Below, piece by piece: positions 1 through 64,000 of a stretch of 64,000 bases of DNA. The position numbers and the translations under genes are program-made. Below the pieces are notes generated by a model, which saw nothing but the letters and a program-made list of their open reading frames with translations, did not search any database and had not been told where the DNA came from. The DNA comes from Leptospirillum ferrooxidans C2-3 (GTDB lineage Bacteria; Nitrospirota; Leptospirillia; Leptospirillales; Leptospirillaceae), in the NCBI RefSeq assembly GCF_000284315.1, contig NC_017094.1, positions 1,891,486 to 1,955,485 on the forward strand. The letters are read 5' to 3'. Positions within the stretch are counted from its first letter, which is position 1. Each line of letters starts with the position of its first letter.

Positions 1-1156
1 GAAACACCTTCCGGTCCAGCTCGAAATAAGGGCTGCCCTGATCGTACCGGGGGTGGAACGGAAAGGGCTTCTTGCTGGCGAAAATGACAAGATATTCCTC
101 GGATACTTTTGTAACCCCCGAGGGTAATGATGCCACGAGAGAGACCGTTGGATCATCCGGAGGATAGAGAAACTCACCCGGGGAGGTGGCAAAAAACTGT
201 TCCCGTGTTGAACGGTAATGAACGTTCTCCGGGAGATGTTCGGCGGTTGGAATGATCCCGACGACCGATCCGGAAAATCCATATCTGTCAAAAACCGCAA
301 TATAAAGAGGCTCGTTGACGGAAAAGGAAAGATGAGCGCTCTCTCCATCTTGGTAAAAGGGATGATCGAGCCGAACCTGAAAAACAGGCCCATCAAGAGA
401 TTTCCTCCTGAGGGTCAGGCTGACGCGAACCGCAAGCAGCCTGACATGAATTCCTTCAATGGATTTTTCGATCTCCGGAAGAACGGAAAGCTTCATCCCC
501 AAAATATCAAAAGAGTTTTGGAGAAAAAGAGATCGCTCATGAATGGATCCCATCTGGACATTCTGGGCAATGACATCACCCTGGTAAAGCATTCGCCCCT
601 TCATCAGGGCATCTTTCATCGCCCTTCTCATCGCAATTTCACGAGCATCCAAAAAGCCATAATCCGAAAGGCTTGCAAAGCCTGTCCCGGTGACCGGGAT
701 CACTTGACCGGAACTCAGCATCCCCGATGGAGTCTGAGCCGGCCGATTTCTCGAAGAAACTCCATTTAGGATATCGGCTTTTGGAAGATAGGCCAGGATT
801 CGAACTTTTCCGGGGGGCCGAGTTTCATAAAAACGGACCTTTCCGGAAAGGTTCAGTTTCGAAACAAGCACACTTGCACTGGCCGAGGAGGTCTTCCCGT
901 TCAGACCCAAAAATCTCGAATGAACATCAATGACATCGCTTGAAACAACTGTCACAAGGCTAACGATCGCCTCTTTCCTTGCTATCTTTTGGGCTTTTTC
1001 AAAAGATCTGCCAAAAGTGGAGGACTCGCCTGAACCGATATAGTCGAGAGAAGGGTCGGGCCCGGTCGAAGCCGGGTGAGATACGGCCACACAGCCACAA
1101 CATGCAAGAAGCAGAAAAAAGACTGACAATCGATTCAAAAACAAGGCCGGGTTCAA
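1..1156 (-). CDS. Partial lipoprotein with LPP20-like and DUF4384-like domains
   Basis: An open leftward frame runs off the window edge, so the C-terminus is missing. I chose the TTG start at 1156 because GGAGGGG lies just upstream and the protein then begins with a short charged stretch, a hydrophobic core and a lipobox ending LLACCGC, as in an exported lipoprotein. An upstream ATG at 1243 is in frame but has no ribosome site and would bury the signal peptide. Roughly the first 200 residues contain alternating basic helices and beta segments reminiscent of LPP20/FlgT-type proteins. After that, a segment with YQDGE followed by FSVNEPLYIAVF and then a VGIIP stretch matches the pattern of DUF4384, often found in surface or secretion-linked lipoproteins. 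The function is unknown; localisation to the periplasm or outer membrane is inferred. Confidence 0.75.
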   Translation of the reverse strand, partial: MNPALFLNRLSVFFLLLACCGCVAVSHPASTGPDPSLDYIGSGESSTFGRSFEKAQKIARKEAIVSLVTVVSSDVIDVHSRFLGLNGKTSSASASVLVSKLNLSGKVRFYETRPPGKVRILAYLPKADILNGVSSRNRPAQTPSGMLSSGQVIPVTGTGFASLSDYGFLDAREIAMRRAMKDALMKGRMLYQGDVIAQNVQMGSIHERSLFLQNSFDILGMKLSVLPEIEKSIEGIHVRLLAVRVSLTLRRKSLDGPVFQVRLDHPFYQDGESAHLSFSVNEPLYIAVFDRYGFSGSVVGIIPTAEHLPENVHYRSTREQFFATSPGEFLYPPDDPTVSLVASLPSGVTKVSEEYLVIFASKKPFPFHPRYDQGSPYFELDRKVF

Positions 1157-1273
1157 TGTTCCCCTCCAGACATCATTTGAACCGGAGCGTCCGGCAGATT
1201 CACAAAGCAGTCCATGATCGGGGATTATGCGGAAGTTCATCATTTGTTCGATAATGATTAAAGAGAAACGAGG

Positions 1274-1301
1274 AAAAAAAAACGGGAGGATAAACCTCCC
1301 G
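1274..1301 (-). terminator. Rho-independent terminator
   Basis: Read leftward, CGGGAGG - TTTAT - CCTCCCG forms a perfect 7-bp stem followed by a run of nine T. It lies downstream of the 37-residue peptide gene and upstream of the lipoprotein gene, so it ends the peptide transcript. Confidence 0.85.
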
Positions 1302-1367
1302 TCCGGAACAACAGACTCCCCGGCAAGGCCGGAGAGAAGACCCCCTGAGTGAACGGGGGAAGGGGAT

Positions 1368-1481
1368 TTACTTCTGGGAAGAAGAGGTAACGATTCCCCA
1401 AGAGAAAAGGACGATCACCACAGCCAGAAGAGCCATCCATGAGCCGAGACCCACATTGTTTGGTACCATGTTTTCTGTCAT
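1368..1481 (-). CDS. 37-residue single-span membrane peptide
   Basis: The peptide starts MTENMVPNN, continues with a hydrophobic segment (about residues 15-32, WMALLAVVIVLFSWGIV) and ends SSSQK. An ATG preceded by GGAGG nine bases upstream and a strong terminator 70 bases downstream make a neat monocistronic unit. The N-terminus is polar and uncharged and the C-terminus carries one lysine, so the topology is uncertain. Small subunits of respiratory oxidases and similar complexes have this size and shape, but I see no sequence motif that proves such a role and no oxidase genes beside it. Treat as a genuine small membrane protein of unknown function. Confidence 0.65.
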   Translation of the reverse strand: MTENMVPNNVGLGSWMALLAVVIVLFSWGIVTSSSQK

Positions 1482-1786
1482 TTTTCTAATCCTCCATCGA
1501 CGGGATCGGCCAAACCCCACAAAACCTCAAAACACAATAATAACGTATACTTACCTAAGATAAGTCCTCCACCACTACCGGAAGCCGAAAATCATAGGGC
1601 TCCAGCATTGGACCTGCCCTTACAATATTAGGAAGAGAGTGTTTTATTGTCAAGCGGAACCAGATCATCGATAATGAATTATTGGCCTATCTTGACTAAG
1701 GCAGGAGTTGCATCAATAAATACTTAAATTTAAACATATTTTCGGGTTGATGCACCTCAATTTTCAAATCTTTCTTTAAGGAGAGT
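1482..1786. other. Divergent intergenic region with candidate promoter
   Basis: This 305-base AT-rich gap separates the leftward 37-residue peptide from the rightward CNNM gene. TTGACT at 1692-1697 followed after about 17-18 bases by AATAAA/ATAAAT (1715-1721) is a possible rightward promoter about 65 bases before the CNNM start. GATAATGAATTAT near 1671-1683 is a loose palindrome, somewhat like a Fur site but with wrong spacing. No small ORF with a ribosome site was seen. Confidence 0.35.
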
Positions 1787-3142
1787 ATGGTTCCCCTTTG
1801 GCTTGATGCCACGGCAATAGCTCTTCTTATTCTGATCAACGCCATCCTTGCTGCGGCAGAGATTTCCACCATTTCACTGAGACTCTCAAGAGCCCATCAG
1901 ATCGCTCAGGCGGGGACACCGGAAGCACAGGCCCTCCTGAAGCTCAGAAGGGATCCGGAACGTTTTGTCGCGACGGTCCAGGTCCTGATGACGCTGATCA
2001 CCTCATTGGCGTCAGCCCTGACGGGAACCGTCACCTATGAGATTTTGAAGCCCCTGCTCATTACATCCCCAATGGTTGAACGCTTTCACTTTCTTTTGCC
2101 ACTCTCCGTTTCAGGAATCATTCTTCTGCAGGTCTACGGGATGCTGGTCCTTGGTGAAATTGCCCCCAAAACCCTAGCCATCCAGCAAAACGAGAAGATC
2201 GCCCTTTCCCTTTCCAGGCCAATTTTGTTTCTGTCCGAATTTTTAAGGGTGCCGGTTCTTCTGGTAACGACAACAAGCCAATGGATCCTTAGATCCTTCG
2301 GGATCAAACCCGGAAGCAGCGTCTACCCCATCAGCCCGGAAGAGCTTGACCTTCTTTTGAAGGAAGGAACGGAGCAGGGAGTCATCAACCGGACAGAGCA
2401 GGATCTGATCCAGAGCGTCTTCAAGTTTACCGACATCTCCGTAAGGGAGGTGATGATTCCAAGGGTCAAGATGATCACGATCGATGCAAGGATGGGGATG
2501 GAGGAGGCGATCCATTTTCTGGCGGATCACCGCTTTTCCCGATACCCCGTCATCAGGGAAGGATCTCCAGATGTTATCGGCATTCTCTATTACAAGGACA
2601 TTCTTGAACAGCTTGCCCGAAAAAACCCGACCCGAATCGAAACATTGATCCATGCTCCCTATTTCATTCCCGAAACCATGAAGGTCGCCCATACCCTTAA
2701 AGAGATGCAGAAGAGAAGAACCCAGATGGCCCTTGTCTTAAATGAGTATGGCTCTCTTGAGGGGCTGGTCACAATGGAGGACCTTCTTGAGGAACTTGTT
2801 GGGGAAATTGAAGATGAGAGCGATGACATCCAAAAACCCGTGGAGCGGCTGAAAGATGGCTCCTACCTCGTCGATGGATCCCTATCCGTGAGAGATCTTC
2901 GGGAAGACTTTGGACTTGCCATCCCGGAGGGAGATGAATACGAAACGCTCGCCGGATTTGTTCTCTCACAGCTTCAAACCATTCCAAGGGGAGGAGAGTT
3001 TTTTTATCTTCCCAAACTGAAAATAACGATTGTCGACATGGACAAGCACCGGGTCTCGAGAGTCAAGATCGAACCTGTTCCCGAAACCTTGCCCGAAACG
3101 GTCCCTGCGAAAGAACAACCTGACACCCAAAGGAAACAATGA
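1787..3142 (+). CDS. CNNM/HlyC-CorC family membrane protein (DUF21-CBS-CBS-CorC_C)
   Basis: The 451-residue protein has an N-terminal DUF21 region with about four hydrophobic segments (near residues 5-25, 60-80, 97-125, 138-160), including the family GEIAPKT motif. A tandem CBS pair follows (about 205-330, with VMIPRVKM and RYPVI as hallmarks), then a CorC_HlyC C-terminal domain (about 345-430). The family is associated with Mg/Co efflux or homeostasis, with CBS domains sensing adenine nucleotides; older annotations call it hemolysin. The start is ATG with AAGGAGAG upstream. It overlaps the next gene by 4 bases and heads a three-gene operon. The transported ion cannot be told from sequence. 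Confidence 0.9.
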   Translation: MVPLWLDATAIALLILINAILAAAEISTISLRLSRAHQIAQAGTPEAQALLKLRRDPERFVATVQVLMTLITSLASALTGTVTYEILKPLLITSPMVERFHFLLPLSVSGIILLQVYGMLVLGEIAPKTLAIQQNEKIALSLSRPILFLSEFLRVPVLLVTTTSQWILRSFGIKPGSSVYPISPEELDLLLKEGTEQGVINRTEQDLIQSVFKFTDISVREVMIPRVKMITIDARMGMEEAIHFLADHRFSRYPVIREGSPDVIGILYYKDILEQLARKNPTRIETLIHAPYFIPETMKVAHTLKEMQKRRTQMALVLNEYGSLEGLVTMEDLLEELVGEIEDESDDIQKPVERLKDGSYLVDGSLSVRDLREDFGLAIPEGDEYETLAGFVLSQLQTIPRGGEFFYLPKLKITIVDMDKHRVSRVKIEPVPETLPETVPAKEQPDTQRKQ

Positions 3143-3744
3143 TGTTTGATTTTCTGTTGGCACCTTTCCGAAAGTTCAAGGCTAGGGACTGGATCGTCAT
3201 CCTCGGGGGGCTGTTCGTGGGTCTTGCCGTTTCCGCCATGTTCAAATCCATGACACTCAAGGAAACCCCTCCCCCGGCGGAGCGACCTGGGGGGCCAATT
3301 ACATCGACACAAGCTCCTCTGGCATTTTCGACCCAAAAAAACGGAACCTATCAGGACCCGAATATCTCCCTCTCTGCCATTTCATTGAAATCCGGCACCA
3401 AGAATATCCACCTGCAGATCAATGTGGAATTTCACCCTCCCGCTGGAACCCCGTATGTCGAGATCGGCTCCTATGAACCACCGACTATGGTCGATGGTCA
3501 GGGAGGACTTATTCTGGGAACATTCAACCCACCACCGGACCATCATTTTCAGAATGGAGACCATATGACATCCATCCTGACGTTTCCGGGAGAGCCTGCC
3601 TCCTACCCGGTAACGGTCACCATTTTTCTGGCCGAACGCATCGGCGGACGATTCCACATGAAATCCATCTCTCTGACCGGACTTCAAAAAAACTCATCCA
3701 TACCGACAAAACCTCTTTCCGTGAAAAAAGGATCCGCCTCGTGA
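3139..3744 (+). CDS. Membrane-anchored protein of unknown function
   Basis: The 201-residue protein has one N-terminal hydrophobic span (about residues 17-35, DWIVILGGLFVGLAVSAMF) with positive residues before it, so it is probably a type II inner-membrane anchor. The remaining 165 residues would be periplasmic and look beta-rich, with alternating hydrophobic residues and many Pro/Gly (for example GTFNPPPDHHFQNGD). I do not recognise a family. It overlaps CNNM by ATGA and the next gene by GTGA, so the three are translationally coupled and probably work together at the membrane. Confidence 0.7.
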   Translation: MMFDFLLAPFRKFKARDWIVILGGLFVGLAVSAMFKSMTLKETPPPAERPGGPITSTQAPLAFSTQKNGTYQDPNISLSAISLKSGTKNIHLQINVEFHPPAGTPYVEIGSYEPPTMVDGQGGLILGTFNPPPDHHFQNGDHMTSILTFPGEPASYPVTVTIFLAERIGGRFHMKSISLTGLQKNSSIPTKPLSVKKGSAS

Positions 3745-4838
3745 CAGACAATACAAATTCAAACGATATCGAATCCCCTCCCCAGGAACGTGAAAATACA
3801 ACCAGAAAACTGACGGACACCCGTTCAGGCCTTGAGGAATCGGATTTTCGCCCAGATCCGGAGATTCGGGCTCGGAACGAGAACTTCATGATGACCATCA
3901 TGGCCGTTTCCTTCACAATGATCATCGCCCTGATTCTGGCCATGTCCGGACTCACAAGCGCATTCATGGCCGATCAGGTCAAGGGACTTCGACTTGTCGC
4001 CTGGTCGATGGCCCTTTTTACTCCGGCAGCCCTTTTGCATCTGATTGTCGTGCGCATATGGCTTGGAGGACTGATCTCCGAAAATATCAAAAAAAATGCC
4101 TACCTGCTTGTCATCTCGCTTTTGGGCGCGCTTCTCTTTCTATGGACCCTATCCTCCAATACCGTTTTTGTCTTTGCCGGCTTTATCGGGGCCAATATCT
4201 TTTTCCCCCTTTTTGGCCGATACATTCTGTCTCTTGAGCCCCCCTTTCCCAAAACCCATATGGGCTCATTCAACCTCACTCCCTTTAGTCGAACCTCCAT
4301 GATCATGATTCTTTTTATTGGGGTCATTGTCGGAATGGGCATTGGCATGGAGGACGCAGGAAGCCAGGCCACCGGACGGGGGCTTTTCGCCAGAAACATT
4401 GTGGCCAAAAGAATTGGCATGACCAATCGATCGATTGACCTGATTTTCTATCACCTCATCAAACCCTATCGGGTTGTTGAGGCCATCACTTCTGCCAGAA
4501 AAAAAGGGGTCTCGGTCAGAATTCTTGTAAAACCGGGAACTCTTTCCGTCAACGCTCAAGACATACAGGAGCTTGTCCGGGCAGGAGCCGAAGTCCGGAT
4601 ATTGCCACCAGACACTCCTTCATGGCTCAGACCATACCTCATCATTGACAAGAGAATACTGATTCAGGGCTCAAAAGGCTGGGCAGATGACCCGATTCCC
4701 TTTCAGAGGCAACTCGTGATCCAGGCTAACCTGATCCTTTTTGAACGTATCAGGAGAATGGAAAAGACCTTTGATGTCCTATGGGACCACTCGAAACCGG
4801 TTTCAATCCCCCAACCGGCGGTTCCGACAAAAGCCTGA
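3741..4838 (+). CDS. Polytopic membrane protein with degenerate PLD-like domain
   Basis: The start is GTG overlapping the previous stop. The first about 45 residues are hydrophilic. About four hydrophobic segments follow (near residues 50-75, 80-105, 118-160, 188-205). A cytoplasmic-looking C-terminal domain (about 228-350) has the phospholipase-D-like order: an N-terminal beta-alpha unit with VVEAITSARKKGVSVRILV, a core with YLIIDKRILIQGS, and an ending FDVLW. In a working HKD enzyme the last motif is H-x-K-x4-D followed by GS. Here the Asp and GS are kept but the His and Lys positions are Leu and Pro, so catalysis is unlikely. It may be a lipid-binding or structural relative. It closes the CNNM operon. 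Confidence 0.7.
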   Translation: MTDNTNSNDIESPPQERENTTRKLTDTRSGLEESDFRPDPEIRARNENFMMTIMAVSFTMIIALILAMSGLTSAFMADQVKGLRLVAWSMALFTPAALLHLIVVRIWLGGLISENIKKNAYLLVISLLGALLFLWTLSSNTVFVFAGFIGANIFFPLFGRYILSLEPPFPKTHMGSFNLTPFSRTSMIMILFIGVIVGMGIGMEDAGSQATGRGLFARNIVAKRIGMTNRSIDLIFYHLIKPYRVVEAITSARKKGVSVRILVKPGTLSVNAQDIQELVRAGAEVRILPPDTPSWLRPYLIIDKRILIQGSKGWADDPIPFQRQLVIQANLILFERIRRMEKTFDVLWDHSKPVSIPQPAVPTKA

Positions 4839-4949
4839 AAAGAAGCAATCGTGTTCTTCCACCGGTGCAGTGCTCCTTTTTCATTTCCTCATGGAGCACC
4901 ACTGGTTTTTAAAAAACGTCCTCCAATTCCACTTCGCAAAAGACAGCCC

Positions 4950-5004
4950 TTGACACAAGTGGGATTGCTTGGTAAATTTATCTCGGACCTAATTGGTCTG
5001 CGAT
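4950..5004 (+). promoter_or_regulatory. isc operon promoter with IscR-type operator
   Basis: TTGACA (4950-4955), a 17-base spacer and TAAATT (4973-4978) form a good sigma-70 promoter. Directly downstream lies an imperfect palindrome (4980-5004) with core GACC-TAATT-GGTC. It has the same 25-base length and the same GAC/GTC half-site spacing as the E. coli type 1 IscR site. It covers the expected transcription start, a classic position for repression by the Rrf2 regulator encoded next. Confidence 0.7.
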
Positions 5005-5028
5005 AAAACAAGTCGGAGAAAAAAGGTT

Positions 5029-5484
5029 GTGTTGAAACTGACCAAAAAAGTGGATTATGCCCTTCTTTCCCTAAACTTCATGTCCCATCAGGGGGAAGGT
5101 AGCATTACAAATATCCGGGAGATTGCAGACGCCCACCAGATCCCTCCGGAGATTCTGGCAAAAGTTCTGACCGCCCTCTCGAAGAAAGGCCTGATCCAAA
5201 GTTATCAGGCCCCCCGTGGAGGGTACTCGCTGAAGAAAGCGACATCGGAAATTTCCATTTTGGATGTCATTTCGGCAGTGGAAGGTCCTGTGGTCATTCT
5301 CTCCTGTTCTGAAGGGGGTGACCGGGTGTGCCAGCAGATATCAAGCTGTGATGTCAGATCCCCTCTCGAGAGGATCCAGGGAAAGATTCTCTGGCTACTC
5401 GAAACAATGACTCTTGATGAATTCATTCACGATGTACCCGATGCCTTAGGAGTAGCCCATGGACGACTTGATTTACTTAGATAA
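5029..5484 (+). CDS. iscR: IscR-like Rrf2 family transcriptional regulator
   Basis: A 151-residue winged-helix regulator of the Rrf2 family, first gene of the ISC operon. An in-frame start at 4993 would overlap the operator. I prefer GTG 5029, which has GGAGA nine bases upstream and yields MLKLTKKVDYAL, the usual family N-terminus. The DNA-binding helix region is IREIADAHQIPPEILAKVL and the wing is QAPRGGYSL. Three cysteines (C93, C101, C107, pattern C-x7-C-x5-C) sit where E. coli IscR has C92/C98/C104, so a [2Fe-2S]-sensing regulator is likely, with a slightly longer first spacing. The 3' end overlaps iscS by 26 bases. Autoregulation through the adjacent palindrome is inferred. Confidence 0.88.
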   Translation: MLKLTKKVDYALLSLNFMSHQGEGSITNIREIADAHQIPPEILAKVLTALSKKGLIQSYQAPRGGYSLKKATSEISILDVISAVEGPVVILSCSEGGDRVCQQISSCDVRSPLERIQGKILWLLETMTLDEFIHDVPDALGVAHGRLDLLR

Positions 5485-6673
5485 CAACTCAACCACCCGC
5501 GTTGATCCCAAAGTGCTTGAAGCCATGATCCCGTATTTCACTGAAGACTTTGGAAACGCCCATTCAAGGAACCATCCTTTCGGCTGGAAAGCGGAAGAAG
5601 CCATCGACAAGGCCAGAGGAGAAGTCGCAAACCTTATCGGCGCGGACCCCAAGGAGATCGTTTTCACATCCGGAATGACCGAGTCAGACAATCTGGCCAT
5701 CAAGGGTGTCGCAGAAATGTACAAAGAAAAAGGACGGCACATCATTGTCCTTGAAACAGACATCCGGTCCATTCTTGATCCAACAATCACTCTTTCCCGC
5801 GCAGGCTATGAAATCACCACGCTACCTGTCAACAAGGAAGGTCGGGTTGAGATTGAAACGCTCAAAAAAGCTCTTCGGCCAGATACGATTCTCGTCAGCA
5901 TGATGGCATCCAACCACGAGATCGGGACGATTCAGCCCTTGGCTGAAATCGGGGCCATCACAAAGGAGAAGGGTATCCTTTTCCACGTCAATGGCGCATA
6001 TGCAGCATCGACGGTTCCCCTCGATGTCAACACAATGAATATTGATCTTTTAAGCCTTAACGCACATCTGATCTATGGGCCAAAAGGGGTTGGGGCACTC
6101 TATGTCCGGAGAAAAAATCCGAGAGTCAAGCTGACACCAATGATCGATGGCGGTGGACATGAGCGCGGTCTCAGATCCGGAACACTCAATACTCCCGGAA
6201 TTGTGGGAATGGGTGCTGCCTGCAGGATCCTCAAGGAAAACTGGAATAAAGAAATTCCCCGTCTTGCCGCTCTCAGGGATCGTCTTGAAAATGGAATTAT
6301 CAAGGAACTTGATTACGTTGTCATCAATGGTGACAAAGAACACAGGGCTCCGAATGTCTCCAATCTTTCCTTCGCTTATGTCGAGGGAGAAGCTCTACTC
6401 ATGGGTCTTAAAGAGATTGCACTGTCCTCTGGATCGGCCTGTACATCATCCACCCTTGAGCCTTCCTATATTCTGAGAGCTCTAGGCGTCGGTTCCGATC
6501 TGGCCCATTCTTCCATTCGGTTCTCCCTTGGACGGTTCAATACGGAAGAAGAAATCACAACGACCATTCGAAGGGTCAAAGAGGCCGTTTCCCGGCTTCG
6601 GGACATGTCTCCCCTCTATGAAATGGCAAAAGAAGGCATCGACATCAAGTCTGTACAGTGGAGCTCCCACTAA
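5459..6673 (+). CDS. iscS: IscS-like protein lacking the PLP lysine (probable pseudo-desulfurase)
   Basis: Full-length class V aminotransferase fold, 404 residues, aligning end to end with E. coli IscS. The loop with the sulfur-carrying cysteine is intact (SSGSACTSSTLEPSY, C328), as are GGGHERG and RSGTL. The cofactor site is not. The PLP-linking Lys206 of SGHKIYGPKG is Leu204 here (NAHLIYGPKG). The ring-stacking His104 of TEHKAVLD is Ile102 (TDIRSILD). Asp180 and Gln183 of HVDATQS are Asn178 and Tyr181 (HVNGAYA). These coordinated changes argue against sequencing error and against cysteine desulfurase activity. A. fulgidus IscS is a described precedent lacking the lysine and activity while still pairing with IscU. 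The gene lies between iscR and iscU, so a scaffold-partner role is inferred. Confidence 0.92.
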   Translation: MDDLIYLDNNSTTRVDPKVLEAMIPYFTEDFGNAHSRNHPFGWKAEEAIDKARGEVANLIGADPKEIVFTSGMTESDNLAIKGVAEMYKEKGRHIIVLETDIRSILDPTITLSRAGYEITTLPVNKEGRVEIETLKKALRPDTILVSMMASNHEIGTIQPLAEIGAITKEKGILFHVNGAYAASTVPLDVNTMNIDLLSLNAHLIYGPKGVGALYVRRKNPRVKLTPMIDGGGHERGLRSGTLNTPGIVGMGAACRILKENWNKEIPRLAALRDRLENGIIKELDYVVINGDKEHRAPNVSNLSFAYVEGEALLMGLKEIALSSGSACTSSTLEPSYILRALGVGSDLAHSSIRFSLGRFNTEEEITTTIRRVKEAVSRLRDMSPLYEMAKEGIDIKSVQWSSH

Positions 6674-6721
6674 TAGGAGCATCAAGCAACATACGACAGA
6701 ATCTCATCAGGAGGAATTCAA

Positions 6722-7105
6722 ATGGCATACAGCGACAAGGTCATCGACCACTATAACAACCCAAGAAACATGGGCTCATTTGACAAGTCCGACGAAAATG
6801 TCGGCACAGGTATTGTCGGCGCACCCGAGTGCGGCGATGTCATGAAGCTTCAGCTGAAGATCAATGATGATGGTATTATTGAAGAAGCCAAGTTCAAGAC
6901 CTTTGGCTGTGGAAGCGCCATTGCATCAAGCTCGCTTGCAACCGAGTGGGTCAAGGGAAAAACGATCGACGAGGCTCTCAAGATTAAAAACACGGACATC
7001 GTCCAGGAATTGAACCTGCCCCCTGTCAAGATTCACTGTTCCGTTTTGGCCGAAGATGCGATCAAGGGAGCTATTCAGGACTACCAGGACAAAAAGAGCC
7101 GCTAA
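6722..7105 (+). CDS. iscU: Fe-S cluster scaffold IscU
   Basis: 127 residues, closely following E. coli IscU over the whole length. The three cluster-ligand cysteines C37, C63 and C106 and the key Asp39 (APECGDVM) are present. So is the HscA-recognition motif LPPVK just before C106. The start has AGGAGG seven bases upstream, 48 bases after iscS. It assembles [2Fe-2S] clusters and hands them on with the help of HscB/HscA. Its normal sulfur donor would be IscS, which in this operon looks inactive as a desulfurase, so the sulfur source for this scaffold is an open question. Confidence 0.97.
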   Translation: MAYSDKVIDHYNNPRNMGSFDKSDENVGTGIVGAPECGDVMKLQLKINDDGIIEEAKFKTFGCGSAIASSSLATEWVKGKTIDEALKIKNTDIVQELNLPPVKIHCSVLAEDAIKGAIQDYQDKKSR

Positions 7106-7115
7106 ACACGTCTCG

Positions 7116-7143
7116 TCATCCGGCAACCATGATGTCCGGATGA
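7116..7143 (+). other. Intercistronic hairpin between iscU and iscA
   Basis: TCATCCGG and CCGGATGA form a perfect 8-bp stem around a 12-base loop, with no T run after it. It is more likely an mRNA stability or processing element than a terminator. Confidence 0.45.
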
Positions 7144-7176
7144 TCAGTCACTTCAACCAAATCCAGGAGGTGCCAC

Positions 7177-7506
7177 ATGATCAGCGTAACAGACAAAGCG
7201 GCCGATGAAGTATTGAAACTTGCCAGGACACAGAAAGCGGAAGGGAAATTTCTTCGCCTCGGAATTGAGGGAGGCGGCTGCTCCGGCATGTCTTACCTGA
7301 TCCGCTTTGAAGAAGAGCCAGGCGAGTTCGACAATGTGATGGAAGGACCAAAGGGGATCAAGATGCTCATCGACCCCAAGAGTCAGGTTTACCTTGATGG
7401 ATCCGTTCTTGATTATCAGGGCAATGGGCTGATGGGTGGCGGATTCAAGTTTCAGAACCCCAATGCCACTCACAGCTGTGGCTGCGGAACATCTTTTGCC
7501 GTCTAG
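7177..7506 (+). CDS. iscA: A-type Fe-S carrier IscA
   Basis: 109 residues with the A-type carrier signature: GGGCSGMSY giving C35, and the C-terminal SCGCG giving C101 and C103. The three cysteines bind iron or an Fe-S cluster for transfer to targets, usually [4Fe-4S] proteins. AGGAGG lies seven bases before the ATG. It is the last gene before an internal terminator, so it ends the first transcriptional block (iscR-S-U-A). Confidence 0.95.
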   Translation: MISVTDKAADEVLKLARTQKAEGKFLRLGIEGGGCSGMSYLIRFEEEPGEFDNVMEGPKGIKMLIDPKSQVYLDGSVLDYQGNGLMGGGFKFQNPNATHSCGCGTSFAV

Positions 7507-7525
7507 GAACAAACCGACACCTGAT

Positions 7526-7559
7526 CCCCGGCCCAAAAGCCGGGGGTTACGTTCTTTTT
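7526..7559 (+). terminator. Terminator/attenuator inside the isc operon
   Basis: CCCCGGC - CCAAAA - GCCGGGG is a perfect 7-bp GC-rich stem, followed by GTTACG and then TTCTTTTT. It sits between iscA and hscB and should reduce read-through, giving less chaperone than scaffold mRNA. Confidence 0.7.
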
Positions 7560-7601
7560 GCCAGTATTGAAATCAGCAAGACAGACAGGAGGTATCGATC
7601 C

Positions 7602-8315
7602 ATGGGAAAAAACGCCCATCGGCATTCTGGAGATATGGCCAATTCCCTTTGCTGGAATTGCAAGGGAACTCTTGAAGAAGCCGATCTTTGTGGAACATGC
7701 GTCAAGATCCAGCCATTCAAGGAGGGTCGGGACTATTTCGATATTTTGGGTCTTCCTCACAGTCTTGTGATCGATTCTGGGATCCTGACCGAAAAATTTC
7801 ATGAGAAAAGTCGCCTTTTCCACCCGGACTTCCATCGAATGGAGGTCAATGTGGAACAGGAAATCAGTCTCACAAACGCTTCCAGACTGAATCAGGCCTT
7901 CAAAACGCTCAAGGACCCATTTCTCCGGGCCGCCTACTACTTGAGCCTTCAAAAACCGGGCAACCCGGTGATTGATCCCAAAAAGCGACTTAACCCACAA
8001 GATTTGATGGAGCTCATGGAGCTGAAAGAGGAGCTTGAGTCGGAGATTGCCGTAGGACATCAGGAAGAGGCTTTTGCGCGCCTTGAAAAAGAGACACGTA
8101 TCCTTGAAAAGGCCATTTTGGAAAGCATGATGGAGATCGACCATCTCGAGTCCGACATGGAAAACGCATCCACAGGACCGGCCGATCCGGATGGGATGAT
8201 CGAGATTCTTCAGAAAAAAAAGGCCCGGCTTTCAAGAGACCTTGAGTATAGAAAATATATCCAGTCCATCAGACGAGAGATTTTAACTCCAGCAACAGTT
8301 AAGGAGACATCGTGA
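7602..8315 (+). CDS. hscB: Fe-S co-chaperone HscB with N-terminal tetracysteine motif
   Basis: 237 residues, longer than the roughly 170 of E. coli HscB. Residues 17-33 carry CWNC and CGTC (C17, C20, C30, C33), a zinc-type tetracysteine also found in human HSC20. The J domain follows (about 43-110) with HPD at 74-76, which stimulates the HscA ATPase. A C-terminal helical domain (about 130-235) should bind IscU. AGGAGG lies nine bases before the ATG. The 3' end overlaps hscA by 4 bases. Confidence 0.9.
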
Positions 8316-10135
8316 CAAGAACCGTCATCGGAATCGACCTGGGAACAACAAACTCCCTTGTCGCCATAATGGAAAACGGCAAGCTTCGTGTTATTTCCGA
8401 CGCGGAAGGCAGGAAGCTTCTTCCTTCGGTCGTAGCCCTTTCCTCTTCAGGTGTTCAGGTCGGATTTGCTGCAAAAGCCCGCCTCAACGACCCCGAAACG
8501 GTGGTCATCTATTCTGCCAAGAGACTTATGGGACGCTCCTTTGCCGATGTCGAAGGTGAAATCCGGCAATTGGCATACCCCGTGGAAAACATTGATGGTC
8601 TTCCCCTGATTCCCGATCGTTTCAGGAATCGACACCTTTCCGCCCCCCAGATCGGCGCGATGATTCTTTCCGAGCTTAGAAAGAGGGCAGAGGTCGCCCT
8701 TGGCCAAACAGTGACCGATGCTGTCATTACCGTTCCGGCCTATTTCAATGATGCACAAAGACAGGCGACAAAAGATGCCGGAGAGATGGCAGGACTGAAT
8801 GTCCTCAGGATTCTCAATGAACCGACATCGGCCGCCTTGGCCTACGGGTTCGGAGCCGGAAAAGATGGTCTTTACGCAGTCTATGATCTGGGCGGAGGAA
8901 CCTTTGACTTTTCCCTTCTCTCCATCCGCAGGGGCGTCTTCGAGGTCAAGGCGACTAGTGGAGACACCCATCTGGGCGGCGATGATTTTGATCAGGCCAT
9001 TATCGATCAATGGCTCAAGATCCTTCCAAAGGGAATTGATCAAGACAGGCCTGAGGTCAGGGACCTTCTGCGAAAGGAAGCAGAAAAAGCCAAAATTGTC
9101 CTTTCTCAAAAAACGGAGACCACCGTATCCATTCCGGCCTTGGGTTTTGAGACAACCCTCACAAGGGAGTCAATGAACAAATGGGTCGAACCGCTTGTCC
9201 AGAGAACCCTGATTCCCGTCCATAAGGCCCTTTCCGATGCCGGAGTCATGCCTGGAGAGGTGGACGGTGTGATCCTGGTCGGAGGAGCGACAAGACTTCT
9301 GAGGGTCAAGGAAGCGGTAGGAGCCCTTTTCAATCGCCCCATTTACGATGAGCATGACCCCGATCTCGTTGTCGGTGAAGGAGCAGCCGTTCAGGGTGAT
9401 ATCCTGTCCGGCGCACGAAAGGACATGCTCCTTTTGGATGTCACACCCCTTTCACTGGGAATCGAAACAATGGGCGGAGTCATGAGCTCCCTGATTCCCC
9501 GCAACACAACAATCCCCACCCAGGCCAAAGAGCTCTTTACCACTTTTCTGGATGGCCAGGTCAAAGTGGACATCCATGTCCTGCAAGGTGAGAGGGAGAT
9601 GGCCAAGGACAATCGGAGCCTCGCACGATTTTCCCTCACCGACATTACCCCCATGACCGCCGGAGCAGCAAGGATTGAGGTCACCTTTACGATCGATGCG
9701 AACGGGATCCTTGATGTTCGGGCTCTAGACCAGAGAACAGGACATTCACAGGGCGTGGTTGTTCATCCATCCTATGGCATTTCGAAAGACACTGTCCGGG
9801 AGATGATCAAGGAGTCCTTCCAGCATGCGCAGGAAGATTTCCAGACACGAATGCTGATAGACTCCAGGACAGAAGCGACTACTGTAATCAATGCCACAAG
9901 AAGGGCCCTCGAAAAACTCGGATCGGATATCCTTCCAGATGAGGAAAGACTGGTTATCAATAAGCAGCTCGATACTCTTGAAAAAGCGGTCAAAGGAGAT
10001 GATGCCAAGCTGATACGGGATGAAACTTCTGCCCTTGATCAGGTGACTCGTCCACTTGCCGAACGGCTGATGAACACATCCGTTCAGGATGCACTCGGAG
10101 GGAAAGCCCTCCCGGTGACAGAAAGGGAGGCTTGA
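8312..10135 (+). CDS. hscA: Hsp70-type Fe-S chaperone HscA
   Basis: 607 residues, GTG start overlapping the hscB stop. The nucleotide-binding domain has [10 protein letters not shown] at the N-terminus, the phosphate loop [11 protein letters not shown] (about 195) and VGGATR (about 315). The substrate-binding domain follows with [10 protein letters not shown] (about 376) and the lid occupies the last about 100 residues. It recognises LPPVK of IscU and drives cluster release. The pairing with hscB and fdx identifies it as HscA rather than DnaK. The ferredoxin gene starts directly after its stop codon. Confidence 0.95.
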
Positions 10136-10447
10136 TTGCCCGAGATACTTTTTCTTCCTGAAAACAAAAAAGTTACAGTCAAGGAAGGCGTTTCCATTCT
10201 CGATGCTGCCACCAAAAATGGGATCCATCTGGAACATAACTGCGGTGGTGTCTGTGCCTGCGCCACCTGTCATGTGATCGTTACAGAAGGATTCGGAAAT
10301 CTTTCTCCCATGGAGGAAGATGAGGAAGACCAGATCGAGGAAGCAGAAGGACTTACACTTAAATCCAGACTGGCCTGCCAGGCAAAGGTTCTTGGTGATC
10401 TTGTCGTTACCATCCCGTTCTGCTCAAAAGGCGGCCATGAGCATTAA
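10136..10447 (+). CDS. fdx: ISC-type [2Fe-2S] ferredoxin
   Basis: 103 residues of the adrenodoxin family, TTG start immediately after the hscA stop. Cluster ligands are C36, C42, C45 (C-x5-C-x2-C) and C81 (RLACQ). The extra C40 corresponds to Cys46 of E. coli Fdx, a residue linked to cluster biogenesis. It supplies electrons to IscU during assembly. It is co-transcribed with hscBA and iscX. Confidence 0.95.
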   Translation: MPEILFLPENKKVTVKEGVSILDAATKNGIHLEHNCGGVCACATCHVIVTEGFGNLSPMEEDEEDQIEEAEGLTLKSRLACQAKVLGDLVVTIPFCSKGGHEH

Positions 10448-10461
10448 AGGAGAGCATCGGA

Positions 10462-10665
10462 ATGAATTGGAGTGACCCGTACGAAATCGGATTTGAACTG
10501 TTGAACCAACATCCGGACGTTGATCCTCTGACAGTCAGGTTCACAGATCTTCACAAATGGGTGACTGAGCTTCCTGGATTCGAAGGGGATCCCAAGACTT
10601 CCAATGAAAAAATCCTTGAATCTATTCAGATGGCTTGGCTTGAGGAATGGCAGGACAGGGACTGA
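10462..10665 (+). CDS. iscX: IscX
   Basis: 67-residue acidic protein with MNWSDPYEIGFELL and the family pattern VRFTDLHKWVTELPGF, ending MAWLEEW. IscX binds IscS and iron and modulates desulfurase or frataxin-like functions in other bacteria. Its retention next to an apparently PLP-free IscS suggests that it still serves as an IscS-binding partner. The start is ATG with AAGGAGAG upstream. Confidence 0.93.
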   Translation: MNWSDPYEIGFELLNQHPDVDPLTVRFTDLHKWVTELPGFEGDPKTSNEKILESIQMAWLEEWQDRD

Positions 10666-11051
10666 CTCCCCAAGGCAGGCTCCTCTCCGTCCGCACTCGT
10701 ATCCCGACCAGGGATCTCGATGATCGGGCCCTTGTCGCAAGGCTCAAAAATGCAAAGGGATTACGCACGACTTATGAGGACTTTCTTGTGGCTAGACAAG
10801 GAGAAAGCTCCCTCGATAAGGAAACCTTCCTCCAGTACTTGGAGGAAGTCACCCCGGATCCGGGGGTCATGGAAAAGTGGGTCATCTTCGATCCCACACA
10901 CAGGGATCACTCAGGCCGTCTCTACATGATGATTGAAGAAACCGAAAAAGGCTCTCGCCTGATCAGGGAAGATGGTACAATGGGAACATGCTCTCAAAAG
11001 GAATTCCCGGATTTTTTTACGGCACTTTCAGAACAGACCAAGGAACAATAA
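10647..11051 (+). CDS. Unknown protein at the end of the isc operon
   Basis: 134 residues, overlapping the iscX 3' end by 19 bases in another frame, so it is very likely co-translated. The N-terminal third is basic (RTRIPTRDLDDRALVARL) and the rest is mixed, with one cysteine (GTCSQ) and a C-terminal WVIFDPTHRDHSGRLYMMI segment. No known family or metal motif is recognised. The ATG 10647 has GAGGA almost touching it, so a slightly downstream start is possible. Being the last gene of the ISC operon, it may be an accessory factor. Confidence 0.6.
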   Translation: MAGQGLTPQGRLLSVRTRIPTRDLDDRALVARLKNAKGLRTTYEDFLVARQGESSLDKETFLQYLEEVTPDPGVMEKWVIFDPTHRDHSGRLYMMIEETEKGSRLIREDGTMGTCSQKEFPDFFTALSEQTKEQ

Positions 11052-11059
11052 AAAATATT

Positions 11060-11137
11060 GAGGGAGTCTAAAACCCTCCTTCAGCAAATGTTGATTTTGT
11101 TTCAGGAATAATGACCCGGAAGAATAACTTCTTCGGG
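11060..11137 (+). other. Two hairpins between isc operon and mrp
   Basis: GAGGG (11060-11064) pairs with CCCTC (11074-11078) around a 9-base loop; a T-rich stretch follows at some distance, so it is a weak terminator at best. A second hairpin at 11115-11137 has CCCG-g-AAGAA, loop TAAC, TTCTT-CGGG, 20 bases before the mrp ATG. It could affect mrp translation. Confidence 0.35.
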
Positions 11138-11157
11138 CAAAAGAAAGGTTTCAGCAT

Positions 11158-12237
11158 ATGTCAACCGTTTCAGAAGAACTGGTATGGAGCGCATTGGGCC
11201 GAGTCATCGAGCCTGATTTCAAAAAAGATCTCGTGACCCTTAAGATGATCGAAAATTTAAAAATTGATGGTGGGAATCTTTCTTTTACAATCGTTTTGAC
11301 AACTCCTGCCTGTCCCCTCAAGGACGAAATGAAAAATGCCTGCCTTGCCTCGCTGGCTTCGGTTCCCGGAATCACAAATACCGAAATCTCCTTTACCGCC
11401 AGAACAACGGGTGGAAGTTTCACCGGAAAGACACCGATCCCGGGAGTCAAGAATGTCATTGCCGTTTCCAGTGGCAAAGGCGGAGTTGGAAAATCAACGA
11501 CTTCGGTTAATCTGGCCATTGCCCTTTCACAGATGGGTGCCAAGGTTGGGATCATGGATGCTGATGTTTACGGTCCCAACATTCCCATGATGCTGGGGAT
11601 AACGGACACCCCGCGACAGGTCGACAAAAAACTTTTTCCCCCGTCTGGACATGGAATTACAGTCATGTCAATGGCATTCATGGTCCCGCCCGGAACCCCG
11701 CTGATCTGGAGAGGGCCGATGCTCCACGGGATTATCCAGCAGTTCTGCCAGGATATTGCATGGGGAGACCTTGACTATCTGGTGGTCGACATGCCTCCGG
11801 GAACAGGAGATGCCCAGCTCTCCCTGGCTCAGTTGGTTCCCTTGTCAGGAGCTATCATTGTCACAACTCCCCAGGAGGTCGCCCTTTCTGATTCAAGGAG
11901 AGGATTGGCAATGTTCCAGAAAGTCAATGTTCCTATTCTGGGAATCGTTGAAAATATGAGTTCTTTTGTCTGCCCACACTGCCATGAAGAAACCGACATC
12001 TTCTCAAAGGGCGGCGGGGAAAAGGCCGCTCACGAACTTCATGTTCCATTTTTGGGACGGATCCCGATCGATTTATCCATACGGGAAGGCGGAGACTCGG
12101 GCCATCCCATCGCAGTTGCCTATCCCGAAAGTCCATTGACACAGTCTTACCGGGACATCGCAGGAAAACTGGCCTCTGCGATTTCCATATCGAATGCAGG
12201 AGCCATCCCCATCCAGATCGGAAACTTTGGCGGATGA
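11158..12237 (+). CDS. mrp: Mrp/ApbC-type Fe-S cluster carrier P-loop ATPase
   Basis: 359 residues. An N-terminal MIP18/DUF59 domain (about 1-85) precedes a deviant Walker A SGKGGVGKST (about 105) and the ParA-like MDADVYGPN motif. A CPHC pair (about 277) matches the cluster-bridging cysteines of ApbC/NBP35. The family binds and transfers [4Fe-4S] clusters as a homodimer. Its place 100 bases after the ISC operon fits this role. There is no strong ribosome site, only AAAGAAAGG upstream of the ATG. Confidence 0.93.
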   Translation: MSTVSEELVWSALGRVIEPDFKKDLVTLKMIENLKIDGGNLSFTIVLTTPACPLKDEMKNACLASLASVPGITNTEISFTARTTGGSFTGKTPIPGVKNVIAVSSGKGGVGKSTTSVNLAIALSQMGAKVGIMDADVYGPNIPMMLGITDTPRQVDKKLFPPSGHGITVMSMAFMVPPGTPLIWRGPMLHGIIQQFCQDIAWGDLDYLVVDMPPGTGDAQLSLAQLVPLSGAIIVTTPQEVALSDSRRGLAMFQKVNVPILGIVENMSSFVCPHCHEETDIFSKGGGEKAAHELHVPFLGRIPIDLSIREGGDSGHPIAVAYPESPLTQSYRDIAGKLASAISISNAGAIPIQIGNFGG

Positions 12238-12274
12238 AAACCGGTCATGGACAGAAACGGCAGGAGACTCCCCA

Positions 12275-12523
12275 ATGAACCCTGCTAAAGTTGCCCGTGT
12301 GGCAGCATATGATCTGGCCATTCTGGAGTGGAAAAAAGCCAGGATGCTCTCTGATATGGCTTCGCGCTCCGCAATCGGCTCAGGCGGAGTGGACACGATG
12401 GGTTCCAGGGAAGACTGGGACCGTTGGCAAGCTGCGATCAACACGGAAATGGATCTTTGGGTCGATCTGAGGGAAGCATGGGAATCCTTGCACTCGGAAG
12501 ACCCCAGAAAAATGAATTTCTGA
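12275..12523 (+). CDS. Small helical protein of unknown function
   Basis: 82 residues if started at the ATG with CAGGAGA seven bases upstream. A longer in-frame reading begins at 12194 inside mrp but lacks a ribosome site. The sequence is predicted largely helical, with WKKARMLSDMASRSA and many tryptophans (DWDRWQAAI, DLWVDLREAWE). I do not recognise a family. It lies between mrp and a Nudix gene that begins one base after its stop codon. Confidence 0.6.
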   Translation: MNPAKVARVAAYDLAILEWKKARMLSDMASRSAIGSGGVDTMGSREDWDRWQAAINTEMDLWVDLREAWESLHSEDPRKMNF

Positions 12524-12524
12524 T

Positions 12525-12980
12525 TTGGAACCACCAGATCCCTCCTCTCAGGAAACCTCAGGAGATGAACACCCTCTGAAGGTTTCCTGCGGGATCATAC
12601 TCAAGAACGGAAAAATCCTCTGTGCGAAAAGACTTCCAGGATCATGGGATGATCTCTGGGAATTTCCCGGTGGGAAGGTTGAAACAGGAGAATCCCCCTC
12701 TCAAGCCGTTATCAGGGAACTGTATGAGGAACTGAATATTCGTGTGGAGATCCTCCTCCCCATGCCAACAGTCCTCTATCGGTACCCCCATCTTTACCTG
12801 CAGCTCTTCCCGTTTATCTGCCGTATTGTTGAAAACACCCCACAAATTGCCGTTCACGAAGAAATCCGCTGGCTTAACCCGGACGAAATCCAGGATCTTC
12901 CCTGGCTTGCACCAAACTGGTCCATTCTCTCTGACCTCAAAAAACTCCTTGAAGATAAACCCGACCTTTTAAACGGTTAA
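12525..12980 (+). CDS. MutT-like Nudix hydrolase
   Basis: 151 residues from a TTG start directly after the preceding stop. The Nudix box GGKVETGESPSQAVIRELYEEL is complete (G-x5-E-x7-REUxEExGU), with the acidic metal-binding residues present. The arrangement SCGIILKNGKILCAKR ahead of it is typical of MutT enzymes that hydrolyse 8-oxo-dGTP, useful under oxidative stress. No C-terminal MutY-like or thiamine-synthase domain is seen. Substrate is inferred by family. Confidence 0.85.
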   Translation: MEPPDPSSQETSGDEHPLKVSCGIILKNGKILCAKRLPGSWDDLWEFPGGKVETGESPSQAVIRELYEELNIRVEILLPMPTVLYRYPHLYLQLFPFICRIVENTPQIAVHEEIRWLNPDEIQDLPWLAPNWSILSDLKKLLEDKPDLLNG

Positions 12981-13132
12981 ATTGTTGATCCCCTTATTTT
13001 TCGCTACACTTCCTATAGTCTTAAGAGGAGATGTCCTGATTCAACAACGAAGCTCCATTATTGCCGGAGGGAAGTTCCATTTTACGAGACCAACCATCAG
13101 ATCCTGGCCAGGAAACTCCCAAGAGCCAACGC

Positions 13133-13906
13133 ATGGCTTTCATCACTTCCTATGACGGTCGGGAATTTCATGGATGGCAACGGCAAGGCTCAGATCAATC
13201 CATTCAGGGGACCATTGAAGAAGCTCTGCACAAACTGACCGGAATGCCGCTCAACATCACAGGTTCCGGAAGAACAGATGCCGGTGTCAGCGCTCATGGG
13301 CAGGTGTTTCATCTTGATATTCCAATCAGGGGAAACAGGCCATGGACGCCTGAATCACTCTTGAAAGGAGTGAATCACTTTCTTCCTCAGCGGATCCGAA
13401 TCCTGTCCGCCACACACACAGCCCAAACCTTCCATGCAAGACACGATGTCGAGCGCAAAATCTACCGCTACAGGCTCAGGATTGTTCCCCAGAAACAAGT
13501 CCGCTCTCCTCTGGACAATCCTTTTACCGGAGTTTTTTTTGCTCCTGTGGATTTATCACTTCTCAAAAGCTCCTCCTTGCTCTTTCTGGGAAACCATGAC
13601 TTCACCCATTTCACCGTCAAAAAATCTCTCCCTCCAAAAACGCAAAGAACCATAGATCATATCTTCTGGGAACGGGATGGTGCTGACTATCAGGTCTGGA
13701 TTACGGGGAAAGGGTTCCTGCACATGATGATCCGTTTTATCATCGGAACGATCGTTGAAGTAGCCAACGGGAAAAGAACACTAGAAGAACTCGAAAAACT
13801 TCTTCAGTCTGACTCGCCGGTCCCGGTCAAATGCCTTCGTCCCGCCCCGCCGGAAGGGCTTTCCCTCATCCGGGTGCTTTATGGAAAGAACGATCCATTC
13901 GCCTGA
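13133..13906 (+). CDS. truA: tRNA pseudouridine(38-40) synthase TruA
   Basis: 258 residues from ATG 13133, which gives MAFITSYDGREFHGWQRQG, the normal TruA N-terminus; an in-frame TTG at 13061 would add 24 unlike residues. The catalytic aspartate lies in SGRTDAGVSA, followed by HFLP and HDFTHFT motifs of the family. It isomerises U38-U40 in the anticodon stem. The gene follows the Nudix gene by about 150 bases and ends before an AT-rich promoter region. Confidence 0.93.
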   Translation: MAFITSYDGREFHGWQRQGSDQSIQGTIEEALHKLTGMPLNITGSGRTDAGVSAHGQVFHLDIPIRGNRPWTPESLLKGVNHFLPQRIRILSATHTAQTFHARHDVERKIYRYRLRIVPQKQVRSPLDNPFTGVFFAPVDLSLLKSSSLLFLGNHDFTHFTVKKSLPPKTQRTIDHIFWERDGADYQVWITGKGFLHMMIRFIIGTIVEVANGKRTLEELEKLLQSDSPVPVKCLRPAPPEGLSLIRVLYGKNDPFA

Positions 13907-13968
13907 CACCTCCTTTCCCATGTCCGATCTACCGATGAAAAGAGCACTTCGATCTCCCCGATGACGAT

Positions 13969-13997
13969 TTGACTTCATAAAAAATTCATATAAAATA
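13969..13997 (+). promoter_or_regulatory. Candidate promoter for the 14052 gene
   Basis: TTGACT (13969-13974), then 17 bases, then AAAATA (13992-13997); an overlapping TATAAA starts at 13989. The surrounding sequence is strongly AT-rich and the ATG is 55 bases downstream. Confidence 0.5.
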
Positions 13998-14051
13998 CAT
14001 CTTAATTTAGTCAGCGCATTTCAGACAAAACCATTCAAAAAGGAGGGACAG

Positions 14052-14282
14052 ATGGGGTTCTTTTCCTTTCTGAAAAAAGAGGCTCCAAAAACCATCATCA
14101 CCCAATCCGAACCATTCTCCGACGAGAAGATCCTTAAGGAAGCCTGGAAGGCGGGAAGGTACTCCCCTGCAAACTCCCAGTGCTCTCCCAATTACATCGA
14201 TCAGTGGGTTCTCAACAACCAGACGACCTATCAAAGTGTAGCCGCACATTTTTTTGAGCGTTTTCCTGTTCGGCAAGATTGA
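14052..14282 (+). CDS. 76-residue protein of unknown function
   Basis: An AAAGGAGGGACAG ribosome site directly before the ATG and an upstream promoter make this a real gene. The protein MGFFSFLKKEAP...FFERFPVRQD is soluble, with one cysteine and no known motif. It ends at TGA TGA (14280-14285). The following 53-residue ORF is in the same frame, so the pair could be one interrupted gene or two adjacent genes. Confidence 0.65.
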   Translation: MGFFSFLKKEAPKTIITQSEPFSDEKILKEAWKAGRYSPANSQCSPNYIDQWVLNNQTTYQSVAAHFFERFPVRQD

Positions 14283-14303
14283 TGAAAAGCGGTTTTTCTG
14301 GAA

Positions 14304-14465
14304 ATGGACAGGGGGTTCTCGGATATGGTGCTTTCTGAACCGGAAATCGAGCACTGTGCTTATCGTCTTGAAAACCCGGAAGCGATCAAGGTTGCCAGAA
14401 GAATCTTCGAAGGCGTTGCAGCCGAATATGGAATTGCGCTCAACGAAGCACCCCTCCCTTCTTAA
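14304..14465 (+). CDS. 53-residue ORF in frame after tandem stops
   Basis: The ORF begins MDRGFSDMVLSEPEIEH and ends ALNEAPLPS. Composition (Glu/Ala/Ile-rich helix, RLENPEAIKVARRIFEG) looks protein-like, and codon use resembles neighbours better than the overlapping ORF in another frame. The ribosome site is weak (CTGGA). It shares the reading frame of the 76-residue ORF upstream, separated by two TGA codons and six sense codons. Interruption, read-through or an independent small gene are all possible. Confidence 0.45.
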   Translation: MDRGFSDMVLSEPEIEHCAYRLENPEAIKVARRIFEGVAAEYGIALNEAPLPS

Positions 14466-14501
14466 ACTCTCCCCTCCATTCAACCGATAGAACATCATGG
14501 A

Positions 14502-14528
14502 AGAAGGAGCCGGCTCAGGGCTCCTTCT
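14502..14528 (+). terminator. Strong hairpin after the 53-residue ORF
   Basis: AGAAGGAGCC and GGCTCCTTCT form a perfect 10-bp stem around a 7-base loop. The following GTTATAAAAAC lacks a proper T run, so termination is plausible but not proven. Confidence 0.55.
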
Positions 14529-14646
14529 GTTATAAAAACATTCAATCCATTGACATCATTCTCTATCTCAGCCATTATCCGGTCGAAAAGAGAATGATTT
14601 TCACATTGCCCGCGTCACATGACATAACTGGATCGGAGAAAGCCCA

Positions 14647-15393
14647 ATGGCCTTTGAAACTCTTTACCAATCGGCAAATCACAAGTTTCTGTGGCTTGGA
14701 AAGGATGAATCGGGTCTGGAAGAAGGAGTGCAATCCAATCAGTACCTGATTATTGATGGCGGGAAAGGTCTTTTAATCGATCCGGGCGGGTTTGGCGTTT
14801 TTGCCCGGGTTCTGGTGAATATCTCACAGATTCTGGATCCGGCAGACATCAAGGATATTTTTCTTTGCCATCAGGATCCCGATGTGGGAGGGGGTCTGGC
14901 ATCATGGTTTGAGATGACCCCGGCCGTCGTTCATGTCTCTGAGCTGTGGATTCGATTCCTGATTCATTTTGGAGTCAACGACATCACCCGCTTCAAGGGA
15001 ATTGCCGATAGAGGAGGATCACTCACCCTCTCCTCCGGACGAACGGTGGAATTCATCCCCGCTCACTTTCTTCACTCCCCCGGAAATTTTCACCTTTTTG
15101 ACCATGAATCAGGAATTCTCTTCACGGGAGATATTGGAGCCGCTGTCTATCCAAAAGGGAAAACGCCATTATTTGTGGAAAATTTCGCAGAGCATGTCAC
15201 CTATATGGAAGGCTTTCACGCCCGATATATCGGGACAAACAAGGCCATCGCCATCTGGCTTCAAAAAGTCCGGAAGCTCCCGATCAAGATGGTTGCGCCC
15301 CAACACGGTTCCATTTTCAAGGAAGAAATGGTCGGAAAATTTTTTGACTGGATCTCTGGAATCCGATGCGGTTTTGACGTAATGGACCTCTGA
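14647..15393 (+). CDS. ODP-like diiron metallo-beta-lactamase-fold protein
   Basis: 248 residues with a flavodiiron-type metallo-beta-lactamase fold but no flavodoxin domain. Candidate metal ligands appear in the family order: HQDPD (H75, D77, D79), H143 in FLHSPG, D162 in FTGDIG and H220 in APQHG. The second His of the flavodiiron HxExDH motif is Val here. This short form resembles ODP, a diiron protein that in Treponema binds iron and oxygen and signals to a partner chemoreceptor. The next gene, 10 bases downstream, is a soluble chemoreceptor, which strongly supports the same job. A simple hydrolase or oxygen reductase cannot be excluded. Confidence 0.8.
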
Positions 15394-15403
15394 GGGGGAT
15401 AAG

Positions 15404-16090
15404 ATGGCTCCACGAAATACTGACAAATCACTCAGCCTTACCCAGGAAAATGCCGATTCCGTAGTGAACTCCTTGGGTGAATCCATGACAAACATGGCTT
15501 TTTTGAGGAACTATATTACACAGTTCGAAGAGGTCAAGAGTCTCAACGACGCCAACATTTCGGCTCTTGCCTCCGTTCTTGAAGAGTATCAGGAAAAGGT
15601 CGATACGGAAGAGATCGTCTCTGAAGGGAAAGCGGTTCTGGAAAACCTTCACAAATTCCGGAACGTGCTGGGGAACATTTCAGGAATCGGTCGGGAGATC
15701 AAGGAAATCTCCACACAGGTGAATCTCTTGTCGATCAATGCTGCCATTGAGGCTGCCCATGCAAAGGAAGCCGGGCGGGGTTTTGCGGTCGTCGCTGAAG
15801 AAATCAAGAAGCTTTCCGACAGGACACGAAAATCTGTTGAGGAAATCGACCGGACCATAGGCTCCATTCGTCTCGAACTTCAGACCGTAACAGAAAACAT
15901 GACCGCCTTAAATGGGAGAATGGGAGACATCCAGGAGTTTGGAGAGATGATCGAGAAGCAGATTCATAAAATGAAGGAGTCGATGGGAGGATCCATCCTG
16001 AAGCGACTGATCGACATTGCAGTCAAACGACAGGAATCCATCTTCACATCATTTAAGACCGTGATCAAAAAACTCTCCGGGAGCGCCTGA
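15404..16090 (+). CDS. Soluble methyl-accepting chemotaxis-type signalling protein
   Basis: 228 residues with no membrane span. It is mostly a long coiled-coil hairpin; the conserved receptor tip [20 protein letters not shown] (about residues 109-128) contacts CheA and CheW. The N-terminal about 60 residues carry no recognisable sensor domain, so input must come from a partner, most likely the ODP-like protein encoded 10 bases upstream. Ribosome site GAGGGGG precedes the ATG. The gene ends at a short palindrome over its stop codon, facing the leftward DUF971 gene. Confidence 0.88.
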
Positions 16091-16096
16091 TCGGGA

Positions 16097-16411
16097 TCAG
16101 GCGGCCTGGCAAAGAGAGCATGGACAGATTTTCCTGAGAAGGTCAAAGGAATAGACCCCGGTCTGGTGGCCATCGCTGAAATGGATGGAAACAGCATAAT
16201 TGCCAACTGAGGTCACCGATATAGGCCTGACGTCAGGGGAAATCTTCCCCGGAGGAATCAGCTTCTCCCCCGTCCATTCATGGATGCATTCCGCACACTG
16301 GCAACTTTCCCTCAAATATACATTCGTGTAGATACTTTCATGTTCATCTTGCCACAGGATCCTTACGGAATTTCCCCCATGGGGCATGACCTCTTTGGGA
16401 ACAGGTTTCAT
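16097..16411 (-). CDS. DUF971 family protein
   Basis: 104 residues with the DUF971 pattern: LRILW-like start (VRILWQDEHESIY), LRESCQCAECIHEWTG, a central GNYAVSIHFSDGHQTGVYSF and a C-terminal CPCSLC. The domain also forms the N-terminus of gamma-butyrobetaine hydroxylases and often accompanies Fe-S proteins; the cysteine pairs suggest metal binding. Function is not established. It converges with the chemoreceptor gene. A perfect 7-bp palindrome at 16085-16102 covers both ends. Confidence 0.85.
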   Translation of the reverse strand: MKPVPKEVMPHGGNSVRILWQDEHESIYTNVYLRESCQCAECIHEWTGEKLIPPGKISPDVRPISVTSVGNYAVSIHFSDGHQTGVYSFDLLRKICPCSLCQAA

Positions 16412-16469
16412 TTTGAATTCTCCTTCTGTTTATCCATTGTACGGCCAAACATCGACGATCCTCAAGGAA

Positions 16470-17072
16470 CTATCCAAAAAGTCGAACCGCTAAAGAAGCG
16501 ACATGCTGGCCCTGGAATCTTGCGATAGCCCTTTCCCTCGCACTTGGAAGCCTTGCCCCGTCACCACCGGCGATTGTTCCGGCACCATAGGGAGACCCTC
16601 CCGTCACTTCAGATGCGCCGGAAAGTTCCGGACAGCTGTACGGAACGCCGGCAATCAGCATTCCATGATGCAATAGTGTTGTGTGAAAGGATATGATTGT
16701 CGTTTCATGGCCTCCATGCTGGCTTGCCGTGCTGACAAAAACACTTCCGATTTTTCCGATCAGTCCCCCATTTGACCAGATCTCACCTGTCTGGTCCAGG
16801 AACGTCCTCATCTGGGATGACATATTTCCGAATCGGGTGGGAGTTCCAAAAATAATGGCGTCATATTCTGAAAGCTCTCCCGGGGATGCCACATCATAAG
16901 GAGAGTTTACAAGACCGCCGATTCTGACAAGCGTTTCCTCCGCCATTGTTTCGGGAACCCTTTTGACAAAGACCTCGCTTTCTCCCCTCTCCCCTGCGCC
17001 AAAAGCCACCTCTTCCGCCAATGTCTGGACATGGCCCCATGTGCTATAGAATAAAACCAGAATTTTTGCCAT
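16470..17072 (-). CDS. wrbA: NAD(P)H:quinone oxidoreductase WrbA
   Basis: 200 residues, flavodoxin-like. The FMN phosphate loop is [29 protein letters not shown] and the long [12 protein letters not shown] motif are characteristic of WrbA. The enzyme reduces quinones by two electrons, avoiding semiquinone radicals, and is commonly stress-induced. Its ATG overlaps the gpsA stop by one base, so it is translationally coupled to gpsA. Confidence 0.93.
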
Positions 17073-18106
17073 CAGAACTCCTCCTCGTCTTTCATCGGGC
17101 GATCCATCACATCCCGCAAAACTTCCACGAGGCTGGCCTCTTCATACAAAAGGCGATAAACAGCCCGCGTCACCGGAAGGTCAACTCCATGTCCCAATGC
17201 AAGCATGTGGGCAGACTGGGCGGTGGTCACGCCTTCCGCGACCTGCCCCAGGTCCCGAAGGATATCCTCAAGTTTCTCTCCCCGTCCCAAGCGGACACCG
17301 ACCGTCCGGTTTCGACTTTGCTCACCCGTTGCGGTCAAATAAAGATCCCCAACACCTCCCAAACCGGAAAAAGTGGTGGCATTCGCTCCAAGAGCCACCC
17401 CCAATCGTGTCATTTCAGCAAGACCTCTCGTCAGCAAGGCCGCCCTTGAGTTCGCTCCAAGCCCCATTCCATCGGAAATGCCAGCGGCGAGAGCGATGAC
17501 GTTTTTCAGGGCACCGCAGATTTCCAGCCCCTTTACGTCCGCCCTGGTATAAACCTTGAAATAGTTTGTATTGAATAAGGATTGTGTCTCTTTCGCCATA
17601 ACTTGGGAACGGCTTGCCACAACCACAGCCGTTGGAGAGTTCCTGACGACTTCCTTCGCAAAGGAGGGGCCGGAGAGGACCGCATATTGATCCGGATCGG
17701 ACAAATAGCACTCCGAGACAATTTCCGAGACCATCCGAAGGGATTTCTGCTCAATTCCCTTTGTGCCGCTGACAATGGGTAACCGGGGAGCCCCCAGAGA
17801 CGAAAGGGTTTTCATCGTCTCCCGGACACCCTGGCAAGGGATGGCCAACACGATAAAACTTGCCTCGCTGAGTGATTTCTCGATGTTTGAAGTGACGTCC
17901 AGACTCTTGGGGAAAATGGCCCCGGGAAGATAGACCCGGTTCTCCCTGTCTGAAGAAATCATTGCACACAACGTCTCGTCCCTGACCCACAAGGTAACCG
18001 GCAACCCCTTTGATGCCAGGTGGAACGCAAGGGCCGTCCCCCATGAACCACCGCCCAGTACCAAAGGCCTCACGGGTTTACCAAGAAACAAAGGTTCATT
18101 CCCCAT
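17072..18106 (-). CDS. gpsA: Glycerol-3-phosphate dehydrogenase [NAD(P)+]
   Basis: 344 residues from the ATG at 18106, which has GAAGGGAG upstream and gives a dinucleotide-binding loop [11 protein letters not shown] near residue 20; a longer in-frame start at 18175 lacks a ribosome site. Catalytic-region motifs SGTKGIE, GPSFAKE and [17 protein letters not shown] are present, as is GLGGVGDL. It makes sn-glycerol 3-phosphate for phospholipids. Operon with wrbA. Confidence 0.95.
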
Positions 18107-18191
18107 CGCCACTCCCTTCAAACAATCCGGCCCACTCCCAAAAGAATCCCGACACACCCGACCCTGAGGCCCCATCCAGTAGAGTTCCCCA

Positions 18192-18221
18192 TTGTTCCTG
18201 CAAAGACAACAAGTCTACAAT
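18192..18221 (+). promoter_or_regulatory. serS promoter
   Basis: TTGTTC (18192-18197), an 18-base spacer and TACAAT (18216-18221), 45 bases before the serS start. It lies in the divergent gpsA/serS gap. No T-box-like structure was seen. Confidence 0.6.
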
Positions 18222-18265
18222 AGGGGTATTGGTGGACCTTTCTAAACCCGGAACCAGGAGAATTC

Positions 18266-19573
18266 ATGCTCGATAAAAAACGCATCCTACACGAAGAGGA
18301 AACCATTCGGAAAGCCCTTGCATCGAGAGGCCAGGATTTCGACTTTTCCCCCATCAAGGACCTCGACCGTGAAATCAGCCAGCTGAAACAGACATGGGAA
18401 GCCCTTCGGGAAAAACGCAATCGTCTCGCGCAGGACATTGGAATCAGGAAACGCAATGGTCAGCCGACGGAAGATCTCATGGACGAATCCCGAACCGTTA
18501 ACGAGCTCATTTCCAAAGACGAGGGGCTTCTTGCATCTCTTGAGAACAGACTCGACGAAATGCTTTGGGTGATTCCGAATATTCCCAGAGAGGATGTCCC
18601 CAAGGGAGCATCCGAAGCGGACAATGTCACCATCCGAACCGTTGGCACACCAAAATCCTTTTCCTTTGAACCCAAACCGCACTGGGAGCTCGGTGCCGAA
18701 TTAGGGATTATGGATGTTGAGCATACATCTCTTGTCAGCGGAAGCCGTTTCTCGACCCTCACCGGAGCTGGCGCCCGACTTGAGCGTGCCCTGGCAAACT
18801 ACATGCTGGACCTGCATACCCTTCCCGAGAACAATCCGGGAGGTGTCTATATCGAACACTCCGTTCCTTTTCTGGTCCGGAAAGAGGCTCTCATGGGAAC
18901 AGGCCAGCTCCCAAAGTTCCAAGAGGAACTTTTTAGCTGCCCCGAAGACGAGCTCTACCTGATCCCTACAGCTGAAGTCCCCCTAACCAACCTGTACAGG
19001 GAGACGATACTGGACTCATCCGAGCTTCCGATCCGGATGGTCGCACAGACGGCCTGTTTCAGAAGGGAAGCCGGAGCGGCAGGAAGAGACTCAAGGGGGC
19101 TCATCCGCCAGCACCAGTTTCAAAAGGTCGAACTGGTCTGGATTACGAACCCGGAAACATCCGCAACCGATCACGAAAGATTGACCGCCGACGCCGAAAG
19201 GGTTCTTTCAGGGCTCGGACTCCCCTACAGGGTCATTGCCCTGTGCACGGGAGACCTTGGATTTTCTTCCGCAAAGACCTACGACCTTGAGGTCTGGATG
19301 CCCTCACAGAAAACCTATCGGGAAATCTCCTCCTGCTCAAACTTTGAGGAGTTTCAAGCCCGCCGGGCCCAGATCCGGTTCCGGGATCCCAAAACAAAAA
19401 AAACCCGTTTCGTTCATACTCTCAATGGATCCGGTCTGGCAATTGGAAGGGCGGTTGCCGCAATTCTTGAAAATGGCCAGCAGCTCGACGGAACCGTTCG
19501 GATTCCGGAAGTCCTTGTGCCCTATATGGGAGGGATCACAGAGATCTCCTCCCGGAAGAAAGGTCTAAAATGA
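18266..19573 (+). CDS. serS: Seryl-tRNA synthetase
   Basis: 435 residues. The N-terminal coiled-coil arm (about 25-105, rich in EAL/REK repeats) binds tRNA-Ser. Class II motif 2 is [21 protein letters not shown] and motif 3 is [21 protein letters not shown] precedes the ATG. The 3' end overlaps the next gene by ATGA, starting a run of coupled genes to about 23 kb. Confidence 0.97.
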
Positions 19574-19941
19574 CTGACTCATCGCCAAAGGAATCCCTCA
19601 AAAGCCTTGTCTTCTTCGGAAAAGATTTTATGATCGGGTCGAGAGTTGAAGGGGTGGCGAGAAACCATTCCCTCACTTTCCTGAGATTCGACAAACAGGA
19701 GGCACTCAAAGAGATTTCTCCGGGACCCCGGCTTGTCCTTTTTGATATCGCGGCAACCGGCGATGATCTCCCGGAAATGATCGGAACACTCAAGAACGCT
19801 TATCCGGCAACCTCTCTTGTCGGGCTGGCTTTCCACACCGATGAGGCCTCTCTCGACAGAGGGAAAAAAGCTGGACTGCACACTCTGATCACCCGCTCCA
19901 ATCTCGTCGACGGTCTCAACAGAATTTTGGAAAAAGGGTAA
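19570..19941 (+). CDS. Degenerate receiver-like protein
   Basis: 123 residues with the alternating beta/alpha pattern of a CheY-like domain: LVLFDIA (third strand, possible acceptor Asp), VGLAFHT (fourth strand) and HTLITRS (fifth strand, where the conserved Lys is Arg). The acidic pair after the first strand is missing (SLVFFGKDF), so ordinary phosphorylation is doubtful. Stop/start overlap couples it to serS. The fold assignment is an inference from pattern only. Confidence 0.55.
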
Positions 19942-19946
19942 TAAAA

Positions 19947-20663
19947 ATGGTCCGCAACGCCTTGCCCCCCTGCAGACTTCTTCTGTTCATCCTGGCTCTT
20001 TTGTGGGGTTTTCCTGACTTGCTCCTTGCCTCTCCGGTGACTGAAGACTTTAAAGACACCCACGACTGCAAAGGAAGCCTAAAGGAGGTTGACCTGTCCC
20101 TTTCCCGGCTCTCTCCCGATTTTCCCATCCACAAGGCAAGGCTCCTGATTCTGAAAGCCCGTCTGGACAGGGATCGTAAAACTCCAAAAAGCCACAAGGA
20201 GGGGCTTCTCGCATTGAAAGAAGCCCGGGTAATCGCCGATACTCTCAAGAAAGACCATTCGAAGGACCCTGAGATATGGGACCTTTTGGGACAGATCGAT
20301 CTCATTCACACCCAGTATCAGGGATTTCCAGGGGGAATGCGCTATGCTTCAAGATCCCGAAAGGAAATCACCAGAGCTCTGGCGCTCTCTCCGACGAACT
20401 CCCTCGCCCATTTCACTCGCGGAATGGAAGACTATTTTAAACCCTGGTTTGTCGGAGGATCCAAAAAAAAAGCGCTGGAGCATTTCCAGAAGGCCCTGGC
20501 AGGATCTCCCACAAACCCCCGTTACATCTCATGGGTTGGTCTCGCCCTTTTGGCCAACCATCACCCCCGCCAGGGAAGAATCATGATTGACCGCGCAGCC
20601 TCCATGTGTCCGGGCAACCCCATTTATCGCCAACGGGCCATTACCGAAAAGCCCCGCGGTTGA
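19947..20663 (+). CDS. Exported TPR-like protein
   Basis: 238 residues. A signal peptide covers about residues 1-28 (RLLLFILALLWGFPDLLLASP). The mature part is helical, with TPR-like pairs such as KALEHFQKALAGSPTNPRYISWVGLALLA and ITRALALSPTNSLAHFTRG, resembling periplasmic TPR proteins of the TatT type. It probably mediates protein-protein contacts in the periplasm. It follows the receiver-like gene by five bases. Confidence 0.75.
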   Translation: MVRNALPPCRLLLFILALLWGFPDLLLASPVTEDFKDTHDCKGSLKEVDLSLSRLSPDFPIHKARLLILKARLDRDRKTPKSHKEGLLALKEARVIADTLKKDHSKDPEIWDLLGQIDLIHTQYQGFPGGMRYASRSRKEITRALALSPTNSLAHFTRGMEDYFKPWFVGGSKKKALEHFQKALAGSPTNPRYISWVGLALLANHHPRQGRIMIDRAASMCPGNPIYRQRAITEKPRG

Positions 20664-20674
20664 AACCAGGGTGA

Positions 20675-20944
20675 ATGATGATAGACGATCCAGAGATCAC
20701 AACAAGAGTTTTTCTCCGCTTCTCCGACCGGGCCTCTCATAGGGACCACCCCGAATGGGGTGAAGGCAAGGTCGTCCATCTCTCAACCTCCACTCTTCCG
20801 GGAGGGGCTGCCTATGTCCGGATTCTTTTTGAGGACGGCCAGGAGAGAACATTCAATAATGATTTAAACGATGATCGATGCGCCTATTACATGGGGCTCG
20901 TCAAAGTCATCAAAGGACCAGGAGGCATCTTATTCCAGAGATAA
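20675..20944 (+). CDS. DUF3553-like small protein
   Basis: 89 residues with a compact beta core: [27 protein letters not shown]. This WG-x-GKV ... F-x-G pattern resembles DUF3553 and the tail of PcrA/UvrD helicases, a Tudor-like fold. A role in protein or nucleic-acid contact is inferred by fold only. Its last 67 bases overlap the 5' end of the hflX reading frame. Confidence 0.65.
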
Positions 20945-22611
20945 AAGGCAATATTCGTGGTCTGAAGAAAAATCAGCTTGAAGCTCTCGGTCGCCTTTAC
21001 CGGAGAAAGGTCCCGCCGCTTATGTGGGTGACGACGGAGTTGGCCGGGGTCATGGGAGAGATCAGTTTTGAAATCGGTAGGCAAGTCGGGGTTTTCATCT
21101 CCAGGGAAGGAGCCGTCCTCGATGTGATCGTGGGCGGTCCCAAGGAACTCTATATTGAATCCCTGCCCCCCTCCCGTGGAGGAGACCATCTTCTCCGGGG
21201 AATAAGGCTTGTCCATACGCACCTTCGTACGGAGCCCATCAACCAGGATGACCTGAACGATCTGGCGCTCCTGAGGCTCGATGCGCAAATCGTCCTCCAT
21301 ATCGATGAAAGTGCTCCAAGGATCCGGCGATTCTCCCAGGCATTGATCAACCCTGACAAAAAGGGCGAGACACCATGGCTGGTCAACGAATCCGTTCCTT
21401 TTTCCGCTGAACGGCTCGAAGTTGCGGATACGGTCCTTGAGATCGAAGAAGCCCTTTCCGAATCCAAGGGAAGCTCTCGCCACCAGACATCCGGGCAGGA
21501 ACGGGCGATCCTCGTCTCCGCATCAAAAGAGAGTCTCCTCTTCCAGAAAGATGGCATGGAGGAGTTAAGGGAACTGGCAGAAAGTGCGGGCGTTCAGGTT
21601 CTCGGGGAAGAGATCCAGAAACTCAGAACCGTCCATCCAAGCACCCTTTTGAGCGCGGACAGGCTGAAAGTCCTGATTATTCACGCCCTTCAGGTGGGCG
21701 CGACGATCATCATCTTCGAACAGAACCTGACACCTGCCCAGGTCAAGAATATCGCCGCCCTGACGGACCTCAAGATCATCGACCGGACACAGCTCATTCT
21801 GGATATTTTTGCGAGAAGGGCCCATTCAAGCGACGGAAAGCTCCAGGTGGAAGTGGCCCAGCTCAAATATCTTCTTCCCCGGCTTGAGCAACGATCGACA
21901 GCGTTGTCAAGGCTGACCGGGGGTATTGGCGGAAGAGGTCCGGGAGAGACCAGACTTGAAGAAGACAGACGTCGTGTCCGGGACAGGATTACCTCACTTA
22001 CGGAAAAGCTCTCGAAACTTGGGGACGAGAGACGACAAAGGAAAGAACGCCGACAGGAAAACGGACTTCCGATCGTCTCGCTCGTCGGGTACACGAATGT
22101 CGGGAAATCCACACTTTTAAATCAGCTGACAGGGTCGGAAGTTCTCACGGAAAACAAGCTCTTTGCCACCCTTGACCCGACATCCAGACGGCTAAGGTTC
22201 CCCCGTGAAAGGGAAATCATCCTGACCGACACGGTGGGCTTTATCCGGAATCTTCCCGCGGACCTGAAAAGAGCCTTTCTCTCCACCTTTGACGAATTAA
22301 AGGATGCCCATCTGCTGATCCACGTTGCGGATGGCTCCCATCCCAGCATCGAAGCCCAGATCAAACAAGTGGATTCCCTGTTGACGGAGATGGAGATAGG
22401 GGAAAAGCCAAAGCTTCTTGTCATCAATAAGGCCGACCTTCTCGACGATGAAAAAAAAGAATCCCTTTCCCTCCTCTTCCCTGAAGCGATCCTCATCTCT
22501 GCAACCCATCCGGATACTCTGAGGGGATTGCTTGGACAGATGGAAGAGAGACTGTTTTTCAAACGGCTCTCCGACCCTCCGGATCATGTCGCAATGGCTC
22601 CGGTTCCATGA
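20878..22611 (+). CDS. hflX: GTPase HflX, long form
   Basis: HflX with an extra N-terminal region (about 190 residues) before the usual HflX N-domain. GTP-binding motifs are G1 [10 protein letters not shown]3 DTVGF and G4 NKAD; the linker [14 protein letters not shown] precedes the G domain. HflX binds the 50S subunit and rescues or splits stalled ribosomes. The only canonical upstream start is ATG 20878, but it has no clear ribosome site and the first about 18 residues do not look conserved. A GGAGG at 20921 is ideally placed for a rare ATT start at 20932. Stop overlaps the next gene by ATGA. Confidence 0.92.
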
Positions 22612-23096
22612 CAGAAGACCTTCTCGCCATCCCCCATGCCTTCTGTCAGGAATGTCGACTATGTTGCCGATTTATTGAGCCGGACCGGCAGACACCATTT
22701 TCTTCCCGTCCAGGACTTCGGCCCATCCTTCCGGACGTCTTCCGGGGAAAAACAGATCCCGACTTGACTCTTGTCCGGATTGATGAGTTCGATCTCTGGC
22801 AATGCTCGCTTCTTGATCCATCATCATGGAACTGCAGCAGTTGGCCAAACCACCCGCTTGACTGCAAGATCTATCCTCTTGTCCTGATCCTTCATGAGGG
22901 ATCACCTTGGCTGGGAATCGACACAAACTGCCCATTTTCCCTTCATATTTCAAGAGAGATCCTCCAACAGAAAGCCGCTGCCATCAAGAGCACCGATTGG
23001 GCAAGGATCCCCGCACCAGCCAAGTCCGCCCTGATCGTCCATCTGGAAAAAGAGGGCGTCGACGGTGTTGTCCCCATCCTGTCTCTTGAAGACTAG
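22608..23096 (+). CDS. YkgJ-type CxxCxxCC protein
   Basis: 162 residues with an N-terminal CQECRLCC (C14-C21 region), the mark of the zinc/iron-chelating YkgJ family. Further cysteines (WQCSL, WNCSSW, LDCKIYP, TNCPF) are distributed as in the family and probably complete a metal site. Function unknown. Coupled to hflX by ATGA overlap. Confidence 0.8.
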
Positions 23097-23105
23097 CCCG
23101 CCGCC

Positions 23106-24041
23106 ATGTCCCGCTTCGGACCGATTACAAGCCTGACAACCAACAAAAAGGAACGATACAGGATTCTTTCCCAGTTCACTTCGGAAACCAGAAAAATGCT
23201 GTTTTCAGGCTGCCATCCCGTCTCTTATTTTCTGAATGCTCGTGGAGTCGAGTTCGAAATGGCCTGTTGGGACAATCGACCATTTCTTCTCGCAAAATCC
23301 GAAGGATACCACTGGCTTCCCCTGCCACCTGAATGGATCCTTGACAATCAGTTTCTGTCCGACACCTTTTTGGATGAGCTCCCGGAGTGGCTCTTCTGCC
23401 TTAACGGCGGACGAGACGGACGCATCGACAACCTGCCAATCGGTGTTTCTGGAAAACGTTCTTCCTGCCCTCCCCCCATCCGGCAGGATACCGACCGGAT
23501 TCTTCTGAGGGAATCCACCCTTCGCGCTGCTGGGGATCATTACAAAACCCACCGTTGGGAACTTAATCGCCTACGAAGAACCGATCCCTCTCCGGGAATT
23601 CGCCGATGGTCGGAACCGGCTCCTTCCACCCGAATGGAGGAAATCAAAAACCGATTTTTCAAGATGAGACGCGACAAGGCACTCAATGAACTGGAGTGGC
23701 TGATGGTGGAAGACCTTGAACGGGCCCACAGAATCGCAGAAACCAACTGGAACATTCTCAATTTGACAGGAGTCATTCTTTCGATACAGGGAGAGGAAGT
23801 CGCCTGGCAATGGCTTGCCTTTTCAGAGTCAGAACATTCAGCCATCTGTTTTCTGGAGTGCAGGGATCCTCAAATGAAATACCTCTCCGTCATGATGACG
23901 CATCTTGTTTTTCAGATGTTTTCCAAGCTGGACTGGATCAATATCGGCGGAGACTCGGGGATCTCCGGACTGGCCAGGGCAAAGGATCAGGATCGTCCTG
24001 GGGTTCTGGTTCCCTGCCATACCCAGGAGCTCTCCCCATAA
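23106..24041 (+). CDS. DUF2156/GNAT-like protein
   Basis: 311 residues. The middle contains YKTHRWELNRLRR and the C-terminal half has FSESEHSAICFLECRD and WINIGGDSGISGLARAKD, the pattern of DUF2156, a tandem GNAT-like fold related to the aminoacyl transfer domain of phosphatidylglycerol lysyltransferase. No membrane segments are present, so it is the soluble form. Possible activity is aminoacyl or acyl transfer; the substrate is unknown. Nine bases separate it from the CxxCxxCC gene. Confidence 0.7.
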   Translation: MSRFGPITSLTTNKKERYRILSQFTSETRKMLFSGCHPVSYFLNARGVEFEMACWDNRPFLLAKSEGYHWLPLPPEWILDNQFLSDTFLDELPEWLFCLNGGRDGRIDNLPIGVSGKRSSCPPPIRQDTDRILLRESTLRAAGDHYKTHRWELNRLRRTDPSPGIRRWSEPAPSTRMEEIKNRFFKMRRDKALNELEWLMVEDLERAHRIAETNWNILNLTGVILSIQGEEVAWQWLAFSESEHSAICFLECRDPQMKYLSVMMTHLVFQMFSKLDWINIGGDSGISGLARAKDQDRPGVLVPCHTQELSP

Positions 24042-24055
24042 TGCCCACCGGCACC

Positions 24056-24188
24056 TTGTCTTGAGTATCCTTATGCCTATAGAATCGAATGAATGACCTG
24101 ATATCGATTCTGTTCACATCCAAAGAACAAACCGCTTGCACAAGGTGGCCTCCCGGACAAGCTTCAGGAGACACCCTCACAGTCTCCT
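24056..24188 (+). promoter_or_regulatory. Promoter and structured leader of the DUF5069 gene
   Basis: TTGTCT (24056-24061), 16 bases, TATAGA (24078-24083). An 8-bp inverted repeat AGAATCGA/TCGATTCT (24081-24088 and 24104-24111) overlaps the -10 box and could be an operator or a 5' hairpin. A second hairpin AGGAGAC/GTCTCCT (24166-24188) lies 40 bases before the ATG. Confidence 0.45.
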
Positions 24189-24230
24189 CATGTTTCGGCG
24201 GGGGGAGGCAATCTAAAAAAGGAGGCTTTG

Positions 24231-24659
24231 ATGGATCTGACAAAGGAATTTCCAAGAAGTCCTTTTGACCGGCTTGGAGGAATCGATCATCTGAAGCGGC
24301 TGATAGACAAGGCCAGGGCAAAAAACGCCGGAACTTTGGGAGAATATATCTATAACTGTCCGCTTGACGCCTTCTGTCTGACATTTCTGGAAATGGACCA
24401 TGAGTCCTTTGCCCGAATTGTCGCATCCACCCACTCCGATGACGAAGTATTGGCCGCTGTCCTCGATAAATGTCCCAATGCCAGGAATCCTGAAAAGGTC
24501 AGTTCATTCAATCTTTCCTATGAAGCACTTTCTCCTGACACCCCGGAAAAGTGGCAATATTTCATCGCCACAAGGGATGCGATTGATCCTTCAAGAACAG
24601 ATATCCGCACATGGACCCGACTCATCGACCTTGAAGAAAAAAGAATTCTCACGGTATGA
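24231..24659 (+). CDS. DUF5069 family protein
   Basis: 142 residues with SPFDRLGGIDHLKRLIDKARA and GTLGEYIYNCPLD, the distinctive DUF5069 opening, and a C-terminal RTDIRTWTRLIDLEE. The family is small, soluble and of unknown function. ATG 24231 has GGAGG five bases upstream; a TTG directly before it is less likely. It has its own promoter and leader. Confidence 0.8.
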   Translation: MDLTKEFPRSPFDRLGGIDHLKRLIDKARAKNAGTLGEYIYNCPLDAFCLTFLEMDHESFARIVASTHSDDEVLAAVLDKCPNARNPEKVSSFNLSYEALSPDTPEKWQYFIATRDAIDPSRTDIRTWTRLIDLEEKRILTV

Positions 24660-24723
24660 GTCTTGGGAGACCTATTATCCTCATATCCGTTTTTTCCATC
24701 ACCTAAAAAACTGGGAGTTCTGA

Positions 24724-26169
24724 ATGTCAAAGAAGTCCATCCTCAAGGATTGTCTTTTCATAAAAAGAAAGCCCGTCAGAAATGCCGGAATCATGGGAAC
24801 CAGATCTTTGTTTCTGGGGATTTTGGCCCTGTGGGTTCTTATTGTTGCGCCATTTTCTGCAGAGGCTGATCAACCTTACACGCCAAAACCAAAGATACAT
24901 GTTTTTCCGAATGGTCTCAGGCTCATTACCGTCGAAAATCCTTACTCCCCCATCGTTACGTTCCAGATCTGGTACAAGGTGGGCTCCATCGATGAGCATC
25001 AGCCCAAAACCGGAATTTCCCACTTTTTGGAACACATGATGTTCACAGGAACACCAAAATTTCCTCATGGGGTTCTGGACCAGAAAGTCAACGACGTTGG
25101 AGGGCAATCCAACGCTTTTACCAACTACGACTTTACCGCTTTCTTTGAAAATCTTCCCCCGGGGAACTTGCCGCTCTCCTTCGCTATCGAGTCGGACAGG
25201 ATGAAGAACCTATCCCTCAAGAAATCCCAGATCGAACGGGAACGAAAAATCGTTCTGGAAGAAAGACGGAATGATTACGACGACCCGACCCAGCTTCTCG
25301 TTGAGCGGGTCTATGCGCGGGCCTTTGTCGTTCACCCGTATCACAATCCTGTCATCGGCTGGGAAGATGACATCAAACGAATCACCCAGAAAGACCTGCG
25401 AAACTACTATCATCAAAACTATATGCCCAACAACTCCACCATCGTCATCGTCGGACCCGTGAAAGCATCCGACATGGTCCGTCAGGTGGGGGATGCCTTT
25501 GGATCCATTCCCCGTGGAACCCTTCCCCGGCGGCATATTCATCTTGACCGACCACAGAAAAAGTTACAGGTTGTGATTTTGCACAAGCCGGCAATGCTTC
25601 CAGTGACAATGCTGGCTTTTCACGCTCCGAACTTCAAGAATCCGGATCAATACCCACTGACTGTGCTCTCGGCGCTCCTGTCCGGTGGCCGATCCTCCAT
25701 TCTGTACAGAAAAATGGTTTACGAACATCCAGTAGCAGTTGATGCCGAAGGCTCGTACGACCCACTTACGCAGGGACCTTCCCTCTTTTACTTCTATGCA
25801 CAGGGAATGCCCAAAACAACGCCCCCATTTCTGAAAAAGGAATTGACCTCTGTCATTAACTCCCTGAAAACACACCCGGTCTCCCAATCGGCTCTCGACC
25901 GTGCAAAAAAGGGACTGGTCTCCGAATTCCTGATGAGTCAGGAGTCCACCTTCGGAATGGGTATGCTCCTTGGAGAAATGGCGACCCTTGGTGTTCCCAT
26001 GACCTATCTTGATGACTACGTCAAAAACATTCAGGCGGTCACCCCCTCGGAGATCACCCGGGTTGCCCAAAAATATCTTAACAGCCATTCCGAAACGATC
26101 GGCTACCTTTATCCATCAGGCAAACCGAAGAGACCGGTCTTCAGAAAACCTGGAAGCCTCGTACGTTGA
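24724..26169 (+). CDS. M16 zinc peptidase, catalytic type
   Basis: 481 residues with an N-terminal signal region (about residues 25-48). The inverted zinc motif H100-F-L-E-H104 (GISHFLEHMMFTGT) and a downstream Glu in KIVLEERRNDY form the insulinase/MPP-type active site. Two M16 domains follow. This is the active member of a pair with the next gene, like mitochondrial processing peptidase subunits or bacterial periplasmic M16 pairs. GGGAG lies seven bases before the ATG. It degrades or processes peptides in the cell envelope; the target is unknown. Confidence 0.9.
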   Translation: MSKKSILKDCLFIKRKPVRNAGIMGTRSLFLGILALWVLIVAPFSAEADQPYTPKPKIHVFPNGLRLITVENPYSPIVTFQIWYKVGSIDEHQPKTGISHFLEHMMFTGTPKFPHGVLDQKVNDVGGQSNAFTNYDFTAFFENLPPGNLPLSFAIESDRMKNLSLKKSQIERERKIVLEERRNDYDDPTQLLVERVYARAFVVHPYHNPVIGWEDDIKRITQKDLRNYYHQNYMPNNSTIVIVGPVKASDMVRQVGDAFGSIPRGTLPRRHIHLDRPQKKLQVVILHKPAMLPVTMLAFHAPNFKNPDQYPLTVLSALLSGGRSSILYRKMVYEHPVAVDAEGSYDPLTQGPSLFYFYAQGMPKTTPPFLKKELTSVINSLKTHPVSQSALDRAKKGLVSEFLMSQESTFGMGMLLGEMATLGVPMTYLDDYVKNIQAVTPSEITRVAQKYLNSHSETIGYLYPSGKPKRPVFRKPGSLVR

Positions 26170-26183
26170 AAAAGGAGCGATTC

Positions 26184-27605
26184 ATGACAAAGACGGCACT
26201 GTCCAGGATCTTGATCTTCACGACCACCATTTCCCTCGCGGCATGCGCACACACCTCCACCGGAGCCGTTTCCCGGACAACACAGGCGGATGTGTCCCAA
26301 ACACGCAATGTCGACATTCTCCACACCTCCGTCACCAGAACGGTCCTTCCAAATGGAATCACAGTCCTCGTGATTCCCCGTCCGGTGGTTCCGGTTGTCT
26401 CTTTCCGGATCGGAATCCGTGCAGGCTCCTCCCAGGACCCGGAAGGCCAATACGGTCTTTCCGATCTCACCGCATCCCTTCTTGACAGGGGAACACAGAA
26501 GCATGATGCCCTTTCCATCTTCCGGGCCATCGATAGCTCGGGGGGAGGGCTCGATGCCCAGTCGGGGAGAGATCTGACCACCGTTTCCGGAAAGGTTCTG
26601 ACTGAGGATCTGGAGCCATTATTCTCCCTTGCTGCCGAAATGGTACAGACTCCAACTTTCCCCGAAGAGGATTTCCAAAAAAACCAGCAAATGGCTCTTG
26701 CAGAACTGACCGATGAAAAAGATCACCCAGGACCGGTCGCCAGAACACTCCTTTACAAAAAGATGATGGGCAAAGGACCCTATGGCCATCCCGAGTCAGG
26801 AACAATAAGAACCGTATCCAAGCTGAAGCGTTCAGACATATTGTCTTTCTACCGGAAATGGTATACCCCGGATCGCACGATCATTACCTTTTCCGGAGAT
26901 ATCTCCAATGAAAAAGCTCTGGCTCTTGTCAAACGGGAGTTTGGATCCTGGAAAAACCGGGAAGGCTCAAACCAAACCAGATCAATGAATAAAACGCATT
27001 GGGGCAATGGAGGAAAAACTTATCTGATCGACCGTGAGGATCTTGCCCAGACAACAGTCCTGATGGGCCTTCCAGGCATCTCCCGGAAAGATCCCCTCTT
27101 CTACAATGCCCTCGTCATGAACCAGCTGGTTGGTGGAACAACCACATCCAGACTGAACCATGTGATCCGGCAAAAGATGGGACTGGTTTATTATATTTAT
27201 TCCGGGCTTGACGCGGAACGCCATCGTGGCCCATTTTTCGTGAGTTTCCAGACCCATGCGGAAAATACGGCAAAAGTCATCAAGGAAACACGCATTCAGC
27301 TTCAAAAAAGCGCCCGATCCACTCCCGATTCAAAGGAGGTTACCGCGGTCAAGAAAAATCTTCTGGGCTCCTTTCCGTTCAGAATGGACTCGGATGATCG
27401 TATCGCATCCCTCTTGCTCTTCATTGAAAACTATTCTCTGGGGATCGATTACTTTACGGATTACCCCCAAAAGATCAGCGAGGTCACGCCTGATTCCGTC
27501 AAGAGTGCCGCACAAACACTTATTCACACTTCCAGCCTGACCACAGTTATAGCAGGACCTCTTTCCAAAATGAGTGGGGTGACCGGACAGGAGATCAAAC
27601 CCTGA
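26184..27605 (+). CDS. M16 peptidase-like lipoprotein without zinc motif
   Basis: 473 residues from the ATG with AAAGGAG upstream; an earlier TTG at 26166 is less likely. The N-terminus has a signal peptide ending LAACAHT, a lipobox. It aligns with M16 domains, but HxxEH is replaced (YGLSDLTASLLDRG), so it is the non-catalytic partner of the preceding gene. C-terminal NQLVGGTTTSRLNHVIRQKMGLVY is typical M16C. It starts 14 bases after the first subunit ends. Confidence 0.88.
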   Translation: MTKTALSRILIFTTTISLAACAHTSTGAVSRTTQADVSQTRNVDILHTSVTRTVLPNGITVLVIPRPVVPVVSFRIGIRAGSSQDPEGQYGLSDLTASLLDRGTQKHDALSIFRAIDSSGGGLDAQSGRDLTTVSGKVLTEDLEPLFSLAAEMVQTPTFPEEDFQKNQQMALAELTDEKDHPGPVARTLLYKKMMGKGPYGHPESGTIRTVSKLKRSDILSFYRKWYTPDRTIITFSGDISNEKALALVKREFGSWKNREGSNQTRSMNKTHWGNGGKTYLIDREDLAQTTVLMGLPGISRKDPLFYNALVMNQLVGGTTTSRLNHVIRQKMGLVYYIYSGLDAERHRGPFFVSFQTHAENTAKVIKETRIQLQKSARSTPDSKEVTAVKKNLLGSFPFRMDSDDRIASLLLFIENYSLGIDYFTDYPQKISEVTPDSVKSAAQTLIHTSSLTTVIAGPLSKMSGVTGQEIKP

Positions 27606-27624
27606 AGGCCTGAAGGCAAACAAG

Positions 27625-27653
27625 TTGAATTTTTATTCGGTACCCGCTAGGAT
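27625..27653 (+). promoter_or_regulatory. Promoter of the bS22 gene
   Basis: TTGAAT (27625-27630), a 17-base spacer and TAGGAT (27648-27653) sit 120 bases before the start codon, in the gap after the M16 genes. Confidence 0.55.
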
Positions 27654-27772
27654 ATAACTTTCTGTTTTAGAACCGGGAACTGCCGGAGCGTCAGGCCATG
27701 GATTCATGGCCGCCCGTTGATTTTCAAACAAAGACAGCGGGTTTCACCAGTCTACAGGAAAGAGGACAAACG

Positions 27773-27862
27773 ATGTCCAGTGTCATCAAAAAGCGCCGGA
27801 AGAAAATCCGGAAGCACAAGTACAAGAAGCTCCGCAGGGCATCTCGTCACAAGAAGAAGTAA
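27773..27862 (+). CDS. bS22-type mini ribosomal protein (AURKAIP1/COX24 family)
   Basis: A 29-residue, almost entirely basic peptide: MSSVIKKRRKKIRKHKYKK then LRRASRHKKK. This matches the short bacterial homologues of mitochondrial mS38 (AURKAIP1/COX24 domain), known as bS22, which bind 16S rRNA near the decoding site in several phyla. It has its own promoter, an AGAGGA ribosome site and a downstream hairpin, so it is a complete small gene easily missed by annotation. Confidence 0.85.
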   Translation: MSSVIKKRRKKIRKHKYKKLRRASRHKKK

Positions 27863-27874
27863 CCCAATGGGCGG

Positions 27875-27898
27875 CCTGCCGGGAAAGATCCTGGCGGG
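27875..27898 (+). terminator. Hairpin after bS22 gene
   Basis: CCTGCCGGG and CCTGGCGGG pair over nine positions including two G-U pairs, loop AAAGAT, followed by TCGTTCTGATTTTA. A moderate terminator 13 bases after the stop. Confidence 0.5.
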
Positions 27899-27952
27899 TC
27901 GTTCTGATTTTATAGGATGTACATGGTATTTTGATAATCATGGAGGCGGGCG

Positions 27953-28396
27953 TTGATTTCTGAAAGAAAAGTGGCGATAGGATCCATTGTCCTTCTCTTT
28001 TTCACATCTGTTTCCATTCTGACCTACCAAAGCATGCGGATTGCCGACCTCCAAAGCAAAATCGACAATCTGACAATCAACAAGACCGCCAAGTCCCAGA
28101 AGCAGCTTTCCACCAATCTTGTCGCATCTGAGGGAGAAGATACGGGAACATACCAGCTTGATCTTATCACCGCAGTCCTAGCTGTTCCTGACTGGTCAGA
28201 CAAAATCCCCCAGGATATCGCACGGGGTATGCACTGGAAAGTCCTGAACAGGGCGCGCGTTCATATGATACAGGGGAATCTTGTCGTGATTGAGGTGCAG
28301 AATTCCAAAAACGAGGTTTTGCCACTGCTCTTTCAGATCCCTGATCCCAAAGAACAGGCAACATGGCGGTATCTATACGCGATGGCCCCCGGCTAA
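27953..28396 (+). CDS. Membrane-anchored protein of unknown function
   Basis: 147 residues from a TTG with GGAGG six bases upstream. A single hydrophobic segment (about residues 8-25, AIGSIVLLFFTSVSILTY) is followed by a short coiled coil (MRIADLQSKIDNL) and a C-terminal domain of about 90 residues with WKVLNRARVHMIQGNLVVIEVQ. Likely inner-membrane anchored with a periplasmic domain. No family recognised. It converges with the GGDEF-EAL gene and the two ends overlap by 4 bases. Confidence 0.65.
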   Translation: MISERKVAIGSIVLLFFTSVSILTYQSMRIADLQSKIDNLTINKTAKSQKQLSTNLVASEGEDTGTYQLDLITAVLAVPDWSDKIPQDIARGMHWKVLNRARVHMIQGNLVVIEVQNSKNEVLPLLFQIPDPKEQATWRYLYAMAPG

Positions 28397-31140
28397 CAGT
28401 CCAGGGAAAGGCTCGGGTCAATCCGTTCACTTCCTGCAGGAGCAAAACCGGCCGACATAAGGCCTAAAAGCTCCTTATAGGGAACAGGGGGGCTATAGAA
28501 ATATCCCTGAAAGACATTTGCGCCCCTTTTGAAAAGATAGTCCCTCTGCTCAAGGGTTTCAACACCTTCTATCACAACGTTGATCCGCATTGTCAATCCG
28601 ATGGAAAGCATGGTCCGGATCAGCTCAAGCTCTTTTCCTCCCGACATCATCTGGTCGACAAAGCTTTTGTCCACCTTGATCTCATCCGGTGAAAAGCGGG
28701 TCAGATTCCCCAGTGAGGAAAATCCTGTTCCAAAATCATCCAGGGATAATTTTACGCCCATCTCCTTGACCTTTTGAACGTTCATCTCTATCTCGGCAAT
28801 TTCTTTTGCAAAGATCGACTCCGTTACCTCAAGAACCAATAGGGAAGGGTCCAGCCCTGATATCAAAAGAGCCCTGCGAACGTATTCGTAAAAATCCGGC
28901 TCAACCAGCTGACGAACGGAAACATTGACCGAAACGCTGACCCTGCTCCATCGTTCACACAGGATTTTTGCATCTCGGGTCGCTCTTTTCAGGACCCACT
29001 CCCCCAGACTGACAATCAATCCCTGCTCTTCTGCCATCTTGATAAACTGATGGGGACGGAGCATTCCCTTTTGTGGATGATCCCATCGGATGAGAGCTTC
29101 AACTCCGACGATTTCACCTGTTTTGGCATTGACTTTCGGCTGGTAATGAAGCTCCAGGGAATCTTCCCTGATCGCATCCTGAAGATCTGCACGAAGCTCA
29201 ATTTCCTCTTGTGAGTTCGGATTCATCAGGGGAGAATAAAAACAAAAGTCATTTCTCCCCCTGTCCTTCACCGAATTGAGTGCGATATCCGCGTTTCGGA
29301 TCAGAAGGTCCTCTGTTTGACCATCATCGGGAAAAACGGAGATACCGATGGAAACGGTCATGGACACCTTATGCTCACCCAATAAGAAAGGCTTTCTCAT
29401 CTGCATCAAGATCTGCCTGGCTTTTTCAGCCATTCTCTCCGCATCCAGAAAATCTGAGATCAGAACAAGAAACTCATCTCCACCCAGACGTGCCAGAGAG
29501 TCTCCCGAAGGGATCGTCTCTGAAAGTCTGGCCGCAAATTGCTGAAGAAATTCATTTCCCAGTCCATGGCCATAGGTGTCATTGATCTTTTTGAAATGAT
29601 CGATTCCCACGGCAAACACACACAATCCCTTCCCTGTTTCAGGATATAGGGCAATAAAAGAAATCAGCCGTTCCCGAAAAAGCCTGTCGTTTGGAAGACC
29701 TGTCAGCTGATCGTGATATTTCATGTTCCACAGGGCTTCCTGAGCCTGTCTCCGTTCCGTACTTTCCTGAAAAACAAAAATCGACCCGACGATCTCCCCA
29801 AGGTGATTATGGATGGGAGCGAGGGAATCCGTTATCGGAATCAATTCACCGGAAGAGGTCCGGATAGCAACCGGCCCCGGAATCGTGGCGATCACATCTT
29901 CCCGGAGGATTCTTGAAAGCGGAAGCTCAATCTGCTCATTTTTCTCCTCATGAACCATAAACAGTACCTGGGAAATATCCTGACCCATCGCAGATTCCTC
30001 ATTGATCCCCATCAAAAAGGCCGCAACCCGGTTAATGAAGGTGATCCGGCCAGAAAGATCCATCGCAACAACCCCGTCCCCGATGGAATTCATGGTGATC
30101 CGAAGCCACTCTTTCTGGCTCGCCAGCTCTCCCTCACTTTTCTTGAGGGAGGTAATGTCGACAAATCGGCATTCGTACCCACACACTCCGAGAAGGTCAT
30201 CGGAGATCTCTGTCATTCTGAGTGAAAACCATCTTAACTCCGAGTCCCCTCCCGTAAAAGGAAAATCAAGACTGTTGACATGGCCGTCTCTCAGCAAGGA
30301 TTTCCATTGTCCTGCGATTCTGGAAAAAAGAGGGAAACTCCCCGCGAGAGGAAAGATGGATTTTCCGGACAGAGATGTCTCCAATTTTCTTGCCTGTTTT
30401 TTGGGAGAGGATCCTTTTTCACCCGACCCAAGATAACTCGCAAGAGAAGGGTTGACATACCGGATCTTCCCCTCGGGAGACAAGATGATCACCAGATCGC
30501 TTGTCCGTTCAGATGCCCATCTCAGATAGAGCTCCTCTTCCCGCCTTCTCGAAAGGAATGAAAACAGGACACGGGCAAGGATCAGGGAAAAGGTCAAGAG
30601 CTCCAGAATTTGCCAATAATGTTTCTTTCCCAATAACGCCTTTCGCTGATGGACGAGGCGTTTGACCGTATCGGTCAACGCATAGGAAAAACGCATGGAA
30701 AAGAGATCCACATTCATGGCTTCCCTCGGCAGGTCTCCCACTGCGGTCGGGAGCAAAAGCTCCCGGTGCAAGGCCTCCACACGGGTTTCAAGTTCTGTCA
30801 GGAGAGATTTCTCTTCGGTATCGAGAAGGGACTTTTTCGATTGGATATCGGCCAACAATGAATCGGACTGGATAAACAAGCCATCGATATAATGTTTTTG
30901 AACGCTCTGGATCGCTCCCTGGTGGGTCAGACGGGAAAGAAGGGAAGAGTGGAGAACACGCAAGAGCCCCGTCAGATCGTTCTCGATCGGGGAAAGACGA
31001 GCAATCCGGTGGTCAATCCGGCCAAGGGAATTATCATCATGGGACATCTCGAGAACGGGTAAAAAAACAAGAACAGCCCAAACAACAATCTCAAGAAGAA
31101 AAGTTCCTTTGGCGCCATAAACTTTTCTTACTGGGATCAT
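28393..31140 (-). CDS. Membrane PAS-PAS-GGDEF-EAL protein
   Basis: 915 residues. Two hydrophobic segments (about 12-32 and 178-200) frame a periplasmic helical sensor. Two PAS domains follow (about 212-330 and 345-465), then GGDEF (about 470-640, motif RLGGDEF intact, no obvious RxxD inhibitory site), then EAL (about 650-900). The EAL part keeps EALIRW, LEVTES, DDFGTG, EGVET and QGY, so both cyclase and phosphodiesterase activities are possible. It would link a signal, perhaps redox through PAS, to c-di-GMP and hence motility or biofilm. Single-gene unit with its own promoter. Confidence 0.93.
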   Translation of the reverse strand: MIPVRKVYGAKGTFLLEIVVWAVLVFLPVLEMSHDDNSLGRIDHRIARLSPIENDLTGLLRVLHSSLLSRLTHQGAIQSVQKHYIDGLFIQSDSLLADIQSKKSLLDTEEKSLLTELETRVEALHRELLLPTAVGDLPREAMNVDLFSMRFSYALTDTVKRLVHQRKALLGKKHYWQILELLTFSLILARVLFSFLSRRREEELYLRWASERTSDLVIILSPEGKIRYVNPSLASYLGSGEKGSSPKKQARKLETSLSGKSIFPLAGSFPLFSRIAGQWKSLLRDGHVNSLDFPFTGGDSELRWFSLRMTEISDDLLGVCGYECRFVDITSLKKSEGELASQKEWLRITMNSIGDGVVAMDLSGRITFINRVAAFLMGINEESAMGQDISQVLFMVHEEKNEQIELPLSRILREDVIATIPGPVAIRTSSGELIPITDSLAPIHNHLGEIVGSIFVFQESTERRQAQEALWNMKYHDQLTGLPNDRLFRERLISFIALYPETGKGLCVFAVGIDHFKKINDTYGHGLGNEFLQQFAARLSETIPSGDSLARLGGDEFLVLISDFLDAERMAEKARQILMQMRKPFLLGEHKVSMTVSIGISVFPDDGQTEDLLIRNADIALNSVKDRGRNDFCFYSPLMNPNSQEEIELRADLQDAIREDSLELHYQPKVNAKTGEIVGVEALIRWDHPQKGMLRPHQFIKMAEEQGLIVSLGEWVLKRATRDAKILCERWSRVSVSVNVSVRQLVEPDFYEYVRRALLISGLDPSLLVLEVTESIFAKEIAEIEMNVQKVKEMGVKLSLDDFGTGFSSLGNLTRFSPDEIKVDKSFVDQMMSGGKELELIRTMLSIGLTMRINVVIEGVETLEQRDYLFKRGANVFQGYFYSPPVPYKELLGLMSAGFAPAGSERIDPSLSLDC

Positions 31141-31165
31141 CTGTTACCACACATAACAATCAATC

Positions 31166-31193
31166 ATATTAATCACCCTTTTCCAACCCTCAA
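31166..31193 (-). promoter_or_regulatory. Promoter of the GGDEF-EAL gene
   Basis: Read leftward, TTGAGG (31188-31193), 16 bases, TAATAT (31166-31171), about 25 bases before the ATG at 31140. Confidence 0.5.
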
Positions 31194-31246
31194 CATCATC
31201 CACCGATCACACCGATCAACAGAATACCCATAGGAGATGGAAAGAT

Positions 31247-31264
31247 CTACCTTCTGAAAGGTAG
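31247..31264 (-). terminator. Hairpin downstream of ftsB
   Basis: CTACCTT and AAGGTAG form a 7-bp stem with a 4-base loop; leftward it is followed by ATCTTTCC. A weak terminator candidate for the eno-ftsB transcript. Confidence 0.35.
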
Positions 31265-31320
31265 TATAGAGCATCCTAGATCAAATCGGGCAATGGTTAC
31301 AAGCGAAAGGGAAAAGCGAT

Positions 31321-31664
31321 TTAGTCTCGGGAAAGGAGGTTTTGGCTCTTGGGAAGGACAAGGATTTCTCCGGGGCGTACTCTGTGCTGCCGTTCCCTTG
31401 CAACCTTTTCCAGTGCAAATGGGTCCAGCCTCAAATCGCGGACTTCCTTTGTTTCATCCAGAACATGTTTTTCAAGAGAGCTTTTCTCGGACCTCAAGTC
31501 TCTCCTGGCAAACTGATAATGAAACAGGGCATAAAGCCCTGTTTCCGATGAAAAAAGCGCTCGAGCGGAATAGATCAGCAAAAAAGTACCGGCGATCAGA
31601 AAAAGCCAGATAAAAAGCCTCCGGTCATTTCCCTGCTGCTCTGGACGGGCCGGCTGGGAGGACA

Positions 31665-31665
<1 letters not shown>
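31321..31665 (-). CDS. ftsB: FtsB/DivIC-like cell division protein
   Basis: 114 residues: a short cytoplasmic N-terminus, one membrane span (about 18-37, FIWLFLIAGTFLLIYSA) and a periplasmic coiled coil (about 50-85) ending in ALEKVARERQHRVRPGEILVL, the classical septum formation initiator pattern. It joins FtsL and FtsQ in the divisome. Its ATG overlaps the eno stop, the common eno-ftsB arrangement. Confidence 0.88.
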
Positions 31666-32984
<1,319 letters not shown>

Positions 32985-32991
32985 TCAATAC

Positions 32992-33010
32992 TGCAGGGAC
33001 CATCCCTGCA
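32992..33010 (-). terminator. Hairpin between cytochrome gene and eno
   Basis: TGCAGGGA and TCCCTGCA form a perfect 8-bp stem with a 3-base loop. It lies after the leftward cytochrome gene, without a clear T run. A 13-base near-palindrome TTGATTGAATCAA is next to it (32976-32988) and could be an operator for eno. Confidence 0.45.
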
Positions 33011-33027
33011 AGCCCAAAACAAAAGGG

Positions 33028-33603
33028 CTATTTTAAGGTGTAGCCATTTCTCGCAAAAAACGCATGGTCTGGAGAGTCCTGATAGGAAATGGCCTTCAGG
33101 AACTTTCTGACATTCCCCCCTGGCAACAGATCCGAGGATGGGAAGGTTCCCAGAGGAATCTCTCCACCGAAGCTTGCATCCTTGTAATGGTTATGACACA
33201 GGGCACAGGATTTCTCTTTTGCAGGAAACCCTTCATGGGCAGCCCGGTCATAGCCGCGAGTATGACACTTCAGGCAATTTTCATTCGGCACAACTCCACC
33301 CACATAGGAGACTGCAGGATGAGGAGTTCCCATCGCATGGACCAGCAGTTCCTTCACTCCTGTCATCTGGGCGCCAAGAGCACCGATCACACCGGGGCCA
33401 GAATGGCAGATGATGCAATTCTGATGATGACGGCTCGCTCCCGAAGCATAATAGCCATCACCAAGAGGTTTCATTTCATGACAGGTCAGACAAAACTCCC
33501 GTTTTTCCTCAAGAAGGTGTCCCCCCAAAGACAAGCCCCCACCAAGGACCAGAAGCATCAGGCAGACAAAAGCCCACTGCAGAACCAGCTCACCTTTTCC
33601 CAA
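33028..33603 (-). CDS. Tetrahaem NapC/NirT-like cytochrome c
   Basis: 191 residues. One N-terminal hydrophobic anchor (about 8-28) is followed by four CxxCH haem sites at residues 38-42, 63-67, 110-114 and 133-137 (CLTCH, CIICH, CLKCH, CALCH). This is the layout of NapC/NrfH quinol dehydrogenases, which pass electrons from menaquinol or ubiquinol to periplasmic reductases. No reductase partner is nearby. In an iron oxidiser it might work between the quinone pool and periplasmic cytochromes. The C-terminal 45 residues are extra and without motif. Confidence 0.88.
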   Translation of the reverse strand: MGKGELVLQWAFVCLMLLVLGGGLSLGGHLLEEKREFCLTCHEMKPLGDGYYASGASRHHQNCIICHSGPGVIGALGAQMTGVKELLVHAMGTPHPAVSYVGGVVPNENCLKCHTRGYDRAAHEGFPAKEKSCALCHNHYKDASFGGEIPLGTFPSSDLLPGGNVRKFLKAISYQDSPDHAFFARNGYTLK

Positions 33604-33634
33604 CTCAATCTCCCTCAGGAAAACTCAATGGTTT

Positions 33635-34288
33635 TTACGAAGGGCGTTTCACCGAAAGAAGTTTTCTGGACCAATGCCACTTCCCATCGGAGGCCCATGC
33701 TCCTTCAGCAACCCACCCAAGAGAAGGCTCATAGTAGTCATAGAGAATCTGGGGGCTTTTTCTGCGAATCAGATCATAGGTGATCACCTTTTCCACTACC
33801 CAGCAGGTCATGGTCCCGAACGGAAGGACCACCCTCACCTTCCCCCAGACCTTGCTGTGAGAACGGTTCTGTCCATCCTGCACATCCCAGGATTCTCCCT
33901 TTTTGAAAGGAAGGCGATAGATCAGAAGAGGGGGATGAAATGTCCAGACGTGGTCACCAAACGCCGAGCTCGAAGTCAGCTGAACCACCCGGCCAGTCTT
34001 GGGATTGACACCATAAGTGGCTACAATTTTTCTCTTGGGAAAGTTTACGTAGGAGATCTCTCTCGAGATCTCGATGACTATCCGGCCATCCTTCATTCCC
34101 AGGGGTTTTTGAATTTCCTTGATACGGACATTATTCCCAAGACCGGAATAGACTCTCGTCATGGCCCCAACGGGAAAATACCGGACCTCAGCCGCCAAAG
34201 CGCGTGTCTGAAAAAGGCAGAGGACAGCCAGCATCGGCAGACAAAGCATCTTGAAAAGGGAAAGAGTTCGACTCCCTGGTCTTGTCAT
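33635..34288 (-). CDS. Exported protein of unknown function
   Basis: 217 residues with a signal peptide (about 1-33, ending ARALAAE). The mature protein looks beta-rich, with GKVRVVLPFGTMTCWVVEKV and YYEPSLGWVAEGAWAS, resembling the DUF3108-type periplasmic beta fold, but this is only a pattern match. It overlaps the gatB stop by 4 bases, so it is the last gene of the gat operon. Function unknown. Confidence 0.7.
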   Translation of the reverse strand: MTRPGSRTLSLFKMLCLPMLAVLCLFQTRALAAEVRYFPVGAMTRVYSGLGNNVRIKEIQKPLGMKDGRIVIEISREISYVNFPKRKIVATYGVNPKTGRVVQLTSSSAFGDHVWTFHPPLLIYRLPFKKGESWDVQDGQNRSHSKVWGKVRVVLPFGTMTCWVVEKVITYDLIRRKSPQILYDYYEPSLGWVAEGAWASDGKWHWSRKLLSVKRPS

Positions 34289-35802
34289 GTCGATGAAGGC
34301 ATAAGCTTTTGGCGAATCAATTCATTGACTTTTTGCGGATTCGCTTTCCCTGCGGATTTCTTCATCACCTGCCCCACCAGAAATCCCAGCAACCGGTCTT
34401 TTCCAGAACAAAAATCAGAGACTTCCTTCGGATTTTCAGAAATCATCTCGTCAATCCAGGCGGACAGTGCTCCCTCCCCTGAAACTTGTGCAAAACCTTT
34501 TTCCTTGATCACCTCTGAAGGGTGCTGCTCGAGGTCAAGAGAAAGAAGATAGACTTCCTTGGCCTGGTTGAGAGAGAGACTTTCATCCATCACGCCCGCC
34601 AGAATATGAGCAAGACCCTGCGCCGCCCCACCTGAAGACAGTGCGGCATCTCCTCTTCGGTTCCATTCCCTCAAGACCTCCGAAAGGACAAAATGGAGCA
34701 GTCTTGAACGACCTTTGGAGAGCTCAAAACCCCTGACCTTTGACATCGGTTCGAAATGGGAAAGCGCTTCCTCAAAAAAGACCACCAGCTCTTCCTCAAA
34801 AACAAGAGTTCTGGCATCGGACGGATCAATGCCCAACTCCCGTGCAAGCCGGATGGCTTTTTCTTCAGGAAGCTCAGGCAAATTCTTCCGCTCTTCATCA
34901 ATCCATTCTTCCGGAAAAAAGACCATGGGAATATCCGGCTCCGGGAAAAAGCGGTAATCGAGAGCCTCCTCTTTCGAACGCATGGGCAGTGTACGGCCAT
35001 TACCCGTATCAAAAAGCCTTGTTTCGCTTCGAATCCTCTCTCCCCGATCCAAAAGCTCCGATTGGCGAGAAAACTCATAGACGAGAGCCTTCTGGACAAA
35101 TCGGAAAGAATTCATGTTCTTGACCTCGACCTTCACCCCGAAACGGCTCTCACCCCTCAGGCGAAGGGAGACGTTTGCATCGCAACGAAAGGATCCTTCC
35201 TCCATGTTTCCATCGGAGACGCCACTGGCGCGAAGGATCTGGCGAAGTTGCTTCAAATAGGAAACAGCCTCCGATGGGGAGCGGATATCGGGCTCGGAAA
35301 CGATCTCCAGAAGGGGAACACCCGCCCGATTGAGGTCCACATGGCTTGAATCCGCAAGTCCCGCATGAAGGTTTTTCCCAGCGTCCTCTTCCATATGAAT
35401 CCGATGGATCCGGATCGTTTTTCCCGCATCCGGACCAAGAAGGGAAATCGATCCTCCGGTCAACAGAGGATGATCGAACTGTGAGATCTGATAGCCTTTG
35501 GGAAGGTCCGGATAAAAATAATGTTTCCGGTCAAAAAAACTTTTTCGATGAATCGAGCATCCCAATGCCAGACCAAGACGGATTCCCAGACGGAGGGCTC
35601 TCTCGTTCATCACCGGCAGAACGCCAGGGTAACCCAGACAAACCGGACACGTCAGGGTGTTCGGTTCAGCGCCGAACCGGTTTTCACACCGGCAAAACAT
35701 CTTCGTTTTTGTCAAAAGCTGGGAATGAACCTCAAGCCCGACAACCATCTCGTACTTTGACTGAGACAAGGTGCTGGTCGGATCGATGGAATCATCGCTC
35801 AT
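34285..35802 (-). CDS. gatB: Asp/Glu-tRNA amidotransferase subunit B
   Basis: 505 residues. GLEVHSQLLTKTKMFC begins the cradle domain, with a zinc site around CRCENRF and CPVCLGYPG. The middle has PKGYQISQF and EGSFRCDANVS, and the last about 110 residues form the YqeY-like tail that touches tRNA. With GatA and GatC it converts Glu-tRNA-Gln or Asp-tRNA-Asn to the amidated forms. One-base overlap with gatA. Confidence 0.96.
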   Translation of the reverse strand: MSDDSIDPTSTLSQSKYEMVVGLEVHSQLLTKTKMFCRCENRFGAEPNTLTCPVCLGYPGVLPVMNERALRLGIRLGLALGCSIHRKSFFDRKHYFYPDLPKGYQISQFDHPLLTGGSISLLGPDAGKTIRIHRIHMEEDAGKNLHAGLADSSHVDLNRAGVPLLEIVSEPDIRSPSEAVSYLKQLRQILRASGVSDGNMEEGSFRCDANVSLRLRGESRFGVKVEVKNMNSFRFVQKALVYEFSRQSELLDRGERIRSETRLFDTGNGRTLPMRSKEEALDYRFFPEPDIPMVFFPEEWIDEERKNLPELPEEKAIRLARELGIDPSDARTLVFEEELVVFFEEALSHFEPMSKVRGFELSKGRSRLLHFVLSEVLREWNRRGDAALSSGGAAQGLAHILAGVMDESLSLNQAKEVYLLSLDLEQHPSEVIKEKGFAQVSGEGALSAWIDEMISENPKEVSDFCSGKDRLLGFLVGQVMKKSAGKANPQKVNELIRQKLMPSST

Positions 35803-37283
35803 CAGGAACCCCCTTTCCAGGGAGCAAGCCCGGGATGGACACCTTCATGGAGAACAGACGCCGCTTTCAGGAGAACCCCCTCCGACCAATGGGGACCGAT
35901 CAGTTGCGCGCCCACCGGAAGCCCGTTCGATGTTGGGAAAGAAGGTGTCGAGAGGGCCGGCAACCCGGCAAGATTGGCCGAAATCGTAAAGATGTCGGAA
36001 AGGTACATGGAAAGCGGATCAGAGATCTTTTCCCCGAACCGGAATGCAGGAGTCGGTGTCACCGGCGCAAAAAGCAGATCACATTCTGAGAATGACCTCA
36101 TGAACTCTTCCCTGATAAGGGCCTGAACCTTCTGGGCCTTTCTGTAGTATTGATCCTGATAACCGGCTGACAGGGCGAATGTTCCAAGAAGAATGCGTCT
36201 TTTGACCTCTGGACCAAATCCTTCTCCCCGACTTTTTTCATAAAGCTCTTTCAGATCCCTGGCACCAGTCTTTCTCTCCCCATAGCGGATACCGTCGAAT
36301 CGGGAAAGATTGGAAGCGGCCTCGCTTGTGGCAATCAGGTAATAAACATTGACCGCATATTGGGTCGAAGGTAGACGGACCGGCTTCAGAACCATTCCCG
36401 CCTTTACCAGAAGCTCCCTGGACTTCTCGAGGGATTCCCGAACCTGGGGATCCATCCCCTCGCCCCAGAACTCCTCGGGGATTCCAACAACTTTTCCTTT
36501 CAACGGTTTTTCATAATCATGGACCATCTCCAGCGGATCCCTCGTCGAGGAGGTCATGTCCAGTGGATCATGTCCTGACAATAGAACCGTCACATGGAGC
36601 GCATCCAGTGGATTCTGAGCAAATGGACCAATCTGGTCGAGCGAAGAGGAAAATGCCACCAGTCCCTGACGGGAAATTCTTCCGTATGTGGGCTTAAGGC
36701 CAAGGACTCCACAAAAAGCGGCCGGCTGACGAATGGAACCACCGGTATCGGAACCGAGGGACATGGGAGCCATTCCTCCGGAAACAGCCACAGCCGACCC
36801 GCCAGAAGAGCCCCCGGGAACCCTGTCATGATCCCATGGGTTTCTGGTAATACCCATTGCCGAGTTTTCCGTGGAAGATCCCATTGCAAACTCGTCCATA
36901 TTGGTCTTTCCAAGCACCACGGCACCGGCCGACAGAAGCCTCGACACAGCTGTTGCCGTATAGATGGAACGGTGGTTTGCAAGAATTCTGGATGCACAGG
37001 TCGTGGGGAGACCCTCTATATTCAGATTGTCCTTGATCGCAATGGGATAACCATAAAACAATGATCTTTTGCTCAGTTCGGAGCGCCGGTTGTCGAGCTG
37101 GCGGGCCCGGTTTTTCGCGTTGGGATTAATGGTCAAAAAGGCCCCGAGCTTGCCATCGCGGGAGTCGATTCTCGAAAGACAAAACTCCGTGACCTCTTCT
37201 ATCGTGACAGAACCTTCATCCCTTGCTCTTGCAAAGTCCGCAACTGAAGATAAAAGCTTTCCGATATCCTGTGTTTTCCCCAT
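35802..37283 (-). CDS. gatA: Asp/Glu-tRNA amidotransferase subunit A
   Basis: 493 residues, amidase-signature family. The catalytic Lys is in PIAIKDNLN, the serine pair in PGGSSGGSAVAV and SDTGGSIRQPA, giving the Ser-cisSer-Lys triad. It hydrolyses glutamine and channels ammonia to GatB. It follows panD with an overlap of one base. Confidence 0.97.
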   Translation of the reverse strand: MGKTQDIGKLLSSVADFARARDEGSVTIEEVTEFCLSRIDSRDGKLGAFLTINPNAKNRARQLDNRRSELSKRSLFYGYPIAIKDNLNIEGLPTTCASRILANHRSIYTATAVSRLLSAGAVVLGKTNMDEFAMGSSTENSAMGITRNPWDHDRVPGGSSGGSAVAVSGGMAPMSLGSDTGGSIRQPAAFCGVLGLKPTYGRISRQGLVAFSSSLDQIGPFAQNPLDALHVTVLLSGHDPLDMTSSTRDPLEMVHDYEKPLKGKVVGIPEEFWGEGMDPQVRESLEKSRELLVKAGMVLKPVRLPSTQYAVNVYYLIATSEAASNLSRFDGIRYGERKTGARDLKELYEKSRGEGFGPEVKRRILLGTFALSAGYQDQYYRKAQKVQALIREEFMRSFSECDLLFAPVTPTPAFRFGEKISDPLSMYLSDIFTISANLAGLPALSTPSFPTSNGLPVGAQLIGPHWSEGVLLKAASVLHEGVHPGLAPWKGGS

Positions 37284-37648
37284 CAGAATCCGTACTCTCT
37301 TGAGCGGATCTGGTTATCGGGATGAACCTTGACGATCACCGGCCGATAGCTTTTGAGATCCTCATCGGAATAGTGTGCATAGCAAAAAATAATGACCCGG
37401 TCTCCAACAGCACCTTTCCTGGCGGTGGGACCATTCAGGCAGACAACCCCACTTTTTCTCTCTCCGGGAATGACATAGGTTGCAAAGCGTTCACCATTAT
37501 TCAGGTTACTCATAACGACCTGCTCGAAAGGAATGAGCCCGGCAGCATCCATCAGATCTTCATCGAGGGTCAAACTTCCCTCGTATTCCAGATCCGCCTG
37601 GGTGACGGTGGCTCTATGAATTTTGGAACGCAACATGACTCTCAACAT
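37283..37648 (-). CDS. panD: Aspartate 1-decarboxylase PanD
   Basis: 121 residues. The self-cleavage site is in YEGSLT (Gly-Ser), yielding the pyruvoyl cofactor; LNGPTARKG and VIIFCYAHYSDE are further family signatures. It makes beta-alanine for pantothenate and CoA. Its location between gatC and gatA is not the usual arrangement of gat operons. Spacing to gatC is three bases. Confidence 0.95.
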   Translation of the reverse strand: MLRVMLRSKIHRATVTQADLEYEGSLTLDEDLMDAAGLIPFEQVVMSNLNNGERFATYVIPGERKSGVVCLNGPTARKGAVGDRVIIFCYAHYSDEDLKSYRPVIVKVHPDNQIRSREYGF

Positions 37649-37651
37649 GGG

Positions 37652-37951
37652 TTAACGACCTTCCTCAACAATACGGGGGACTCTAAAGAATCCTCCATGG
37701 CTATCCGGTGCATTCAAAAAAACAGTGGATGGTGGAAGGGAGCTGGCGGGAATATCCCCGGCCATTACAGTCAATCCATCCGTCTCTTCCTTCGCAATAA
37801 TACCCGGGGGGGGCAATTGGACAGAAGCCAGGCCTTCCACATAATCGAGTATGCGCGAAAGCTCAAGGGCGACGCGCTCCTCTTCCCCGGAATCAAGGCT
37901 CAGGCTCGAAAGCCTTGCCACATGCAAGACCTGTTCTTTAGTGATTTTCAC
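37652..37951 (-). CDS. gatC: Asp/Glu-tRNA amidotransferase subunit C
   Basis: 99 residues from the GTG at 37951, which has AGGGGGAG upstream and gives VKITKEQVLHVARLSSL, the usual GatC start. A longer frame reaches back into pcrA but has no ribosome site. The protein is a linker that wraps around GatA and stabilises the complex. First gene of the gatC-panD-gatA-gatB operon. Confidence 0.93.
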   Translation of the reverse strand: MKITKEQVLHVARLSSLSLDSGEEERVALELSRILDYVEGLASVQLPPPGIIAKEETDGLTVMAGDIPASSLPPSTVFLNAPDSHGGFFRVPRIVEEGR

Positions 37952-38027
37952 TTCGCTCCCCCTCTTCCCCTGACAGACAGGGGATTTTTCGATTATAAAG
38001 GATGACGGACCGGACGACAAATCCGGA

Positions 38028-40313
38028 CTATCCGGCACCTTTTGACTCGAGCCATTCAATATTGGCATAGCGCTCAAGCATTTTCTTGATATTCCCAGGA
38101 CCAAAAGAAATTGACAGCTCCCGATCCGCTCCCGATCCCGAAACAGAGACAATCGTTCCCTCCCCAAAACGAGCGTGACGAATCCGGAAACCCACTTTTT
38201 CATGGTGTCGATTTTCCGTCGGAAAAGAAGATCCGACCTGTTCCGATTTTTCTTTGGCTGGCGATGGATAGGACGCGTTCGGGGCTTTTTTCAAAACGGT
38301 TTTTTGAGAAAATGGTCCCGACCCGGCCGTGTAGGAAGCTTGCCGCATCGGGGTCCCGATCTGATCCTGCCGTTTTGGAATGTCTCCACATATCCCGAAT
38401 GCGGGAAGATCAAACAGGAAACGGGAGGGACGGGCCGATTGGGTTCGACCAAAAAGCTGCCGCGACAAGCACCAGGTCAGGGACAAGGTCTTCGATGCAC
38501 GTGTCATCGCAACATAAAACAAACGACGTTCTTCCTCCACATCCGTCACATCCCTTCCCCGGATCGGGAGAATTCCCTCCTCCATCCCGCAAACGACAAC
38601 ATGAGGGAACTCAAGCCCCTTTGACTGGTGAATGGTCAGAAGGCTGACCCTGTCTGAAACCCCCGATGCATCCCCTGCAAGGGAATCATCCTGGGAAAGG
38701 GCTGTTTCTTCGAGAAAACGGGAGGCAACGTCGAGAACGCCCTCGGTTTTGGCCCATTGGTCAAACCTTCCGGCCAAAGAGAGAAGCTCGTCGAGAAGAG
38801 CCGTCCGCCCGACTCCCCCATCACTTCCCTCGGAAAGGCCTTCAAGATATTCCCGGTATCCGATTTCAGCGATCAGTCGGGAAAAGGTCAACTCGAGAGA
38901 ACACCTTTCCTGAACCCGGGAGATTCCGGACTCAAGAATCTGGGCGAGTTCGACAATCTTGGGAGCCTGTCTCGGATTGGACTCGTATGCGAAATTTTTC
39001 AGAAGCTGGGGGACCGTGGGGTTCTCTCCAGGCAAAATGGTGGCCAGTCGCTCCTGGGCCTTTTCCCCAAGACCTCTGCTGGGAACATTCAGGATACGGA
39101 CGAGGGAAAGACGATCATGCGGATTCACAAGGATCCGGAAGTAGGCCATCAGATCGCGGATCTCCCGGCGATCAAAAAAGCTGGCACCGGATGACCCCAC
39201 CTTATGGGGGATGGAGTACTCGGAAAACGCTTTTTCAAGAGGGCCAGACTGGGCATTCATCCTGAAAAGCACAGCGTGATCCGAAAAGCGCCCCCCCGAG
39301 GCGACATGATCCCGAATGCGCTTGGCGATGGATTCCGCCTCATCGCGTTCATCTGAAAAACGCACCAGTTCTACCGGCTCACCCTTTATCCCTGTTGAGA
39401 CGACATCCTTCTCAAAACGCTTGGGTGCTTTTGAAATCAGTGCGGCGGAAACCTGGACGATCGAGTCGGTTGATCGATAATTTGTTCTCAGAACGACTCT
39501 TTTCACATTCCTGTATTCCTTTGGAAAGGAATGGATATGACCAACATCGGCACCCCGAAAGCGGTAGATGGACTGATCATCATCCCCGACAACCGTTATA
39601 TTGGACAAGTCTCTCGAAAAAAGTCGCAGAAGCTTTTCCTGAACAGGATTCGTGTCCTGATACTCATCGACCAGAATATAGGCAAAATGACTTTGACAAA
39701 CAGAACGCAGGAGAGGGTCCGAAGAAAGCAACATCATACATCTGATCAGAAGGTCATCGTAGTCGAGAACCTGGTTCTCGGCGAGCCGTTTTTCATAAGC
39801 TGCATACAGAACCGCCATTTGGCGAAGCGGACCAAAAAGTGCCGAAGACTCGAGCTTCTCCGGAGTTTCTTCTCTCATCTTCCACTGGCTGATTTTTGTT
39901 AAAAGCTGTTTGGGATCGATTTCATCTTCACTGACCCCCGAAAGTTTCAGAAGATTTCTCGCGAGAAACCTTTGATCATGGCCATCCATGACGGTGAAGG
40001 AGGAAGGCAGCCCCGCCCTGTCGGCATTCTCCCTTAAAAATCGGGCAGAAATCGCATGAAACGTCCCGACCCATGGAAGCCTCGCTCCGGGTCTTGCCTC
40101 GCGAATACGGGAAACCAGCTCCCCTGCAGCTTTTCGTGTAAAGGTAACCGCCATGATCCGGTCCTCTGGAAGATCATACTTCTCCAAGAGATGAAGCAGA
40201 CGGGAGATGACAACTCGCGTCTTTCCCGAGCCGGCAGGGGCAAGAACCAGAAGCGCTCCTCCTTCGTGAAGGACCGCTTCCCTCTGCTCGGGGTTCAGGT
40301 CTTCAGAATTCAC
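38028..40313 (-). CDS. pcrA: UvrD/PcrA-type DNA helicase
   Basis: 761-residue superfamily 1A helicase. Q motif and Walker A: NPEQREAVLHEG and APAGSGKT; motif II DEYQDTNPVQ; motif III GDDDQSIYRFRGAD; motif V TIHQSKGLEF; motif VI YVAMTRA. The last about 50 residues (GFRIRHARFGEGTIVSVSG to WLE) are the Tudor-like PcrA tail that contacts RNA polymerase. It acts in repair and replication-transcription conflicts. It overlaps the downstream end of the propeller gene by 4 bases. Confidence 0.95.
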   Translation of the reverse strand: MNSEDLNPEQREAVLHEGGALLVLAPAGSGKTRVVISRLLHLLEKYDLPEDRIMAVTFTRKAAGELVSRIREARPGARLPWVGTFHAISARFLRENADRAGLPSSFTVMDGHDQRFLARNLLKLSGVSEDEIDPKQLLTKISQWKMREETPEKLESSALFGPLRQMAVLYAAYEKRLAENQVLDYDDLLIRCMMLLSSDPLLRSVCQSHFAYILVDEYQDTNPVQEKLLRLFSRDLSNITVVGDDDQSIYRFRGADVGHIHSFPKEYRNVKRVVLRTNYRSTDSIVQVSAALISKAPKRFEKDVVSTGIKGEPVELVRFSDERDEAESIAKRIRDHVASGGRFSDHAVLFRMNAQSGPLEKAFSEYSIPHKVGSSGASFFDRREIRDLMAYFRILVNPHDRLSLVRILNVPSRGLGEKAQERLATILPGENPTVPQLLKNFAYESNPRQAPKIVELAQILESGISRVQERCSLELTFSRLIAEIGYREYLEGLSEGSDGGVGRTALLDELLSLAGRFDQWAKTEGVLDVASRFLEETALSQDDSLAGDASGVSDRVSLLTIHQSKGLEFPHVVVCGMEEGILPIRGRDVTDVEEERRLFYVAMTRASKTLSLTWCLSRQLFGRTQSARPSRFLFDLPAFGICGDIPKRQDQIGTPMRQASYTAGSGPFSQKTVLKKAPNASYPSPAKEKSEQVGSSFPTENRHHEKVGFRIRHARFGEGTIVSVSGSGADRELSISFGPGNIKKMLERYANIEWLESKGAG

Positions 40314-41641
40314 TCCGAATCCGCTTCCATGATGGTTGATCTCCAGATTCCGGGGAATCTGGCATTCGCTTCCTCGCTTTCGTCCTGAGCTACAAAGAGG
40401 ATCTCACGGCTATCCGGTGAAAAGGAAGGTTTGCAGCTCATCAGCCGGGATGAGGCATCCACCGGAGCAAGTCTTACAGGTGGCCCGCCCCCGACCATCT
40501 GGAGCGTCGGCTCTGTTGGCCAGGTCCAGAACGGTTTTCCGTCAGGTTTGGTTCTCAGATAGACAAACGCATTCCCTGAGGGAGCCCATGTGGGATAAAG
40601 GTTGAAGCCGCTCTTCACGACAGTGGCAATTTCTCCGCTTGACTGGTCCAGCAGTGAAATTCCCCTTCCACCACCTTCAAGGTGCGTTTCAAGAAGAATG
40701 ACAGAGCCTTCGCGGGGAGCAATCGGATAGAAAAACTCCTGATGCTCGGTCAAACGTTCTGCCTGACCTGACCCGACATCAACCCGGTAGACGGAATAAC
40801 GTTTCGATGGAGTCTGTATCTGTGGATCCTTCGTATGAAAAAAGATCCACTTTCCATCCGGAGACCAGGTAAAGTGATCCAGATGCTCCCTGGTCCGGAA
40901 AAGCTCACGGCGTTCCTGACTTTTGGGATCATAAAGATAGAGGAAGCACTCTTCGCGCCCCCGGCCCTCCTTGAAACGGACAATCACGCCCAAAAGGTCA
41001 GACGACGGAGACCAGTGAAAGTCGCCAAGCTCTTCTTGATGGTGCAGTCGATCTTCCGGCCAGTCGATGATATTGACCGGATTTTCCCCGGAATATCCCG
41101 AAACAACAAGCTGATCGGCAAGGATCTTGCGGACTTTTTTCTTCCAGAAAAATCGCTCGGTGTAATCCTTCCATCTCTGCCGGGTATGAAGGGCCAGAAA
41201 CTCTCCAGAAGGGGAGACATCCACCGTATTGACCCGATACTGATCAATGGAAAACGGAAGCTGAAAAACCTCCTTTGTCTTGAGGTCCGCCCGGAAAAGG
41301 CTCCACCTCGGCCCGATAGACTCCCACTGGGGATCATCAAAATGAAAGTAAAGGTAGCGGCTGTCAGGGGACCATACCGGCAAGAGATCTATGTAGCCCC
41401 TTCCCCGCTCCCGATAGTTCAGCGCGACGAGATCTCCCCTGATATCAAGGATCTCCTCTCCACTGTCAGCCGATACAACCGTGAGGCATCCCAAGTCCCG
41501 ACGCTCATTCATGGCATCCGGATCTGTGAGTTGCACATAAGAAATCATGGTCCCGTCAGGAGAGAAAGACGGAACCAGAAGTTCCACCTTTCCAGGGATC
41601 AGTTTTCGTGTTTCAACCTTTACAGCCGACTTTACAGCCAT
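40310..41641 (-). CDS. TolB-like beta-propeller protein without signal peptide
   Basis: 443 residues of PD40/WD-like repeats: SFSPDGTMISYVQL, WSPDSRYLYFHF, VSPSGEFLALHT, WSPDGKWIFFHT, WAPSGNAFVYLR, FSPDSREILFVA. Six or more blades give one propeller. There is no signal peptide, so unlike TolB it should be cytoplasmic. The ATG has GGAGGGG upstream. The stop overlaps pcrA, so they are co-transcribed, but a functional link is unproven. Confidence 0.8.
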   Translation of the reverse strand: MAVKSAVKVETRKLIPGKVELLVPSFSPDGTMISYVQLTDPDAMNERRDLGCLTVVSADSGEEILDIRGDLVALNYRERGRGYIDLLPVWSPDSRYLYFHFDDPQWESIGPRWSLFRADLKTKEVFQLPFSIDQYRVNTVDVSPSGEFLALHTRQRWKDYTERFFWKKKVRKILADQLVVSGYSGENPVNIIDWPEDRLHHQEELGDFHWSPSSDLLGVIVRFKEGRGREECFLYLYDPKSQERRELFRTREHLDHFTWSPDGKWIFFHTKDPQIQTPSKRYSVYRVDVGSGQAERLTEHQEFFYPIAPREGSVILLETHLEGGGRGISLLDQSSGEIATVVKSGFNLYPTWAPSGNAFVYLRTKPDGKPFWTWPTEPTLQMVGGGPPVRLAPVDASSRLMSCKPSFSPDSREILFVAQDESEEANARFPGIWRSTIMEADSE

Positions 41642-41727
41642 TTGGTGCCCCTCCAGCCATTATGAAACACAGAAACAAAAACCTTGTGTAACCCAATCAA
41701 TAATACTAGCAGAGCAAAGCGCCGATT

Positions 41728-43161
41728 TTAACCCCCTTGACCTCCCGGGGCCACTTGGTGTTCACGCTTCGCCGCAAGAAGTCTTTCCCGGTAACGGATG
41801 GCCGCCCCGTCCCGATTTTCCTGGCTTGTTCTTGAAAGAGCCAGACTGTCAGGGGGAACATCTTCTGTAATCGTTGACCCCGCGGCGATCACCGCCCCAT
41901 CACCCACCTTGAGCGGAGCCACAAACTGAGTGTCACTTCCCACAAACACATTTTTCCCGAGAACGGTCTTGTGCTTGCCGACTCCATCGTAGTTGCAGGT
42001 TATGGTACCGGCTCCGATATTCGAGCCGGCTCCGATTTCCGCATCTCCAAGATATGCAAGGTGATTGGCTTTCGCCCCTTCTCCGAGAGAAGTTTTTTTC
42101 AGCTCCACAAAGTTGCCGACATGCGCTGTCGGCCCTACATGGGAATCCGGACGGATATGGGCAAATGGTCCAATAATGGCAGCCGCTTCAATCCGGGAAC
42201 CAGAAATCACGCAATAGTCGCGAATCGTGACATCCGGCCCAGAGTGCACATCTGTCAGATGGCTGCCTGCACCGACATGAGTTCGTTCGGACAGGACCAC
42301 ATCCCCTTCCAGGATTACACCCGGAAAAAGAATCGTTCCTGGCCCTATCCTGACCCGGGGTCCGACATAAGTTGATGCGGGGTCCCAGAAGGTGACCCCG
42401 GACGCCATGTGTTTTTTGTTGATACGGTTTTTCAGGAGTCCTGACGCATAAGAAAGCTCTTCTTGGGTATTCACCCCAAGAACAACATCCGGGCTCAAGA
42501 CGATACCACCGACTTCTCCCCCAGCTTCGCGGACGAGTTCAACCACAGTGGTCAGGAAGCGTTCCTTTTTCTCGGGATGGGGCAGAACCTTCGGCAAAAA
42601 AGTCTTCAGGACCTCCCTGGAAAAAAGGTAAATCCCGGCGTTGATCTCCTGAATCGCCTTCTCTTCCAGGGAAAGATCGACATACTCCTTGATCATTGAG
42701 ACACCCGAACGATCCCGGATCACTCGACCATATCGGCCAGGCTCGTCCAGTGTGGATGTCCCTATGGCCATATCCACGCCTGATGCCATTGACTTTCCCA
42801 GAAAATCGTCGAGAAGGTCTCCGCTCAGAAGTGGAGCATCTCCGTTGACTACCAATAGATGGGTCGCATCACCCGATATCCAGTCCGGACTTAATACCAC
42901 CGCCTCCACAGCACCGAGCGTTCCATCCATCTGTTTCTGCTGAATCCATACAACGGACTCGGGAAGGGCATGTGCGATCGAGTCTCTACCCGCAACCGCA
43001 TAGGTTTTCCCCGGAGGCGAGGACATAGCCGAAAGGGCCTCAAATGGGTAGCGAACCAGTGGGTCTCCAAGAATTTTTGACAGCATCTTGGGAATTGGAG
43101 AAAACATTCTGGTCCCGAAACCCGCAGCCAGAATCGCAGCCTCCAGCCGAAAATCACTCAT
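41728..43161 (-). CDS. glmU: Bifunctional UDP-GlcNAc pyrophosphorylase/GlcN-1-P acetyltransferase
   Basis: 477 residues from ATG 43161 (AAAGGAGACAAG upstream); the frame extends 36 codons further without a ribosome site. The uridylyltransferase domain has ILAAGFGTRM and the nucleotide motif NGDAPLL. From about residue 255 a left-handed beta-helix of hexapeptide repeats (VGPRVRIGPGTILFPG, GDAEIGAGSNIGAGT) forms the acetyltransferase. It makes UDP-GlcNAc for peptidoglycan and LPS. Confidence 0.96.
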   Translation of the reverse strand: MSDFRLEAAILAAGFGTRMFSPIPKMLSKILGDPLVRYPFEALSAMSSPPGKTYAVAGRDSIAHALPESVVWIQQKQMDGTLGAVEAVVLSPDWISGDATHLLVVNGDAPLLSGDLLDDFLGKSMASGVDMAIGTSTLDEPGRYGRVIRDRSGVSMIKEYVDLSLEEKAIQEINAGIYLFSREVLKTFLPKVLPHPEKKERFLTTVVELVREAGGEVGGIVLSPDVVLGVNTQEELSYASGLLKNRINKKHMASGVTFWDPASTYVGPRVRIGPGTILFPGVILEGDVVLSERTHVGAGSHLTDVHSGPDVTIRDYCVISGSRIEAAAIIGPFAHIRPDSHVGPTAHVGNFVELKKTSLGEGAKANHLAYLGDAEIGAGSNIGAGTITCNYDGVGKHKTVLGKNVFVGSDTQFVAPLKVGDGAVIAAGSTITEDVPPDSLALSRTSQENRDGAAIRYRERLLAAKREHQVAPGGQGG

Positions 43162-43201
43162 CTTGTCTCCTTTCATGGTCGTTTTGATCAAAAAAAATAT
43201 C

Positions 43202-43918
43202 TCATGGACGTAAAGAGGGATTGGATTCGGAGGAGACTCCATTCTGGAGATTTCCGGAAAGAAGATCACCCGGAGGATTGGTCGAGGGCGGATGTCCGAG
43301 GGGAAAGAGGGAAATATGGTCAGGTAGCGTGATCCCGCCTGACAGAATGAGCTTCATGCCTTCTTCCACTGAAAACGTCGTCTCCATGACTTTATCTGCC
43401 GGAAGGAAAGCCTGTATACCAATATAAATATTATTGCTGGGGAAAAAAACCGACTGCAGAACCGGGCCATCCTTTCCGAACCGCACCGATCCGGTAAAAA
43501 AACCCATCGTCCAGACACCATTCTGGGGGTACTCCGCAAGAACGACCTTCCGGAAACCCTTTTGCCCATTGGGAGAAAAGGATTCCATCACCGTTTTCAG
43601 CGTGGTGTAGAACTTCTTGAAAATCGGGATTTTAGCCATCACATTTTCAAGAAAGAGCACCAACCTGTGGCCAAGGACATTGGTTGCGACCGTACCGACC
43701 GCCAGGATCAGAAGGACCAGAAGGAGAACCCCCATTCCCGGAATGGAATAACCCGTTCTGGATACAATAAATGGGTCCAGAAATGAGTCCAGAAAGTCAA
43801 AAATGCGATAGAGAATATAGAGGGAAAGGGCTGCTGGCAAAAAAATGACAAGCCCGGTTACGAACTTTGTCTTGATCGAAGCGCTGATACGCTCCTTCTC
43901 TTTCTGAAGCCAATCCAT
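43202..43918 (-). CDS. DUF502 family membrane protein
   Basis: 238 residues from ATG 43918, with CAGGGGG upstream; the open frame is longer (to 44086) but its first 56 residues do not fit the family. Two hydrophobic spans (about 20-38 and 60-85) precede the family core FKKFYTTLKTVMESFSPN and FFTGSVRFG, VFFPSNNIYIGIQAFLP. DUF502 proteins are conserved integral membrane proteins of unknown function. It begins 139 bases after the end of the FNR-like gene. Confidence 0.85.
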   Translation of the reverse strand: MDWLQKEKERISASIKTKFVTGLVIFLPAALSLYILYRIFDFLDSFLDPFIVSRTGYSIPGMGVLLLVLLILAVGTVATNVLGHRLVLFLENVMAKIPIFKKFYTTLKTVMESFSPNGQKGFRKVVLAEYPQNGVWTMGFFTGSVRFGKDGPVLQSVFFPSNNIYIGIQAFLPADKVMETTFSVEEGMKLILSGGITLPDHISLFPLGHPPSTNPPGDLLSGNLQNGVSSESNPSLRP

Positions 43919-44057
43919 ACAAGCCCCCTGAAAAAAAACCCTGACAACAACATGTCGGTCTTCGGCACTTTGGCCAGACCTGCCTACAGAATATGGCAAC
44001 CTTCCGGAAATTGAAACAAAAAGACCGAACATCAAAAATTCTCTGGAGACTTTCTCC

Positions 44058-44825
44058 CTACCGGTATCCCATGAAAGGATCGGCATGAATCCGTTCCTGA
44101 GGGACGCCTTCTCTCAAAAGGGCTGATTTAAAACTGCCCACCATGGAAGGAGTACCGGCAATAAAATATTCTCCTTTTCTGGCATTGACTCCTATGAAGT
44201 CGAACAGACGCCCGGGAGTCAATGCACCGACATCGATGCCCGGCGGAAGGGGAGTATTCCCGGCTCTTGAAATCATTTGGTCGAGGTAAAGATTCCGGTT
44301 CTCTCGCGCCATCTTTTCGAATTCTTCCCGAAAAACGGAGGATTCAAGAGAGTGATTGACGGTAAAAAGAAAAAAAGGGACGCTTTGACAGACAGAAAGG
44401 TCTTCCATCAGCATGCTTCGAAAGGGTGTCACGCCAATACCGCCGGCCACAAAAACAACCGGTTTATCCCAGGCATTTGTCCGGGACAGCGTTGAGCAGT
44501 CCGAAAGGCAGAACTCACCGTAAGGACCGCTGACGCGAATCGGGGAACCATCGGGTCTTGAGGCCAGGGCGTTTTTGAAGGCCGAACCTGTGAGCCTCGT
44601 GGCAAAGGATAAAACGGGAAGCTCTGAAGGAGGCGATGTGATCGAAAAGTTTCTCCCGTTGCCCTTCTCGTCGAGCAAATCCTTATCTGGCCATTCGATG
44701 TAGCAGTATTGTCCCGCCCGAAAATTCCCCATGGCACCCTTCGGAAGCTCAATCTGGAAAAACAGCGTACCCTCAGCAACAAGACCTACGCGCCTAAAAA
44801 AACCCAGAACCTCTTCTTCCATCAT
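44058..44825 (-). CDS. FNR-like FAD/NAD(P)H oxidoreductase
   Basis: 255 residues of the ferredoxin reductase superfamily. The FAD-binding motif is RNFSITSPP, the pyridine-nucleotide loop is VFVAGGIGVTPFRSML and the C-terminal FIAGTPSMVG closes the NAD domain. No ferredoxin domain is fused, so it probably reduces a separate partner. The start is ATG with GGAGGCACATG. Divergent from the CDGSH gene. Confidence 0.85.
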   Translation of the reverse strand: MMEEEVLGFFRRVGLVAEGTLFFQIELPKGAMGNFRAGQYCYIEWPDKDLLDEKGNGRNFSITSPPSELPVLSFATRLTGSAFKNALASRPDGSPIRVSGPYGEFCLSDCSTLSRTNAWDKPVVFVAGGIGVTPFRSMLMEDLSVCQSVPFFLFTVNHSLESSVFREEFEKMARENRNLYLDQMISRAGNTPLPPGIDVGALTPGRLFDFIGVNARKGEYFIAGTPSMVGSFKSALLREGVPQERIHADPFMGYR

Positions 44826-44890
44826 GTGCCTCCATCATCGAGCGCAAACCGACTAGCCGCAGGAAGAATTGCAAACCATCAGAAATACCA

Positions 44891-44918
44891 TTGATTAAAC
44901 ATCGATCAGTGATATAGT
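44891..44918 (+). promoter_or_regulatory. Promoter of the CDGSH/DUF488 operon
   Basis: TTGATT (44891-44896), 16 bases, TATAGT (44913-44918), about 70 bases before the CDGSH ATG. Confidence 0.6.
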
Positions 44919-44986
44919 TCAAGGTATTGGGTTCTGGGTTTATGGCCTTGACCAAACACAGGAAAATCCGTCAGAGGAGGTTCGCC

Positions 44987-45181
44987 ATGGGCGAGATCAA
45001 AATCAACTGCATGAAAAATGGTCCTTTTGAGGTTTTGGGGAAACCTGTCATCACAGATGGAAACGGCAAGGTTGTCAGCACCCCCGAGCAGGAAGCCTAT
45101 TATCTCTGCCGTTGCGGAGGATCCAAAAACAAGCCGTTTTGCGACGGAACACATTCGCGGATTCATTTTCTTTCGGAATGA
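44987..45181 (+). CDS. CDGSH iron-sulfur domain protein
   Basis: 64 residues from ATG 44987 with GAGGAGG upstream. The [2Fe-2S] motif is CRCGGSKNKPFCDGTH: two Cys, one Cys and one His, the 3Cys-1His site of mitoNEET-type proteins. These act as redox-labile cluster or electron carriers. It is seven bases from the DUF488 gene. Confidence 0.9.
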   Translation: MGEIKINCMKNGPFEVLGKPVITDGNGKVVSTPEQEAYYLCRCGGSKNKPFCDGTHSRIHFLSE

Positions 45182-45188
45182 TCCCGTC

Positions 45189-45596
45189 ATGAAAAAAACG
45201 ATCGGACTTGGGCGAGTCCATGATTTTCACTCAAAGGAGGCGGGAATTTATGCGATATTGGTCGACAGGCTTTGGCCAAGAGGCATCAGAAAGGAAAATC
45301 TCCCGATAGATCTTTGGGGCAAGGACTGGGCACCCTCTCCGGGGCTTCGGCAACTCTTTCACGACGGCAAGATTGATTTCTCACAATTCCGCCAGTCCTA
45401 CAGCGAAGAGCTTCAGGACAAGAAACAGGAAATAAAGGAATTCCTCTCAAAGCTTGTTCTCCCAAAGATCCTGTTGCTGTTTGCATCGAGGAATCTTGGG
45501 GAGAATAATGCCGTTGTGTTAAAAGAGGTCATTGAAGGTTGGCTATCGGACGATCAGGCCAAGCATCAGAAGATCATTGAAGACAGGAGAAACTGA
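45189..45596 (+). CDS. DUF488 family protein
   Basis: 135 residues. Conserved features: VDRLWPRGIRKENL near residue 25-40, WGKDWAPSPGLRQLF and a C-terminal RNLGENNAVVLKEVIEGWL. The family is cytoplasmic, widely spread and of unknown function. The ATG lies directly after the CDGSH stop without a clear ribosome site, suggesting translational coupling. Its 3' end neighbours the OMP gene. Confidence 0.85.
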   Translation: MKKTIGLGRVHDFHSKEAGIYAILVDRLWPRGIRKENLPIDLWGKDWAPSPGLRQLFHDGKIDFSQFRQSYSEELQDKKQEIKEFLSKLVLPKILLLFASRNLGENNAVVLKEVIEGWLSDDQAKHQKIIEDRRN

Positions 45597-45615
45597 TATC
45601 CGACGTACACAGGAT

Positions 45616-46485
45616 TTGACAAAACAACCAACTCGTTCTGGAGAAAAAAAGCAATCAGGCTTGTCGGCTCTCTTTTTTCTGGTTGCATTGATGTTTGCCC
45701 TTGGTTTTTTTCCGGAGTTTGCCCGTTCGGAAGCTCCCTCATCCCTTTTTGATCCATCAGCGGCCCCTCCGAACGAAATTGATCTCGGAACCGGACTTCA
45801 CTATTGGAGTTACTCCGAATCGATCGGAGATTCGGACAACGCCACCATGATACCCGTCAGGGGCAGGGCGATGTGGTACTGGACCCATTTTCTACTGGGA
45901 CTGGACCTCTCCTACGAACCTTCGATCAGTGGCTCGTATAACGGGTATCTTCAGGGAGGGAACGGGAACAACACGCCTTACTCCAGCAAAATGGCAGAAA
46001 ATATGGATCAGGAAGCGGGCCATATCGGCACGACCTTTGTCCTGTGGGGAACTCGATTCAATCTTTGGGGCTCGGTCGGAAACCATCAGCAGATATGGAT
46101 GACGCCAGGGCCTTATGGTTATACGGAAAACTACGATATCCCCTATTGGGGAGGAACGATCGAAGAAATCTCTCCACTGACTGATGGAGGTCTGGTCCTG
46201 TTTTCAGAGTTGGGGTTTAGAGAGGCGTTCTCCCCCTCCGTGAACGTGGGTGCCTACAACGACCCCACACTGAGTCTGGGGGGAGCAAGCAATGTCCATG
46301 GATTGCTTGGACTCAGGTACTACTTTATTCCCAGACTGGCGCTCTATACCGACTTCCGGTTCAGCGCATGGAACTTCTCCCAGAGTGGTGTTTACCATAT
46401 TCCCAATTCCACGACCTATATACAGGAACCAAACTCACAAACATTCTGGTGGGGACCGGATATCGGCATCACCTTCGATTACTGA
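45616..46485 (+). CDS. Outer-membrane beta-barrel protein
   Basis: 289 residues from the TTG at 45616, chosen because it places a basic segment (TKQPTRSGEKKQ) directly before the hydrophobic core ALFFLVALMFALGFF and a cleavage site ARSEA; an in-frame TTG at 45532 is also possible. The mature protein is rich in aromatic and glycine residues with alternating hydrophobic strands and ends ...GITFDY, a terminal aromatic typical of barrel proteins. Transport function unknown. Confidence 0.75.
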   Translation: MTKQPTRSGEKKQSGLSALFFLVALMFALGFFPEFARSEAPSSLFDPSAAPPNEIDLGTGLHYWSYSESIGDSDNATMIPVRGRAMWYWTHFLLGLDLSYEPSISGSYNGYLQGGNGNNTPYSSKMAENMDQEAGHIGTTFVLWGTRFNLWGSVGNHQQIWMTPGPYGYTENYDIPYWGGTIEEISPLTDGGLVLFSELGFREAFSPSVNVGAYNDPTLSLGGASNVHGLLGLRYYFIPRLALYTDFRFSAWNFSQSGVYHIPNSTTYIQEPNSQTFWWGPDIGITFDY

Positions 46486-46511
46486 AGCTCTGCTGTCCCA
46501 GACTTTCCTGT

Positions 46512-46643
46512 TTACTCGAGAAGACTCATTCCACTGATCACGGCGACCACCAGTGAAATGGTTGTTACCCCCGCCAGAACAAGACTTGTCCATACCATCA
46601 TATGAAGATCATCGAACCTTGGTAATCTCATTTTTTTCATCAT
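46512..46643 (-). CDS. 43-residue single-span membrane peptide
   Basis: MMKKMRLPRFDDLH is followed by one span (about residues 17-38, VWTSLVLAGVTTISLVVAVIS) and GMSLLE. The start has GGGGGAG seven bases upstream. A basic N-terminus suggests an inside-N topology. Function unknown; not in a visible operon with the OYE gene, which ends on the other side of the gap. Confidence 0.55.
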   Translation of the reverse strand: MMKKMRLPRFDDLHMMVWTSLVLAGVTTISLVVAVISGMSLLE

Positions 46644-46746
46644 GACCGCTCCCCCTTAACGATTGACCTCAGAAACAATGGCCATAGGTTAGCGGGGCGT
46701 CCTATCGAAAGCCATGACCTCCATCACAGGGATCATGAGAGCCAGA

Positions 46747-47826
46747 TCAACCCCTTCGCGCCGGCCATCCTCTCAGATAGGAGTCCGGTGGGGAAATGGA
46801 ACCGTTCAACTTTAACGAGGCTTCAAGCGGCCAGTTTGAATTCCGAAGCATCGCTCTCCCGATGAAAACCACATCTCCCTTCCCTGAAACAACAATCGAT
46901 TCGGCCTCTTCGGGGTCGCTAACAAGACCAACCGCTCCTGTGGAAATATTCGCCTCTTTGCGAATTCTCTCTGAAAGCGGGACCTGGAAGAGAGGTCCGA
47001 CCGGAATAACCGCATGGGGAACGATCCCTCCGCTTGACACATCAACGAGATCAACGCCCAACAACTTGAGCTTTTTAGAAAGCGTGACAGAGTCTTCTAC
47101 CGACCACCCTCCCTGGACCCAGTCCGTTGCCGAGATCCTGACAAAAAGTGGTAACTCTGATGGCCAAACACCCCGAACCCTTCGGACAATCTCAAGAGGA
47201 TAACGCATCCTCCCTTCGATGTTTCCTCCCCATTGATCGGTTCGCATATTCGATAAAGGAGAGAGAAACTCGTGAAGAAGATATCCATGGGCAAGATGAA
47301 GCTCAAGAACATCAAACCCTGCTTCCTTCGCCCGAATGGCGGACTGGACAAAAGCCTCCGCGACCCTTTCCATCTCGGAAGAGTTCATCTCCCCCGGAAC
47401 TTGATGGGTTTCGGAAAAAGGGATCGGAGAAGGAGCGATAATGGGCCAACCACCTTCAGAGCCCTGAAGAGGACTGCCTCCATCTTCCCATGGTCGGTGA
47501 CAAGACGCTTTTCTTCCTCCATGTGCGAGCTGGATTCCAATTTTGGCCCCCAGTGAATGGACAAGATCGACAAGGGGGACAAGCGCCTTCCCCTGACTAT
47601 CTTCCCATATCCCCATATCCCCCATGGAAAGTCGTCCTTCTGGACTAACGGAAGAAGCTTCGAGCATGACAAGAGCCGCACCGCCCTGTGCTCGTGCACC
47701 GAGATGAACAAAGTGCCAGGGAGTCACATATCCTTCCTTGGCCTGATATTGGCACATCGGAGAGAGGAAAATACGATGAGGAAATGTGATGGAGGCCAAA
47801 GAAACTGGATGAAAAAGCTCAGACAT
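46747..47826 (-). CDS. Old yellow enzyme family NADH:flavin oxidoreductase
   Basis: 359 residues from ATG 47826, with GAGGTG eight bases upstream. TIM-barrel FMN enzyme: SPMCQYQAKEG with the cysteine typical of YqjM-type enzymes, QLAHGGRKAS, the HLAHGYLLHEFLSP substrate motif and VFIGRAML at the phosphate site. It reduces activated C=C bonds with NAD(P)H. The physiological substrate is unknown; detoxification is a common role. Confidence 0.9.
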   Translation of the reverse strand: MSELFHPVSLASITFPHRIFLSPMCQYQAKEGYVTPWHFVHLGARAQGGAALVMLEASSVSPEGRLSMGDMGIWEDSQGKALVPLVDLVHSLGAKIGIQLAHGGRKASCHRPWEDGGSPLQGSEGGWPIIAPSPIPFSETHQVPGEMNSSEMERVAEAFVQSAIRAKEAGFDVLELHLAHGYLLHEFLSPLSNMRTDQWGGNIEGRMRYPLEIVRRVRGVWPSELPLFVRISATDWVQGGWSVEDSVTLSKKLKLLGVDLVDVSSGGIVPHAVIPVGPLFQVPLSERIRKEANISTGAVGLVSDPEEAESIVVSGKGDVVFIGRAMLRNSNWPLEASLKLNGSISPPDSYLRGWPARRG

Positions 47827-47940
47827 CGGATTCACCTCGGATCAGATTCAACAAACAACACAGTCATCAAGGGAAGGATGTGGCCAATCAGCCAATCCAT
47901 CCTTCCCGCCTTAAAGCCCTAACACAGCATATTCCAACGC

Positions 47941-48168
47941 TCAGAGTTTCGAATGGGTCCCGTCACAGAAAGGGGCGTTCCCCGACTTTTTGCAGGTACA
48001 CCAGGCAACTTTTCTGTCTGACGCAATTGTGACTTCCATCGGAGTTTTCCCTGTATGAAGACGGCTATGGCTTCCGTCACAAAAAAGTTCGCTACCGGTT
48101 TTACCGCATGCACACCAATAATAGGTTCCAGCAGCCTCATCCCTGACAATGGGGGATTTTCCTGACAT
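47941..48168 (-). CDS. Double CDGSH iron-sulfur protein
   Basis: 75 residues with two CDGSH modules: CACGKTGSELFCDGSH and CTCKKSGNAPFCDGTH. This is a tandem, single-chain version of the 44987 protein. AGGAGG lies five bases before the ATG. It is downstream of doxX and marR on the same strand, so it may belong to the same redox operon. Confidence 0.88.
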   Translation of the reverse strand: MSGKSPIVRDEAAGTYYWCACGKTGSELFCDGSHSRLHTGKTPMEVTIASDRKVAWCTCKKSGNAPFCDGTHSKL

Positions 48169-48255
48169 CAATGCCTCCTTACAAACATGTTATAGACAAC
48201 GAACAATTGGTACTTGCCGGACATTCCGGCAAGTCTTGACGGGGATTTTCCCCTA

Positions 48256-48702
48256 TCAATCCAGTTTTTCCGCGATGATTCCATCAACAGATGCCTTGCC
48301 TCCCCCGCTAAAAAGAAGGGAGATGGACATCGCAATGACGAGAAGATGATACTCGTACCCCTCTCCAGCCTTCGTTCCATACCAGTTCATGAAGAAACCG
48401 TTCTGGATGTGAACAAGAAAGATTGCACCAAGCATGATCATGACAAAGGAAACCGCTACAAATCGGGTCAAGAACCCCAGCAGCAAAGCAACGCTTCCAA
48501 GTGACTCCCCAATGATGACGAGAAAAGCCAATGGGGCCGGGATATGCATTTTATGTGTAAAAAAACCCATCGTCCCGGAAAACCCAAAACCGCCAAACCA
48601 TCCGAGAAGTTTTCCGAACCCGTGGGGAAGGATCACCCCGGCCAATCCCAACCGAAGGACCATCGCTGACCATGTTGGTCTTGTATCAAAAAAGGATTTC
48701 AT
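48256..48702 (-). CDS. DoxX family membrane protein
   Basis: 148 residues from ATG 48702 with GGGAG upstream. Four hydrophobic segments (about 18-38, 58-80, 85-105, 122-140) with GLAGVILPHGFGKLLGWF at the start match the DoxX/YphA family, some members of which take part in thiosulfate:quinone oxidoreduction while many are uncharacterised. It follows marR by 17 bases. Confidence 0.85.
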   Translation of the reverse strand: MKSFFDTRPTWSAMVLRLGLAGVILPHGFGKLLGWFGGFGFSGTMGFFTHKMHIPAPLAFLVIIGESLGSVALLLGFLTRFVAVSFVMIMLGAIFLVHIQNGFFMNWYGTKAGEGYEYHLLVIAMSISLLFSGGGKASVDGIIAEKLD

Positions 48703-48719
48703 CTTTTTCTCCCTGATTA

Positions 48720-49223
48720 TCATTCACGTGTCTGTTCCTTACCCCCGCCATTGCTCCCTTTCTTCGAAAACTCATCCCGGATCTTCAAAAGGAGTGTCCG
48801 GAGGAGCTCCATCTCTTCCTCCTTCAATGCCCGTTCGAAAAAAGGATCCAGATAATGGATCTGGGCATCAAAGGTTCTCCTGAAAATCTCGTCACCTTTC
48901 TCTGAGAGCCGGATGATCCGGCTTCTCCTGTCTGTCGGGGAAACCTCCTCGCTAATCAGACCTTTTGAAAGGAGACGATCAAGCAGACCTGTCAGTGTTC
49001 CTTTTGTCACAAGCGTCTTCCTTGAAAGCTCACGACAGGACATTCCATCGGTATCGCCAAGCGTCGCGATCACATCGAACTGGCCGGGAGTCAACCCCAT
49101 CAAACGGATATTGCGGTCGGATTCCCTCACAAAACCGAGATACGCCTCAACCAGTGGCCGGATGATCCGAAGAGATGAGGCTCGTCCGGACGATCCGGAA
49201 GCTTGCTCACCCTTGTTTTTCAT
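48720..49223 (-). CDS. MarR family transcriptional regulator
   Basis: 167 residues from ATG 49223 with GGGAGG seven bases upstream. The winged helix has ELSRKTLVTKGTLTGLLDRLLSKGLI (recognition helix) and the wing DRRSRIIRLSEKG. It probably represses itself and doxX through the perfect palindrome at 49251-49274. A ligand cannot be told; redox or phenolic compounds are typical. Confidence 0.9.
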   Translation of the reverse strand: MKNKGEQASGSSGRASSLRIIRPLVEAYLGFVRESDRNIRLMGLTPGQFDVIATLGDTDGMSCRELSRKTLVTKGTLTGLLDRLLSKGLISEEVSPTDRRSRIIRLSEKGDEIFRRTFDAQIHYLDPFFERALKEEEMELLRTLLLKIRDEFSKKGSNGGGKEQTRE

Positions 49224-49249
49224 CAATGCACCTCCCCCCTTCCTATTTC

Positions 49250-49279
49250 AAATTAGTACTAGTTAGTACTAATTGTCAA
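49250..49279 (-). promoter_or_regulatory. marR promoter with embedded operator
   Basis: Leftward TTGACA (49274-49279), 18 bases, TAATTT (49250-49255). AATTAGTACT and AGTACTAATT (49251-49260, 49265-49274) form a perfect 10-bp inverted repeat around AGTT, filling the space between the two boxes. That is the expected position for MarR autorepression. Confidence 0.8.
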
Positions 49280-49332
49280 GAGGGTCGCCCCAAACTCCTG
49301 AGCGAAAACATGCTAAAGGACATCTGGTCCCC

Positions 49333-49439
49333 TTGATTTCTTTTTCTGGACGACTAGAATGTTCGATGTATCCTTTTTCATCTAGGATGATGGCCTCCGT
49401 TTTGGAGGGATGAACCGTTATGGATGACGCTTTTGCGTC
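49333..49439 (+). promoter_or_regulatory. Promoter and hairpin-rich leader of the 28-residue peptide
   Basis: TTGATT (49333-49338), 16 bases, TAGAAT (49355-49360). The leader holds CCTCC-GTTTT-GGAGG (49394-49408) and GACGC-TTTT-GCGTC (49426-49439), two perfect 5-bp hairpins. They lie 20-70 bases before the ATG and could control translation. Confidence 0.55.
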
Positions 49440-49465
49440 TGCAAGAAAGGGCTAGGTGGGCTGAG

Positions 49466-49552
49466 ATGGGTAATCAATGGATGGTTTCTATCCTGATTGG
49501 CGCTGTCGTGGTGGTAAGTCTGATCGTCGCCAACAAGATCAAGGAACACTGA
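49466..49552 (+). CDS. 28-residue hydrophobic membrane peptide
   Basis: The peptide runs MGNQWMVSILIGAVVVVSL then IVANKIKEH. About 20 residues form one membrane span and the C-terminus is basic. AGGTGGG precedes the ATG. A promoter, two leader hairpins and a strong terminator at 49640-49670 make a complete transcription unit of about 300 bases with no other gene. Possible identities are a small subunit of a respiratory complex or a type I toxin-like peptide; the sequence does not decide. Confidence 0.5.
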   Translation: MGNQWMVSILIGAVVVVSLIVANKIKEH

Positions 49553-49639
49553 ACACTTCGTCCTCATGTCGGATTGTCTTACTACTGGCAAGTTGTCCTA
49601 TTGTTATCATGCTGATCCGTGATGAGATTCACCATTCCG

Positions 49640-49670
49640 GCCCCGGATTTTTCCGGGGCTTTTTCTTTTT
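49640..49670 (+). terminator. Strong rho-independent terminator
   Basis: GCCCCGGA - TTTT - TCCGGGGC, a perfect 8-bp stem, followed by TTTTTCTTTTT. It ends the small unit ahead of tmk. Confidence 0.92.
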
Positions 49671-49713
49671 CCCAACCCCCTTGTAACCCTTCATTCAGAA
49701 ATATGGAGTCTTC

Positions 49714-50373
49714 TTGTCCCCCAAAGGCCTCTTGATCACATTCGAAGGAATTGACGGGTCCGGAAAAACGACTCAGGCTTCCCGCCTTGCAGCGGCAATT
49801 GGCCCGGGTCGAGCCATCCTGACCAAGGAACCGGGTGGAACCCCTGTCGGGAAAACACTCAGATCCATGCTCCTCGATCCCGATCTGAAGATCGATCCAA
49901 AGGCTGAACTGCTCCTTTTTCTGGCCGATCGGGCCCAACATGTCCAGACACTCATCCGCCCCCATCTCGAAGATGGCTCCATCGTCATCGTGGACCGTTT
50001 TATAGACGCAACAGTCGCCTATCAGGGCTTTGGCCTCGGCCACCCGCTCGAGCTGATCGCCTCCATTCACCAAAGGATTCTGGAAGGGTTGCTCCCCGAC
50101 CGGACATTTCTTTTCGACATCGATCCCCAAAACGCCAGGGATCGGATATCCCGGAGGGGAGACCCCAAAACCTCGGTCGAGAACCGGTCAGAGGAATTTT
50201 TTCAGCGCGTCCGGAACGGCTATCTCCAGACGGCCGAAGACCACCCCGGACGTTTCAGGGTGATTGATGCCCTTCTGCCCCAGGACGAAATTGCCGGAAT
50301 CATCCTTGCAGACCTTCAATCTCTCGAAGCCGGCATGGGACAGGAGCGGAGCCTGAAAGGAAAAATGTCTTGA
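49714..50373 (+). CDS. tmk: Thymidylate kinase
   Basis: 219 residues from TTG 49714, six bases after GGAG. P-loop FEGIDGSGKTTQ, the DR(F/Y) motif VDRFID, and DPQNARDRISRRGDP in the lid region. It phosphorylates dTMP to dTDP. Overlaps holB by 4 bases. Confidence 0.95.
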   Translation: MSPKGLLITFEGIDGSGKTTQASRLAAAIGPGRAILTKEPGGTPVGKTLRSMLLDPDLKIDPKAELLLFLADRAQHVQTLIRPHLEDGSIVIVDRFIDATVAYQGFGLGHPLELIASIHQRILEGLLPDRTFLFDIDPQNARDRISRRGDPKTSVENRSEEFFQRVRNGYLQTAEDHPGRFRVIDALLPQDEIAGIILADLQSLEAGMGQERSLKGKMS

Positions 50374-51350
50374 TCATCGGCCATGAAAAGATCCGGAGCC
50401 GGCTGGACGGCCTCATCGAACGGCCCGAGATCGCGGCGACATTCCTGTTCTCTGGTCCCGAAGGGGTTGGAAAGATGCTTTTGGCCCGGGAGTGGGCCAA
50501 AAAGATCCTGTGTCTCGGTGGGAATTGTAACCAAAAACCATGCGAGTCCTGCCGCATTTTTCATGCGGAAACGCAAAATCATCCTGACCTGATCATCCTT
50601 TCCACATCCTCAGAGGGACAATCCGGCTCCAGAAGATCCTTGAAAGAGGAGGAAGAATCCTCGACCATCAAGATCGACAAAGCCCGAGCCTTTATGGTCG
50701 AACTCTCGAACGCACCGCTTGTTTCCAACCGGCGTGTAGCAATTGTCGATTCGGCTCATCTATTGACGACCCAGGCAGCGAACAGTCTCCTGAAAACACT
50801 GGAGGAGCCTCCTCCTGCGACAATGATCGTCCTGGTCACACATCTTCCGGACCATCTTCCCCAAACCATACGCTCCCGCTGCCTGAATGTTTCCTTTGCC
50901 CCGCTTTCCCTCCCAGAGTTCAAGGCCGTTCTCGAACAGATCGGCCTGAAGACCGAAATGGCGCCGGAGGACCTGTACCACCTGGCATCGGGTGCGCCCG
51001 GACAGGCTGAATCCCAGTGCCTTCCATCAAGGACCCGTTCACTTGAAGCTTCAAAGCGGCTTTTTTCCGCGATCAAAAAGCCGGCAACCTCTCTTTTTTC
51101 CGAACTTTCGGTCATGCTTGAGGATCCGGATGAGGACTTCTTCCTGAACAGTCTCGAACGATACCTTCTGGATTTATACCGCCAAGAAGGAAAAGATCCT
51201 GAAAATCGGCCTTTCACAATCGACCCTATCAAGAGAGAGATGCTTCATGATAAGCTTCTTGAGATAAGGACCATGTCTGCTTACAATATCCATCGGGCAA
51301 TGAATGCCGAGGAGGTACTTCTTGAGTTTCGAGAAATCTTCGGAGCCTGA
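50370..51350 (+). CDS. holB: DNA polymerase III delta' subunit
   Basis: 326 residues from a TTG overlapping the tmk stop. Clamp-loader AAA+ domain: FSGPEGVGKMLLA P-loop region, a zinc module CLGGNCNQKPCESC and the SRC-like motif IRSRCLNVSF. Part of the tau-delta-delta' complex that loads the sliding clamp. Its 3' end overlaps ricT. Confidence 0.92.
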   Translation: MIIGHEKIRSRLDGLIERPEIAATFLFSGPEGVGKMLLAREWAKKILCLGGNCNQKPCESCRIFHAETQNHPDLIILSTSSEGQSGSRRSLKEEEESSTIKIDKARAFMVELSNAPLVSNRRVAIVDSAHLLTTQAANSLLKTLEEPPPATMIVLVTHLPDHLPQTIRSRCLNVSFAPLSLPEFKAVLEQIGLKTEMAPEDLYHLASGAPGQAESQCLPSRTRSLEASKRLFSAIKKPATSLFSELSVMLEDPDEDFFLNSLERYLLDLYRQEGKDPENRPFTIDPIKREMLHDKLLEIRTMSAYNIHRAMNAEEVLLEFREIFGA

Positions 51351-52125
51351 AATCCAGAATCCTGAGAAGGATCCCAAAAAATATTGGGTCATGACTTCAA
51401 AGATCAAGAATCTTGGTCCCGGGATCACACTCTGGGCGGAGTTTGAGCCAGGAAACCCCTACAAGCTGAACGATATTGTCATCGGAGAGTTCTCAATGGG
51501 GATCACTCCCATGACAATCGTCGAAAGTCCCCGCATCCTGAGCGAAGATCTTTCTCTTCAACTTCCCGCTTATAAAGTCCTCAGGAAGGCAACATTTGAA
51601 GACCACTCCAGGATTGTCACCTTGCGCGCAAGGGAGACCAATCTGCTTCTTTTCGTCCGGGAACGCTCGAATGCCCGGAATCTTGGGATGAAAGTCGTCG
51701 ATGTCACCGGCAATCTTTCCGCAACAGAGTTCATCATCTATTACACCGCGGAAGGCCGGGTGGACTTTCGGGAGCTGGTCAAGGATATCCATGGACGCTT
51801 CCGGGGCCGCCATGAGCTTCGGCAGATCAGTCCGAGGGAACACGCCGGCCTTTTGGGCGGAGTCGGTCCCTGTGGGCAAGGCCTGTGCTGCAGCAGCTTC
51901 ATTTCCGAGTTCAAATCCGTCACGACGAGACAGGCCAAGGAGATCGATCCGGACCTTTCTCCCATGAAAACAACCGGGATGTGCGGGCGGCTGAAATGCT
52001 GTCTCTCCTTTGATCCGAATGACAAGCTTTCCGGTGACTGGGTCACCGTCGACAATGACCCCATGGGCCGGAAAAATCCGAAAGAAAAAGTCTTTCCTCT
52101 TTCGGCGACCCGCCGGAGCGCATGA
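51322..52125 (+). CDS. ricT: PSP1 domain protein, RicT/YaaT type
   Basis: 267 residues from TTG 51322, six bases after GAGGAGG, inside the holB 3' end; an in-frame ATG at 51304 is less likely. PSP1 core LWAEFEPGNPYKLNDIVIG and the RicT cysteines GPCGQGLCC and GMCGRLKCC, which in Bacillus bind Fe-S clusters with RicA/RicF. The gene order tmk-holB-ricT is widely conserved. Confidence 0.88.
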   Translation: MSFEKSSEPEIQNPEKDPKKYWVMTSKIKNLGPGITLWAEFEPGNPYKLNDIVIGEFSMGITPMTIVESPRILSEDLSLQLPAYKVLRKATFEDHSRIVTLRARETNLLLFVRERSNARNLGMKVVDVTGNLSATEFIIYYTAEGRVDFRELVKDIHGRFRGRHELRQISPREHAGLLGGVGPCGQGLCCSSFISEFKSVTTRQAKEIDPDLSPMKTTGMCGRLKCCLSFDPNDKLSGDWVTVDNDPMGRKNPKEKVFPLSATRRSA

Positions 52126-52207
52126 CACCATCCCTTTTGCTTTTTCCCCCTGACCCGGGAACCATCACCCCAATCATTGAACCATTCACTCCATTTCCGA
52201 GGACCCC

Positions 52208-54214
52208 ATGGAACAAATGAACAAGAATACCCACTCCCGACAGGGATTCATGATTACGACCCCGATCTATTACGTCAATGATATTCCCCATATTGGCCAT
52301 GCCTATACGACGATTGCCTGCGACAGCGTTGCCAGGACAAAACGCATGGAAGGGAAAGAGGTCTTTTTCCTGACCGGGAGTGATGAACATGGTCAGAAAG
52401 TCTGGCAGTCCGCCACTCGCGTCAATCTTTCCCCTCAAAACTATGTCGACCGGATTGTGGGAAGATTTCAGGACCTCTGGAAAACACTGACCATCTCAAA
52501 CGATGATTTTATCCGGACGACCGAACCCAGACACCAGAAAGGCGTTTCCGAAGCCCTCAGGGTTCTCTGGGAAAAAGGGGAGATTTACGAAGGCCCCTAC
52601 GAAGGATGGTATTGCACCCCCGACGAACGCTTCTGGACAGACAAGGATGTCGTCGACGGCCTCTGCCCCGAATGCAGGCGGCCTGTCGACAGGGTTTCCG
52701 AAATGAACTATTTTTTCCGGATGGGCTCCCGTCAATCCTGGCTTCTGGACTGGTACAAGTCCCATCCTGAAGCAATCCGGCCCGAAGGCCGCTACAATGA
52801 AATCATGGGCTTTCTGGAAAAGCCCCTCGGTGACCTCTGCATTTCAAGACCCGTCTCACGCATGCCCTGGGGCATTCCTCTTCCCTTCGCCCCGGACTAT
52901 GTGACCTATGTCTGGTTCGATGCCCTGATGAATTACATCACTGTTTTGCAATCGGATCCATTTTCTGAAAACAGGATCGAAAAGTTCTGGCCTGCGACCC
53001 ATGTCGTGGGAAAAGATATCCTGACCACCCATGCGGTCTATTGGCCTGCCATCCTCAATGCCCTGGGTCTTGACCCTGCAAAACTTCTCTTTGCCCACGG
53101 CTGGTGGACCGTCAATGGAGAAAAAATGTCCAAAAGCCGCGGGAATGCCATCGATCCTGTCGCCTATGCCCAAAAATTTGGCTCGGAATCCCTCCGCTAC
53201 TTTCTCCTCCGGGAAGGACAATTCGGACAGGATGCCGATTTCTCCGACACAGCCCTTATCGGTCGCATCAATGCCGATCTCGCCAATGATCTGGGCAATC
53301 TTTTATCGAGAGTCATTGCGATGGTCCAGAAATTCTCACCCGATGGTCTTGTCCGTCCGAACCTTGAAAGCCACCCGGACCTTCTCCTTGCAGCGGGCAA
53401 GCTTTCCCAGATTCCGACGCTGACCGGAGCCTTCGAATTCAACAAGGCATTGATTCAGCTCTGGAATTTCATAGGAGAGCTGAATCGCCATGTCGACAGC
53501 AAAGCTCCATGGGTCATCGCAAAGGATCCGACCAGAAAAGAGGAGCTCGACCTGACCCTTCACGATCTTCTTGAAGGACTCAGGCTCACGGCTGTCTATC
53601 TCACCCCTTTCATGCCGTTAACGGCCTCCACTCTTTTCGGAGCGATCGGGGCATCCGACAGCATCTCGGCTCTGACCTATGAAAAAGAAGGACAATGGGG
53701 AGGGCTCCCTCACACGGTACACGTCCGGACGATTCCGCCTCTCTTCGAAAAAAGGCTGCCGGACGGTTCCCTTCTCCCGAAAGAAGACTCTTCTGCGCCA
53801 AAACGGGAAAAAAGACCTCCGTCCGCAGGGGCTTCCGCTGACAAGGAACCAACTCCACCATCTTCCCAACCATCCGAGTCTGCTATTATGGAAGCCATTT
53901 CCCTGGATGAGTTCAAAAAAGTCCAGATCCTCCCGGCCCTCGTCCTGGCGGCGGAACCGGTTCCAAAATCCACGAAACTGTTAAAACTCAGGGTGACCAT
54001 CGGACAAGAAGAAAGAACGATCGTTGCCGGAATCGCCGGCTCCTACACTCCGGAATCGTTGGTTGGAAAAACCGTGGCGATTCTTGCCAATCTCAAGCCG
54101 GCAAAGCTCATGGGAGTCGAATCCCAAGGAATGATTCTCGCCGCACAGTCCGGTGATGGGGTCTCCGTTTTGACCTTCGACAGGGAGGTTTCTCCGGGAG
54201 CGCAGATCCGATGA
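52208..54214 (+). CDS. metG: Methionyl-tRNA synthetase
   Basis: 668 residues. HIGH motif HIGHAYTT near residue 28, KMSKS as KMSKSRGN, and a zinc knuckle CPECRRP in the connective peptide. The last about 110 residues form the tRNA-binding EMAP-II/Trbp domain (VQILPALVLAAEPVP, LMGVESQGM), joined by a Lys/Pro-rich linker. The 3' end overlaps tatD by 4 bases. Confidence 0.96.
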   Translation: MEQMNKNTHSRQGFMITTPIYYVNDIPHIGHAYTTIACDSVARTKRMEGKEVFFLTGSDEHGQKVWQSATRVNLSPQNYVDRIVGRFQDLWKTLTISNDDFIRTTEPRHQKGVSEALRVLWEKGEIYEGPYEGWYCTPDERFWTDKDVVDGLCPECRRPVDRVSEMNYFFRMGSRQSWLLDWYKSHPEAIRPEGRYNEIMGFLEKPLGDLCISRPVSRMPWGIPLPFAPDYVTYVWFDALMNYITVLQSDPFSENRIEKFWPATHVVGKDILTTHAVYWPAILNALGLDPAKLLFAHGWWTVNGEKMSKSRGNAIDPVAYAQKFGSESLRYFLLREGQFGQDADFSDTALIGRINADLANDLGNLLSRVIAMVQKFSPDGLVRPNLESHPDLLLAAGKLSQIPTLTGAFEFNKALIQLWNFIGELNRHVDSKAPWVIAKDPTRKEELDLTLHDLLEGLRLTAVYLTPFMPLTASTLFGAIGASDSISALTYEKEGQWGGLPHTVHVRTIPPLFEKRLPDGSLLPKEDSSAPKREKRPPSAGASADKEPTPPSSQPSESAIMEAISLDEFKKVQILPALVLAAEPVPKSTKLLKLRVTIGQEERTIVAGIAGSYTPESLVGKTVAILANLKPAKLMGVESQGMILAAQSGDGVSVLTFDREVSPGAQIR

Positions 54215-54999
54215 CAAATGCGACCGCTTTTTCCTTTATCGACAGCCATGCGCACCTGAACCTGCTACCCGAAGGGTACGAATCTGACAAGACCCTCTTA
54301 AGGGCCATGGATCTAGGTCTTGAGGCACTTGTCAATGTCGGAACCGATATCGAGAGGTCAAGGGAATCGATCGAGCTCGCACGGAAGTTCGGGAATGTCT
54401 TCGCAACCGTTGGACTCCACCCGGGAGAAGCACATCATTGGTCGGATGAGCTGGAAACGGAGCTGGATCGTCTGGCCTCATCCGAAAAAGTCGTGGCGAT
54501 TGGGGAAACAGGGCTGGACTTCGCCTGGCCGGAACCCTCAAGGGAGATCCAATTAGAGGCCCTTTCCGGGCAGATCAGGATTGCCGTCAAACATGACCTG
54601 CCGCTTGTGATTCACGCAAGGGATGCGTTCACGGATCTTTTCCGGATATTAAAGAACTCCCCGCTTCCTTCCCGGCCCGGAGTCTTTCACTGTTTCACCG
54701 GTGACCTTGACGCTGCAAAGAAGGCACTGGATCTGGGGTTTTACCTATCCTTTTCCGGCATCATCACTTTTAAAAACGCCGGAGAGCTGAGAGATGTAAT
54801 CGCTAGCGTTCCCATCGATCGCATTCTGGTCGAAACCGATTGCCCCTATCTGGCCCCGGTTCCTCACAGGGGAAAGACCAATGAACCGGCCTTTATCCCC
54901 GATACGCTTTCCGTTCTGGTTGAAAAAACCGCTCTTCCCGGAGACCTTGTCTCCCGAACGATCCTCAAAAATACGAAAGACCTCTTCAAAATCCCCTGA
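54211..54999 (+). CDS. tatD: TatD family metal-dependent DNase
   Basis: 262 residues. Metal ligands in DSHAHLN, GETGLD, HARDAF, HCFTGD and ETDCPYLAP; RGKTNEP completes the family fingerprint. TatD proteins are 3'-5' nucleases linked to oxidative DNA damage repair. The gene overlaps metG by 4 bases. Confidence 0.94.
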   Translation: MTNATAFSFIDSHAHLNLLPEGYESDKTLLRAMDLGLEALVNVGTDIERSRESIELARKFGNVFATVGLHPGEAHHWSDELETELDRLASSEKVVAIGETGLDFAWPEPSREIQLEALSGQIRIAVKHDLPLVIHARDAFTDLFRILKNSPLPSRPGVFHCFTGDLDAAKKALDLGFYLSFSGIITFKNAGELRDVIASVPIDRILVETDCPYLAPVPHRGKTNEPAFIPDTLSVLVEKTALPGDLVSRTILKNTKDLFKIP

Positions 55000-55121
55000 A
55001 CGGCTCAAGAGACCCGGGAGCGGATCTTTTTTCTTTGACGGATCTTTTCGGTACAATGAAGAGAGCAGGGTCGCCCCGGGGACGACCGACTATCTGGCGG
55101 GTGATATCTGGAGAAGGATCA

Positions 55122-55655
55122 ATGCGGGAAATCCTGGTGGATGGGTACAACCTCATCGGAGCACAGGGACGCTTCAGAAAAGATCGGGAGATTCTTCTGG
55201 GCGAACGGGACCGGCTGAAGAAGTCCCTCTCCGTCTATGCCTCCTCATTGCCTGAGCCAGCAAGGATCACCGTTGTGTTTGACGGCTTTCCGACCGAGCG
55301 CGAGGGCAGTTACGGAACAGCGGGATCGGTTGTCGTCCTGTTTTCAGAAGAAGAAGGCACAGCCGACGCTGTCATCATACGACTGGCCCTCAGACATCGG
55401 GAGCAGGCCATAGTCATCTCGTCCGACCGGGAGGTCATTGACCGTTCGCGCATGGCGGGGGCCAGGGTCGTGGGCTGCAGGGAGTTTCTGGATCGAATGG
55501 CAGGGCGAATAAAGCCCCGGACACCTCCCGGGCAGATGATTCACCACGAAGACTCCGACCGGGACGATTATCCACAGCGGCCTTCCAAAAAAGGCAATCC
55601 ACGAAAACCTTCAAAGAAAGAGCGGCAAAACAGAAGAACCCTGTCAGGGCTCTGA
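55122..55655 (+). CDS. YacP-like NYN domain RNase
   Basis: 177 residues from ATG 55122 with GGAGAAGGA upstream; an earlier in-frame start (55035) adds 29 unlike residues. NYN/PIN-like core: VDGYNLIG, VVFDGFP, ADAVIIRLA, VISSDREV, acidic residues fitting a metal-dependent nuclease. YacP-type proteins act in rRNA or mRNA turnover. The last 40 residues are basic and unstructured. Confidence 0.82.
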   Translation: MREILVDGYNLIGAQGRFRKDREILLGERDRLKKSLSVYASSLPEPARITVVFDGFPTEREGSYGTAGSVVVLFSEEEGTADAVIIRLALRHREQAIVISSDREVIDRSRMAGARVVGCREFLDRMAGRIKPRTPPGQMIHHEDSDRDDYPQRPSKKGNPRKPSKKERQNRRTLSGL

Positions 55656-55679
55656 TCGTTTTCCCTCTTCGGGATCCTG

Positions 55680-57140
55680 ATGAAACCGATCCGGCTGAAA
55701 GAGCTCCTCCTGACCCATCGCCATCCTGACCATGTCCTTCAGGAAAGCACCTCCGACCACCATCGCCTGAAGCCATCCCTTGGACGATGGGACCTTGTCC
55801 TTCTGGGGATCGGTGGAGTCATCGGTGTGGGAGTTTTTGTCCTGACGGGGATTGCTGCGGCCACCAATGCAGGGCCATCGGTGGCCATCTCCTTCCTGCT
55901 GGGGGCGGTGATCGCCACCATGGCGGCTTTTATCTATGCCGAATTTGCCTCATCTGTTCCGGTCACAGGATCGGCCTACCTATATGTATCACTCGCCTTT
56001 GGAGAGATTCCGGCCTTTGTGACAGGATGGACACTGATCCTGACTTACGGAGTCGGCGCCATGGCGGTGGCCATCGGATGGGCAAGCTACGTGGACTCCT
56101 TCCTTCGAGGACTCTCCATCCCCTGGCTTCCCGTCTCCCTGACCCGGAATCCCTTCGACGGAGGGTATCTGAACCTTCCCGCAGGGATGATCCTCCTGTT
56201 CATTCTTGCCATCCTGATGCTGGGAACCAGAAATTCCGCCTCTTTTAACAATCTGATGGTCTTTGTGAAACTCGGGATTATAGGACTCTTTCTGGTTCTG
56301 GGAATGGGCCATATCCATCCGGCGAACTGGCATCCGTTTTTTCTGCATGGAGCCTCAGGAGTCATCGCGGGAACAATGACCATTTTCTTCGCCTATGTCG
56401 GCTTCGATGCGATCACTACCGCCGCAGAGGAAGCCAAAACCCCCAAAAAAGATATCCCCTTCGGGATTATCTTCGCTTTGGTGGCCTCTTCGATCCTCTA
56501 TATTCTTGTCAGTATCGTCCTGACCGGAATGGAGCCCTCGTCGAGACTCAACAATGCCGCTCCCGTCGCCAATGCGCTTCTTGAAAACGGGATCCGCTTC
56601 GGAGAGACGCTGATTTCCGGAGGGGCGCTTGTGGGACTCACAAGCGTTCTGCTGGTTCTTCTTTTTGCCCAGAGCCGGATTCTTGTCATTATGGCCCGCG
56701 ACGGTTTGATGCCCCCTTGGATGGCGTGTGTCCATCCAACAAGAAGAACCCCTGTCAGGACACTTTCGATCATGATGATCCTTGTCGTGATCCCCGCCAT
56801 GATCTTCCCCATCCACGCCATTGCGAAACTTACCTCCTCGGGGACGATCCTCTCCTTTATTTTTGTTTCCCTGGCGCTCATCCGCTTTCGAAAGATCCAT
56901 CCGGACCGGGAGGTCCCCTTCCGATGCCCCTTCTTCCCCTGGCTTCCCATCGGCTCCATTGCCATGGACCTGGTCCTTTTGGCCTCCGGATCGGGAAAAA
57001 CGCTCTTTCTGCTGCTGGGATGGCTCGCTCTGGGGCTTGGTTTTCATGGAGCGAGGCGGCTCATGGGCTCCCCGGGAATGGTCCATTCAAACCCTGAACT
57101 GATGGAGGGAAGACTTGAAGAAGGATCTCCGATAGAGTAG
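55680..57140 (+). CDS. APC family amino acid permease
   Basis: 486 residues, about 12 hydrophobic segments. The first membrane helix carries GIGGVIGVGVFVLTG, the APC substrate-binding motif, and the fourth region WTLILTYGVGAMAVA. The C-terminus resembles the CAT/YfnA subfamily. It imports amino acids or related cations with protons. Start ATG 25 bases after the NYN gene. Confidence 0.87.
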   Translation: MKPIRLKELLLTHRHPDHVLQESTSDHHRLKPSLGRWDLVLLGIGGVIGVGVFVLTGIAAATNAGPSVAISFLLGAVIATMAAFIYAEFASSVPVTGSAYLYVSLAFGEIPAFVTGWTLILTYGVGAMAVAIGWASYVDSFLRGLSIPWLPVSLTRNPFDGGYLNLPAGMILLFILAILMLGTRNSASFNNLMVFVKLGIIGLFLVLGMGHIHPANWHPFFLHGASGVIAGTMTIFFAYVGFDAITTAAEEAKTPKKDIPFGIIFALVASSILYILVSIVLTGMEPSSRLNNAAPVANALLENGIRFGETLISGGALVGLTSVLLVLLFAQSRILVIMARDGLMPPWMACVHPTRRTPVRTLSIMMILVVIPAMIFPIHAIAKLTSSGTILSFIFVSLALIRFRKIHPDREVPFRCPFFPWLPIGSIAMDLVLLASGSGKTLFLLLGWLALGLGFHGARRLMGSPGMVHSNPELMEGRLEEGSPIE

Positions 57141-57152
57141 GATGACCGGAAT

Positions 57153-58220
57153 ATGATCGCTTCCAAAACAACATCCGGAAACAATATCTCCCCAGAACGG
57201 CCTGCAGGAAGGTGGACGCCGGTGGTGTCCATTTTCCCGAAAATAAAGCTGTTCCTCTCTTTCGCCCTTCTGATCCTTCTGTCAGCTTGCGGTGGAGGTC
57301 CCGATGTCTCACAGGCGACCGGCCACGGAATCCTCCTCGGCACAACACAGGGGCTCTTCAACATCTCTTTTTCCAGTAACGGATCTAGCACCCTGACCTC
57401 GACCACCCCGATCATTTCCGGAGAGATCTACGCCATGGTCGCTGTTGAAAACGCCTCCTTCCCGATCAACGGGGAGATGCTTGTGACCACCAACGGCTCG
57501 ACCCTCTCCGCCTATGCCATGACAGGAGGGATTCCCTCCTCCACGGGACAGACGATAACCCCTTCTTCCGCTTGCTCCGTCTCTTCCATCAGATCCCTTT
57601 CGGTCACCCCTGACGGGAAATACCTGTTGGCCACAAGTAGGGCAAACGGAATGCTTTACATCATCGATCTGGCTTCCGGATACACATGCACACCGACAAC
57701 GATTACTTCTCCCTACCCCACATCCGTCGCCGTCGAATGTCTCCAGCTCGGAAATCCGTGCCAGATCTTCCTGACCCTGTCAACATCCTCCTCTTCCGTT
57801 GTGCCCACGACACCCGAGGTTCTTTCCTGGACAGAAGGAAGTCCACCTTCAACACCTCCGACAACACTCTCCGCCCTGACACCACCGGCCTCTTCCGCGA
57901 TCTTCGATAACGAAACATCCTATTTCTACACGCTCGTGACGGCATCGAACAACAGCAGCGTCTACAACGTCTCCGGAGTCACCCCCTTGACGTCAACTTC
58001 ACAATACGCGTCGAATGTTTCCTACGGAAATGTCCCGTTTTCCAATCCCTGCCTCGATCCTCTCGGACAGACGCTCTATACCCCCACATCAAACGGATCG
58101 GTCTATTCCGCCTCGGTATCGACATCCGGATCGATCGGATCGCCCCAACAGATCTGGTCTCTTTCCTCAAACCCCAGCGGTGCCCAGATCTCTCCGATTA
58201 CATCCTGCGTGGCCTATTAA
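57153..58220 (+). CDS. Ser/Thr-rich lipoprotein with propeller-like repeats
   Basis: 355 residues. Signal peptide and lipobox LLSACGGG near residue 48 (the N-region is long, about 30 residues). The mature chain is very rich in Ser and Thr with short beta repeats (SLSVTPDGKYLLATS, LYIIDLASG, LDPLGQTLYTPTS) similar to lactonase-type beta-propellers. Several Cys pairs could form disulfides (YTC, VECLQLGNPC). Surface or periplasmic; function unknown. Confidence 0.72.
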   Translation: MIASKTTSGNNISPERPAGRWTPVVSIFPKIKLFLSFALLILLSACGGGPDVSQATGHGILLGTTQGLFNISFSSNGSSTLTSTTPIISGEIYAMVAVENASFPINGEMLVTTNGSTLSAYAMTGGIPSSTGQTITPSSACSVSSIRSLSVTPDGKYLLATSRANGMLYIIDLASGYTCTPTTITSPYPTSVAVECLQLGNPCQIFLTLSTSSSSVVPTTPEVLSWTEGSPPSTPPTTLSALTPPASSAIFDNETSYFYTLVTASNNSSVYNVSGVTPLTSTSQYASNVSYGNVPFSNPCLDPLGQTLYTPTSNGSVYSASVSTSGSIGSPQQIWSLSSNPSGAQISPITSCVAY

Positions 58221-58329
58221 GATCTTCACCTGACTTTCCATGCATTGATCTCTTCCCCGTCACTCCAAAATCGACTCATCGAACATCGCCTTCAACAACG
58301 TGATTTCCGTCACATCCATTCCACATTGA

Positions 58330-58358
58330 TTGACCCCACAAGAAACTTTCAAGACAAT
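58330..58358 (+). promoter_or_regulatory. Candidate promoter before the 58434 lipoprotein
   Basis: TTGACC (58330-58335), 17 bases, GACAAT (58353-58358). A 6-bp inverted repeat CCTGTC/GACAGG follows (58366-58371, 58383-58388). Confidence 0.45.
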
Positions 58359-58433
58359 GATATGCCCTGTCGAAATTTCTCTGACAGGTGAGCAACGCAT
58401 TGCAAAATAAAAACATTTTTTAAAGGAAACCCC

Positions 58434-60077
58434 ATGGACAATTCCAGAGATTTTTCCGCTTTTTTTGTCAACACCGTCAAAACATCGATTCCATTTTTCC
58501 TGATCCTTGCCTCACTCGCATCCTGCAGCGAAGGAGGGGGTGGCTCCGGCGCCTCGGTTTCCGCGACCAGTCTGAACGGAGCCGTGATCGATGCTCCCGT
58601 TACCGGTGCGACGATCACCATAACCCAAAATGCCCCGATGGGACAGGCCGGCGCTGTGACCCTGGGAACGACAACCGCGGACCAATACGGAAAATACAGC
58701 CTGTCGGGGATTCCCATCCCCGAAACCAGCGCCCCCATTTACGCAAGCTCGCAAGGAGGAGCCGTCTATGGACAGGAAAATCCCGACATCCTGCTGACCG
58801 CCTATCTTGGTCAGGGGCAAGCTCTCGCCGCCGCAGGGTCGGATCTCGGAGAGGGCAATGATCCGGATCTCGCGGTGAGCCAGGTCACCACCGCCGCCGT
58901 GGCGCTGGCCTCAAACGGAGGACAGAACTATCAGATCAGCGGATATCAGGCGACACTGACCGCGGACCAGACGCAGCTTATCGAACTTGCAAGCGAAATC
59001 ATGTGCCAGGTCGATGGAGGAACAGCTCTTCCGTCTGGAGAGAATACCTTAAGCTTCGTCAACAGCCTCGTCGCCCAGAATCCACCTTCAAACACTACCG
59101 ATTACCTACAGGTATCCGGTGCCATCACCTGTACCTCCCTCACCAGCTATATGAACATGCTCACAGCATCAGGAGACTGGGACGCCGAGCTGACCGGAGG
59201 GGACACCCCTGTTTCGTCCCTGAATATTCCTGCGGGAACCTATTCTCTCCAGGGGCTGATCGAAGGAACCGGTCTTTCCGACTCCAGTCAAACACCAACA
59301 CCACAAACACCTTCGATCACAGCCTTCACCATCTCTCTGGCCGTGGCCGCCGACGGAACCGTTTCCAACCCGCCGAACTCAACAAACTCCCTTTCCATTT
59401 CAAGCGGATCGGCTCTGAGCGGACAGGTTCTCACACTCATCCTGACGGAGGGCGCCACAACATACACACTGAAGGGAACCCTCAAGCTTCTCCCCGCCAC
59501 ATGGCACACCGCGCCCACACAGGCTTTTGAGTTTCAGGGAGGAGGGTCCGACAACAATGGATCGAACGATACGCTTTCAAACATCAACGCCGTTCTCTAT
59601 AGCGGAACGGACTCCCCACAATGGAGCTCTTTCGCCCCGATCGACGGGCAGGAAAATATCACCTGCCAAAATGGCGGATTCAAGCTCCGTGTCACCATTC
59701 CTTCATCGCAGTCCGTTCCTGTCTTTCCCGTCTGCCTGACCGCAAACAGCAGCACTCTCAGCCTGACCAATATTTCCAATAGCCAGGGTGAGGGGGAAAA
59801 TCATGATGAATACAACCACAGCAATACCCCATCGGCGATCGCTGCAACCCTCAACCCACAGACAAATGACCCGTTCATCACGTCAGGGGCCATCACCATC
59901 GGAAGATCCTCAACCAACACCATGTTTTATGTTCTGGGCGCCGATGAGGCCTTTGTGACAACCTACGCACAAACTCCTTCAAGCTGTACCCTGACATCAT
60001 CCTGTGTTTCCGGCGATACCGCAGGATCGATCTATTTCTCGGGGAATATCATCCCTCTGCCCCAAAACGATCACTGA
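58434..60077 (+). CDS. Large lipoprotein with carboxypeptidase-regulatory-like domain
   Basis: 547 residues. Lipobox LASLASCSEGGGG near residue 30 after a hydrophobic core. Residues about 45-110 (NGAVIDAPVTGATITI, TADQYGKYSLSG) form a prealbumin-like repeat as in CarboxypepD_reg modules. The remainder is Ser/Thr/Gly-rich with no motif. It shares design with the 61047 protein, so they are likely paralogues. Probably surface-exposed. Confidence 0.72.
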   Translation: MDNSRDFSAFFVNTVKTSIPFFLILASLASCSEGGGGSGASVSATSLNGAVIDAPVTGATITITQNAPMGQAGAVTLGTTTADQYGKYSLSGIPIPETSAPIYASSQGGAVYGQENPDILLTAYLGQGQALAAAGSDLGEGNDPDLAVSQVTTAAVALASNGGQNYQISGYQATLTADQTQLIELASEIMCQVDGGTALPSGENTLSFVNSLVAQNPPSNTTDYLQVSGAITCTSLTSYMNMLTASGDWDAELTGGDTPVSSLNIPAGTYSLQGLIEGTGLSDSSQTPTPQTPSITAFTISLAVAADGTVSNPPNSTNSLSISSGSALSGQVLTLILTEGATTYTLKGTLKLLPATWHTAPTQAFEFQGGGSDNNGSNDTLSNINAVLYSGTDSPQWSSFAPIDGQENITCQNGGFKLRVTIPSSQSVPVFPVCLTANSSTLSLTNISNSQGEGENHDEYNHSNTPSAIAATLNPQTNDPFITSGAITIGRSSTNTMFYVLGADEAFVTTYAQTPSSCTLTSSCVSGDTAGSIYFSGNIIPLPQNDH

Positions 60078-60093
60078 CCGACTTTCCTCTCTC

Positions 60094-60119
60094 GAAAGGG
60101 TGCCAACTGGCACCCTTTC
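60094..60119 (+). terminator. Hairpin after the 58434 lipoprotein
   Basis: GAAAGGGTGCC - AACT - GGCACCCTTTC, a perfect 11-bp stem 17 bases after the stop codon. It is followed by C residues rather than T, so intrinsic termination would be weak; protection of the 3' end is possible. Confidence 0.6.
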
Positions 60120-60502
60120 TCCCCCCCGATTCCTGTCTTCCGGACTCTCTCTACTCATTTTGGATCCCTTATTCTCTTCCCTCTCCTGAAACGATACCGA
60201 TAAGCATTCTCATTCAGTTTAAAAAATCCGGGGCTTCCTTTTCGCAACACATTCATAAAAAAGGATTTTATTTTTCACTGTTTGGATAGTCTCCATTTTA
60301 TTGATCCAATCGGATCCTTTCGTCGTGCAGATTTTTATTTTTCACATATTCAAAAACAGCTTAAAAACTAGCACAACAATTGCTCATAGATGCGTCCGTC
60401 CCGGAACGGATGCAAATGGCCATCGGTCATCTGGCTTTTGCAGAACAAATGCACTCAAGAATCCTGGGCGATTTCTGTCCAGAACATAAAGGAGACAGCC
60501 TC
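60120..60502. other. AT-rich gap with possible Fur-like box
   Basis: About 380 bases without a credible gene. CGATAAG-C-ATTCTCA at 60198-60212 matches the 7-1-7 Fur consensus at 11 of 14 positions. Long A/T runs (60252-60375) may be bent DNA. No clear promoter is resolved. Confidence 0.3.
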
Positions 60503-61057
60503 TTGGAGGATCGATCCACCCTCGCACATTATCGCCGGAAGCGATTCGCCATCATCTTTTGGGGAATGATGCTGTTTTGTCTATGTCTTTTGGACGCTCA
60601 TCCCGCTTTGGCCGCTGACAGCATCATGATTGTTCCCGAGTCCGGATGGGAAAACGAAACACTCGGTTTTGGAGCAGATCTTCGCTTCTTTGCGGTCCCC
60701 AACTTCGGACTGGAAATCGAGGGATTCTGGGACCCCAACAACTGCGGCAACTGCAGCCTTTCAGAGACCACACTGACAGGAAGTCTTTTCTACTGGATCA
60801 ACCCCTTGTCGAAACTGAGCCTTTATACCCTCATGGGCGGGGGAATCGGTGCCTTCTCTCTCTCCTCTCCCATCTCCGCCCATGCCGACCTGCCGGTCTT
60901 CGATATCGGACTTGGCGCGGTTATCTGGCTCAACCACCACTTCGGTCTCGACATCGACAACCGATGGATCTTTGTCAAAGGAGGAGGACTGGCCGGAAAC
61001 AGCTCTTCCGCCTTAAACGCTTACCGATTATCCCTGGGGCTCGCATATGCATTCTGA
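60503..61057 (+). CDS. Small outer-membrane beta-barrel protein
   Basis: 184 residues from TTG 60503 with AAAGGAG eight bases upstream; an earlier start at 60380 would add residues unlike a signal peptide. Signal peptide with FAIIFWGMMLFCLCLL and cleavage near ALAADS. The mature part is an opacity/OmpW-like eight-strand pattern (GFGADLRFFAVPNFGLEIEG, FDIGLGAVIWLNHHFGLDID) ending LGLAYAF with a terminal Phe. Overlaps the next gene by 11 bases. Confidence 0.78.
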   Translation: MEDRSTLAHYRRKRFAIIFWGMMLFCLCLLDAHPALAADSIMIVPESGWENETLGFGADLRFFAVPNFGLEIEGFWDPNNCGNCSLSETTLTGSLFYWINPLSKLSLYTLMGGGIGAFSLSSPISAHADLPVFDIGLGAVIWLNHHFGLDIDNRWIFVKGGGLAGNSSSALNAYRLSLGLAYAF

Positions 61058-62651
61058 TCAGACTCGTTTCAAGAACACACCAGGACGTTTTTCCTTCCGC
61101 TTGCATCTTTTCCCGATGGTCATTTTGTCTGCCTCCCTTCTGATGGCCTCCTGCAAGGCTTCGAACCTTGACCTCTCGAGCAATGGACAGGCGGGAGCGC
61201 TGACATCGGCCCCCACCCAGACGGCAACCGTAAGCGGAACGGCCGTGGACGGATTCATTGACCAGGGAGAGGTGGTTCTTTCCACTTTTCCACCGGGAGC
61301 GGCCGTTCTGGGATCGGCGACCACCGATACATCCGGCAGATTCAGCATCCAGACGACGCCCATCGATTCTGCCGCACTCTACCAGCTGACCCTCACCGGC
61401 GGGAGCAGCATCGATTTTGCCTCCGGATACTCCATCTCACTGTCATCTCTCGACTCCCTTTCAACGATCGTCACAGGAAAAACTCTTCTCTCCTCGCCGG
61501 TCACGATCACGATCATGACCACCCTGATGGCTAACCAGGCGCAGGGAATGATCAACAGGGGAGCGGCTCCTCTGGCCTCCTTCCAGAATGCCCTGGGGCT
61601 CTGGAGCGGACTGTTGGGATTTGATCCGACCACCACACCGGTCACAGATCCGACAGCTGGACCCGAGTCGATGGGATATCCCGCCATCTATGGACTGATC
61701 CTCGCCGGATTTTCCCAGATGGCCATGGCCATCGGAGTCAACGATCACCTTTCTCCAGGAACATCAAACACCCTTGGTCTCCTGTCTGTCCTGAATTCGG
61801 ACATTTCCGATGGCGTTCTCGACGGACTGAAGCCGGGAGATCCCAATCCCCTGACCTACTATACCTACACGCTGACAGCCGATACCCTCCGAAAAGACAT
61901 CGCCGATTCAACCCTGGAGTTTTTGTGGGGAGACCGGAACCAATCCGGACTGGCCCCCATTGATGTTAGCGGATCGGTGAATGCCCTTGCCCTTGACTCC
62001 TCGAGCCTGTTTCCGGGGAACCCCCTTCCCACCCTTCCCGATCCGGGGTCTCCCCTGATCACCGTCTCCTCTCCCGTCAACAACGCCTACTACAACAATA
62101 CCCTGCCCCTTGTCGCCACAGCTTCCGATGCCCTGGGAATCGGACTTTTTAGCGTCACATCGACGACACTCCCCCTTCCGGTGAACCCTCCCGGATCGAC
62201 CTCGATCCAGACAGGCGTCGACATTCTCGGAATCCCGGACGGCCCATTGACCACCGTTTTCTCCGCCGAAAATCTTGCGGGAACCGTCTCCACCCAGACC
62301 ATCTCCCTCTCGATCGACAATACCGCCCCGACGCTTCAGAACCTCTCCCCGATCTCGGCGACCAGCTACGACATCTGCGGCAGTACAAACTATTCGGTCC
62401 AGGTCACCGGACAGATGGTCGACACCGGATCGGGGCCAAGCAGAATACAAGTGCAGGAGACCGCGCCGGTCTCCCAGGCGATATCGGCCTACTCGACGGT
62501 TGTGAACCGGACGACCTCCAATGTCTCCTTTTATGTGTTCGCACCGGTCAACAGCCCCTGCAAGGCGGTGACATTCACCTACAACATCACGGTCTACGAC
62601 GCCCTGAACAATCAAAGGACCATTCCCTACAGCATGATCATCGCCAATTGA
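61047..62651 (+). CDS. Lipoprotein with regulatory-like and Big-type domains
   Basis: 534 residues. Lipobox LLMASCKAS near residue 36. A CarboxypepD_reg-like module (SGTAVDGFIDQGEVVL, TDTSGRFSI) follows, a helical middle (about 150-290), and C-terminal Ig-like strands (ITVSSPVNNAYYNNTLPLVA, SLSIDNTAPTLQNLSP). It is translationally coupled to the OMP gene by 11 bases, suggesting that the two cooperate at the outer membrane. Confidence 0.75.
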   Translation: MHSDQTRFKNTPGRFSFRLHLFPMVILSASLLMASCKASNLDLSSNGQAGALTSAPTQTATVSGTAVDGFIDQGEVVLSTFPPGAAVLGSATTDTSGRFSIQTTPIDSAALYQLTLTGGSSIDFASGYSISLSSLDSLSTIVTGKTLLSSPVTITIMTTLMANQAQGMINRGAAPLASFQNALGLWSGLLGFDPTTTPVTDPTAGPESMGYPAIYGLILAGFSQMAMAIGVNDHLSPGTSNTLGLLSVLNSDISDGVLDGLKPGDPNPLTYYTYTLTADTLRKDIADSTLEFLWGDRNQSGLAPIDVSGSVNALALDSSSLFPGNPLPTLPDPGSPLITVSSPVNNAYYNNTLPLVATASDALGIGLFSVTSTTLPLPVNPPGSTSIQTGVDILGIPDGPLTTVFSAENLAGTVSTQTISLSIDNTAPTLQNLSPISATSYDICGSTNYSVQVTGQMVDTGSGPSRIQVQETAPVSQAISAYSTVVNRTTSNVSFYVFAPVNSPCKAVTFTYNITVYDALNNQRTIPYSMIIAN

Positions 62652-62679
62652 GTCAAGACTTGCTCAAAATTCGTTTTTT
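62648..62679 (+). terminator. Hairpin over the lipoprotein stop codon
   Basis: TTGAG-t-CAAG-a-CTTG-CTCAA folds into a compact stem, followed by AATTCG and six T. Moderate terminator for the OMP-lipoprotein pair. Confidence 0.5.
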
Positions 62680-62861
62680 CCTTGAATTTCCGGGTTGCAA
62701 ACGCTAGGATCATTGGGAAACTCCCAAAAGACGCTGATCACAAGCGCATCCTTTGGGCCAACGATCCGGACAGGTATCGCATCACATGATTGGGCACACG
62801 GCTTAAGCGGATGGTCCCCCGCATAACAACCGTCCTCCCAGACAAAGATGAAGGGGTCTTC

Positions 62862-64000
62862 ATGGCGTTGTTCCAGATCTATCACAATACCCGAACCACC
62901 GTCGCAAGATTCCAGGAATCGGTCCTGAGACGAGTCGTCGGCATCGGTGCCCTGTACTCAACCGGTTATGGCGATGTGGGATCCTCCATCTACTATGCCC
63001 TCGGAATCACAACCGTCTATGCCCAGGGAGCCTCCTTTCTTGCCATTCTGGTTGCAGGTCTCTTTTTTGTCGCTACGGTTTTAAGTTACGCGGAGCTTTC
63101 AAGCGCCATTCCGGAAGCGGGAGGATCCTCTCTCTTCGCGCAAAGGGCCTTTGGTGACGGATGGGCTTTTTTCGCCGGATGGGCGCTCCTTCTGGACTAC
63201 ATACTGACCCTTGCGATCAGTGCGTTTTCCGTTGGTCCCTATCTGTCCTACTTCTTTCCGATCTTCAAGGACAACCCGCAGGTCAATGTCACCTTCACCG
63301 CCCTGTTGATCGCGATGCTTGTCGCCATCAATATCTTCGGACTGAAGGAGTCCTCCTGGTTTTCCCTCATGCTGACGGGATTCGACATCCTGACCCAGTT
63401 ATCCCTGATGGGACTCGGCGTCTTCTTTCTCTTCAACTTCAACAAGATCTGGAACCAGTTCACCATGGGGCAAACCCCCACCTGGCCGCATTTTCTTTAT
63501 GGAATCTCCATCGCCATGGTCGCCTATACCGGGATCGAGGCCATCAGCCAGATGGCCGCCGAAGCCAGGGATCCGGGAAAATCTGTCCCCAGGGCAATGT
63601 TCATGACGATGTTCACCACCGTCTTTTTCTATGCCGGCATCTCCATGGTCGCCCTTTCCGCCATGTCCCCCAAGATCCTGTCCACAACCTATGTCAACGA
63701 TCCTATTGCCGGCATCGCCCACTTCATTCCTCACGTCAATAGCATCCTGGGACCCTGGGTTGCGCTTCTTGGAGCGACGATCCTGACCGTCGCAGCGAAT
63801 GCCGGTCTGATCGGGGTGTCCCGGCTCGCCTACTCCATGTCCAACAATTTCCTGATCCACCCGATCTTCCACCGCACGACCGACCGATGGAAAACCCCGG
63901 CCTTTTCCCTCGTCACATTCGGTGTCGTCGCCGCCATGATCGTGGCCTTCTTTCCGTTTCTCGACATCCTCGCGGACCTTTACAACTATGGTGCCATGCT
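62862..64000 (+). CDS. APC family amino acid permease, C-terminus cut by window end
   Basis: At least 379 residues visible. Start ATG 62862 has GAAGGGG five bases upstream; an in-frame ATG at 62811 is the alternative. The first membrane helix has SSIYYALG (APC loop) preceded by STGYGDVG; about ten spans follow, with YTGIEAISQMAAEARDPGKSVP as the strongest APC signature. It continues past the edge. It is a different subfamily from the 55680 permease. Confidence 0.85.
   Translation, partial: MALFQIYHNTRTTVARFQESVLRRVVGIGALYSTGYGDVGSSIYYALGITTVYAQGASFLAILVAGLFFVATVLSYAELSSAIPEAGGSSLFAQRAFGDGWAFFAGWALLLDYILTLAISAFSVGPYLSYFFPIFKDNPQVNVTFTALLIAMLVAINIFGLKESSWFSLMLTGFDILTQLSLMGLGVFFLFNFNKIWNQFTMGQTPTWPHFLYGISIAMVAYTGIEAISQMAAEARDPGKSVPRAMFMTMFTTVFFYAGISMVALSAMSPKILSTTYVNDPIAGIAHFIPHVNSILGPWVALLGATILTVAANAGLIGVSRLAYSMSNNFLIHPIFHRTTDRWKTPAFSLVTFGVVAAMIVAFFPFLDILADLYNYGAM

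Follow-up and report, generated by a model that had tools for sequence, protein, structure and literature searches.

A diiron-protein gene precedes a gene for a short soluble chemoreceptor

We analysed a 64,000-nucleotide stretch of the Leptospirillum ferrooxidans C2-3 chromosome (hereafter, the window), in which a gene for an ODP-family protein is followed, after exactly 10 bases, by a gene for a short soluble chemoreceptor, both on the forward strand (Table 1). The complete genome has 2,559,538 bases and the window a GC content of 51.6%; the strain is described as having a genome of 2.5 Mb with 50% GC (PMC7231039). Upstream of the ODP gene lies a candidate promoter, identified purely by consensus match, the −35 element of which (TTGACA) is retained in the sister genome L015. 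A Fur-like box at position 14590 (13 of 19 matches) was rejected, as it is not conserved in either L015 or the locus L016 and the window holds 10 sites that are equally good.

Table 1 Features of the ODP–receptor locus, in window positions
Feature	Position	Strand	Basis
Candidate sigma-70-type promoter, TTGACA - 17 - CATTAT, upstream of the ODP gene	14550..14578	+	Consensus scan, 10/12
ODP-family diiron protein, 248 aa	14647..15393	+	PF19583, PDB matches, ligand alignment, dN/dS
Short soluble chemoreceptor, 228 aa	15404..16090	+	PF00015, no transmembrane span, co-occurrence with ODP, dN/dS
Receptor N-terminal head, residues 14-67 (predicted helices 14-47 and 50-65)	15443..15604	+	AlphaFold model, invariant residues, head profile
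Receptor hairpin (predicted arms, residues 68-123 and 127-193, flanking the tip that binds CheA/CheW)	15605..15982	+	AlphaFold model, tip conservation
Receptor C-terminal helix, residues 198-225 (predicted), less conserved	15995..16078	+	AlphaFold model
WrbA-like flavodoxin/FMN_red protein, downstream of the receptor	16470-17072		Domain profile search

The ODP carries a complete diiron ligand set

As judged from its sequence, the product of the first gene is a member of the ODP family. It matched PF19583 (ODP family beta lactamase) with 242.7 bits against a cut-off of 27.2 (E = 3.8e-72), covering the whole profile (positions 1-194 of 194), and it is 48% identical to each of two solved ODPs (PDB 6qnm, E = 1.3e-82; 6qrq, E = 9.9e-78). 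An earlier note on this DNA had called the protein ODP-like after reading HQDPD, H143, D162 and H220 in the diiron order, and the alignment with 6qnm and 6qrq bears this out: the H-x-D-x-D, H, D, H pattern of the family is present, with HQDPD at residues 75-79, and the ligand set H75, D77, D79, H143, D162 and H220 is complete. These six residues align with those of the solved proteins and are kept in nearly all of the 60-odd ODPs that we aligned. Comparison with sister genome L015 gave a dN/dS of 0.030, which indicates strong purifying selection and is a rough value because dS (1.0) is near saturation.

Flavodiiron proteins (FDPs) also have a metallo-beta-lactamase-fold diiron domain, to which the window ODP shows weak similarity only (4dik, E = 1.5e-12). 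FDPs carry a further His ligand at the position after the HxDxD-type motif. In the window protein this residue is Val80, so that HQDPD-V stands in place of HxExD-H. The 248-aa protein contains the ODP/Lactamase_B domain only, with the flavodoxin domain of FDPs absent, and FDP models scored just 24-28 bits against cut-offs of 635-711. We also observed a cysteine, Cys74 (window 14866-14868), directly before the ligand His75. Every receptor-coupled ODP of the window's family has this Cys, and hardly any other ODP in the alignment does, most of the others having Ser or Thr at this position. It is possible that Cys74 is a redox or tuning residue.

The receptor has a conserved tip, a family-specific head and predicted short arms

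The second protein matched PF00015 (MCPsignal) with 80.1 bits (cut-off 34.6). No transmembrane span was found in it (maximum 19-residue Kyte–Doolittle mean, 0.78), nor did the domain profile search recognize a sensor domain. The earlier note's description of a chemoreceptor 10 bases downstream that lacks both therefore stands, but it had missed extra helical ends beyond the signalling domain: the first ~66 and last ~30 residues form segments of no known family. Within the receptor family, E15, L24, G25, E26, F33, N36, Y37, Q40, E42, E43, D49, L59 and D67 of the N-terminal head are invariant. We propose that the head is the region that docks the ODP. The C-terminal helix is 83% identical to that of L015, compared with 95% for the hairpin.

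AlphaFold predicted the helices listed in Table 1, in a low-confidence model (mean pLDDT 65.9, pTM 0.45) built on an alignment of ten fairly similar sequences. A canonical MCP of a known length class would have a continuous hairpin of at least 12 heptads per arm; this model, at a pLDDT of only 66, has about 8 paired heptads per arm, topped by the extra helices, with breaks that fall at the invariant residues Asp49 and Asp67. Asp is a typical helix N-cap. A 291-aa receptor from other Nitrospirota, modelled as a control, gave one continuous hairpin with arms of ~128 residues, or ~18 heptads (pLDDT 81). Canonical MCP length classes run from 24H to 44H, and we know of no class with arms as short as ~8 heptads. 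A fold search with the receptor model returned generic coiled coils only, none of them at E below 0.001.

The signalling tip is nearly invariant within the family, and few parts of the receptor are as well conserved as the segment of the tip that binds CheA/CheW. Compared with the other receptors of the genome, the tip is changed at two positions that are normally constant, with His at the position of Tsr R388 and Lys at that of G390. These changes could weaken mixed trimers. The receptor gene is also under strong purifying selection (dN/dS 0.036 relative to L015, again rough, as the dS of 1.5 is near saturation). No methylation-site motif is conserved in the short-receptor family, and the motifs that canonical MCPs carry in both arms were not found. 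We considered whether lost methylation sites set this receptor apart and dropped the idea, as most other receptors of the genome also lack clear motifs and CheB and CheR domains are confined to a single open frame.

ODP and short receptor are inherited together

If the two genes work together, they might be expected to co-occur in related genomes, as the earlier note had itself proposed. We searched 296 Nitrospirota genomes, 21 of them in the window's family, and found the ODP in 17 of these 21. A profile built solely from the receptor's N-terminal ~71 residues matched 17 genomes among the 296, and these were the same 17 family genomes. The short receptor is absent from the four ODP-less family genomes (G010, G019, G071 and G095), which retain CheW-domain proteins and other receptors. 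By counting, the chance of this pattern (17/17 and 0/4) is 1/5985, or 1/171 when two fragmentary ODP-less genomes (G071 and G095, 64 and 72% complete) are left out, neither value being corrected for kinship. The expectation was thus borne out, and these comparisons indicate that ODP and short receptor are kept or lost together in the window's family.

Adjacency of the two genes is also kept across genera, at the window, L015, L016 and the loci of genus g3. The intervening gap is 10 nt in the window, 10 nt in L015 and 25 nt in L016, and the common order in g3 is PAS-receptor, ODP, short receptor. The receptor gene of one sub-group has been relocated, to ~30 kb away where both genes share a contig, yet it is still present; there the ODP gene is followed by CheV instead. 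In genome G078, the ODP and short-receptor genes lie at the ends of two contigs (G078:C201 and G078:C207; L068 and L102) in compatible orientation, and are probably adjacent across an assembly break.

ODP genes elsewhere in the phylum adjoin several kinds of signalling gene

ODP genes adjoin CheV in genus g3 and CheB or CheR, as read from their sequences, in other Nitrospirota families; the CheV domains were shown on the window genome's own homologue. At Nitrospira-type loci of family f10 (L033, L036-L039, L041-L045 and L048), the start of the ODP gene overlaps, usually by 11 bases, the gene for an upstream protein of ~263 aa. This protein belongs to no Pfam family and has two segments that resemble degenerate chemoreceptor tips; profile comparison with receptors (E 0.075) is no more than suggestive. 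Homologous arrangements occur at L040 (MCPsignal, 37 bits in two stretches) and at Pseudoalteromonas L017 (16.7 bits), and it is possible that the f10, L040 and L017 proteins form a series of decaying ODP-coupled receptors.

At L051, L054, L057, L063 and L064 (genus g3 of the window's family) and at L069, L073 and L080 (family f17), the gene for a second ODP paralogue runs into the start of one for a protein of ~700 aa. GGDEF and EAL domains were shown for the partner at L057, and the coupling to c-di-GMP signalling is conserved. At L070, L071 and L072 the ODP proteins are 583-592 aa long, and that of L070 is a fusion of ODP and GGDEF domains. Across L051-L073, L080 and L086, then, the same sensor family in the same phylum has GGDEF-EAL neighbours, GGDEF fusions or histidine-kinase neighbours, and the output is c-di-GMP or a kinase where the window has a chemoreceptor. 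Because ODPs of Nitrospirota are also coupled to GGDEF-EAL proteins, an ODP alone does not imply chemotaxis.

The window pair compared with known ODP–receptor systems

The precedent that the earlier note invoked is documented. In Treponema denticola, the ODP TDE2498 is genetically coupled to TDE2496, a receptor without transmembrane and sensing modules, and CheA becomes more ordered within the array when the ODP is removed (PMC7666581). An interaction of ODP with its cognate receptors is stated in PMC6978683. As summarized in PMC7319448, Muok et al. (2019) described ODP genes that adjoin chemoreceptor genes, in two gene orders, or other signalling genes, as well as ODPs fused to signalling domains. 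ODP–receptor pairing is therefore already published, and the window pair is a further member with an unusual receptor half. It shares with TDE2498/TDE2496 the ODP ligand set and a soluble receptor free of transmembrane and sensing modules, and differs in that its receptor has only 228 aa, with additional helices at the ends and a hairpin predicted to be short.

Classical ODP receptors of other Nitrospirota (families f11 and f16), which we take to be TDE2496-like although TDE2496 itself was not in the comparison, have 291 aa and EE motifs in both arms. Their operons (L019-L035) resemble the window in having an ODP gene with identical ligands followed by a soluble receptor gene; those of f11 have a CheB-like gene upstream of the ODP, unlike the window. 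A tree of the ODPs set the window's group apart from the f11 and f16 proteins, which cluster with the solved PDB ODPs. In a tree of receptor tips, the short receptors formed one clade and the 291-aa group another (each 100/99), with long branches meeting in the tree, and the head profile did not match the 291-aa receptor profile. The short receptor may have changed past the point of recognition, or it may have taken the place of an earlier partner. Because the window receptor differs from the classical ones, the details of the T. denticola precedent may not apply here. Our literature search, which covered few subscription journals, turned up no account of the short receptor, the PAS-receptor/ODP/CheV arrangement or an ODP in Leptospirillum.

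The genome encodes a single CheA with 11 receptors

The earlier note had suggested looking for CheA and CheW genes elsewhere in the genome. Family searches found one of each, along with one CheV and 11 receptors, and a chemotaxis pathway therefore exists in this organism. The 621-residue CheA comprises Hpt, dimer, ATPase and CheW domains, and its gene stands in the run CheA-receptor-CheW-MotA/MotB-like. By hydropathy, six of the 11 receptors are soluble: four PAS-like, one with a zinc-binding CZB domain and the ODP-linked one. CheB and CheR domains were each found just once in the genome, both in a single open frame of 1722 aa (G000:C1:1002299-1003675; L107 and L108), and because they are confined to this frame, receptor adaptation may be unusual. 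Among the other receptors, L011 (G000:C1:1079233-1079604) is membrane-bound; its tip is degraded (NATIQASQAGPHGLAFRVV), and its sensor part carries a heme-like CxxCH motif (CVSCHD); CLLCH is also present in L001, the receptor of the CheA gene cluster.

A proposed two-gene input to the CheA array

On the family assignments, ligands, receptor tip, che genes and gene co-inheritance read from the sequences, we propose, with a probability of roughly 0.7, that ODP and short receptor form a two-gene chemotaxis input module acting on the single CheA array. In this scheme the cytoplasmic ODP would bind two iron atoms and, with O2, pass into a ligated, peroxo-like state; its metal/oxygen state would alter its shape. 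The ODP would contact the short receptor, probably at the helical head peculiar to this receptor family, and the tip of the hairpin would insert into the single CheA-CheW/CheV array and alter CheA phosphorylation, which would steer the flagellar motor. We infer iron/O2 binding and the effect on CheA by analogy with T. denticola; the docking role of the head and any behaviour in Fe(II)/O2 gradients are our own conjecture. Several observations count against the scheme: the low-confidence model gives the receptor arms much shorter than usual, so that integration into the array is not assured; the changed tip residues could weaken mixed trimers; the Fur-like site upstream is not conserved; and ODPs of the phylum are also coupled to GGDEF-EAL proteins. 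A more tentative idea is that the short receptor represents a mini-chemoreceptor class confined to Leptospirillaceae, in which the head has replaced the usual adaptation region above ~8-heptad arms and docks a separate diiron sensor, giving a possibly non-adapting Fe/O2 input to the single CheA array.

The ODP could instead be mainly an O2-removing enzyme, like FDPs, that relies on another protein as its flavodoxin, for instance the WrbA-like one, and has the receptor as a chance neighbour. Its fold and ligands are common to FDPs, and a flavodoxin/FMN_red gene lies 380 bases past the receptor gene. However, WrbA is near the ODP only in sister L015 and not at L016 or in g3, where the receptor is near, and we therefore rejected it as the redox partner. 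Val occupies the site at which FDPs have their additional His ligand, ODP and receptor co-occur in 17 of 17 genomes, and ODPs elsewhere pair with signalling genes (PMC7319448), all of which makes this reading very improbable. Another possibility is that the short receptor acts as a decoy or scaffold, capping or disordering the array or sequestering CheW, with the ODP setting its level or state. The predicted short arms, the changed trimer-contact residues, the long separate branch in the receptor tree and the greater order of T. denticola CheA in arrays without ODP (PMC7666581) would fit such a role. The strong conservation of the CheA/CheW-binding part of the tip argues against it, and we consider a decoy unlikely, if less so than an O2-removing enzyme.

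What the module would report is a separate question. The pair may feed the array and yet signal internal iron load or oxidative stress (peroxide or Fe overload) rather than an outside gradient, which we regard as a real, if less favoured, prospect and a better one than a decoy. Their sequences place both proteins in the cytoplasm, an obligately aerobic way of life is probable for the organism (PMC7231039, on Leptospirillum), and Cys74 beside H75 in all receptor-coupled ODPs of the family could be redox-active. Sequence data do not separate internal from external signals, because O2 crosses membranes. Under the two-gene input module that we favour, loading with Fe(II) may be more informative than O2, as an obligate aerobe would often keep a high-affinity O2 site occupied, and we rate the cytoplasmic supply of Fe(II) as no less probable a signal than O2.

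Chemotaxis transcripts of L. ferriphilum rise during bioleaching (PMC5772234), and the search of acidophilic iron oxidisers for Fe(II), O2 or mineral surfaces has yet to be explained at the level of receptors; in the literature searched we found no receptor with an assigned signal in these organisms. One receptor and its putative sensor partner can now be named, together with genomes that have and lack both for testing. If it still joins the CheA array, a receptor this short would show how little of a chemoreceptor is needed and could make ODP–receptor structures easier to solve.
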